NCBI GenBank assembly: GCA_947441435.1
Contig: CANETX010000004.1
Location: forward strand, 1 to 40,870
Length of the DNA stretch: 40,870 bases
From: Planctomycetaceae bacterium
GTDB taxonomy: Bacteria; Planctomycetota; Phycisphaerae; Phycisphaerales; SM1A02
Direction: 5' to 3'
Shown here: positions 1 through 40,870 of the stretch, in pieces
Position numbering within the stretch: position 1 is the first letter of the stretch
How the letters are laid out: each line of letters opens with the position of its first letter
Translations under genes and position numbers: made by a program
Notes under the pieces: generated by a model
Databases searched by the model: none
Seen by the model: only the letters and a program-made list of their open reading frames with translations
What the model was told of the DNA's origin: nothing

Positions 1-236
1 CCCTCGGCGATGATCGAGCAGCTCGCGGTCAGCTTCTGCACCTCCGACGCGTAGTTGGGTGCGCTCGCGGGGACGACGACCTGCACGGCGTCGAAGCAGG
101 AGCCATCCGACAGGAGCACAAACGAGATCCCCGCCTTCGAGTCGCGCCGGGTGCGCACCCAGCCCTTGAGGCGGACCATCGCACCAAGGTGAGCCGTCGA
201 ATTGCGGAAGAGTTCAGCGACCGAAAGATCAATCAT
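1..236 (-). CDS. asnS: Asparaginyl-tRNA synthetase, N-terminal part (cut by window edge)
   Basis: The reverse strand from ATG 236 encodes a protein that starts [10 protein letters not shown] and continues with [20 protein letters not shown] and an [13 protein letters not shown] stretch. This matches the OB-fold anticodon-binding domain at the start of bacterial AsnRS, a cytoplasmic class II synthetase that charges tRNA-Asn. Only about 78 codons are inside the window; the catalytic domain lies beyond the left edge. The start is supported by family alignment and by a TACCTT box exactly 6 bases upstream with no Shine-Dalgarno sequence, which suggests a leaderless message. The frame is intact. 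Confidence 0.9.
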
Positions 237-242
237 CCCCGC

Positions 243-248
243 AAGGTA
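243..248 (-). promoter_or_regulatory. -10 element of asnS (TACCTT, 6 nt before ATG)
   Basis: On the minus strand TACCTT is followed by six bases and the asnS ATG. The spacing would place the transcription start on the start codon. No convincing -35 box is visible. Confidence 0.55.
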
Positions 249-270
249 GCCCCCGCACAGGAACTTTGGA

Positions 271-300
271 TCTCCGCCAAATTGGCAGATTTCGCGGAGA
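271..300. repeat. Inverted repeat in the asnS / receiver-protein divergent region
   Basis: TCTCCGC at 271-277 pairs with GCGGAGA at 294-300. An internal perfect palindrome, GCCAAATTGGC, lies at 276-286. The element sits between two divergent genes and has no T-run, so an operator is more plausible than a terminator. The rest of 237-386 shows no other clear feature. Confidence 0.4.
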
Positions 301-386
301 CTCCCCGTCGGAAACCCCGCTAGCCGACCTGAGCGCCGATCGTCCACCCGCAGCCAGTGGCACGCCGTTTGCTTCATGATGGGTCC

Positions 387-839
387 ATGCTCCCCTCTCA
401 TCGGCTCAACCTCTTGCTGGCGTGCGGGCCATGGCGCGACGATCTCTTCGCCGACCAGTTGCCCGCGCTCCTCAAGCCGATGGGAATCCACTGTGTCCGG
501 GCCACAACCGCCAATGAAGCCAACGACTGCATGCGACGCGACCGCGTCCATGTCGCGGTCGTCGATCTCTCGACCCCCGCCGACGAGTCTCGCCTCGCGC
601 AAGAGTCGATGCTCGGCGCCAGCGTCCTCCAACTCCTCAAGAGCATGCGTCCGGCACCGCCGATGATCCTCGTCCGACCGCCGCAGGTCTCCGCGCGCGA
701 ATCCATCCGCGGACTCGGCGACGCGCTGCGCGAAGGGGCGTTCTCCGTCCTCGAGCGGCCGTTCCCCATCGAGTCCATGCTCGAGACGCTCCGCCGCGTC
801 ATCAATCGTCACTACGCGGGCTACTGGCCCGTCAACTAA
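387..839 (+). CDS. Degenerate receiver (CheY-like) domain protein
   Basis: A protein of 150 residues with the alternating alpha/beta pattern of a response-regulator receiver. The likely beta-3 strand ends in VAVVD, with D60 at the phospho-acceptor position. Other conserved residues are missing: there is no acidic pair after the first strand ([11 protein letters not shown] is out of place), the Thr/Ser after strand 4 is replaced (MILVRPP), and the Lys after strand 5 is Arg (ERPF, R124). It has no output domain. ATG 387 is preferred; an in-frame GTG at 357 would add ten residues without similarity. A CATGAT sequence lies six bases before ATG 387. It ends 45 bases before groES on the same strand, so co-transcription is possible, but a role in chaperonin control is only inference. 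Confidence 0.6.
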
Positions 840-884
840 CCGTTTCGCATCTTCCAACAGGTTCCCAAGAAAGGCAGCCACGAC

Positions 885-1175
885 ATGAAAGTCCGACCCC
901 TCGGCGACAAGCTCCTCGTCAAGCGTGATGAGGCCCAGACCAAGACCGACTCCGGGATCTTCCTCCCCGAGACCGCGAAGGACAAGCCCAAGCAGGGCAA
1001 GATCGTCGCGCTCGGCTCGGGCATCCTCAACAAGGAAACCGGCAAGTACATGCCGTTCAGCGTCAAGAAGGGGGACACCGTCCTCTTCACGACCTACTCG
1101 GGCACCGAGATCAAGATCGACGGCGAGACCTATCTCATCATGACCGAGGAAGACGTCCTCGGCGTGATCGACTGA
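885..1175 (+). CDS. groES: Co-chaperonin GroES
   Basis: A protein of 96 residues, full length for the family. It starts [16 protein letters not shown], has the mobile-loop region [17 protein letters not shown], and ends EEDVLGVID. GroES forms the heptameric lid of the GroEL folding chamber in the cytoplasm. AGAAAGG at 868-874 is a reasonable ribosome binding site. groEL follows after 34 bases. No CIRCE inverted repeat (TTAGCACTC-N9-GAGTGCTAA) is seen upstream, so HrcA control is not supported here. Confidence 0.97.
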
Positions 1176-1209
1176 ACTTCAACTCTCACACACACAATCG
1201 GAGTACACA

Positions 1210-2844
<1,635 letters not shown>

Positions 2845-2887
2845 TCAACCCCGCGCGGGTGCGTCCCCGCAAAGGACTGTTCAGCCC

Positions 2888-2919
2888 AAGACCCCGGCTC
2901 TTCGGAGCCGGGGTCTTTT
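2888..2919 (+). terminator. Intrinsic terminator after groEL
   Basis: A perfect 13-bp stem (AAGACCCCGGCTC / GAGCCGGGGTCTT) closed by a stable TTCG tetraloop runs into TCTTTT. It lies 43 bases after the groEL stop and closes the groESL transcript. It also insulates the next gene, whose promoter lies 21 bases on. Confidence 0.9.
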
Positions 2920-2940
2920 CGTTTCCACTTCGCCCGCGCC

Positions 2941-2946
2941 TAGGAT
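2941..2946 (+). promoter_or_regulatory. -10 element (TAGGAT, 6 nt before ATG 2953)
   Basis: TAGGAT is followed by six bases and the ATG, with no Shine-Dalgarno sequence. The same hexamer with the same spacing precedes the first pseudopilin gene on the other strand. Confidence 0.55.
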
Positions 2947-2952
2947 GCTCGC

Positions 2953-4293
2953 ATGGTCGATCGCCCCACCAACCGATGGCGTTTCGCCGTCTCCTCCGCG
3001 ATGCTGGTGACGCTTCTCGCCGCATCTGCCTTGGCGCAATCGACAACCGACAAGAAGAAGGGGCAGAGCTGGAAACTGCCGCCGAGCTCTCCGGCAGCAC
3101 CCGCGCCACCGACCGGAGGTGACCCAGCCGATCCAGCGACGCCGACCGATCGGTCGCCGAGTGCGATCCCTGCCAGCACCGCGCCGCTCGGAGAAGTCGC
3201 GCGGCTCGCTCGCTTTCAGTCTGCGCTCCAAGGCACCGATGGCCCATGGAACGAGGCGGTGCATCTCTTCCTCTCGGACACCTCGGGGATCACTCCCGCC
3301 GTCCGCTTCGCGAGCGTCTCGTCCCCCTCAATCGTGACCGCGGCCGATGGAACAGTCACGCTCTTCTTCGTCCAGTACCCACTGAGCGACGAACTGAACT
3401 TCGCCTCTGTCGCACGCTCGCGCGGAACCGACGGCGGCATCACGTGGACGGAGCCCGCGCGCATCGCCCTCGACGGATTCCTCCCGTCCCTTGAGGGGCC
3501 GCTCCATCCCAGCGTCGTCACGCTCGCGGATGGCTCTCTGCGCATGTGCTTCCTTGCACGCGATCACGCGGCGGCCAAACCCGCGCTTCTCCTGATGAGC
3601 GCGCACTCGACCGACAGCGGCATGTCGTGGACCGTGAGCAGCGAGCGGCTCGCGCTCAGCGTCGACGCGGTCGATGACCTCTCAACCCTTCAGTCAGGCG
3701 AGGTGACCCATGTCCTCATCGCCGTCCCGGGTCTCAAGGGGCTGCTGCACGCGAAGAGTCGAGGCAGCGAGGGGGCAATGGAACTCAAGGGCAGTCTCAT
3801 GTTTCCCGCCCCGGGAAGTTGGCGCGGTGCATGCCGCGTCGATGGTGCCGGGGTCGAGTACCTCGGCGCTTCGAAGTCCGGCACCGCGCCGTGGCGCGCG
3901 TCGGCAACGGAGGGACTCGTCGGTTGGAAGGTGATTCCTCCCGATCCTGCCGCCTCCGCAACCATCCCCGACGATGCCGTCGCGATCGATCTCTGTCGAA
4001 CGCGTCTGCGCAGCGCCAACAGCTCGGACGCCCTCCTCACGGCGGTCTGCGTTGCAGAGCAGGCGATTCCACCCGCTGCCCCGGCACCCGCTGCGCCGCC
4101 ACCGACCGAGCCGACGCCCGATGCGCCGATCGCACGAGAAGGCGAAGGTGTCCCGGAGGTTGCCCCAAGTGCGAGGAAGATCTCTGATCCAGTGGCAGGT
4201 CCGAGGGGACTCGAGGCAAGGCCGTTCGGCAAGCCGCCGCCGCCGACAAAGCCCGTCCAAGGTCCGGGCAACGGACCGGCGTTCAAGCCCTGA
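2953..4293 (+). CDS. Secreted protein with sialidase-type Asp-box repeats
   Basis: A 446-residue protein. Residues 1-29 look like a Sec signal peptide (basic start, hydrophobic ALAASALA core, AQ cleavage). A Pro/Ala/Thr-rich linker covers about 45-80. Two Asp boxes of the BNR/sialidase beta-propeller type are visible: SRGTDGGITW at 156-165 and STDSGMSW at 219-226. The tail, from about 370 on, is again Pro-rich (PAPAAPPPTEP). This suggests an exported beta-propeller. The catalytic residues of true sialidases (Arg triad, Tyr/Glu) could not be assigned, so an enzymatic role is not claimed. The gene is monocistronic, between the groEL terminator and a convergent pseudopilin gene 21 bases away. 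Confidence 0.65.
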   Translation: MVDRPTNRWRFAVSSAMLVTLLAASALAQSTTDKKKGQSWKLPPSSPAAPAPPTGGDPADPATPTDRSPSAIPASTAPLGEVARLARFQSALQGTDGPWNEAVHLFLSDTSGITPAVRFASVSSPSIVTAADGTVTLFFVQYPLSDELNFASVARSRGTDGGITWTEPARIALDGFLPSLEGPLHPSVVTLADGSLRMCFLARDHAAAKPALLLMSAHSTDSGMSWTVSSERLALSVDAVDDLSTLQSGEVTHVLIAVPGLKGLLHAKSRGSEGAMELKGSLMFPAPGSWRGACRVDGAGVEYLGASKSGTAPWRASATEGLVGWKVIPPDPAASATIPDDAVAIDLCRTRLRSANSSDALLTAVCVAEQAIPPAAPAPAAPPPTEPTPDAPIAREGEGVPEVAPSARKISDPVAGPRGLEARPFGKPPPPTKPVQGPGNGPAFKP

Positions 4294-4314
4294 GCGGATT
4301 GATCTCCCCGAGAT

Positions 4315-5430
4315 CTACTTCGCGCCGGTCACATCCCGTCCTTGGATTCCGTCCGTCGTGAGCACGTGGTAGTTCGTGTCCACGAGCATGTCGTACCCGA
4401 GGTGCGAGTAGTAGCCGTTGAGACCCAGAGGCGTGCCACGGTGCCAGAGGCCTTTGCCGTTGGCGCACATGTTGCCGTTGTTGTTGTTCTGCCCCTTGGT
4501 GCGGGCGTCCGCTTCCATCGCGTCCGAGACACCGGCGATGGTCACATGGCCATCGAAGTACAGCGTGGCAGGTGCCGAGTTGTAACCCTGATTGAAGAGC
4601 CACGGCACCGTGCCGCCGAAGCCAGGATTGAAGTCGCCGCCTTCCTTGTTCTGGAGCCACTGGTGCTCGATCATGCGGGTCTTGAGATCGGGATACGCCG
4701 CCGCGCTCGACGCGGGCGAGCGCCACGCACCCGGGCCGCACTGGCCTGGCTTGCCGGCATTGTTGCAGTCAGAGTTCAGCGAACTGAGCACGTCGGGGGA
4801 CCACTGCGCAGCCGGGCTCCAGCAGTAGGTCGAGTAGATCGGCGGATTCGGCGGCACGGAAAACTCACCGGCGTTCGTCATCGGTTCTGCGGCCTTCTCC
4901 ATGGTGTACCGGTCCTTCGGCGCCCAGAACACCTTGTCGTAGTACTTGCCATTGACGTAGTCGTTGAACGTCTTCACGTTCGGCATGCGCCACGAACCGA
5001 AGACGCCATTGAGCATCACCCATTCGTTGGGCCAGAGGACGATCCAGTTGTAGCAACCACCGGGCTGGCCCGCGGGGCAGAGTCCGCCGCCGACCCAGTA
5101 GCCCCAGAGGTGTGCCTGATCATCCCAACCCAGAATTTGTTGCGCGGGGCACGCGACCTGATTGATGTAGGTCGTGCAGTCGCCGTTGGGGACCGATCCC
5201 ACATCGTCGGGGCACGCCGTGAACTGGCGATCCTGCCAGTCGCTGCCGTAGGTCGCGTTCGCCTTTCCGAGATTGTTCAGGTTGGCAATGCTCTGGGTCA
5301 CGAGCGCTCCGTCCTTCGCCTTGCCGATGGCGGGGAGGAGAATGGCGATCAGCAACGAAATGATCGCGACAACAACAAGGAGCTCGACGATGGTGAATCC
5401 GACGATCCACCTATGTGGATTGCTGCGCAT
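4315..5430 (-). CDS. Type II secretion / type IV pilin-like protein (pseudopilin paralog 1)
   Basis: A 371-residue protein with a class III (prepilin) signal: short basic leader, IVG, then FTIVELLVVVAIISLLIAI. Prepilin peptidase would cut after Gly and methylate Phe. The helix is followed by a Cys-rich globular region. The C-terminus holds ATLYFDGHVT, a variant of the planctomycete pilin-like C-terminal motif, and ends HVLTTDGIQGRDVTGAK. It is the third gene in transcription order of three paralogs and closest in sequence to paralog 3. No secretion ATPase, secretin or peptidase gene is nearby, so the assembly partner is unknown. A TAGGAT box lies six bases before ATG. Confidence 0.85.
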   Translation of the reverse strand: MRSNPHRWIVGFTIVELLVVVAIISLLIAILLPAIGKAKDGALVTQSIANLNNLGKANATYGSDWQDRQFTACPDDVGSVPNGDCTTYINQVACPAQQILGWDDQAHLWGYWVGGGLCPAGQPGGCYNWIVLWPNEWVMLNGVFGSWRMPNVKTFNDYVNGKYYDKVFWAPKDRYTMEKAAEPMTNAGEFSVPPNPPIYSTYCWSPAAQWSPDVLSSLNSDCNNAGKPGQCGPGAWRSPASSAAAYPDLKTRMIEHQWLQNKEGGDFNPGFGGTVPWLFNQGYNSAPATLYFDGHVTIAGVSDAMEADARTKGQNNNNGNMCANGKGLWHRGTPLGLNGYYSHLGYDMLVDTNYHVLTTDGIQGRDVTGAK

Positions 5431-5436
5431 GCCGCA

Positions 5437-5466
5437 ATCCTAGACCTGCCCCCGGCGAGGTCGCAA
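5437..5466 (-). promoter_or_regulatory. Promoter of pseudopilin paralog 1 (TTGCGA-N18-TAGGAT)
   Basis: On the minus strand TTGCGA (5461-5466) and TAGGAT (5437-5442) are 18 bases apart. The -10 box is six bases before ATG 5430. The promoter lies in the 47-base gap after paralog 2, so paralog 1 can be transcribed alone. Confidence 0.55.
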
Positions 5467-5477
5467 TCCCTTGGCCC

Positions 5478-6608
5478 CTATTTCGCGCCGGTCACGTCCC
5501 GCCCCTGGATCCCATCCGTCGTGAGGACATGGACGGCGGAATTGACCAGCATGTCATAGGCCTGACCCGAGTAGTAGGCCGCGCCGTCTCCCCCGAGTGG
5601 CGTCCCACGGTGCCAAAGGCCCTTGCCGCTCGCCGCCATGTTGGAATTGTTCTGGTTCTGCCCCTTGGCGCGCGCATCGGCCTCCATCGCGTCCGACACG
5701 CCGGTGAGCGTCACATGTCCGTCGAAATAGAGGCAGGCAGGCGCCGAGTTGTAGCCCTGATTGAAGAGCCACGGAGAGGGGGGAGCAAACCCGCTATTGA
5801 GTGTGCCGCCTTCCGTGTTCTGGAGCCAGATGCGCTCGATCATGCGCGTCTTCAGGTCGGGATAGGCCGCCATACTTGAAGCGGGGGATCGATACGCACC
5901 CGGGCCACACTGATTGGGCTTGCCTGCGTTGGGCGCGTCGGCGATCGTCGACGAGAGGACATCAGGAGACCACATCGCAGCGGGACTCCAGACATATGTC
6001 GATCGAATGGATGCTCCGCCAGTTTCATTGGGTGGGCAGAACTCGCCGGCGTACGCGAGCGCGGGCGTTGCGTCGTCGAGGTTGTACTTGTCCTTGGGTG
6101 CCCAGAAGACCTTGTCGTAGTAGCGCCCGTTGACGTAGTCGTTGAAGGCCTTGTAGTTGCAGAGTCGCCACGCCCCGAAGCAGCCGTTCGCATAGCCCCA
6201 CTCGTTCGCGACGTAGACGGGAATGTTCCCGCAGTTGCCGGGGTAGCCCGGACAGAGTCCGCCGCCGATCCAGAATCCCCAGAGTCCGCCGGTCGCATCC
6301 CATCCGGCGATCTGCTGCGGCGGACACGCGACCTGTCCGATGTACGTGTTGCAGTTCCCGTTGGCAGGTGGACTCCCAAAGTCATCGGGAATCGCGGTGA
6401 ACTGGCGGTCCTGCCAGTCGCTGCCGTAGGTCGCGTTGGCCTTGCCAAGATTGTTCAAGTTGGCGATGCTCTGCGTCACGAGGGCGCCGTCCTTCGCCTT
6501 GCCGATGGCCGGAAGAAGAATCGCGATGAGCAGGGAGATGATCGCGACGACGACGAGGAGTTCCACGATGGTGAACGCGCGGGAACTCCGTAGGGGAAGG
6601 CTTCGCAT
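5478..6608 (-). CDS. Pseudopilin paralog 2
   Basis: A 376-residue protein of the same family: leader MRSLPLRSSRA, then FTIVELLVVVAI. Residue -1 of the predicted peptidase site is Ala, not Gly. It shares the almost identical first ~60 mature residues and the terminal TTDGIQGRDVTGAK, but diverges more in the middle than paralogs 1 and 3 do. An in-frame upstream start at 6689 would add 27 residues, which is unlikely for a prepilin leader. ATG 6608 is supported by the leader shape and by TACGCT six bases upstream. Confidence 0.85.
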   Translation of the reverse strand: MRSLPLRSSRAFTIVELLVVVAIISLLIAILLPAIGKAKDGALVTQSIANLNNLGKANATYGSDWQDRQFTAIPDDFGSPPANGNCNTYIGQVACPPQQIAGWDATGGLWGFWIGGGLCPGYPGNCGNIPVYVANEWGYANGCFGAWRLCNYKAFNDYVNGRYYDKVFWAPKDKYNLDDATPALAYAGEFCPPNETGGASIRSTYVWSPAAMWSPDVLSSTIADAPNAGKPNQCGPGAYRSPASSMAAYPDLKTRMIERIWLQNTEGGTLNSGFAPPSPWLFNQGYNSAPACLYFDGHVTLTGVSDAMEADARAKGQNQNNSNMAASGKGLWHRGTPLGGDGAAYYSGQAYDMLVNSAVHVLTTDGIQGRDVTGAK

Positions 6609-6614
6609 ACGGTG

Positions 6615-6644
6615 AGCGTAGACCTCTTCGTTTCGCGAATGCAA
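6615..6644 (-). promoter_or_regulatory. Promoter of pseudopilin paralog 2 (TTGCAT-N18-TACGCT)
   Basis: TTGCAT at 6639-6644 and TACGCT at 6615-6620 (minus strand) are 18 bases apart. The -10 hexamer ends six bases before ATG 6608. Confidence 0.55.
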
Positions 6645-6687
6645 GTAGGGGGGGGCGATTCTCAAGCGTTGGCTGGGCCGGCTGGGC

Positions 6688-6717
6688 AAAAAAAGCCCCG
6701 GCGCGTGGCCGGGGCTT
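6688..6717 (-). terminator. Intrinsic terminator after pseudopilin paralog 3
   Basis: Read on the minus strand, a perfect 10-bp stem AAGCCCCGGC / GCCGGGGCTT with a 5-base loop is followed by a run of seven T (6688-6694). It lies 38 bases after the stop of paralog 3 and separates its transcript from paralog 2. Confidence 0.9.
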
Positions 6718-6755
6718 GAAGAGTCGGTGAGAAGCGGGAGGCGTCGTCGGTGCGG

Positions 6756-7856
6756 TTACTTCGCGCCAGTGACGTCGCGACCCTGGATTCCGTCCGTCGT
6801 GAGCACGTGGTAGTTGGTGTTCACGAGCATGTCGTATCCGAGGTTTCCGTAGTAGCCAGTGGCCCCAAGTGGGGTACCGCGATGCCACAGGCCCTTGGCC
6901 GTGCCGCACATGTTGGTGTTGAGTGCGTTCTGTCCCTTGGATCGGGCGTCCGCTTCCATGGCATCGGAGACGCCAGCGAGGGTGACGTGACCGTCGAAGT
7001 AGAGCGTCGCGGGTGCCGAGTTGTAACCCTGATTCCAGAGCCACGGCACCGTGCCGCCGAACCCAGGGTTGAAGTCGCCGCCTTCCTTGTTCTGCAGCCA
7101 CTGGTGCTCGATCATGCGGGTCTTGAGATCGGGGTATGCCGCCGCGCTTGACGCGGGTGAGCGCCACGCGCCTGGACCGCACTGGCCGGGCTTTCCGGCG
7201 TTCGGGCAATCGAGGGTCGTCGAACTGAGGACGTCGGGCGCCCACATCGCTGCGGGGCTCCAGCAATAGGTGGAGTACACCGGTGGATTCGGCGGCACCG
7301 AAAACTCGCCTGGCTTGGCCAGAGGTTCCGCGATGCGTTCCAAGTTGTACCGGTCTTTGGGGGCCCAGTACACCTTGTCATAGAAGCGGCCGTTCACGTA
7401 ATCGTTGAAGGCCTTCACGTTTGGCATGCGCCAGGAACCGAAGATGCCATTTGTCGTCACCCACTCGCACGGCCAGAGGACGATCCAGTTGCCGCAATTG
7501 CCGGGCATGCCTACACAGAGGCCGCCACCGAGCCAGTAGCCCCAGAGACCGCCGCCTTCGTCCCAGCCGAGGATCTGCTGCGCCGGGCACGCGATGTTGT
7601 TGATGTAATTCGTGCAGTCGCCGTTGGGAGACGAGCCGACATCGTCGGGGCACGCGGTGAACTGGCGGTCCTGCCAGTCGCCGCCGTAGGTGGCGTTGGC
7701 CTTGCCAAGATTGTTCAGGTTGGCAATGCTCTGGGTCACGAGCGCGCCGTCCTTCGCTTTGCCGATGGCGGGGAGGAGGATGGCGATGAGGAGCGAGATG
7801 ATCGCGACAACGACTAGAAGCTCGACGATGGTGAACGCGCGGCGGATGTGGGTCAT
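6756..7856 (-). CDS. Pseudopilin paralog 3
   Basis: A 366-residue protein with leader MTHIRRA, mature start FTIVELLVVVAI (Ala at -1), the same Cys-rich middle and the same end, TTDGIQGRDVTGAK. It is very similar to paralog 1 throughout (for example the GGDFNPGFGGTVPWL stretch and the WRSPASSAAAYPDLKTRMIEHQW block), which implies a recent duplication or gene conversion. The start at ATG 7856 gives a normal short prepilin leader; an upstream start at 7994 is not credible. Its transcript has its own terminator. A TATCGT at 7901-7906 is a weak candidate -10 with a longer leader. Confidence 0.85.
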   Translation of the reverse strand: MTHIRRAFTIVELLVVVAIISLLIAILLPAIGKAKDGALVTQSIANLNNLGKANATYGGDWQDRQFTACPDDVGSSPNGDCTNYINNIACPAQQILGWDEGGGLWGYWLGGGLCVGMPGNCGNWIVLWPCEWVTTNGIFGSWRMPNVKAFNDYVNGRFYDKVYWAPKDRYNLERIAEPLAKPGEFSVPPNPPVYSTYCWSPAAMWAPDVLSSTTLDCPNAGKPGQCGPGAWRSPASSAAAYPDLKTRMIEHQWLQNKEGGDFNPGFGGTVPWLWNQGYNSAPATLYFDGHVTLAGVSDAMEADARSKGQNALNTNMCGTAKGLWHRGTPLGATGYYGNLGYDMLVNTNYHVLTTDGIQGRDVTGAK

Positions 7857-8004
7857 GTGTGTGGGGGCTGTGTGGGGGGGCGGACGAATCGAGATCGCGG
7901 ACGATACCCGCAGATCATCTCGGGGAACCGAGGACCCAAGAGCATACGCACAGGCAGCGGTTTGGCTCCATCGTGGTCGGAAAAGGGGGGCCACCGATGT
8001 GGCC

Positions 8005-8010
8005 TATTCT
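8005..8010 (+). promoter_or_regulatory. Possible -10 element of the glycosylasparaginase gene (TATTCT)
   Basis: TATTCT lies 16 bases before ATG 8027, with AGGAG (8019-8023) between them. This would give a short leader carrying a ribosome binding site and favours ATG 8027 over the upstream ATG 7997. The remainder of 7857-8004 shows no further feature. Confidence 0.4.
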
Positions 8011-8026
8011 GGACTCTCAGGAGCCC

Positions 8027-8902
8027 ATGCCGATCATCGCCGCCACATGGAGTCTTGCAACTGGAGGCTGCCAGGGCGCAATTGCGCCACTTATTGCCGG
8101 GGGCAGCGCGCTCGATGCAGTTTGTGCGGTTGCACGAGCAACAGAACGAGATCCGACCGTGGACTCCGTCGGACTCGGTGGACTTCCCGATGCCACGGGT
8201 CATGTCACGCTCGATGCGTGCGTGATGGTCAGTCCGGCGAAGTGCGGAGCGGTCTGCGCGGTCGCGAAGCATCTGGATGTGACCGATCTCGCCCGAATGG
8301 TGATGGAGCGCACGAGGCATGTGATGCTCGCGGGGAAGGGAGCCGATGACTTCGCACGTGCGCTGGGAATGCGCGAGTCCAATCTTCTGGCGCCGGCTGC
8401 GCGCGCGGCGTGGGAGCGATGGCGCACTGGCGGCGAGACGCCTCCGTCACATGACACCGTCGGTGTGCTCGCCATTGATAGTGCTGGAGTGATGGCGGGA
8501 GCGTGCTCGACAAGCGGCATGGCCTACAAACTGGCTGGGCGCGTCGGCGACTCGCCGATTCCGGGGCATGGGCTCTACGTGGATCCTGAGGTCGGGGGTG
8601 CGGTTGCGACGGGCAATGGCGAACTTGTCATGGGGGTGTGCGGGACGTTTCTCGCGGTCGAGTTGATGCGTCGGGGGAGTACGCCACAGGAGGCCGTGCG
8701 TGAAGTACTCGAGCGGATCGAGCGAACGTACTCGCCTGAGCCGCACCAGCAGGTCGGCGTAATTGTGCTGTCGCGCGATGGTCGGATTGGGTCGGGCGCC
8801 TTGCGCGGTGGATTCGAGGTTGTCGTCGCCGACGAGCAAGGGGTGAGGCTCACTCCCGCCGCGATGGTGACGCATCCAGACACACCGGAGGTCAAACGAT
8901 GA
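8027..8902 (+). CDS. N4-(beta-N-acetylglucosaminyl)-L-asparaginase (glycosylasparaginase), Ntn hydrolase
   Basis: A 291-residue member of the asparaginase-2 / glycosylasparaginase family. The autocleavage site is visible as SHDTVG, with T144 predicted to become the N-terminal nucleophile of the beta chain. Also visible are the N-terminal IAATWSLATGG block, DSVGLGGLPDATGHVTLDA, and the substrate loop GRVGDSPIPGHGLYVD followed by ATGNGE. These enzymes release Asn side-chain glycan links or hydrolyse beta-aspartyl peptides or asparagine. No signal peptide is visible, so it should be cytoplasmic unless the start is wrong. The alternative start ATG 7997 adds ten residues. It overlaps the next gene by ATGA. 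Confidence 0.85.
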   Translation: MPIIAATWSLATGGCQGAIAPLIAGGSALDAVCAVARATERDPTVDSVGLGGLPDATGHVTLDACVMVSPAKCGAVCAVAKHLDVTDLARMVMERTRHVMLAGKGADDFARALGMRESNLLAPAARAAWERWRTGGETPPSHDTVGVLAIDSAGVMAGACSTSGMAYKLAGRVGDSPIPGHGLYVDPEVGGAVATGNGELVMGVCGTFLAVELMRRGSTPQEAVREVLERIERTYSPEPHQQVGVIVLSRDGRIGSGALRGGFEVVVADEQGVRLTPAAMVTHPDTPEVKR

Positions 8903-9471
8903 AGCTGTACACACGCACGGGTGATGATGGCTCGACGGGACTCTTTGGCGCGGGTCGGGTCGACAAGGACCACCCGCGCATCGAGGCGTACGGCACCGTC
9001 GATGAACTGAATTCGTGGCTCGGAATGTGCGTGGCGGCTTGTGACTCTGCGCATCTAGGCGAGGCCCGCATCGCAGCGATGCTGACAGGGCTCCAGTCGC
9101 GGCTCTTTGACCTTGGTGCGGACCTTGCGACGCCAGGCGATGCATCAGCGCCAGCCGCGTCGCGCGTGGCTCGGATCGAGGCGCGCCATGTCGAAGAGAC
9201 GGAGCGGTTCATCGACGAGATCGAGGCAGGCAACGATCCCATTCGTGCGTTCGTGCTGCCCGGGGGGAGCGAACTTGCCGCGCGGCTGAATGTCGCGCGC
9301 ACCGTTTGCCGAAGGGCTGAGCGACTGGCCGTGTCGCTTTCGAAGGAGCAGCCCCTCGGTGCATCGACGGTCCACCTCCTCAACCGGATCAGCGATCTCC
9401 TCTTCGCGATGGCGCGCCGCGCCAACAAGGAGCGCGGCGTCGCGGATGTCGAGTGGAACAAGAACGCGTGA
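8899..9471 (+). CDS. pduO: Cob(I)yrinic acid a,c-diamide adenosyltransferase, PduO type
   Basis: A 190-residue PduO-type ATP:corrinoid adenosyltransferase. The N-terminal ATP-binding signature YTRTGDDGSTGLFG is present, followed by AYGTVDELNSWLG, the FVLPGGS block, ARTVCRRAER and the C-terminal LNRISDLLFAMAR helix. It transfers the adenosyl group of ATP to cob(I)alamin to make coenzyme B12 in the cytoplasm. Its ATG overlaps the stop of the glycosylasparaginase gene (ATGA), so the pair should be translationally coupled although no biochemical link is obvious. It ends 15 bases from the convergent upp stop. Confidence 0.95.
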   Translation: MKLYTRTGDDGSTGLFGAGRVDKDHPRIEAYGTVDELNSWLGMCVAACDSAHLGEARIAAMLTGLQSRLFDLGADLATPGDASAPAASRVARIEARHVEETERFIDEIEAGNDPIRAFVLPGGSELAARLNVARTVCRRAERLAVSLSKEQPLGASTVHLLNRISDLLFAMARRANKERGVADVEWNKNA

Positions 9472-9486
9472 GCGCGCGCGAGGGGA

Positions 9487-10095
9487 TCAGGTGCCGAAGC
9501 AGCGATCGCCCGCGTCGCCGAGGCCGGGCCGGATGAACTTGCGTTCGTCGAGTTGGCGGTCGAGCGCCGCGGCGTAGATGGAGACATGTGGATGCGTGCG
9601 CGCAAGGTGCGCGACCCCCTCGGGTGCCGCGACGATGCACACGAGCCGCACATCGCGGCAGCCGGCCTCCTGGAGGAGCGCGAGCGCCTGGTCGGCGCTC
9701 CCGCCGGTCGCGAGCATCGGGTCGACGAGGAGGACGGGACCGTCTCCCGCATCGGCGGGGAGTCGCGTGTAGTAGCTGATGGGCAGCGCTGATTCCTCGT
9801 CGCGCCGGACGCCGATGTGGCCGACGCGGGCGTCGGGGAGCATGTCGAGGACTCCGCGAGTCATGCCGAGGCCAGCGCGCAGGACGGGGACGACGGTGAC
9901 GGGTCGAGCGAGCCTGCGGCCCTTCATCGTCTCGAGCGGAGTTTCGATGTCGCACGGCGCGGTGGCGAATCCCCGGCAGACTTCGTAGGTCATCAGCGCT
10001 GCGATCTCGCCGAGAAGGCGGCGGAACTCGCGCGATGGGGTCGCGCGCGCCCGCAACTCCGCGAGTTTGTGGTGGACCAGCGGATGGTCGATCAC
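9487..10095 (-). CDS. upp: Uracil phosphoribosyltransferase
   Basis: A 202-residue type I phosphoribosyltransferase of pyrimidine salvage (uracil + PRPP to UMP). Visible are HPLVHHKLAELR, the VTVVPVLRAGLGMTRGVLD segment, the PRPP-binding VLLVDPMLATGGSADQAL loop and the C-terminal GDAGDRCFGT, all typical of Upp. The start is GTG 10095. Homologs often have a few residues before HPL and the upstream frame reads ..NLH here, but no standard start codon exists between the argS stop (10134) and 10095. The 36-base gap after argS suggests co-transcription. Confidence 0.94.
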   Translation of the reverse strand: MIDHPLVHHKLAELRARATPSREFRRLLGEIAALMTYEVCRGFATAPCDIETPLETMKGRRLARPVTVVPVLRAGLGMTRGVLDMLPDARVGHIGVRRDEESALPISYYTRLPADAGDGPVLLVDPMLATGGSADQALALLQEAGCRDVRLVCIVAAPEGVAHLARTHPHVSIYAAALDRQLDERKFIRPGLGDAGDRCFGT

Positions 10096-10131
10096 GTGCA
10101 GGTTGGCGTGATCGTGCGCGATGGGGTCAGG

Positions 10132-11910
10132 CTACATGCGCATCGGCGCAGTGATTCCCATGATGCCGAGCGCGTCGCTGAGGACGCAGCGCGTCAGCGA
10201 TACGAGGCGCAGGCGTGACGCGCGGACCGCAGCATCGTCCCCCTTGAGCACCGGACACGCCTGATAGAAGGCGTTGAAGGTGTTGGCGAGTTCGTAGATG
10301 TAGGCGGCGAGCCGGTTGGGTGCGAGCGACGCGGCGGCCGCTTCGAGCGCCGGGCCGTACCGGAGTAGGTGAAGCGCGAGTGCCCGTTCCTCGGAGGTGG
10401 CGATTGTGAGCGGCGCGTGGAGGTCGATGGTCCCGGCCTTGGCCAAGATCCCCGCGATGCGCGCGTGCGCGTACTGGAGATACGGGCCGGTGTCGCCCTC
10501 GAACGAGACCATGCGATCGAGGTCGAAGACATAGTCGCGGCCGACATCGCCTGACAGGTCGGCGTACTTGATCGCCGCGATGCCGACAGCTTGGCCGATG
10601 GCGTCGAGTTCCTCGCGTGTGTGGGTGGCGGTGTGCGCCTCGGGATCGGCGGCGCGCGCATGCACCTCGCGGCGGCCCCGCGCCGTCGCTTCTTCGAGCA
10701 ACGAGACGAGCGTCACATTCTCGCCGCTCCTGGTCTTGAGAGGCTTCTTGTCCTCGCCGAGGACTGCGCCGAAGGGGACATGGACGAGGCGCGCGTCGGG
10801 GCGTCCCGGGCGATGGGTCCAGCCGATGCGCACGACCGCATCGAAGACATCCTTGAAGTGATCGCGCTGTCGTGCGTCGACGCAGTAGACGACGAGATCG
10901 GCGCCGAGTTCCTGCACGCGGTAGCGCACGGCGGCGAGATCGGTGGTCGAATAGAGCGAGGTGCCATCGGACTTCTGGATGAGCAGCGGCCGCTCGCGGT
11001 CGGGGAAGCGGACGATGAGCGCGCCTGCGTCGCGCTCGGCGATGCCTGCATCGACGAAGGCGGCGACGGTCGGCCCCAAGCGCTCCCGGAAGAAACTCTC
11101 GCCTCGGCTGTGGCGCTCGGAGAGATCGACGCCGAGGATTGCGGCGGTGGCGAACACCTCCGCCATCGTCACGGCGATGAGTCGCTGCCAGTCGGCGACG
11201 GTGGGCTCGTCGCCCGCCTGCAGCTTTCGCAGTGTGTCGTGGGCATCGGCGAGTGCCGTTGGATCCGTCTCTCCCTCGGCCTGCGCGCCGCGGTACGCGG
11301 AGTTGAGGTCGTCGAGGGTCACCTTGCCCAAGTCGATGCCGTGCCGCTTGAGCGACGCGAGCGTCATGGCGATGGGCAGCCCCCAGTCGCCGAGGTGGTT
11401 CTGGCGGTAGACCCGCCAGCCGAGCCGTTCGTGCATGCGCGCGATGGTGTCGCCGATGATCGTCGCGCGCAGATGTCCGACATGCATCTGCTTGGCGACA
11501 TTGACGCCGCAGAGATCGACGGCGACCGTCTTCGTTCCCGCAACCGTCGGGACGCCGAGGGTCGGGCAGTCCATCGCGTCGAGCGCATTGGCGATCGCCG
11601 AAGCGCGCAGCGTGATGTTGACGAAGCCCGGGCCGGCGATCTCCATCTTCTCGCACAGCGACGCGAGCGGAGCGGTCGCGGCGGCGATGACCGCCTGCGC
11701 GACATCGCGCGGCGGCTTGCCGAGCGCCTTCGCCAGCGCCATCGCAAAGTTCGCCTGGAAGTCGCCGAACTTGGGAGTCGCCGACGACTTCACCTGCGGG
11801 TCGGCGCGCGCTTCGTCGATCCCGCATGCTGATGCGATTGCGCTGCGCAGTCCTTGCTCGAGGACACTCGCGAGGTCGCAGCTTCGTGTCGGTGTGCTCG
11901 CGGGATCCAT
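10132..11910 (-). CDS. argS: Arginyl-tRNA synthetase
   Basis: A 592-residue class I synthetase. In order: the N-terminal Add1 domain (about 1-125, with TPKFGDFQANFAMALAK), the HIGH-type motif within KQMHVGHLRATIIGD, YRQNHLGDWGLPI, the catalytic block with GAVLGEDKKPLKTRSG in place of a classic KMSKS, and the DALR anticodon-binding domain ending in ALGIMGITAPMRM. It charges tRNA-Arg. The start ATG 11910 has TAGGAT ten bases upstream. M42 (upstream) and upp (downstream) are on the same strand with gaps of 21 and 36 bases, so the three may form one operon. Confidence 0.96.
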   Translation of the reverse strand: MDPASTPTRSCDLASVLEQGLRSAIASACGIDEARADPQVKSSATPKFGDFQANFAMALAKALGKPPRDVAQAVIAAATAPLASLCEKMEIAGPGFVNITLRASAIANALDAMDCPTLGVPTVAGTKTVAVDLCGVNVAKQMHVGHLRATIIGDTIARMHERLGWRVYRQNHLGDWGLPIAMTLASLKRHGIDLGKVTLDDLNSAYRGAQAEGETDPTALADAHDTLRKLQAGDEPTVADWQRLIAVTMAEVFATAAILGVDLSERHSRGESFFRERLGPTVAAFVDAGIAERDAGALIVRFPDRERPLLIQKSDGTSLYSTTDLAAVRYRVQELGADLVVYCVDARQRDHFKDVFDAVVRIGWTHRPGRPDARLVHVPFGAVLGEDKKPLKTRSGENVTLVSLLEEATARGRREVHARAADPEAHTATHTREELDAIGQAVGIAAIKYADLSGDVGRDYVFDLDRMVSFEGDTGPYLQYAHARIAGILAKAGTIDLHAPLTIATSEERALALHLLRYGPALEAAAASLAPNRLAAYIYELANTFNAFYQACPVLKGDDAAVRASRLRLVSLTRCVLSDALGIMGITAPMRM

Positions 11911-11920
11911 GGGGGAGGGG

Positions 11921-11926
11921 ATCCTA
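11921..11926 (-). promoter_or_regulatory. -10-like element before argS (TAGGAT, 10 nt)
   Basis: TAGGAT on the minus strand lies ten bases before ATG 11910, in the 21-base gap after the M42 peptidase gene. It would give an argS message with a leader of only a few bases. Confidence 0.45.
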
Positions 11927-11931
11927 CGGAC

Positions 11932-13212
11932 TCACCCTTCGAGGACGACGCTCGACTTGGCGTAGATCGACTCCATGAGCGCGCGGTGGGCAGCGGTCGG
12001 TGAGTGGCCCTTCTGGGCCTTCGCCAGACCGCGCACGGCGATGAGGAGCATGTCGACGAGGCCGTGGAAGTCGTCGATGGAGACAAACTCGGGTCCGATG
12101 GTGCCGCGCGTCTTTGGGTTTCGCTTCGTCGCCGCGAGGGTGGCATCGATCTCGGTCATGTTGTGGTAGTTGCCAAGCGGCAGACAGAGGCACGTCGACT
12201 CGAAGCCATACGCGGCGAACGCCGTCGCTTCGCAGGCGCCACCGGCCATGAGTTTGCGCTGCCAGCGGAAACCCGGGTGCGCCTTCGCATGCGCCTGATA
12301 GAGATCGGCGAGCGCGTTGGTGAGCGCGGGACTGAAGACGCTGATCCGATCGCCGACGCGCAGGATCGCACCCGCGCCGATGGGTGAATCGTGGGGGAAG
12401 CTGCGAGAGTTCTCGAGACAGAGGAGACGCGATCCGGACGGGATGAACCGATTGCGCGCGGCGTGGATCGCGCCGATGAAGCCGACTTCCTCGGCGACGG
12501 TGAAGAGGAGTCCAAGATTGGCGGCACCGCGCTCATTGAGGAGCCGATCGAATGCCGCGCATGCGGCAGCGACGGCCGCGAGGTCATCGCAGGCATGCGT
12601 CTCGATCACGCGCACCGGAGTTGGAGACGCGCTCCCTTGAGTGAGCGTCCGTTCAACGATGCGCGGAGCGGGCAGGGTCCATCGGCCGACATCTCCGATC
12701 GAGAGCGCCGTCGCGGAGGATGCACGGGCCAACTTCGCGTGGACGCGCTTGAAGGGCTTGGCCTTCGAGTCGAGGCGGACGATCTTCGCGTCGTGACGAG
12801 CTCCATGACAGTCGATGATCTCGATGGCCGTGCCTACGAAGTACGAGTCATGGACGCCGCCACGAAACTCGAGTTCGATGCACCCCTTGGGGGGTCGCTT
12901 CCCAACCGGCGCGACGACCACAAACGCCGGGTGATCGAGATGCGCCGTAATGAGGAGGGGGGGCGCTTCCTTGGTGCGGTCCTTGCGGCGGATGAGATAG
13001 TTCCCGGCGTCGTCGCGGCGGACTTCGAGTTTCGCGAGTCGCGGGGCGAGCCACGCGTCGATCCATGCCATCACCCGCTCCTCGCGACCGGCCGCTGTCG
13101 GGGTCGAGGTGAGTTCGAGGAGCCAGATTTCGTCGCGGCGCCGGAGCGTGGGCGCGCTCTGAGGAGTTGCGGTGCGTGGACGGGTGGAACGGCGAGTCGT
13201 CGCGGAAGGCAT
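11932..13212 (-). CDS. M42-family aminopeptidase (glutamyl/deblocking aminopeptidase-like)
   Basis: A 426-residue metallopeptidase of the M42/M20 clan. Visible are LLELTSTPTAAGREERV, the metal-site LLITAHLDHPAFV (family HxDE-type region), DAGNYLIRRK, the catalytic acid block LGLLFTVAEEVGFIGAIHAA, CLENSR, and the C-terminal LPLGNYHNM histidine region. M42 enzymes are cytoplasmic tetrahedral aminopeptidases that trim peptides. The frame is open much further upstream, but only antisense of ribBA lies there. ATG 13212 is chosen because TATCCT stands six bases before it and the family similarity begins shortly after. It is divergent from ribBA with 33 bases between starts. Confidence 0.8.
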   Translation of the reverse strand: MPSATTRRSTRPRTATPQSAPTLRRRDEIWLLELTSTPTAAGREERVMAWIDAWLAPRLAKLEVRRDDAGNYLIRRKDRTKEAPPLLITAHLDHPAFVVVAPVGKRPPKGCIELEFRGGVHDSYFVGTAIEIIDCHGARHDAKIVRLDSKAKPFKRVHAKLARASSATALSIGDVGRWTLPAPRIVERTLTQGSASPTPVRVIETHACDDLAAVAAACAAFDRLLNERGAANLGLLFTVAEEVGFIGAIHAARNRFIPSGSRLLCLENSRSFPHDSPIGAGAILRVGDRISVFSPALTNALADLYQAHAKAHPGFRWQRKLMAGGACEATAFAAYGFESTCLCLPLGNYHNMTEIDATLAATKRNPKTRGTIGPEFVSIDDFHGLVDMLLIAVRGLAKAQKGHSPTAAHRALMESIYAKSSVVLEG

Positions 13213-13218
13213 CGCGCA

Positions 13219-13228
13219 AGGATAAAGT
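13219..13228. promoter_or_regulatory. Overlapping divergent -10 elements for the M42 peptidase (minus) and ribBA (plus)
   Basis: AGGATAAAGT holds TATCCT on the minus strand (13219-13224, six bases before ATG 13212) and TAAAGT on the plus strand (13223-13228, 17 bases before ATG 13246). The two hexamers overlap by two bases, so polymerase could not occupy both at once. The minus-strand element is better supported. Confidence 0.4.
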
Positions 13229-13245
13229 GCAGGGCCCCACCCGGC

Positions 13246-14445
13246 ATGTTCGCTCCCATCCCCGACATCCTCGCTGATCTCCGCGCGGGAAAGATCATCG
13301 TGCTCGTCGATGACGAGCAGCGCGAGAACGAAGGGGACTTCGTCTGCGCCGCCGAAACGGTCACTCCGGAGTTGGTGAACTTCATGACTCGCGTGGCGGG
13401 GGGCTACCTCTGCGTGGCGATGGATCCGCAGTCCTGCGACCGCCTGGACCTCGGGCCGCAGGCGAGCGTCAACTCGAGCCTCCGGGGAACGGCCTTCACC
13501 GTCTCGGTGGACGGTCACCCGAAGCATGGCGTCGGCACGGGGATCAGCGCCCGCGATCGCGCGACGACGATTCGGCTGCTCGCGAGTCCGACGAGCCGCG
13601 TCGACGACTTCGTCCGTCCGGGCCACATCAATCCGCTGCGTGCACGCGAAGGAGGCGTGCTCGTGCGCACCGGCCAGACCGAAGGGTCAGTCGATCTGTG
13701 CAAGCTCGCGGGGCTCTCGCCCGCCGCCTGCATCATCGAAGTCGTTCGCGAGGACGGCGAAATGGCGCGCATGGATGACCTCGCGAAGGTGTGCGCGCAA
13801 CATGGACTGAAGATGTGTTCGGTCGAGCAGGTGATCGAGCATCGGTTGCAGAGTGAAGGGCTCGTCACTCGACTCGATCCGAAGGATGGCCTCGCCGTCG
13901 AGACAGCGGAGGGGCCATTCCGGCTCTTTGCGTGGCACACTTCCATCGACCCGCAGCCGCATCTCGCGCTCTGTCTCGGAGGAGTCGGCGCGCTCGACAG
14001 CAAGGGGCAGGTGATCGAGCACACTGATCCCGTGCTGGTTCGCGTCCATCGACGCGATGTCCTCGGCGACATCCTGTCCGTTGTGCCCGCTGACGGCGGT
14101 CGTACGGGGCAGCAGACGATCAACGCATCGCTGCGGGCGATCCGCGCGGCAGGCAAGGGAGTGCTGCTCTACCTGCGAATCGAGTCCGAAGGCGGGGATC
14201 TCGCCGACATCATTCATCAGGTGAGGCGCACCGGCAGCCACGACGTGAACACCCCGAATCTCTCTGGCCCCAGCGGAATTGGGGCGAAGACGCATCCGCC
14301 AGGACAGCGCGAGTATGGGATCGGGAGCCAGATCGTGCGCGACCTTGGGCTCAGAAAGTTGCGCGTCCTCACCGACCACGCCCGCAGCTTGCCGTCGCTG
14401 AGCGGCTTCGGCCTTGAGGTCGTCGAACAGGTGCCTCTGGGATGA
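13246..14445 (+). CDS. ribBA: RibBA-type protein: DHBP synthase domain with degenerate GTP cyclohydrolase II domain
   Basis: A 399-residue, two-domain protein. Residues 1-200 resemble 3,4-dihydroxy-2-butanone-4-phosphate synthase: VDDEQRENEGDF (22-32), DGHPKHGVGTGISARDR, RPGHINPLRAREGGVLV. In this domain the usual GHTE reads GQTE (Gln144), at the position of a metal-binding His in E. coli RibB. Residues about 205-399 align with GTP cyclohydrolase II, but the three zinc cysteines are absent: the segment is VRVHRRDVLGDILSVVPADGG, and the following EGRGIGL block reads IESEGGDLA. The YGIGSQIVRDLGLRKLRVLTD end is kept. RibB activity is possible and RibA activity unlikely; a separate RibA would be needed for riboflavin synthesis. 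The stop overlaps the next ATG. Confidence 0.8.
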   Translation: MFAPIPDILADLRAGKIIVLVDDEQRENEGDFVCAAETVTPELVNFMTRVAGGYLCVAMDPQSCDRLDLGPQASVNSSLRGTAFTVSVDGHPKHGVGTGISARDRATTIRLLASPTSRVDDFVRPGHINPLRAREGGVLVRTGQTEGSVDLCKLAGLSPAACIIEVVREDGEMARMDDLAKVCAQHGLKMCSVEQVIEHRLQSEGLVTRLDPKDGLAVETAEGPFRLFAWHTSIDPQPHLALCLGGVGALDSKGQVIEHTDPVLVRVHRRDVLGDILSVVPADGGRTGQQTINASLRAIRAAGKGVLLYLRIESEGGDLADIIHQVRRTGSHDVNTPNLSGPSGIGAKTHPPGQREYGIGSQIVRDLGLRKLRVLTDHARSLPSLSGFGLEVVEQVPLG

Positions 14446-15281
14446 TGTGGAGTTCACCGATGTTTCCCGCACTGCTCGCATTTCTCATCGCGTGCCAAGC
14501 GGCACCACCTGCAGCGATGGACGTGCCCGAGGCGACGACGCCAACTCCGCCGCCGGTGGCGTCACCTGCACCGACAGATGAGGTCGATGCGCTGCTGACT
14601 CGCATGGAAGCGCAGGGGAAGTCGATGAAGGACTTCACCGCGTCGGCCACTGTCGAGAAGTTCGAGGCGCTTACCGAGGAAAAGGAGATCCGTCGCGGTC
14701 GGATCGTCGTCGAGGGTGCGGTCGGTCCCACCCGGAAGGTCGCGATCATCGTCGATGAGTTCATCGACTCGAGCGGTCGTGGATCCACCGATGGCCGGCG
14801 CTTCCTCTTTACAGGAGGCTGGTTCGACGAGTTCGACTGCGCGCGCAAGCAGTGCATTCGGAGGCAAGTCGCCCGCGCGGGGGAGAGTGTCGATCCACTG
14901 CGAGTGGGCGAGGGACCGTTTCCCGTGCCGCTTGGACAGCCCAAAGCGGACATTCTGCGGGAGTTCACGGTGACGGGCAGCACACTTCCCGTCGCGCCGT
15001 TCTTCAAGTCGCTCGTGCCGCGCGCGGAGGCGCTCGTCGCGCTCCGTCTCGTCCCGCGTGCGGGGACGGCGATGGCCCGCGACACGGCGGCGCTGACGAT
15101 CGTCCTCGACAAGGCGACGCTCGCGCCGGAGGCGATCGATGTCGAGCAGGTCAACGGCGATGCGACGAGAGCGCTCTTTCGCCACGGGAAGCTCGACGCG
15201 GGGCTCGATGCCGCCGCGCGCGATCTCCTGACTCCGCCCGCGATGGATGGTTGGAAGATCGACACTCGTCCCCTTGCGTGA
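14442..15281 (+). CDS. Putative lipoprotein, LolA-like outer-membrane carrier fold
   Basis: A 279-residue protein. A lipobox-like LIAC gives C18 as the lipidated residue after a short hydrophobic leader, followed by a Pro/Thr-rich linker to about 45. The rest (SMKDFTASATVEKFEAL, then a strand-rich region ending in DGWKIDTRPLA) resembles LolA/LolB-type beta-sheet proteins annotated as outer-membrane lipoprotein-sorting proteins. Assignment is by overall pattern, not by catalytic residues. The start overlaps the ribBA stop (GGATGATG), with ATG 14442 and ATG 14445 both possible. The TPR metalloprotease gene follows after 33 bases. Confidence 0.55.
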   Translation: MMWSSPMFPALLAFLIACQAAPPAAMDVPEATTPTPPPVASPAPTDEVDALLTRMEAQGKSMKDFTASATVEKFEALTEEKEIRRGRIVVEGAVGPTRKVAIIVDEFIDSSGRGSTDGRRFLFTGGWFDEFDCARKQCIRRQVARAGESVDPLRVGEGPFPVPLGQPKADILREFTVTGSTLPVAPFFKSLVPRAEALVALRLVPRAGTAMARDTAALTIVLDKATLAPEAIDVEQVNGDATRALFRHGKLDAGLDAAARDLLTPPAMDGWKIDTRPLA

Positions 15282-15287
15282 GCCGGA

Positions 15288-15293
15288 TAGGCT
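15288..15293 (+). promoter_or_regulatory. Candidate -10 element before the TPR metalloprotease gene (TAGGCT)
   Basis: TAGGCT lies 21 bases before ATG 15315. It would give a short leader of about 15 bases containing a weak GAG ribosome binding site. Confidence 0.3.
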
Positions 15294-15314
15294 TGGAATC
15301 GCTCGTCGAGTCTC

Positions 15315-17978
15315 ATGATCCACATGATGCGCGCTGCCATTCACATCCTGCCAATCGCGCTCCTCGGTGCGCTGAGCATCGGCTTCGATGCTGACGCGAA
15401 GCAGGGCTCGGCCGTCCCCAAGTCCGCCGAGCCATCCCCCGCAGCGGTCGCTGAGGCATCGGCCGAGTGGTTGAGCGATGCGGAGAAGCGAGCAGGTCGG
15501 CTCAAGCATGGGCTCTGGACTCAGGAGGATCTCGTCGATCCCGCGGTGCGGGCAAGAGCGGCGATTGACGCGGGGATTCCGAATGCGGTCGTGACTTCCG
15601 CGAAGGTCCCGGAGGGGGTCGATGCAACGGTTGCCGCAGAAGCGCTCATCAGGCAGGGGCGAGGCTCCGAGGCGATCGAGGTACTCACTGACTTGCCGGG
15701 GATTGCCGCGTCTTCGCTGCGCGCCGAGGCGCTCGAGGCACTCGGCCGAATTGCCGAGGCTGCGGTGGCTGCCGACGAGGTGCTCCGCGATCTCGGGCTC
15801 GGGAAGTGGAAGACTTCGGAAGATCTCGTGCGCGCTGCGATCGCGCTGCAAGTGCTCGCGCGCGTTCGCGCGGCCGACCAAGCCGCATGTGACCTCATCA
15901 TGCGGACGCTGGAAGACGCTCGCAACCTCGACCGCCTCGACTGGCGACCTCGCCTCGCCGAGGCCCGGTTCCTCATCGAGAAGCACAATCTGGAGGAGGC
16001 GGTCGCGGCGCTGCACGAGGCGGTTCGACTCAACCCGCGCTCCGCAGAAGTGTGGTCGCTCTTGGGGAAGATCTCGCTGATGGGATTCGACTTCGATGGT
16101 GCGCAGCGGGCAGCGCAGAAGATCACCGAGGCGGCCGCGACGATTGATCCTTCGGCGGTGTGCGCACCGGCCGCCCTCGTCCTCGCCGAGTCGGCGTGTG
16201 CACGATTCGATTCGGCGGAGGCACTCGCCATCATCGCTCCCGTTCGGTCGGCGCTTCCACTTCTCATGCAGGGGATCGCCCTCGAGGCTTCGGCCCACGC
16301 TCTTGAATACGACTTCGACGCGATGCGCGCGACGCTCGCGAAGGCCGACGCGATCGCGCCGGGATCCGCGCGCGCGTACTGGCAGGTTGCAAGGTTCCTC
16401 TCGCTCGCACGCCAGTACGCCGACGCCACCGATCTCCTTGTCGAGGCCGCGAAGCGCGAGCCGAACTGGAGCGTCCCCCGCAATGAACTCGGCCTCCTCG
16501 AGATGCAGGCGGGCCACGACGACGAGGCGCTCGCGGCGCTGACCGAGGCCGCACGCCTCGATCCGTACGACAAGCGCGTCGCCTTCAGCAAGTACCTCCT
16601 CGAGGAACTGCGCGGCTGGAAGGTGTTCGAGAGCGAGCATTTCCGGGTGCGGTGCCAGCCAGGGGTCGACGAGGTGCTCGCGGCGTCGATGCCGACGCAG
16701 CTTGAAACGATGTACAAGGAAGTGTGCGGTCGCTTTGGCCACGAACCCAAGGTGCGCACGACCATCGAACTGATGCCCGATCACAAGCACTTCGCGGTCC
16801 GGATCACGGGAATGCCGCAGATCCACACGGTTGCCGCGAGCACCGGGCCGGTGATCGCGCTCGAGCCGCCGAAGGAAGGTGGAACGGGTGGATCGATCGG
16901 CCGATTTGATTGGCTCGACACCTTGCGCCACGAATTCGTGCACACGGTCACGCTTGATCGGACCAGCAATCGAATCCCGCACTGGTTCACCGAAGCCGCC
17001 GCGGTCGACACGGAGCACAAGGCGCGGGACTGGACCACGTACCAGTTGCTCGCGCATGCGCTGGAGAAGGACGAACTCTTCGACCTCGACGAGATCAAGT
17101 GGGCGTTCGTGCGACCGAAGCGCCCGACTGACCGCTCGCAGGCCTACGCGCAGGGGCACTGGATGGTCGAGTTCATGCGCGAGGCGTATGGACCGCAGAC
17201 CGTCGTCTCGTTGCTCGATCGATATGCACGAGGTGAGCCCGAAGCGAAGGCGTTTCCCGCTGTGCTCGGGATCACGCGCGAGCAGTTCTTGACGGACTTC
17301 AAGGCGTGGGCGACGCAGCAGGTCTCGTCGTGGCGGCTCAGTGAGTTGCCAGCGATCGATGAACTGATCGTCGATGCTCGCAACGCGGCGAAACTCGGCG
17401 AAGACGATCCGATTCCGGAGTCGCTCATCGTGTCGATGATCGAGGCGAATCCGACGCACGCTGACCTCCTGGAGATCGCAGCAAAGCGTGCGGTCGCGGC
17501 ATCGGACTCGGTCGCTGCTGAACAGGCCGCGCGCGGCGGACTGACGGACGGCGCCGTCGCGCTCTTGGAGCGATACACCGCAGCGCGGCCACTGGACCCG
17601 TGGCCCCATCAGCGGCTCGCCGCGCGTGCGCTGGTCCTCGAAGATCGCGCCATGGCGCGACCCCATCTCGAGTTTCTCGATGCGCGCGCCGACAGCGACC
17701 CTGAGTTTGCGATTGAGCTGGCCCGCGCGAGGCGTGTGACAAAGGACTCTGCGGGAGCGGTCGTCGCCGCAGAGCGTGCGGCGCGCATCGATCCCTACGA
17801 CGCCGCCGTGCGCGAACTTGCCGCCGCATGCGCGATGGAAGCGGGGGATCTCCAGGCGGCTCGCGGTCACATACTTGCGCTCACCCGGCTCGAACCCGAG
17901 CGCGCGCAGCACACGCGCCGGCTCATGAAGATCGACGAGCTGATCGCGAAGGGGACAGCCCCCGTCACCGCTCCGTGA
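15315..17978 (+). CDS. Exported TPR-repeat protein with peptidase MA-like metalloprotease domain
   Basis: An 887-residue protein. It has an N-terminal signal (MIHMMRAAIHILPIALLGAL, then Ala-rich). Helical tetratricopeptide-like repeats cover about 100-440 (for example EEAVAALHEAVRLNPRSAEV and DDEALAALTEAARLDPYDKR). A gluzincin-type metalloprotease domain is centred on HEFVH (539-543), with the third ligand likely E560 in WFTEAA. More TPR-like repeats follow in the last 200 residues. Planctomycetes carry many such TPR-peptidase proteins with unknown substrates; an envelope location is inferred from the signal. Its 3' end overlaps the convergent MFS gene by 14 bases. Confidence 0.8.
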   Translation: MIHMMRAAIHILPIALLGALSIGFDADAKQGSAVPKSAEPSPAAVAEASAEWLSDAEKRAGRLKHGLWTQEDLVDPAVRARAAIDAGIPNAVVTSAKVPEGVDATVAAEALIRQGRGSEAIEVLTDLPGIAASSLRAEALEALGRIAEAAVAADEVLRDLGLGKWKTSEDLVRAAIALQVLARVRAADQAACDLIMRTLEDARNLDRLDWRPRLAEARFLIEKHNLEEAVAALHEAVRLNPRSAEVWSLLGKISLMGFDFDGAQRAAQKITEAAATIDPSAVCAPAALVLAESACARFDSAEALAIIAPVRSALPLLMQGIALEASAHALEYDFDAMRATLAKADAIAPGSARAYWQVARFLSLARQYADATDLLVEAAKREPNWSVPRNELGLLEMQAGHDDEALAALTEAARLDPYDKRVAFSKYLLEELRGWKVFESEHFRVRCQPGVDEVLAASMPTQLETMYKEVCGRFGHEPKVRTTIELMPDHKHFAVRITGMPQIHTVAASTGPVIALEPPKEGGTGGSIGRFDWLDTLRHEFVHTVTLDRTSNRIPHWFTEAAAVDTEHKARDWTTYQLLAHALEKDELFDLDEIKWAFVRPKRPTDRSQAYAQGHWMVEFMREAYGPQTVVSLLDRYARGEPEAKAFPAVLGITREQFLTDFKAWATQQVSSWRLSELPAIDELIVDARNAAKLGEDDPIPESLIVSMIEANPTHADLLEIAAKRAVAASDSVAAEQAARGGLTDGAVALLERYTAARPLDPWPHQRLAARALVLEDRAMARPHLEFLDARADSDPEFAIELARARRVTKDSAGAVVAAERAARIDPYDAAVRELAAACAMEAGDLQAARGHILALTRLEPERAQHTRRLMKIDELIAKGTAPVTAP

Positions 17979-19239
17979 AGTCGAGGTCGTTGCCGAAGGG
18001 CTCGCTGACGAACGCGAGCGCAATCGCGCCGATGGCGAAGCAGCCCGCACCTGTCCACCACGTTGCGGCAACCGGGCCCGTTGCGTCGGCAAGCGCGAGG
18101 TAGACCATCGTCACCGGAACGGCGCTCACGCGGATGAGATTGGGCGTCATCGTCGTCACCGTCGCGCGCACATTGGTCCCGAACGACTCAGTGGCCGTCA
18201 TGATGGTGACGATCCAGTAGCCGCTGAAGAACCCCATCACGACGGTGGCGGCGCCGTACCACGCCGCGCCGCGCGCTCCCAAGATGAGGACCAGCGCACA
18301 GCCGAGCGCCGTCCCCGCCATGAAGACGGCGATCGCCCGCTTGCGAGACTTCAGCCACTGCGACAAGAGCCCGCTGGCAAGGTCGCCGAAAATCGCCCCT
18401 GAGTAATAGAGCGCGACGAGCGTTCCCGGTTTGGGAGCTGGATCGATCCCCATCGCCGAGGCGATGCGCGGGGCGAGCCCCACGATCACTGCAAGCGTGA
18501 ACCAGATCGGCATGCCGACGAGCACGATCGAGAACAGGCGCAGGGCGAGCGTGCGCGAAGTGCACAGCGGGATGAGGCCGCGCGAGACGCCGGTGTCTCC
18601 CTTGCCGAGCGCAGCGAAGAGCCCGCTCTCGACAACCCCGATGCGCAGGGCCAGAAGCGCGAGCCCCATCACGCCGCCGATCATGTACGCGGTGCGCCAT
18701 CCGGCCTCCTCACCGACGACTCCCGCGACAACGGCACCCACGACTCCCACCGCACCAATAAAGGTGATGGCCACGCCGCGCCCGTGGCGCGATGTCATCT
18801 CGGCGACAAGCGTCACTCCCGCTCCGAGTTCACCCGCAAGGCCGACTCCCGCTGCGAACCGGAGCACTGCGTACGTGGTCATCGGGTCGAACGCGCCGAC
18901 GAAGGCGAGCGGCCCCTCCTTCGCCCCCACACCCGCATTGAGGAGATTGGCGACCGAGTACAGGATGATCGAGCCGAAGAGGACGGAGAGCCGCCCGCGG
19001 AGATCCCCGAGCATCCCCCACGCCACGCCGCCGACGAGCATCCCGATCAGTTGGATGTTGAGGAGCCACACACCCGTCGTCGCCTGCTGCTGCGCGTCGA
19101 GGCCGAGGTCCTTGAGGCTCTCCCAGCGGACCACATTGAAGAGGATCAGGTCGTAGACATCGACGAAGTATCCGAGCGCCGCGACGGCGATCGCGAGGTT
19201 GGTCGGACTCAGCAGGCGTGGCCGGTGGATCGCGTTCAT
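17965..19239 (-). CDS. Major facilitator superfamily transporter (MHS-like)
   Basis: A 424-residue integral membrane protein with about 12 hydrophobic helices. Family marks include YFVDVYDLILFNVVRW in helix 1, the loop 2-3 motif WGMLGDLRGRLSVLFGS (G-D-R-R type), and a long central loop. This is the metabolite:H+ symporter / sugar-porter-like branch. The substrate cannot be read from the sequence. Its ATG overlaps the stop of the threonine dehydratase gene (ATGA), so it is translationally coupled. Transport of an amino acid or its 2-oxo acid product is a reasonable inference. The start at 19239 is chosen over an upstream start at 19293, which would lie deep in the dehydratase gene. Confidence 0.85.
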   Translation of the reverse strand: MNAIHRPRLLSPTNLAIAVAALGYFVDVYDLILFNVVRWESLKDLGLDAQQQATTGVWLLNIQLIGMLVGGVAWGMLGDLRGRLSVLFGSIILYSVANLLNAGVGAKEGPLAFVGAFDPMTTYAVLRFAAGVGLAGELGAGVTLVAEMTSRHGRGVAITFIGAVGVVGAVVAGVVGEEAGWRTAYMIGGVMGLALLALRIGVVESGLFAALGKGDTGVSRGLIPLCTSRTLALRLFSIVLVGMPIWFTLAVIVGLAPRIASAMGIDPAPKPGTLVALYYSGAIFGDLASGLLSQWLKSRKRAIAVFMAGTALGCALVLILGARGAAWYGAATVVMGFFSGYWIVTIMTATESFGTNVRATVTTMTPNLIRVSAVPVTMVYLALADATGPVAATWWTGAGCFAIGAIALAFVSEPFGNDLDFTER

Positions 19240-20192
19240 GGAAACGGCAGTGCGTCGAGGTCGACATTCCCGCCGCAGAGGATCACCGCGCACGAGCCGA
19301 AGTCGCGGCGCTCGCGAAGTGGTCCGAGCAGCGCGGCAACGCCGACGCCGGCGCTCGGTTCGATGACCAGTTTCATCCGCTCGAAGACGAGTCGCATCGC
19401 TCCGCGGATCTCGGCCTCGCTGACGGTGGCGATCGAGTCGACGAGATCGCGCACCACGGGCCAGGTGAGTTCACCGAGCGACGTGCGCAGGCCATCGGCG
19501 ATCGTCGGTGCGCCGGTTGCGACTTGCCGGGCGCCGAGGCGCTTTGACTCCGCGGCATCGCCGACCACTTCCGGTTCGGCGCCGATGATCTTGAGATCAG
19601 GCCGCAGCGCCTTCGCGCCCAGCGTGATTCCCGAGATGAGCCCGCCACCGCCGACGGGGACGATGATCGCGTCGAACTCCGCAACTTGCTCGACGAGTTC
19701 GAGGGCGATCGTCCCTTGACCGGCGATCACCTTGGGATGGTCATAGGGAGGGATCAGCACTCCACCTGTTTCAGCGACCACGCGCTGCGCGGTGGCCTCG
19801 CGGTCGGCGACGGTCGGCTCGCAGAAGATCACCCGTCCGCCGTAGCCCTTGACGGCCGCGATCTTCGTGGTCGCCGAGTCCTTCGGCATCACGACATTCG
19901 CCGGGATCCCGCGCAGTTTCGCCGCGAGCGCGAGCGCCTGCGCATGATTTCCAGACGAGTGCGTGACGACGCCGCGCGATGCCGCGGCATCCGAGAGGCT
20001 CATCACCGCATTGCACGCGCCGCGAAACTTGAAGGACCCGGTCCGCTGAAAGGTCTCGCACTTGAAGTGCACCGACCGACCCGCGAGCCCATCGAAGTAC
20101 GAGGAACGCATCACCGGCGTGCGGTGCGCCCACTTGGAGATGCGACCCGCGGCCGCTTCGATGTCCGCGCGATCTGCCGCGTAGGAACTCAC
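19236..20192 (-). CDS. Threonine ammonia-lyase (threonine/serine dehydratase)
   Basis: A 318-residue fold-type II PLP enzyme. The PLP lysine is K55 in RTGSFKFRGACNAV; SSGNHAQALA and the phosphate-binding VGGGGLISGI loop are also present. It converts threonine to 2-oxobutyrate and ammonia (or serine to pyruvate). The length fits the catabolic or single-domain type without the regulatory ACT domains of biosynthetic IlvA; serine racemase cannot be excluded. GTG 20192 is the start, with TATGCT six bases upstream. It leads a two-gene unit with an MFS transporter and lies 30 bases after the Lrp-like regulator on the same strand. Confidence 0.88.
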   Translation of the reverse strand: MSSYAADRADIEAAAGRISKWAHRTPVMRSSYFDGLAGRSVHFKCETFQRTGSFKFRGACNAVMSLSDAAASRGVVTHSSGNHAQALALAAKLRGIPANVVMPKDSATTKIAAVKGYGGRVIFCEPTVADREATAQRVVAETGGVLIPPYDHPKVIAGQGTIALELVEQVAEFDAIIVPVGGGGLISGITLGAKALRPDLKIIGAEPEVVGDAAESKRLGARQVATGAPTIADGLRTSLGELTWPVVRDLVDSIATVSEAEIRGAMRLVFERMKLVIEPSAGVGVAALLGPLRERRDFGSCAVILCGGNVDLDALPFP

Positions 20193-20198
20193 AGCCCG

Positions 20199-20204
20199 AG
20201 CATA
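20199..20204 (-). promoter_or_regulatory. -10 element of the threonine dehydratase gene (TATGCT, 6 nt before GTG)
   Basis: TATGCT on the minus strand is separated by six bases from GTG 20192, within the 30-base gap after the Lrp-like gene. No Shine-Dalgarno sequence is present. Confidence 0.55.
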
Positions 20205-20222
20205 ACCCCAGCGTGGCGGCGA

Positions 20223-21257
20223 CTAGTCCGGCGCGCCGGGAGTTGCCCCGGGGATCGACCAGTCGTAGGTCTGCTTGTAGATCGCGTGCATCGGATCCCA
20301 GCGGATCGAACGGGGCTCCCCAAGATGTCGCGCCTTCTCGATCCACTCGAAGACCCCGTTCTCGTCGGCCACGGAAATCTCGGCGATCACCTGCTCGGGG
20401 CCTGCGGCGAGATAGATGAGATTCGCCGGCAATTTCTGCGCGAGCGTGCGGGCGTGGTTCGCCGCTCCCTTCGAATACGAAAGGTGAACCGTGGCCGTCA
20501 GCGGCAGACCGAGAAGTCCCCGGTCGAAGACGCCGATGGGTCGGATGGCACCCGAAGTCATGATGCGCTTGGTGTGCTCGCCGCTCAGCGTGATCGAGGT
20601 TCCGAGTGCCGCTGCGATGCCCGTGTAGGTCATGCGCAGGTCTTGCTGAAGGAGCCGGATGAGGCGCAGGTCGGTGTGACGCTGCCGTGCGGACTCGCGC
20701 AGTTTGAGCGGGTGAACCTTCACCGCAGCCTTGACACCCGAGTCGTGCCCCTGAGTGATTCCCACCAGGCTGTCGGTGCCCACATGTTCCAAGTCGGAAC
20801 ACGCGGCGGCGATCTCGTCCCGCGTTGCGAGCGTTGCTGCGGCATCGACACCGGTCAAGAGGGCGCAGAGGCGATTGCCGCTGGCCATCCAGGAGAGCCG
20901 GTGCACAGACTCCATCGCCGCGATGCGCTCTGCCGAGCGCTGCGGGTCGCCGTGGACGGCGAAGCTCACCAGTTCGACCGCTCCGCATCCGCACTGCCAC
21001 GGGTCGACGAACCCGCAGACGTCGAACGAATGTGTTTCTGCGAACACGCCGCAACGTCGGCTGATCGTGGCCTCCGAGAGTCCGACGGCGGTGGAGAGAT
21101 CTTTGCCGACCATCCGCCCGTCCTCCAAGAGTGACTGGATGATCTTGCCGTCGAACTCGTCGAACTGAACGGGCTGTGCGTGCTCTCTGACGAATGCTGT
21201 GTGAATCAAGGGGGGGATCCTCGCGAGGCTTGCCAACTCTCGCGCTGATTGGGTCAC
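20223..21257 (-). CDS. Lrp/AsnC-family regulator with two tandem HTH plus ligand-domain modules
   Basis: A 344-residue protein, about twice the usual Lrp length. The first AsnC-type helix-turn-helix lies near residues 33-72 (FDGKIIQSLLEDGRMVGKDL, then GLSEATISRRCGVF). A RAM-like alpha/beta segment follows. A second HTH-like unit begins near 198 (LRLIRLLQQDLRMTYTGIAA, then ALGTSITLSGEHTKRI) with a second alpha/beta domain. Lrp proteins sense amino acids and bind DNA as multimers; a fused dimer would have fixed geometry. It lies next to the threonine dehydratase-MFS pair and opposite thiC, which are plausible targets. The start is GTG 21257. Confidence 0.7.
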   Translation of the reverse strand: MTQSARELASLARIPPLIHTAFVREHAQPVQFDEFDGKIIQSLLEDGRMVGKDLSTAVGLSEATISRRCGVFAETHSFDVCGFVDPWQCGCGAVELVSFAVHGDPQRSAERIAAMESVHRLSWMASGNRLCALLTGVDAAATLATRDEIAAACSDLEHVGTDSLVGITQGHDSGVKAAVKVHPLKLRESARQRHTDLRLIRLLQQDLRMTYTGIAAALGTSITLSGEHTKRIMTSGAIRPIGVFDRGLLGLPLTATVHLSYSKGAANHARTLAQKLPANLIYLAAGPEQVIAEISVADENGVFEWIEKARHLGEPRSIRWDPMHAIYKQTYDWSIPGATPGAPD

Positions 21258-21281
21258 GGGAGGCGCCCCGGTCGCCTGCGG

Positions 21282-21287
21282 AGCCTA
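21282..21287 (-). promoter_or_regulatory. Candidate -10 element of the Lrp-like gene (TAGGCT)
   Basis: TAGGCT on the minus strand is 24 bases before GTG 21257, inside the 127-base divergent region with thiC. Confidence 0.3.
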
Positions 21288-21365
21288 GGCAGCGCAAGAA
21301 ACCTGAACCAATCCCAGAATCCCCGAACTCCTGAAGCGTAGCCAATTTTCCCAAACTCGTGGGGT

Positions 21366-21384
21366 TATCATCGCGAATACTCGC

Positions 21385-21386
<2 letters not shown>
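21366..21386 (+). promoter_or_regulatory. Candidate thiC -10 (TATCAT) and adjacent CGCGA-N4-TCGCG palindrome
   Basis: TATCAT (21366-21371) is 13 bases before GTG 21385. An inverted repeat, CGCGA ATAC TCGCG, at 21373-21386 covers the predicted transcription start, as an operator would. Binding by the neighbouring Lrp-like regulator is only a guess. Confidence 0.35.
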
Positions 21387-23250
<1,864 letters not shown>

Positions 23251-23257
23251 TTCGCGC

Positions 23258-23263
23258 TACGCT
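23258..23263 (+). promoter_or_regulatory. -10 element of the DUF5658 gene (TACGCT, 7 nt before TTG)
   Basis: TACGCT lies directly after the thiC stop and seven bases before TTG 23271. This supports that unusual start codon and a separate leaderless transcript. Confidence 0.5.
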
Positions 23264-23270
23264 TTTCGCG

Positions 23271-23636
23271 TTGGAACCGACGCCGCGACCGCACTTCCTC
23301 GCTGTCCCCCATCTGAGGTTTCAGAACGAGTACGTCTGGTTCCTGTTCCTGTCGGCCTGCGACATCATGCTGACCTGGTACATCCTGATCCGGCGGGGCG
23401 GCGAAGAGGTGAACCCCATCGCGGACATGGCCATTCGTCACTGGGGACTCTGGGGGGCGATCGGGCTGAAGTTCAGCCTCGTGCTCTTTGTCGTCGTCGC
23501 CTGCGAGTGGATCTCACGCGAGCGGATCATCGTGGCCCGCAGGCTTGCATTGGCGGCCGTCGTCATTTCGGCGATCCCCGTGCTGTACTCCCTCTCACTC
23601 TTGGGGTGGCACTGGATGTACCCGCTCGACGCGTGA
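23271..23636 (+). CDS. DUF5658-family small membrane protein
   Basis: A 121-residue protein with three to four hydrophobic helices: VWFLFLSACDIMLTWYILI, GLWGAIGLKFSLVLFVVVA, and LALAAVVISAIPVLYSLSLL. The polar motif GGEEVNPIAD between helices 1 and 2 matches the conserved G-x-E-x-N-P pattern of DUF5658 proteins, whose function is unknown. The start is TTG 23271, which fits the reading frame and the TACGCT box seven bases upstream; no ATG precedes the first helix. It lies 20 bases after thiC, but nothing links it to thiamine. Confidence 0.65.
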   Translation: MEPTPRPHFLAVPHLRFQNEYVWFLFLSACDIMLTWYILIRRGGEEVNPIADMAIRHWGLWGAIGLKFSLVLFVVVACEWISRERIIVARRLALAAVVISAIPVLYSLSLLGWHWMYPLDA

Positions 23637-23668
23637 CGCCGCGCACGCGGGGCCGGGCCGCGGGGCAT

Positions 23669-24910
23669 TCACTTCGGGATGGCGTTGGTGAGGACCTTGG
23701 GGGTCCCCTTGGTGATGAGCACATCGTCTTCGATGCGTACACCGAGCGACTCCTCGGGGATGTAGATCCCCGGTTCGACGGTGACGATCATTCCCGGTTC
23801 GAGCGCCGTCTGCGGATCGGCATCGTGCACCTCGAGGCCGAGGTGGTGGCCGATCCCGTGGATGAAGTGGTCGCCGAATCCCGCGGCGGTGATGATCTTT
23901 CGCGCGGCGGCATCAACGGCGCTCATCTGGGCGCCCGCTCGGCACGCGCGGATCGCGGCGAGCTGTGACTTGAGCACGGTGTCGTAGACGAGTTTCTGCC
24001 TCGCGGTGAACTTGCCAGAGACCGCGAAGGTGCGCGTCACATCGGCGGCGTATCCGCCGAAGGAGGCCCCCGAATCGAGCACGAGGAGGTCGCCATCCTT
24101 GAGGGGGGCGGTGTTGGCGTGGTAGTGGAGGACGGTCGCGTTGAATCCGGTGCCTGCGATGGTGCGATAGGCGGTCGAACTCGCGCCAGCAGTCTTGTAC
24201 GCGTGCTCAGCGGCTTCCTGCACATCGAACTCCGTGCGGCCTGGAGTAGCTGCGGCGCGCGCAGCCTCGAAGCCCACCGCCGTGATGTCCGCGGCGCGCT
24301 GCATCATGGCAACTTCCGCCTTGCTCTTCACGCTGCGCATGGCCGGAAGAAGCGACGAGAGATCGACAATCGAGGCATTGGGGATTCGCGCGGCGCTCTC
24401 CTTGAAGATCGCAAGATCCGGCGACACCGGCGCCGTGTGCGCCGCGAACGGGTGGAGGCATGCAAGTCGCTTCGATCGCTTGGCGCTCTCGAGGAGGGCT
24501 CGCGCAAAGGCATCGGTGCGCAGAATCGTCGCAACGCCGTAGCGCTTCTTGAGGGCCGCGTCGACTGCGGGACGGAATCCATCCCAGCGTTCGAGTTCCG
24601 GATTGAGTGGCTTCAGGAAGAGCTGCACGCGTCGCGCCGCGACAGGGTGCGAGGGACAGAAGAGGAGCATCGCCCCAGACTCGTCGGTGATGCCGGTCAG
24701 GTATTCGAAGTTCGGATTGGGACGCCACGCTGCGGTGAGCGAGGGGTCGGCATCGCCCGCGACGACTAACCCGAGCGCGCCGCCCTCGCGTGTGAGCGCA
24801 CGAAGGACCGACTCGCGGCGCTGCGCGAACTCAGCGGGTGGGATGCAAGAGGGCGCGGCGGAAGCGCTCGCAGTTCGTCGACGGCGCACGGTGGAGGCGG
24901 GGGGAGTCAT
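23669..24910 (-). CDS. pepP: Xaa-Pro aminopeptidase (M24 family)
   Basis: A 413-residue metallopeptidase. The N-terminal domain carries NPNFEYLTGITDESGAMLLF. The pita-bread catalytic domain has all five metal ligands: D279 (VLDSGASFGGYAAD), D290, H355 (GIGHHLGLEVHD), E379 (TVEPGIYIPEE) and E394 (GVRIEDDVL). It removes an N-terminal residue that precedes proline, in the cytoplasm. It lies 36 bases downstream of the phenylalanine hydroxylase gene on the same strand, probably in one operon. The first ~20 residues are low-complexity Arg/Ala/Ser, so the start could be slightly further in. Confidence 0.92.
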   Translation of the reverse strand: MTPPASTVRRRRTASASAAPSCIPPAEFAQRRESVLRALTREGGALGLVVAGDADPSLTAAWRPNPNFEYLTGITDESGAMLLFCPSHPVAARRVQLFLKPLNPELERWDGFRPAVDAALKKRYGVATILRTDAFARALLESAKRSKRLACLHPFAAHTAPVSPDLAIFKESAARIPNASIVDLSSLLPAMRSVKSKAEVAMMQRAADITAVGFEAARAAATPGRTEFDVQEAAEHAYKTAGASSTAYRTIAGTGFNATVLHYHANTAPLKDGDLLVLDSGASFGGYAADVTRTFAVSGKFTARQKLVYDTVLKSQLAAIRACRAGAQMSAVDAAARKIITAAGFGDHFIHGIGHHLGLEVHDADPQTALEPGMIVTVEPGIYIPEESLGVRIEDDVLITKGTPKVLTNAIPK

Positions 24911-24946
24911 GGGGAGTGCGTGGGTTCGGTCGGGGATCGATGACGA

Positions 24947-25819
24947 TCAGGCGCGGACGGGTTGACCGCTCAGGATCTTCTGGGCGTACGAGTTCATCGC
25001 GTCGCGCAGCTGGTCAAAGCTCTCGAGCACATAGAGAATCGGCTGGTAGTGATCGATCTCGAAGGCGGTGTTGCAGACGGTCTCGAGGTCGAAGGGGCGG
25101 CGGTCGACATCGCTGCTCGTGAGTGCATGACGGCTCTCCCCGGGGCTTGAGATGAGCCCCGAGCCATAGAGCTTGACCTCGCCTCCTTCGCGAATGAGCC
25201 CAAACTCGACGGTGAACCAGAAGAGACGCGCGAGCCGCTCGACATGGGCCGGATCTTCCGTCGTCGCCGCGGCGCGGCCGTAGGTCTGCAGGAAGTCGCC
25301 GAAGGTGGGGTCGGCATGGAGCGGCACATGACCGAACACATCATGGAACATGTCCGGCTCGGGGAGATAGTCGATCGACTCCTTGGGGCGGATGACGATC
25401 GTCGTCGGGAACTCGCGACGCGCCAAGCACGCGAAGAATGTCTTCGCAGGGAGGTAACCGGGCACAGCCCGGCTCTGCCATCCCGTGAGCTTAAAGAGAT
25501 AATTGTTGATCGACTTGGGTCCCTCGATGTACGGGAGGTAGTCGCGGACGAGCTTGATCGACCGGGCGCCGGTCAGATAGACCGAGGATGCCATCTCTTC
25601 GAGGTAGCCCATCTGGCGGTCGTACATGGTCCGCCACACTTCCTGGTTCTCCTCGGAGTAGCCCGCGTAGTTCTGCCGGATGTAGACCTTGCTGATGTCC
25701 GAGTATCCCGGCTCGCCGAAGTGATTGGCGTACTCCTGCGCAGCATCTCCCTCGGGCCCGTCGATCATCGCGCTGTTGAGTGATCCGGGAAACTTCTGCT
25801 TGCCATCGTGTTGGGGCAT
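24947..25819 (-). CDS. phhA: Phenylalanine 4-monooxygenase
   Basis: A 290-residue aromatic amino acid hydroxylase, normal length for the bacterial single-domain form. The 2-His-1-carboxylate iron site is visible as H159 and H164 (FHDVFGHVPLHAD) and E205 (LFWFTVEFGLI). YGSGLISSPGES and the pterin-contact region are also present. It converts phenylalanine to tyrosine with tetrahydropterin and O2. The start ATG 25819 has a GGAG ribosome binding site eight bases upstream and a TAGACT box at 25842-25847, a leadered promoter. The close divergent aroDE-aroC genes make phenylalanine precursors. Confidence 0.95.
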   Translation of the reverse strand: MPQHDGKQKFPGSLNSAMIDGPEGDAAQEYANHFGEPGYSDISKVYIRQNYAGYSEENQEVWRTMYDRQMGYLEEMASSVYLTGARSIKLVRDYLPYIEGPKSINNYLFKLTGWQSRAVPGYLPAKTFFACLARREFPTTIVIRPKESIDYLPEPDMFHDVFGHVPLHADPTFGDFLQTYGRAAATTEDPAHVERLARLFWFTVEFGLIREGGEVKLYGSGLISSPGESRHALTSSDVDRRPFDLETVCNTAFEIDHYQPILYVLESFDQLRDAMNSYAQKILSGQPVRA

Positions 25820-25841
25820 GGGGAGGACTCCTGTCTCTGAC

Positions 25842-25847
25842 AGTCTA
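25842..25847 (-). promoter_or_regulatory. Candidate -10 element of phhA (TAGACT, leadered)
   Basis: TAGACT on the minus strand is 22 bases before ATG 25819, with a GGAG ribosome binding site in between. It contrasts with the leaderless arrangement of many neighbours. Confidence 0.4.
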
Positions 25848-25864
25848 GGGGCGCGCGTGCGTAA

Positions 25865-26503
25865 TCAGCCCTTGGCGATCTCGTTGAGTGACGCGATCGC
25901 GCTCGCAAGGTCGGCGATCACGAAGCCCTCGGGAGATCGCAGTCGCAGGACATCATGCTCGCGCCGGACATCGAACCCAGAGGGATCGACACAGACGACC
26001 GTGGGCTCGATGGCATCTGTGCGGTACTGGCCGTGAATCGCCTTGCGAACGGCGTCGCGCGCGGTGGAGTTGAGTTCGCGGCAGAGGCTGCCCTCGACCG
26101 CTGCGAGCAGATTCGCGCGGACATAGGCCTCGCCGTCGATGAAGTAACCGCGGTACTTGGAGGCGTCGACGATGACGCGCGCCCAGTTCACGTCGGGTGG
26201 TGAGCCGTGATAGGTCCGCCACCGATCGGCCCATCCGGCAGTGTCGGTGCGTTCGTCGAACCGTTCAAGGGAGACCATCAAGTGCAGGTCGTTGTCGCCG
26301 TCGTCGGGGAGTTCGAGGACGGTGTCCGCGGCCATGAGCATGGCGACCATGACGGGCGCAACGAGCCCACCGTCTGCGGCAGGTGCGACCTTGATGGCGA
26401 CGCGCTCGCCGTCAAACCGCAAGTATCCCGAGAGGTGGGAGCGAAGCCAGTGATAGGCCTCGTCCTCGATGCCTTCGACCGACGAACTGTCTGCGTCATC
26501 CAT
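25865..26503 (-). CDS. Hypothetical protein, 212 residues
   Basis: Family not recognised. It is acidic at the start (DDADSSSVEGIEDEAYHW) and mixed alpha/beta after that, with no signal peptide or membrane segment. Distinct blocks are DDGDNDLHLMVSLERFDE and ANLLAAVEGSLCRELNSTARD. Two ATG codons are adjacent (26506 and 26503). A TAGCAT box lies exactly six bases before the second, which is therefore preferred. It ends 45 bases before phhA on the same strand and is divergent from aroDE. GC-rich codon use and the intact frame support a real gene. Confidence 0.6.
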   Translation of the reverse strand: MDDADSSSVEGIEDEAYHWLRSHLSGYLRFDGERVAIKVAPAADGGLVAPVMVAMLMAADTVLELPDDGDNDLHLMVSLERFDERTDTAGWADRWRTYHGSPPDVNWARVIVDASKYRGYFIDGEAYVRANLLAAVEGSLCRELNSTARDAVRKAIHGQYRTDAIEPTVVCVDPSGFDVRREHDVLRLRSPEGFVIADLASAIASLNEIAKG

Positions 26504-26509
26504 CATCGG

Positions 26510-26515
26510 ATGCTA
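26510..26515 (-). promoter_or_regulatory. -10 element (TAGCAT, 6 nt before ATG 26503)
   Basis: TAGCAT on the minus strand is three bases before ATG 26506 and six before ATG 26503. The window-wide spacing rule favours the second start. Confidence 0.5.
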
Positions 26516-26549
26516 ATCAGCCGAGCCGAGACGGTTCGAGTCATCGCAG

Positions 26550-26555
26550 TACGCT
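26550..26555 (+). promoter_or_regulatory. -10 element of aroDE (TACGCT, 7 nt before GTG)
   Basis: TACGCT then seven bases then GTG 26563; no Shine-Dalgarno sequence. Confidence 0.5.
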
Positions 26556-26562
26556 GCGAAGC

Positions 26563-28128
26563 GTGACGCGCATAGCAGTCGCCATACCTGTGGTGAGGTC
26601 GGACGGCATCTCGCGGGCGCTCGATCTTGCGCGCGAGGCGAAGGGGCATGGCGCCGATCTTGTTGAATGGCGGCTCGACTCGCTGGTGGAGACCGAGGGA
26701 GGGATTCGCGCGGCGGTGCGGCTCATCGAGGAGAGTCCGCTGCCGTGCATCGTGACGGTGCGCGACGAGTCCGAGGGTGGGGCGTTCGGCGGAGGCCACG
26801 AGACTCGACTCGCTGCGTGGCACGCCTTCGCGTCGGCCTCGCCGCCTCCGGCATACATCGACATCGAACTCGCGGCGATGCACGAAGGGGAGTCGAGTCG
26901 CGCATTTGTCGCGAGCCTGCATCGGGGGAGCGTCGCTCATGAAGGGAGGGCGCGGGCCATCCTGTCGTTCCACGACTTTCGGGGGAGGCCGCCGGGACTT
27001 TCGGGCAAGGTCTCAGAGATCTGGGCCGACCAGTCTGTCGCTGTCGCAAAGGTTGTGTGGACCGCACGGACCGCTCGTGACAACATGGAGGCGTTTGAAC
27101 TGCTCCGGCTCCGGGCGAAGCCGACGATTGCGCTCTGCATGGGCGAGCACGGCCTGATGAGTCGGGTGCTTGCACCCAAGTTCGGCGGGTTCCTGACCTA
27201 TGCGCGGAGCGATGAACACGGGACCGCACCGGGACAGCCGACGCTGCACGAGCTTCTTGAGGACTGGGACTTCCGGACGATCACGCGATCGACGAAGGTG
27301 TACGCGGTCATCGGGTATCCGGTGGCGCACTCGCGCTCGCCGGCGGTGCACAACACATGGTTCCGCAAGGCGAAGTTTGATGGCCGGATGTTCCCCGTCG
27401 CCGTCGCGCCGATGTGGGAAGCGTTCAAGGCGACGCTCGGGGAGTTGATTGCCTGCGAGGGGCTCGATTTTTCGGGGGCCGCGGTCACCGCGCCACACAA
27501 GGTCCATGCGCTCGACTACCTGGCCGAGGTCGGCGGCAAGGTGGACGATGACGCGGCGGCCCTCGGCGCGGTCAACACGATCGTGCGGGGCACGGACGGC
27601 TCGCTGCGCGGGATGAACACCGATGCGGGAGCAATCGTCGAGGTGATCGAAGGCGCGCTCGCGTCGTCGACGAAGAAGCGACTCAAGGGGGCACGGGTGC
27701 TGGTCCTCGGCGCCGGCGGAGCCGCGAGGGCGGCGGTGTACGGGCTTGCGAAGGCGGGGGCGATGGTCTCGATCCTGAATCGCACGCCGAAGCACGCGAA
27801 GCAGCTCGCCAAGGATCTGGCGGGAGACTTGGGGGAGATCGCCGTCGTCTCGCCGGGCCATCTCCCCAAGGAGAAGTTCGATGTCATCGCCAACTGCACG
27901 AGCGTCGGGATGACGGCTGGCCCGGATCCAGAGGGGGATCCGCTTCCCGAGGGAGTCGCGCTTGATGCATCGACGCTCGTGTTCGACGCGGTGTACGCCC
28001 CCGAGGAGACGCCGCTGCTTGCGCGCGCGAAGCGGTGCGGCGCACCGACGCTCGGAGGGGCGGCGATGTTCCTCGCGCAGGCTCGCGCGCAGTTCCGCGC
28101 GTGGACAGGGAGCGCGCCGCTGCCTTGA
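26563..28128 (+). CDS. aroDE: Bifunctional 3-dehydroquinate dehydratase / shikimate 5-dehydrogenase
   Basis: A 521-residue fusion. Residues 1-235 are type I 3-dehydroquinate dehydratase: VEWRLDSL, catalytic H137 (LSFHDF) and Schiff-base K163 (VAKVVWTA). Residues about 245-521 are shikimate dehydrogenase: GYPVAHSRSPAVHN, K313 (VTAPHK), D354 (GMNTDAG) and an NADP-binding VLGAGGAARAAVYGL. Together they catalyse steps 3 and 4 of the shikimate pathway, an arrangement best known from plants and also found in planctomycetes and chlamydiae. All key residues are present. The start is GTG 26563 with TACGCT seven bases before it. aroC follows after 64 bases but has its own promoter box. Confidence 0.95.
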   Translation: MTRIAVAIPVVRSDGISRALDLAREAKGHGADLVEWRLDSLVETEGGIRAAVRLIEESPLPCIVTVRDESEGGAFGGGHETRLAAWHAFASASPPPAYIDIELAAMHEGESSRAFVASLHRGSVAHEGRARAILSFHDFRGRPPGLSGKVSEIWADQSVAVAKVVWTARTARDNMEAFELLRLRAKPTIALCMGEHGLMSRVLAPKFGGFLTYARSDEHGTAPGQPTLHELLEDWDFRTITRSTKVYAVIGYPVAHSRSPAVHNTWFRKAKFDGRMFPVAVAPMWEAFKATLGELIACEGLDFSGAAVTAPHKVHALDYLAEVGGKVDDDAAALGAVNTIVRGTDGSLRGMNTDAGAIVEVIEGALASSTKKRLKGARVLVLGAGGAARAAVYGLAKAGAMVSILNRTPKHAKQLAKDLAGDLGEIAVVSPGHLPKEKFDVIANCTSVGMTAGPDPEGDPLPEGVALDASTLVFDAVYAPEETPLLARAKRCGAPTLGGAAMFLAQARAQFRAWTGSAPLP

Positions 28129-28139
28129 GGCGCGCCTTC

Positions 28140-28168
28140 GCGCACGGCGCGCGCCGCGCGCACGGCGC
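28140..28168. repeat. Short GC direct repeat between aroDE and aroC
   Basis: GCGCACGGCGC occurs at 28140-28150 and 28158-28168. The region also has a self-complementary GGCGCGCGCC core. It could fold as RNA after aroDE, but has no T-run. Confidence 0.4.
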
Positions 28169-28179
28169 ACCGGGGGCGA

Positions 28180-28185
28180 TAGGAT
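28180..28185 (+). promoter_or_regulatory. -10 element of aroC (TAGGAT, 7 nt before GTG)
   Basis: TAGGAT, seven bases, then GTG 28193. Confidence 0.5.
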
Positions 28186-28192
28186 CGCCCGC

Positions 28193-29371
28193 GTGGGCGC
28201 GCTGACCTACCGAACTGCCGGCGAATCACACGGACCCGCACTCATCGCACTTATCGAGGGGATGCCCGCGGGTGTCGCCATCGATCAGGCGTGGATCGAC
28301 GCGGAGTTGCGCAGGCGACAGGGGGGCTACGGTCGTGGCGCACGCCAGAAGATCGAACACGACGAAGCGAAGTTCCTCTCGGGCCTTCGCGGCGGTGCGA
28401 CCATCGGATCCCCGATTGCCATTGAGATCGTCAACGCGGACTCGCGCCTCGATGATGCCGTGAAGACGCCGCCCGTGTTTCGGCCGCGGCCCGGTCACGC
28501 CGACCTCGCCGGGAGCCTTAAGTGGCTGACCGAGGATTGCCGCTCGACGCTCGAACGGGCGAGCGCCCGCGAGACCGCGGCGCGGACGGCGGCGGGAGCG
28601 GTCGCCTCATGTCTCCTGCGCGAATTCGGGATCCGCGCGGTCGGATTCGTGCGTGGCGCGCTGGATGCGAACTCGAACATGCAGCCCGCGCATGCGACGC
28701 TCGACGCCTTCGTCGCTGCGCGCGACGCGAGCGAGGTCAATTGCCCCGACGATGCGATCTCGCAGCGGATCGTCGCCCACATCCGTCAGGCGAAGATCGA
28801 CAAGGACACCGTTGGCGGCGTCTGCGAGGTGCATGTCTTCGGTGTGATGCCGGGGCTCGGCTCGTGCGTTAGCTGCGATCAGCGGCTTGATTCCCGCCTC
28901 GCCGCCGCGGTGATGGGCATTCAGGCATTCAAGGCGGTCGAGATTGGCCTTGGCTGCGAGGTTGCGCGGCGTCGCGGCAGCGATGTGCACGACCCAATCC
29001 AATACGACGCCGCACGCGCAGGTGAAGCATGCCTCGGATTCGTCCGCCCCTCCAACAACGCAGGCGGGCTGGAAGGGGGGATGACCAACGGAATGCCGAT
29101 CGTCGTGCGCGGAACGATGAAGCCGATCTCGACGATCCTGAAGGGGATGCCCAGCGTCGACCTTCGATCGCACGAAGCCGTCACCAGCCAGTACGAACGA
29201 TCCGACATCAGCGCGATCGCCGCGGCGAGCGTGGTGATGGAGCATGTCGTCGCGTTCGAAGTGGCACGCGCGCTCGTCGAGAAGTTCGGCGGCGATTCGC
29301 TCGGCGAGCTGAAGGCCAACTGCGCTGGCTACATGGCCGCAGCTCGACGGCTCGGCGCTCCCGCGCGCTGA
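28193..29371 (+). CDS. aroC: Chorismate synthase
   Basis: A 392-residue protein, normal length. It starts VGALTYRTAGESHGPALIALIEG. The FMN/EPSP-binding signatures GGYGRGARQKIEHDEAKFLSG-like, RPGHADLAGSLKW, ERASARETAARTAAGA and SNNAGGLEGGMTNGMPI are visible. It makes chorismate from EPSP with reduced FMN, the last common step to aromatic amino acids. GTG 28193 aligns with the family N-terminus and has TAGGAT seven bases upstream. It follows aroDE, so this locus holds three of the seven shikimate-pathway steps. It ends six bases before the convergent broken gene. Confidence 0.96.
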   Translation: MGALTYRTAGESHGPALIALIEGMPAGVAIDQAWIDAELRRRQGGYGRGARQKIEHDEAKFLSGLRGGATIGSPIAIEIVNADSRLDDAVKTPPVFRPRPGHADLAGSLKWLTEDCRSTLERASARETAARTAAGAVASCLLREFGIRAVGFVRGALDANSNMQPAHATLDAFVAARDASEVNCPDDAISQRIVAHIRQAKIDKDTVGGVCEVHVFGVMPGLGSCVSCDQRLDSRLAAAVMGIQAFKAVEIGLGCEVARRRGSDVHDPIQYDAARAGEACLGFVRPSNNAGGLEGGMTNGMPIVVRGTMKPISTILKGMPSVDLRSHEAVTSQYERSDISAIAAASVVMEHVVAFEVARALVEKFGGDSLGELKANCAGYMAAARRLGAPAR

Positions 29372-29377
29372 GCGGCG

Positions 29378-30439
29378 TTAGGGCAGCAACTTCACCCAAC
29401 CGGCCTTGTCGATGGTCAGGGAGAGTTTCGTTTCCTGCTGCGTGAATCGCAGGGCATCGGCCATCTTCGGGAAGATGCCAGGATCGACGGTGGGCTTGCC
29501 GTCCTTGCCGGGTGCGGCGAGGAACATTCCTGCCATTCCGGCGATGCCATCGAGCGTCTGGTTCCACTGGTCGTTGAATTCGCCAGCGGCGTCCGCGGTC
29601 GCGAAGGCCATCGCTCCGCGGATTGTCGGGTCGGCACCGAGCGTGAGCGAAGCGGAACCCGAGTTGAGCTTGGCCATGGGTTCTTCGAAGCCCGACACGA
29701 AGCTCCCCATCATCCCGGCGTTCTCGGTTGAATCGGTGAACGCGGCACGGACCTCGGGGGTCATGCGGAGTCCGAAGTTGACGGTCGTTGCGGGAAGCCC
29801 CTTGAGCGCCGCATCGAGTTCCATCGCGGTGGCCTCGCTCGCCCCCGCGACTTCGATCGGCCGTGAGTCGGCCTCGGGGAGGATCCGGAACCAGCCGCCA
29901 CCGAGCGAGTGGGCGGCGAGCGACTCGGACGCGTTGCGGCTCACGATCTCGCTGATCTCGGACGCAGAGGGTCGGCCATCCGTCTGTACGAGGGCGACGA
30001 CTCCGTCGGCCCCGGCGAGATCGCCGACGGCCGTCATGTCCCCGATCTGGCTGATGCTCTAGACGACCGCAACGAAACCGAGGATTCCTGCGGTGCGCAT
30101 GGCGCCCATCTGGTCATCGAGCGCCTTCATCGAAGGATCGCTTGCCGGGTCCATGCTCGCGGCACGCAGCGTCAGGAGTCCCGAACCCTGCACGATCTGG
30201 GGGACCTTGCTCTTCGACATCTGCTTCGCGATCGACTCCATCGTCGCGCGGATCGATGCGCTGTCGAGCCCGGTCGTCGAGACGCGCACGACCGCCGCGG
30301 CCTTGGGGCCTACCGCCGCCGTGGGGAGTGCGTCGCTCACCCCGCCGCAGCCTGCGAGAGCCCCCGCGAGCGCGGCGATGGCGAGGACAGGTCGGGCGAG
30401 CCGCAGCGTGTGCCGCACGGAAGTGATGGTGGGGACCAT
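29378..30439 (-). pseudogene. Lipoprotein gene interrupted by an in-frame TAG stop
   Basis: One reading frame of 354 codons runs from ATG 30439 to 29378 with a single internal stop, TAG, at 30059-30061. The first part (126 codons) has a lipoprotein signal with lipobox ALAGC (C31) and AVVRVSTTGLDSASIRATME. It stops in the middle of an apparent domain (ILGFVAVV-stop-SISQIGDMTAVGD). The second part (226 codons) is soluble, has no signal peptide of its own, and continues in the same frame to GWVKLLP. No ribosome binding site is visible before the internal ATG 30037. A CAG-to-TAG or TGG-to-TAG change would explain it; a sequencing error or read-through are alternatives. No known family was recognised. 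TAGCCT lies six bases before the start. Confidence 0.7.
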
Positions 30440-30445
30440 CGACGC

Positions 30446-30451
30446 AGGCTA
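30446..30451 (-). promoter_or_regulatory. -10 element of the interrupted lipoprotein gene (TAGCCT, 6 nt before ATG)
   Basis: TAGCCT on the minus strand, six bases, then ATG 30439. It is divergent from the asnB -10 box 18 bases away. Confidence 0.5.
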
Positions 30452-30468
30452 CCCATGAGCGAGCGTCG

Positions 30469-30474
30469 TATCCT
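30469..30474 (+). promoter_or_regulatory. -10 element of asnB (TATCCT, 8 nt before ATG)
   Basis: TATCCT, eight bases, then ATG 30483. No ribosome binding site. Confidence 0.45.
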
Positions 30475-30482
30475 CGTGGCGC

Positions 30483-32447
30483 ATGTGCGGCATCGCTGGA
30501 TTCGTCGACCCGCGCGCAATGGTGACAGATCCAGAGCGCGCACTCGGGGCGATGTCCCAGTCACTCGCCCATCGCGGCCCTGACGACTCGGGACAGTGGT
30601 GGGATGCCCAGCTGCGTCTCGGGCTCGCGCACCAGCGACTCTCGATCATCGATCCCTCCCCGGCTGGCCACCAGCCGATGACGAGCGCATCCGGGCGCAC
30701 GACGATCATCTTCAACGGCGAGGTCTACAACGCGGGGGACCTGCGCACCGAAGTTGGTCGCACGCGGCGCATCGCCTGGCGCGGCCACAGCGACACCGAA
30801 GTGATGGTCGAGGCGATCGAGCAGTGGGGGATCGTCGAGGCGACGCGGCGGTTCAACGGGATGTTCGCATTCGCGCTGTTTGATAGAGAAGCCCGCACGC
30901 TGGCCCTTGCACGCGACGGCGTCGGCAAGAAGCCCCTCTACTACGGGTGGATCGACGATGTCTTCGCGTTCGCGAGCGAACTCAAGGCGTTCGCGGCGAT
31001 TCCGGGTGGTCGATCGCTCGGTGTCGACCGCGCGGCCGTCGCTGAGTTCTTGCAGTTCAGCTGCATCGGCTCGACGCGGTGCATCCATCCCGGCCTTGCG
31101 AAACTGGCTCCCGGCACCGTCGCGACCCTCGCGCTCTCGGGTCGCATGGAGGCGGGGACGCAGCCGCAAGTGACGGCCTTCTGGAGTGCGCAGGCGTCAA
31201 TCGAGGCCGGTCGCAGCGCGCCGATCGTCGACGACGCGACGGCCGTCGACGAGTTCGGCCGCGTGCTGGAGACGGCCGTGCGCCGCCGCATGATCGCGGA
31301 TGTCCCAATCGGCGCGTTCCTCTCGGGGGGGATCGACAGCGCGCTCATCGTGGCGCTCATGGCCCGGGCGGGTCAGTCGAGGGTCAAGACATTCACGATT
31401 GGCTTCGACGAACCCGACTACGACGAGTCGACTGCGGCAGCCGCCATCGCCAACCGACTCGGCACCGAGCACACCGCGGTGCAGGCCTCGGCGAAATCGG
31501 GACAGGATCTCATCCCGCTTCTTGCGCAGGTGTACGACGAGCCATTCGCCGACAGCAGCCAGATCCCCACGCTCATGGTGAGCGCGCTCGCGCGCACGAA
31601 GGTGCGCGTCGCTCTCTCGGGAGACGGCGCCGACGAACTCCTCGGCGGCTACGACCGATACGCATGGGCACCAATGATCAACCGCACGCTCCGGTTCGTT
31701 CCCTCGCCCGTGCGCGGTTGGCTCGTCGGTGTGCTTCTCGCTTTCGCGAAGGCCGCCGCCGGCGAAATGCACACCGTCGAGTCGCTCTCGCAGCTGCTTC
31801 CGCTGCCTGCGATGAGCCGCCGACGCGACAAGATCGCGCGAGGGATCAGCGTCTTGACCTCCACGAATCCCTTCCAGATGCACTCCGCGCTTGCGAGCAC
31901 AGCGCTTGAGACCGACGAACTGGTGCTGGGTGTCGGCGCGCGGCCACCGATATCACGGGGCGCCCAGAGTCCCGTGGCGATGACCACAGCCGAGTCGTTC
32001 CTGATGGCGCAGGACTTCGTGACCTATCTCGTCGATGACCTGCTCGTGAAGGTCGATCGAGCCTCGATGTCGGTCGGCCTCGAGGTCCGCTCGCCCTATC
32101 TCGACCGCGAGGTCGCTGAGTTTGCGTGGCGCAGGCCGCCATGGATGAAGATCCGTGGCATGGAGCGCAAGTGGCTGTCGTACCGGCTTGCCGAGCGGAT
32201 CATCCCCGGCGGATTCACGCCAACTCCCAAGATGGGATTCGGGGTCCCCGTGCACCACTGGATCCGTGGACCGCTCAGGCCGTGGGCCGAGGACCTGCTC
32301 TCGGCGGACCGCCTGCAGCGTGAAGGGGTGCTCGACGCCGTCAAGGTGCGTGCGCGCTGGGAATCGTTCCTCAGAGGCAGGAACGACGAGCGGCACCTCA
32401 TCTGGGCGCTCCTCATGTTCGAGTCGTGGATGGCGCGGATACGCTGA
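30483..32447 (+). CDS. asnB: Asparagine synthetase B, glutamine-hydrolysing
   Basis: A 654-residue protein with both AsnB domains. The N-terminal glutaminase has C2 as nucleophile after Met removal (MCGIAGFVDPRA), HRGPDDSG, HQRLSIID and FNGEVYN. The C-terminal ATP-pyrophosphatase/synthetase has the PP-loop LSGGIDSALIVALM, LSGDGADELLGGYDRY and VKVDRASMSVGLEVRSPYLD. It makes asparagine from aspartate, ATP and glutamine. Some members of this family act in exopolysaccharide or lasso-peptide clusters, but nothing of that kind adjoins it. The C2 catalytic residue fixes the start. Confidence 0.93.
   Translation: MCGIAGFVDPRAMVTDPERALGAMSQSLAHRGPDDSGQWWDAQLRLGLAHQRLSIIDPSPAGHQPMTSASGRTTIIFNGEVYNAGDLRTEVGRTRRIAWRGHSDTEVMVEAIEQWGIVEATRRFNGMFAFALFDREARTLALARDGVGKKPLYYGWIDDVFAFASELKAFAAIPGGRSLGVDRAAVAEFLQFSCIGSTRCIHPGLAKLAPGTVATLALSGRMEAGTQPQVTAFWSAQASIEAGRSAPIVDDATAVDEFGRVLETAVRRRMIADVPIGAFLSGGIDSALIVALMARAGQSRVKTFTIGFDEPDYDESTAAAAIANRLGTEHTAVQASAKSGQDLIPLLAQVYDEPFADSSQIPTLMVSALARTKVRVALSGDGADELLGGYDRYAWAPMINRTLRFVPSPVRGWLVGVLLAFAKAAAGEMHTVESLSQLLPLPAMSRRRDKIARGISVLTSTNPFQMHSALASTALETDELVLGVGARPPISRGAQSPVAMTTAESFLMAQDFVTYLVDDLLVKVDRASMSVGLEVRSPYLDREVAEFAWRRPPWMKIRGMERKWLSYRLAERIIPGGFTPTPKMGFGVPVHHWIRGPLRPWAEDLLSADRLQREGVLDAVKVRARWESFLRGRNDERHLIWALLMFESWMARIR
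32440..32445 (+). promoter_or_regulatory. -10-like element before the GAF gene (TACGCT, 9 nt before ATG)
   Basis: TACGCT overlaps the last codons of asnB and lies nine bases before ATG 32455. GAGG directly before the ATG could serve as a weak ribosome binding site instead. Confidence 0.35.
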
Positions 32448-32454
32448 CGCGAGG

Positions 32455-32886
32455 ATGGCACTGCCAACCCCACAAGCAGCCTTGGCGCACGTCGTCATCG
32501 ACTTTCACTGCGACTCGGGAACGCTTCACGCGTTGGGAACCGATGGGCTCCTCCATCTCGTTGCGGTCGTCGGCGAGTTTCCGCCGCCGGTGATGGAGGC
32601 CATCAAGGTGATTCCCGTCGGCAAGGGACTCGCCGGCCTCGCCGCTTCGCGCAAGTGTGCGGTGACAATCTGCAATCTCCAGACCGACACGACTGGTGAT
32701 GTGCGACCCGGTGCGAAGGCCACCGGAATGGAAGGGGCGATCACGGTCCCGTGCTTCGCGGGGGATGGCTCGGTCGTCGGCGTCCTCGGCGTCGCGTGCC
32801 GAGCGGCACGCACGTATTCCGCACACGAAGCGGCGGCGCTTACGGCTTGCGCGAAGTTGATCGCGCCGAGCCTCTGTCCGTCGTGA
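32455..32886 (+). CDS. Stand-alone GAF-domain protein
   Basis: A 143-residue protein that is almost entirely one GAF domain: VVIDFHCDSGTLHALG, the IPVGKGLAGLAASRKCAV block, AITVPCFAGDGSVVGVLGVA and a C-terminal helix [19 protein letters not shown] domains bind small ligands or sense redox state; no output domain is present. Four cysteines are scattered, but the pattern of free methionine-sulfoxide reductase is not evident. The gene starts 7 bases after asnB and its last 47 bases overlap the convergent clpB 3' end. Confidence 0.7.
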   Translation: MALPTPQAALAHVVIDFHCDSGTLHALGTDGLLHLVAVVGEFPPPVMEAIKVIPVGKGLAGLAASRKCAVTICNLQTDTTGDVRPGAKATGMEGAITVPCFAGDGSVVGVLGVACRAARTYSAHEAAALTACAKLIAPSLCPS

Positions 32887-35467
32887 AGGTGAACGACTTC
32901 CGGCTGTAGTCAACTCGTACGGTGTCGCCATCCTTGAAGGACCCGTCGAGGATCCGTGCCGCGATCGCGTTTTCGATCCGCTGCTGCACGACGCGCTTCA
33001 GGGGTCGCGCGCCGAACTGCGGGTCGTACCCCTCGGCTGCGAGCTCCGCGATCGCCCCCGGCGTCATCTGCAGCCCAAGCCCGCGCTGCACGAGCCGCCG
33101 CCGGAGGTTGCCGACCTGGATCTCCGCGATCTTGCCAAGTTGCTCCTTGCTCAACTGGTGGAAGATCACCGTTTCGTCGATGCGATTGAGCAGTTCCGGC
33201 CGCAGGTGCTGCTTCAGGAGGCCGCGGATGTGAGCCTCGATCAGTTCTTCGGGCTGCTTCGCCTCGGTCATTTGGAGAATTGCCGTCGAACCGATGTTGC
33301 TCGTCATCACGATGATGGTGTTGGCGAAGTTGACGGTGCGCCCCTGGCCATCCGTGAGCCGCCCGTCGTCGAGCACTTGGAGGAGCACATTGCTCACATC
33401 AGGATGCGCCTTCTCGAATTCGTCGAAGAGGATGACGCAGTAGGGTCGGCGTCGCACCGCTTCCGTGAGACGTCCGCCCTCTTCGAACCCGATGTACCCG
33501 GGGGGAGCGCCGATGAGTCGCGCGACCGCGTGTCGCTCCATGTACTCGCTCATGTCGATGCGGACCATCGCGTCGGGCGAGTCGAAGAGAAGTTCAGCGA
33601 GCGCCTTGCAGAGTTCCGTCTTGCCGACACCGGTCGGGCCGAGGAAGAGGAACGAACCGATGGGACGATTGGGTTCGCCGAGTCCCGCGCGATTGCGCCG
33701 AACCGCTTCCGCGACGGCGCGCACGGCTTCGTCTTGTCCGACGACGCGAGTCCCGAGCGTCTCCTCGATGTGGAGGAGCTTCTCGCGCTCGCTCTCGACG
33801 AGTCGCGACATCGGGATTCCGGTCCACTTGGCGACGACTTCAGCGATCGCCTCGGGATCGACTTCTTCCTTGACAAGCGCGCCACCCGCCGCGATGCGGT
33901 CGCGCAGGGCCTTCTCGGCTTGGGAACGCCGCACTTCCAGATCGCGCATCTCCCCGTGCTGAATGCGCGCGGCTCGCTCGAAGTCGCCGCGCCGCTGCGC
34001 CTGCTCGAACTCGACTTTGCGCGCCTCGACCTCGCGATCGACCTGCTTGATCGTCTCCAAGTCTTTCTTCTCGATGGTCCACTGCGCGGTCATCGTGCGA
34101 TCCTGCTCGCGCTGGTGAGCGAGTTCCTGATCGACCAGCGCGAGCCGCTTGGCGCTTTGTGGGTCCTTTTCCATCTGGAGCGCGGCCTTCTCGATCTCCA
34201 GCGTGGTGATCGCCCGCCGGATCGCATCGAGTTCGACCGGCATCGAGTCGTTCTCGATCCGCAGACGGCTCGCCGCCTCGTCGAGGAGGTCGATCGCCTT
34301 GTCGGGAAGGAATCGGTCGCTGATGTACCGATCCGAGAGATGCGCCGCGGCGATGAGAGCGGAGTCCTGGATGCGCACGCCATGGTGCGCCTGATAGCGC
34401 TCCTTCAATCCGCGCAGGATGGCGATCGTGTCCTCGACCGATGGCTCGCCGACGTACACCGGGGCGAACCGGCGCTCGAACGCGGCGTCCTTCTCGACAT
34501 GCTTGCGATACTCAGCAAGTGTCGTCGCGCCGATGCAGTGGAGTTCTCCCCGCGAGAGCGCAGGCTTGAGGAGTTGCCCCGCGCCGGGTGCACCCTCGGC
34601 CTGGCCCGCGCCGACGATGGTGTGCAGTTCGTCGATGAAGAGGATGATGCGACCGTCGCTCGCGGCCACTTCGCGCAGCACCCCCTTGAGCCGCTCTTCA
34701 AACTCGCCGCGGAACTTCGCCCCCGCAAGGAGTTGCCCGACATCGAGCGCCACGATGCGCGAGGCGCGCATCGACTCGGGGCAGTCGCCGTTGACGATGC
34801 GCTGGGCAAGCCCCTCGGCGATCGCCGTCTTGCCGACTCCGGGCTCGCCGATCAAGACAGGATTGTTCTTCGACCGACGCGAGAGAACCTGCATGCAGCG
34901 GCGGATCTCCTCGTCGCGGCCGACGACTGGGTCGAGCTTGCCGCTCGCGGCGAGTTCGTTGAGGTCCTTCCCGTACTTCTTGAGCGCCTCGTAGGACGAC
35001 TCGCCGCCTTGATCGTGGATCCCCTCGACGCCGCTGGCGCGACGAACTTCCTTCGCCGCATCTTCGAGCGTCTTCGCATTCGCGCCGACCGCGGCGAGGA
35101 CATCGTGCCCACCGCCTCGCGTTTGCGCGATGGCGACAAGGAGGTGATCGCTCGAGACATACGAGTCCTTCATCTTCTGCGCGAGCCGTTCGGCGGCGCC
35201 GATCACTTCCGTGAGTTCGCGTCCACCGGTGGGAGTCGTTCCCTGCACCTTGGGCTGGCGTGAGAGTTGCGCGACGGCCGTCGCCGAAATCCGTGCGGGA
35301 TCAAGCCCCGCCTTGCGCAGTACGCTCGCCGCCGGGCTGTCGCGCTCGGCGAGGAGCGCGACGAGGAGTCCAAGCGATCCAACCTCGCCATGCTGGTCAC
35401 GAACTGCGTTCGACTGGGCGAGCGCGAGCGACTGCTGGGCGAGCGTGGTGAGCTTCTCGAAGTTCAT
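32840..35467 (-). CDS. clpB: ATP-dependent disaggregase ClpB
   Basis: An 875-residue Hsp100 chaperone. In order: the N domain (1-145, two Clp-N repeats), NBD1 with Walker [10 protein letters not shown] (207-215) and [14 protein letters not shown], the coiled-coil M domain (about 400-530), NBD2 with [14 protein letters not shown] and [14 protein letters not shown], and the ClpB C-domain. It dissolves protein aggregates with DnaK. The last ~12 residues ([12 protein letters not shown]) extend beyond the usual end and are encoded in the overlap with the GAF gene. No clear heat-shock promoter or CIRCE element is visible upstream. Confidence 0.96.
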
Positions 35468-35506
35468 GTGTATCTCTGGAAGAGCAAACTCCGTGCCTAT
35501 CTCGCG

Positions 35507-36286
35507 CTACTTGGACTCCCACGGAAAATCCGAGGGAATCACCTCGGGAACACCATTGATCCAGCCCACGAGGAACCTGAATGCATCGACGAGACGAGGG
35601 CCCGCTCGGTGGAACATCGCTCGGCCATCCACGATGGCCACTCGCCCGGGTCCATCGAGCACCGCCGGAAGAAGCGGCCACCACGGCTGACGCGCCAGCG
35701 CTGCCATCTCGGCATGGTGCGCCGCGAGGTCCTTTCCGCGCAAGCAGACGACGACGCGCTCTGGAGCCGCCTCAAGAATCTCTTCGACCGTGGCGAGACG
35801 GCGACTCGCGCCTTGAGCGTTGAGCGAGTGCCGACCACCTGCCGTCTGAATGAGGTGAGGGATCCACGCGCCGCCGACGGTGAGTGGGTCGACTCCGTCA
35901 AGAAACAACACCTCGGGTTCACGCGCAAACGGAGCGACATGATCGACGGCGGTCCACCACGCTTCGCGCATTTCGACCATCGTGCGCTCGGCGGCGGAGG
36001 CGAGTCCGACCGCACGACCCACGCGCAGGCACTCGTCGAGCACATCGGCGAAGGAGGCGGGGGCAACACGCACGATCTCGGCGCTTGCCGCCAGAGGCGC
36101 ATCCCCCGCGAGAACCACATCCGGCGCGAGCGATCGCAGGGTTTCATCGTCGCCCAGTCGCACGACCGGCACACGCGAGACGCTCACGGGCCAATCGCAT
36201 CCCGCACTGCGCCCGACAAGCAGCGCCTCGCCGCCCATCCGGCACAGGATCTCGGTGGCCGCAGGATCAAGGCTGACGACGCGCAT
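35507..36286 (-). CDS. BtuF-like helical-backbone metal/corrinoid binding protein without signal peptide
   Basis: A 259-residue protein of the BtuF/FepB-like (periplasmic-binding-protein type III) fold. It starts directly with MRVVSLDPAATEILCRMGG, which aligns with the mature N-terminus of BtuF. VVRLGDDETLRSLAPDVVLA, WWTAVDHVA, VDPLTVGGAWIPHLIQTAGG and VAIVDGRAMFHRAGPRLVDA follow. No signal peptide or lipobox precedes it, so it should be cytoplasmic unless exported otherwise. Such proteins are often annotated as cobalamin-binding proteins; the ligand is not shown by sequence. No permease or ATPase genes are adjacent. ATG 36286 is fixed by alignment and a TATGGT box six bases upstream. Confidence 0.75.
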   Translation of the reverse strand: MRVVSLDPAATEILCRMGGEALLVGRSAGCDWPVSVSRVPVVRLGDDETLRSLAPDVVLAGDAPLAASAEIVRVAPASFADVLDECLRVGRAVGLASAAERTMVEMREAWWTAVDHVAPFAREPEVLFLDGVDPLTVGGAWIPHLIQTAGGRHSLNAQGASRRLATVEEILEAAPERVVVCLRGKDLAAHHAEMAALARQPWWPLLPAVLDGPGRVAIVDGRAMFHRAGPRLVDAFRFLVGWINGVPEVIPSDFPWESK

Positions 36287-36292
36287 GCCGTC

Positions 36293-36298
36293 ACCATA
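36293..36298 (-). promoter_or_regulatory. -10 element of the btuF-like gene (TATGGT, 6 nt before ATG)
   Basis: TATGGT on the minus strand, six bases, then ATG 36286. The long hairpin repeat lies just upstream, over the -35 region. Confidence 0.55.
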
Positions 36299-36309
36299 CC
36301 CACCCTCGA

Positions 36310-36350
36310 ATTGGTCATCCATTCGAGGAAAACTCGAATGGACGACCAAT
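36310..36350. repeat. Long hairpin repeat, copy 1
   Basis: 18-base arms (36310-36327 and 36333-36350, ATTGGTCATCCATTCGAG against CTCGAATGGACGACCAAT) with a GAAAA loop and one mismatch. On the minus strand that mismatch becomes a G-U pair. The left arm is identical to that of copy 2, about 1 kb away. Confidence 0.9.
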
Positions 36351-36352
36351 CC

Positions 36353-36640
36353 CAGTACGAGAGCGCGCCCAGTGCGAGAGCGTGCCATCTGCTTGGAGTC
36401 ATCGCGCAGTCGCAGGCTCCCGGCGGCAGCGATCCCGTCTGGAACTACGCGTCCTCGGGAACGGGTTTCTCCGCGACGACACTGCAGGACGGCGTCACCT
36501 GGCAATCGGGCGGCTCGGGCGCCGCGCTCACGCTCACCGTCGAAGGGACGCCCGGGCTCCCGAATCCCGCCGACATCAATCACGATGGCCTCGTCAATGG
36601 GCTCGACCTCGCCGCAGTCCTCGCCGCCTGGTCGGCGTAG
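36353..36640 (+). pseudogene. 3' remnant of a dockerin-type (Phycisphaerae C-terminal repeat) protein gene
   Basis: The frame encodes WNYASSGTGFSATTLQDGVT, then ALTLTVEGTPGLPNP, then a calcium-loop motif, DINHDGLVNGLDLAAVLAAWSA, before the stop at 36640. That type of ending (dockerin-like D-N-D-G-V-N-D repeat plus AAW) is typical of the C-termini of large exported planctomycete proteins. Here only the last ~95 codons exist, with no ATG, signal peptide or upstream body. The frame begins right at hairpin copy 1; further upstream it is only antisense of the btuF-like gene. It looks like a gene end left by a rearrangement. Confidence 0.65.
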
Positions 36641-36737
36641 CGCCAGCCGGCTCCCATCCCCCAACTCTCACGAGGCGTGGGCCGACGAGAGCGACCCGGT
36701 CAGCCGGAGGCGGGCTCGCCGTGTGATCGTCCCCGGG

Positions 36738-36766
36738 TTGACTTGTGCATACATCGTAGTTATAAT
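36738..36766 (+). promoter_or_regulatory. Consensus sigma-70 promoter of brnTA (TTGACT-N17-TATAAT)
   Basis: TTGACT at 36738-36743 and TATAAT at 36761-36766 have the ideal 17-base spacer. Six bases then separate the -10 from GTG 36773. It is the strongest promoter seen in the window. BrnA antitoxins usually repress their own promoter. The 97 bases between the dockerin stub and this box show nothing else. Confidence 0.85.
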
Positions 36767-36772
36767 GTCCGT

Positions 36773-37069
36773 GTGCCGGATCTCCGATTCGATTCGGCTG
36801 CGCGTAAGGCCGCGGCCAACGAGGTCAAGCACGGAGTCACCTTCGAAGAGGCCAGCACGGCATTCGCCGACGAGTTCGCGCTGTGCATGGCCGACCCCGA
36901 GCACTCGCACGACGAGGATCGGTTCGTCCTGCTGGGCCTCAGTTCGTCCGTTCGGATCCTCGTCGTCGTGCGCGCATACCACGAGGACGAAGAAACGGTC
37001 CGCATCATTTCGGCACGCCGCGCAACCAGCGGCGAGCGCACGCAGTACAGAGAGGTCAACTCACGATGA
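36773..37069 (+). CDS. brnT: BrnT-family ribonuclease toxin
   Basis: A 98-residue protein with the full BrnT signature: LRFDSAARKAAANEVKHGVTFEEA, FADEF, DPEHSHDEDRFVLLG, and the C-terminal IISARRATSGERTQYRE that includes the conserved Arg/Glu-Arg active-site region. BrnT is a RelE-fold ribonuclease that blocks translation under stress. GTG 36773 gives a family-like N-terminus (VPDLRFDSA) and stands six bases after TATAAT; a leaderless message is predicted. The stop overlaps the brnA start (ATGA), the usual toxin-first order of this system. Confidence 0.92.
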   Translation: MPDLRFDSAARKAAANEVKHGVTFEEASTAFADEFALCMADPEHSHDEDRFVLLGLSSSVRILVVVRAYHEDEETVRIISARRATSGERTQYREVNSR

Positions 37070-37296
37070 AATCCAACTACGACTTTTCCAAGGCAAAGCG
37101 CAACCCCTACGCGAGGAAGCTCAAGCGCTCGATCACGATCAGGCTCGACAACGAGACCATTGAGTACTTCAAGCGGCTCGCGGTCAAGTCCGAGTTGCCC
37201 TACCAGAGCCTCATCAATCTCTACCTCCGCGACTGCGCCGCTCACCGCCGCGAGCTGGCGATGGAGTGGCGCCGCTCGCGCAAAGGCGCTGCCTAA
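37066..37296 (+). CDS. brnA: BrnA-family antitoxin
   Basis: A 76-residue protein starting MKSNYDFSKAKRNPYARKLK with the ribbon-helix-helix region SITIRLDNETIEYFKRLAVKSE, then LPYQSLINLYLRDCA, which is the classic BrnA pattern. It binds BrnT through its N-terminus and represses the operon through the ribbon-helix-helix fold. The translation start overlaps the toxin stop. The C-terminus is basic (EWRRSRKGAA). Hairpin copy 2 follows 30 bases after the stop. Confidence 0.92.
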   Translation: MKSNYDFSKAKRNPYARKLKRSITIRLDNETIEYFKRLAVKSELPYQSLINLYLRDCAAHRRELAMEWRRSRKGAA

Positions 37297-37326
37297 CCGC
37301 GCAGGATTCGGATCCGCCACACCTTG

Positions 37327-37371
37327 GGATTGGTCATCCATTCGAGAAAAACTCGAATAGATGACCAATCC
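37327..37371. repeat. Long hairpin repeat, copy 2
   Basis: 20-base arms (37327-37346 and 37352-37371, GGATTGGTCATCCATTCGAG against CTCGAATAGATGACCAATCC) with an AAAAA loop and one mismatch, again a G-U pair on the minus strand. It shares an identical 18-base left arm with copy 1 and differs at two places in the right arm. Confidence 0.9.
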
Positions 37372-37386
37372 TGAGTAGGAGTCAGT
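37371..37386 (-). repeat. Partial copy of the tRNA-Gln anticodon arm
   Basis: On the minus strand ACTGACTCCTACTCAG matches 14 of 16 bases of the tRNA-Gln anticodon arm ACTGACTCTGACTCAG, encoded about 70 bases away. It abuts hairpin copy 2. It could be an attachment-site remnant or chance in a short self-complementary sequence. Confidence 0.35.
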
Positions 37387-37428
37387 AGGACTCAGTGGGG
37401 CGCATCCCGGATCACGCATCGAAGGAAA

Positions 37429-37499
37429 CTGGGGATCCTAGATTTGAACTAGGACTAACTGAGTCAGAGTCAGTTGTGCTACCGTTACACTAATCCCCA
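37429..37499 (-). tRNA. tRNA-Gln (anticodon CUG)
   Basis: The minus strand folds as a cloverleaf: acceptor TGGGGAT / ATCCCCA, D arm GTG..CAC with AACGGTAG loop, anticodon stem ACTGA / TCAGT with loop CTCTGAC (anticodon CTG, codon CAG), variable loop TAGT, T arm CCTAG TTCAAAT CTAGG, and G as discriminator base, as in other tRNA-Gln. CCA is not encoded. Confidence 0.95.
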
Positions 37500-37533
37500 A
37501 AGCAAGGCAAAGCGAAACAAAACGCGGATCGAG

Positions 37534-37561
37534 AGGATACCGACCCGCGCTGATCCTACAA
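37534..37561 (-). promoter_or_regulatory. Likely promoter of tRNA-Gln (TTGTAG-N16-TATCCT)
   Basis: On the minus strand TTGTAG (37556-37561) and TATCCT (37534-37539) are 16 bases apart, about 35 bases before the mature tRNA 5' end. Confidence 0.5.
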
Positions 37562-37620
37562 CCGGCGGCACGGCGACACGGAAATTCGGCAGGGTCTGAG
37601 GGGGACACGAGTGGCGCGCC

Positions 37621-37626
37621 TATTCT
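37621..37626 (+). promoter_or_regulatory. -10 element of apaG (TATTCT, 9 nt before ATG)
   Basis: TATTCT, nine bases ending GCGAG, then ATG 37636. Confidence 0.45.
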
Positions 37627-37635
37627 CACTGCGAG

Positions 37636-38034
37636 ATGACCACGAGCACGCTGAAGTCGCTGGGATCAGAAGCAGTCACGCAGGGCATTCGCATCCGTGT
37701 GCAACCGGGGTACCGCGACAGCCACTCCGATCCGGAGGGCGGCCGATTCCTGTTCACCTATCACATCACGATCGTCAACGAGTCTGACTGTCGGGTCCGA
37801 CTGCGAAGTCGCGCGTGGATCGTGGTCGATGCCGACGGGCAACGCCACGAAGTGAACGGTCCCGGTGTCGTCGGCCAACACCCCTCGCTCGCTCCGGGCG
37901 AGCAGTTCGAGTACTCGAGCTACTGCCCGCTCTCAACCAGTTGGGGAACGATGGAGGGACACTTCGACTTCGAGCGTGAGGACGGTTCGACCCTCGAGGC
38001 GCAGATCGCGCGGTTCTACTTCGCCAGCACCTGA
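37636..38034 (+). CDS. apaG: ApaG-domain protein
   Basis: A 132-residue protein, standard ApaG length, with a fibronectin-III-like beta sandwich. Visible are IRIRVQPGYRDSHSDPEGGRFLFTYHITI, LRSRAWIVVDADGQRHEVNG, the glycine motif GPGVVGQHPSLAPGEQFEY and WGTMEGHFDF. ApaG is linked to Co2+/Mg2+ homeostasis in enterobacteria, but its molecular role is unsettled. It stands alone, 136 bases after tRNA-Gln and 33 bases before the HlyD-like gene; the latter has its own -10-like box. Confidence 0.93.
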   Translation: MTTSTLKSLGSEAVTQGIRIRVQPGYRDSHSDPEGGRFLFTYHITIVNESDCRVRLRSRAWIVVDADGQRHEVNGPGVVGQHPSLAPGEQFEYSSYCPLSTSWGTMEGHFDFEREDGSTLEAQIARFYFAST

Positions 38035-38051
38035 CGCGGCCCTCGGGCGGG

Positions 38052-38057
38052 TATTCT
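38052..38057 (+). promoter_or_regulatory. -10-like element of the export operon (TATTCT, 10 nt before ATG)
   Basis: TATTCT, ten bases, then ATG 38068; the same hexamer precedes apaG. Confidence 0.4.
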
Positions 38058-38067
38058 TCTTTTGCGC

Positions 38068-38934
38068 ATGGCCGAACCCGCAGACGGCAAGAAGGAACTC
38101 TTTCGTGCGGAAGCACTAGGGGCCATCGGCAGCCGCAATCGGCTCAACACCCTCAGTCCCGTCATCGAACCGCGCATCTGGATCCTGACGGCGTCCTTGG
38201 CATTTCTCCTCGGGACGGTGGTGATCTGGAGTTTCGCGGGACGCATTCCCATCACTGTCATCGGAAGTGGAATTTTTCTGCACGGGGAGCAACTCGATAC
38301 CTGCAACGCGCGAAGTGACGGCTACGTTGTGTCGCTCGAGGTCCGCGAAGGCGACTCGGTGATGACTGGAAGGCGAGTGGGGACGATCGCGGGGGGAACG
38401 CCAGATGACTCGACGAGCGAGGTGGTGGCGCCGAAGGATGGGCGGATCGTGTCGCTCGAGGCTGAGCCAGGGGACTTCGTCGTCAATGGACAGTCCGTCG
38501 CACTGATCGTTTCCGGGTCGCCGCGCCCGAGTTGCCTCGCGTTCGTGCCCTTGAGCGAAGGCAAGAGCGTGGCGGATGGCATGCAGGTGCGCGTGACTTT
38601 CCAGACGGCAGACTCGGCGGGCGGCACCCAGGCGCTCGGGAGAGTCGTGCAGGTGGACCACTTCATCACCAGCAGAGAGAAGGCGTTCGGGCACATTCCA
38701 AGTCACTCGATCATCGAGGAGGTTGAGGGCACCTACGGTTCGGTCATGGCCGTGACGATCGAACTCGACAGCGATCCGGCGGGTGCCGGAAAGGTGAAGT
38801 GGGTCGCGGGGAAGGGATCCGAAGCTCTCCTCCTCGACGGTGCGCCATGCCAGATCGAGATCTACATCGGGGAGATGCGGCCGGTGGCCCTCGTTCTTCC
38901 GGGGTTCGGTGGCGGTGTCGGTGACGCGCGATGA
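38068..38934 (+). CDS. HlyD-like secretion protein of an NHLM/proteusin-type peptide export system
   Basis: A 288-residue periplasmic-adaptor protein. A short cytoplasmic start (with ALGAIGSRNRLNTLSPV, as in NHLM-type HlyD proteins) leads to one membrane helix at about 38-58. A double lipoyl/barrel-sandwich region follows: NARSDGYVVSLEVREGDSV and VAPKDGRIVSLEAEPGDFVVNG. The rest is beta-rich, with the conserved VDHFITSREKAFGHIP stretch. It bridges an inner-membrane ABC exporter to the envelope. Its stop overlaps the ABC gene start (ATGA). A TTG at 38062 is an alternative start. Confidence 0.85.
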   Translation: MAEPADGKKELFRAEALGAIGSRNRLNTLSPVIEPRIWILTASLAFLLGTVVIWSFAGRIPITVIGSGIFLHGEQLDTCNARSDGYVVSLEVREGDSVMTGRRVGTIAGGTPDDSTSEVVAPKDGRIVSLEAEPGDFVVNGQSVALIVSGSPRPSCLAFVPLSEGKSVADGMQVRVTFQTADSAGGTQALGRVVQVDHFITSREKAFGHIPSHSIIEEVEGTYGSVMAVTIELDSDPAGAGKVKWVAGKGSEALLLDGAPCQIEIYIGEMRPVALVLPGFGGGVGDAR

Positions 38935-40870
38935 GCGAGCCCGCAGAGGCCGACAGCGCTCCCGAAGAGGCGACGACTGAAGCCGAGGAAGAGGCACTCG
39001 CCGAAGAGGGACCAGTCGGACCGCGGCTCCCCCCTGGATCGCCACGCTTCGTGCGCGTGCCGACGGTGATGCAGGTTGTCGCCGCCGAGTGCGGTGCGGC
39101 CAGTCTCGCCAGCGTGCTCGGCTACCACCGTGCCTACCGACCGCTCGAAGAAGTGCGCGAGGCAGTTGGAGTCGACCGCGACGGATCGAATGCGATGCGC
39201 GTGGCGCGCGCGGCTCGTTACTTCGGCCTCGAGACCGATGGGGTCAAGTGCGACATCGAACAACTCCCGGATGTTTCGCTGCCGGCCATCCTCTATTGGG
39301 GACTCAATCACTTCGTGGTGCTCGAAGGGTGGACGGCGAAGGGCTATCGCATCATGGACCCGGCATCGGGTCGGCGCCTCGTCACGATGGAGGAGTTCGA
39401 CGAGGAGTTCACGGGAATCGTCGTCTCCATGGAGCCCGGGGAGACATTCAAGGCCACCGGCGGTCCTCCGTCGTCCCTCTCGCTCGTCACGCAGTGGATG
39501 CGCGGGAGCGAGCCCGCAGTCTGGCTGACCGTGTTCGTTGGCCTCCTGCTCGCAGTACCGATGGTCGGGATTCCAGGAATGGCCGCGGCGTACGTCGACA
39601 CCGTTCTTGGACAGGACCGCGCCGATTGGATGGTCTGGCTCATTCTGGGCGCACTCGTGGCGCTCTTTCTTGAGGCTGGACTTCTCTACATTCAACAGAC
39701 CCTTCTCTCGCGGCTCGAAGACCGGCTGTCACTTGAGCGAAGCGTTGCGTTCATCAAGCAGATCTTCCGGTTGCCGACGACGTTCTTCGGGCAGCGCTAC
39801 CCAGGCGACATTGCCGAGCGCGTGCAGTGCAACGACGCAGTGGCGTCACTGCTGGCATCCAAGTTCGCCCCGGCGATCGTGCAGGTGCTCACCCTGCTCG
39901 TGTTCTTCGTCGCGATCGCCTACATCAACCTCTTGATGGGGTTGATCGCGCTGGTGGCGGTCACCGCGACGCTCGGGATGCTGTTCTTCGTCGCGCGGGC
40001 GCGCGTGGACCAAGCGCAGTCCCTCTCGCAGCAGGAGGGCATGAAGCAAGGCGCGATCATCGCGGGATTGATCACGCTCGAGTCGCTCAAGGCCGGCGGT
40101 CGCGAGGCGGACTTCTTCGGACGATCGATGGCCTTCGCCGCGCGGGTGAGCGCTGCGAGTCAACGTGCGAGTCTCCTCTCGAACGCCGTGAGCGTCATTC
40201 CGGCATGGTTCCAGGCACTTGTCGTCTCGGTGCTGGTGCTCTCCTTCGGCGGTTGGCAGGTCATGGAGGGCAACATGACCCTCGGCATGCTGCTTGGCCT
40301 CCAGATCCTTCTCGTTGGGTTCATGACCCCCGTCACGCAACTCGCGGAACTCCTCAAGGAGATCCAGACAGTGCGCGCAGATCTCGGTCGCCTCGACGAT
40401 GTCATGTGCCATGCGGTGGACCGTCTGGCGATCGATCCCGATGTCGATGATGCGCGTGAGGTCGAGTATGCCGGGGGCGAACTTGAGTTGCGCAATGTGA
40501 GCTTTGGGTACGGCCATGGACAGAAGGCGCTCCTCAAGGATTTTTCACTGACGGTGAAGCCCGGCGGTCGCGTGGCGCTCGTCGGCGGCACGGGGTCGGG
40601 CAAGTCGACCGTGGCGCGCCTTGCTTCTGGACTCATCGATCCGTGGGAGGGAGACATTCTTCTCGACGGCAATCCGCTCGGCGAGATCCCGCGTCATGTG
40701 CGCGCGGCGAGTCTCGCGACTGTCTTCCAGCGCGCCGCATTTTTCGAGGGATCGATCCGCGAGAACCTCGCGATGTGGAACCCCGACATCCCTGACCAGT
40801 GGATGGCAGAGGCGCTTGAGGATGCGCAGTTGACCGACCTCTTGAGTGCCCGAGGCGGACTGGACATGCA
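38931..40870 (+). CDS. Peptidase C39-domain ABC exporter (NHLM/proteusin bacteriocin type), cut by window end
   Basis: The open frame from ATG 38931 runs off the right edge (646 codons visible). An acidic N-terminal extension (1-35) precedes a C39 double-glycine peptidase: C54 (AAECGAASLASVLGYH), H127 (NHFVVLEGW) and D143 (IMDPASG) form an intact triad. A six-helix membrane domain follows (about 185-460). The ATPase has Walker A GGTGSGKST (552-560) and the Q-loop region VFQRAAFFEGSIRENLAMW; the signature and Walker B motifs lie beyond the edge. It should cleave a leader peptide after Gly-Gly (or Gly-Ala) and export the product. No precursor gene is visible in the window. Coupled to the HlyD-like gene. 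Confidence 0.92.
   Translation, partial: MSEPAEADSAPEEATTEAEEEALAEEGPVGPRLPPGSPRFVRVPTVMQVVAAECGAASLASVLGYHRAYRPLEEVREAVGVDRDGSNAMRVARAARYFGLETDGVKCDIEQLPDVSLPAILYWGLNHFVVLEGWTAKGYRIMDPASGRRLVTMEEFDEEFTGIVVSMEPGETFKATGGPPSSLSLVTQWMRGSEPAVWLTVFVGLLLAVPMVGIPGMAAAYVDTVLGQDRADWMVWLILGALVALFLEAGLLYIQQTLLSRLEDRLSLERSVAFIKQIFRLPTTFFGQRYPGDIAERVQCNDAVASLLASKFAPAIVQVLTLLVFFVAIAYINLLMGLIALVAVTATLGMLFFVARARVDQAQSLSQQEGMKQGAIIAGLITLESLKAGGREADFFGRSMAFAARVSAASQRASLLSNAVSVIPAWFQALVVSVLVLSFGGWQVMEGNMTLGMLLGLQILLVGFMTPVTQLAELLKEIQTVRADLGRLDDVMCHAVDRLAIDPDVDDAREVEYAGGELELRNVSFGYGHGQKALLKDFSLTVKPGGRVALVGGTGSGKSTVARLASGLIDPWEGDILLDGNPLGEIPRHVRAASLATVFQRAAFFEGSIRENLAMWNPDIPDQWMAEALEDAQLTDLLSARGGLDM

Follow-up and report, generated by a model that had tools for sequence, protein, structure and literature searches.

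A genus-conserved lipoprotein gene interrupted by a single in-frame TAG in one planctomycete genome

In-frame stop codons within bacterial genes were considered by Belinky et al. 2021 (PMC7918605), a study that required at least two genomes to have the stop at one and the same position. The locus described here resembles those conserved stops in having an in-frame TAG with a dN/dS below 1 on both sides, but differs from them in that its TAG is not common to two or more genomes. It should also be compared with the nonsense-interrupted gene, or recent pseudogene allele, with which it shares a lone stop, an otherwise intact syntenic gene and orthologs that are free of stops, although in our case the interruption is known from a single assembly. 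What we observed is one gene, with a lone stop and no visible decay. The finding is ordinary: it most likely reflects a single inactivating mutation, or else an error of the assembly, and no new reading of the genetic code. The explanation we prefer, at a probability of roughly 0.6, is that the single genome assembled here carries a nonsense allele of recent origin, with the function lost in this strain.

Gene layout, orthologs and synteny

The window, by which we refer to the whole stretch of DNA that was analyzed, is one entire contig (C4, 40,870 bases) of a genome of 2.06 Mb, which is divided into 192 contigs and is 83% complete. The lipoprotein frame is found on the minus strand, running from 30439 to 29378, and contains 353 codons with a sole internal stop, the TAG at codon 127 (Table 1). 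The initial annotation, which did not state the strand, described a lipoprotein ORF of 126 codons ending in this TAG and followed by 226 codons without a stop, and our analysis confirmed this description. It also described the 3' part as having neither a signal nor a ribosome binding site of its own. An ATG is found at 30037, 8 codons 3' of the TAG, but inspection by eye indeed showed neither a signal peptide nor a clear ribosome binding site at this point, and the ortholog frames are already open from far upstream of the position that matches this ATG.

Table 1. Positions of the interrupted lipoprotein gene and of its two neighbors in the window.
Feature	Position	Strand	Description
5' part of lipoprotein gene	30059..30439	-	ATG at 30439, 126 codons with a signal peptide and the lipobox Cys (codon 31), terminated by TAG
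In-frame TAG, codon 127	30059..30061	-	GAC or GAT, coding for Asp, in all 15 same-genus orthologs
3' part of same gene	29378..30058	-	226 codons and terminal TAA ending at 29378
asnB (asparagine synthase)	30483..32447	+	Divergent neighbor, also next to the gene in all 15 same-genus orthologs
aroC (chorismate synthase)	28223..29371	+	Convergent neighbor, also next to the gene in all 15 same-genus orthologs

Orthologs were searched for in 61 genomes, the query being the frame translated through the stop, which was entered as X. Matches were found in 18 genomes, namely its own, 15 of the 18 other genomes of the same genus and two others from its family, G019 and G023, and all 18 match rows from genomes other than its own are without an internal stop. 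A family-level search using the alignment, covering 151 genomes, many of which are shared with the 61, gave matches in 16 and added G084, G089 and G114, with G150 as a weak partial match; no internal stop was found in its 17 non-own rows. When both searches are considered, 20 other genomes contain an ortholog and none of these orthologs has a stop inside it. The closest copy, that of G014, is 56% identical, and the read-through frame aligns to this one unbroken ORF at near full length (E 5.7e-111), with an identity of 62% (59/95) over codons 32-126 and of 54% (122/226) after the stop. Each ortholog is one frame that aligns to both halves (that of G019 is in two pieces, located at the ends of two contigs), as expected from the initial proposal of a single lipoprotein gene. 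The situation that contradicts this proposal, orthologs existing as two genes with their own starts, was looked for in the same data and was not seen.

The asnB-lipoprotein-aroC order of the window is also that of 15 of 15 same-genus orthologs (in L013, asnB is cut by the contig end), and aroC adjoins the lipoprotein gene in loci L003-L017, L019 and L087-L089. Three same-genus genomes, G006, G010 and G015, gave no match. In G006 and G010 aroC was not found, while the contig of G015 stops 16 bases past the aroC match, and the locus appears to be uncovered in all three. In every same-genus genome in which the locus is visibly covered, the gene is free of stops, except here.

Two further observations were made at these loci. 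Directly before aroC, at 26563-28128 of the window (plus strand), a type I 3-dehydroquinase domain precedes shikimate dehydrogenase domains within one ORF. In addition, the ortholog on contig L094 is 94% identical to that of L007, and while other close orthologs carry the labels Planctomycetia, Singulisphaera or uncultured bacterium, this contig is filed under a Gemmatimonadota bacterium, which is likely due to a wrong label or to a contig that strayed into the bin.

Constraint on the two halves and the protein family

Both halves present coding characteristics, with a GC3 of 0.853 for codons 32-126 and 0.832 for codons 128-353, and a codon score per codon of 0.247 before the stop (codons 32-126) and 0.271 after it. 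Columns were counted as conserved when 14 or more of 16 orthologs agreed (the incomplete L018 was left out). The window copy retains 12 of 15 such columns before the stop and 36 of 41 after it; in the same test, the corresponding figures for the intact G014 copy are 12 of 15 and 34 of 42. The NG86 dN/dS to G014 is approximately 0.21 before the stop and 0.32 after it, values that are near saturation and should be considered rough. Signs of relaxed constraint or decay were looked for and not seen, with GC3, codon score and conserved columns all being normal. Decay is expected of an old pseudogene, but a young one need not show it; as codon usage and conserved columns are normal in both halves, any lesion is young. 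It should be noted that the constraint values bear on the age of the loss and say nothing on whether a product is still being used.

All rows of a 17-row alignment contain the lipobox Cys31. The four family members tested gave only weak Pfam and NCBIfam hits (LptM, spanin2 and others), none of which reached the curated cut-off, and the family could therefore be given a name. A sequence search of the PDB with the window protein yielded nothing below E 0.1, the best match being RNA polymerase omega (E 0.12 and 0.14). Structure prediction for the read-through protein gave a good model (pLDDT 84.8, pTM 0.80), with codon 127 directly following the strand of residues 119-126 and more strands preceding the second half, and the model of ortholog L007 presents nearly the same order of elements. 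Judging from this order, the cut would fall within one domain.

Foldseek comparison of the window model to the PDB gave 237 matches with an E of 10 or lower and none at 0.001. In VIA-align, the four entries of Treponema pallidum TP0453 (3k8g, 3k8h, 3k8i and 3k8j) took ranks 1-4 both for the read-through window protein (3k8j, Z 6.8, rmsd 5.8 over 205 residues) and for ortholog L007 (3k8i, Z 6.8, rmsd 5.3 over 198), the next row being at 3.7. Both TP0453 and the window protein are lipoproteins, and the fold match, although weak, was repeated for the window protein and L007. However, identity is only 4-7%, Z is under 8 and TP0453 was not found in the PDB sequence search with the window protein. 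The likeness of the models should be taken as a lead only, with common descent or function being at most conceivable (on the T. pallidum outer membrane, see PMC7521688).

Reading of TAG in this genome

The genome encodes RF1 with the PAT and GGQ motifs, taken here in their usual meanings. Its scores are below the NCBI curated cut-offs (351 vs 400 and 342 vs 423), but the two RF1 models are still the best matches. RF2 is also present, in partial form. No CUA anticodon was found in the 34 tRNA hits of this 83% complete genome, all of which were read by ARAGORN, and the PylS model reached 19.7 bits against a cut-off of 178. Genes were called by codon usage in 372,870 bases of the genome (the window and 17 of 20 stretches, approximately 18% of the genome). 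Of the 305 called genes, in which the two halves of the lipoprotein gene are counted as two, 229 end in TGA, 55 in TAG and 21 in TAA; the TAG of the lipoprotein gene is one of the 55, and argS also ends in TAG. With RF1 present, no CUA tRNA among the 34 hits and TAG serving as a normal terminator, global reassignment of TAG was rejected, as the initial annotation had already considered it unlikely, and recoding of TAG at this site is unlikely as well. Structure-stimulated read-through also gave no signal, as the 106 nt starting one codon before the stop fold with a z of 0.18 and 117 of 200 shuffles fold equally well or better. No plasmid copies were found at E 1e-5.

In the same approximately 18% of the genome, 44 stops are flanked in frame by coding-like sequence before and after, and 8 of these, including that of the lipoprotein gene, are TAG. 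Pfam was applied to 10 of the 44 pairs, and 7 of these are two genes, where each side contains its own or a second complete domain. The remaining three pairs may be of either kind: L069 3532 (TAG) has no Pfam hit before the stop and a near-complete FAD domain after it, L067 16328 (TGA) has hits below cut-off before and none after, and L071 3994 (TAG) has no hit on either side; L070 6838 and L059 9733 are further TAGs among the 44, outside the Pfam-checked 10. A stricter first filter was passed by the lipoprotein TAG, the TAA at 837 of the window and L065 4352 (TGA), the latter two having another frame that scores higher just downstream. A second interrupted gene may be present in the genome. 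The mean in-frame score per 25 codons past the terminators is -2.32 for TAG (36 genes), -4.56 for TGA (156) and -3.21 for TAA (15), where the somewhat higher TAG mean includes the lipoprotein stop and some adjacent same-frame genes.

Origin of the stop and alternative explanations

In the alignment of 17 orthologs, the column of the TAG contains Asp in 15 of 15 same-genus sequences, Pro in L018, Gly in L019 and a stop in none. A single-step change of CAG to TAG, given as an example in the initial annotation, does not agree with these data, since TAG differs from both Asp codons (GAC and GAT) at two positions and the same-genus relatives are therefore at least two substitutions away. Accordingly, the codon must either have changed once before or have undergone a double change.

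In the case of a recent nonsense allele, an otherwise intact, genus-conserved lipoprotein gene would have acquired one nonsense codon, and translation would end after 126 residues, leaving an exported lipoprotein stub that is cut inside the folded region. Such a stub would be unable to fold completely, and the other 226 codons would normally be lost. The lesion would be recent, being either a strain-level or a newly fixed loss-of-function allele. We infer that the stop exists in the organism itself, without being confined to the assembly, and that the gene yields no useful product. Counting against a real mutation are the representation of the species by one genome (83% complete, 192 contigs) and the lack of visible decay. 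Moreover, as the gene is found in every same-genus genome in which the locus is visibly covered, its loss is somewhat surprising, and an error or a minor allele thus gains weight.

An assembly or consensus-base error, whereby the gene of the organism is intact and the TAG is found only in the metagenome assembly, is the main rival, which we regard as a tentative and distinctly less probable explanation. It agrees with the single assembled genome, with the stop-free gene in 20 of 20 other genomes containing an ortholog and with the absence of any trace of decay. Nonetheless, given the distance of TAG from the Asp codons, a single wrong base would be insufficient unless the species had already undergone a missense change at this codon, a consideration that weakens this explanation without removing it. 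The frame is, in addition, kept across the whole gene, and no internal stop was found genome-wide in the matched stretches of 35 ABC_tran and 13 Response_reg domain matches, which argues against a generally poor assembly.

A functional stop, where leaky read-through of the UAG yields a little full-length lipoprotein and so lowers its dose, is improbable. Both halves look constrained, and such stops were argued to be widespread in bacterial genes by Belinky et al. 2021 (PMC7918605); however, as opposed to the requirement of that study for at least two genomes, the stop is found at this place in 0 of 17 aligned orthologs and in the one genome of the species, and the lack of a suppressor tRNA among the hits, the presence of RF1 and the absence of a stable RNA fold 3' of the stop count against read-through. 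That the TAG is retained in the lineage, where low-level read-through would adjust how much of this genus-conserved envelope lipoprotein is made, is more doubtful still, and a residue other than Asp would then perhaps be inserted at an otherwise near-invariant Asp.

Termination-reinitiation is known over distances such as that between the TAG and the ATG at 30037. A split gene encoding two cooperating proteins, the second made by reinitiation at this nearby ATG, is nevertheless very unlikely, as no ortholog is split by a stop, as the first product would be exported while the second would be without an export signal, and as the cut is placed between strands of the N-terminal region in the predicted model.

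For annotation, the two ORFs should be considered as one gene model with an internal stop, instead of as two proteins. Returning to the recent nonsense allele, a real and fixed stop would mean that this species can do without an envelope lipoprotein that other members of the genus keep between asnB and aroC.
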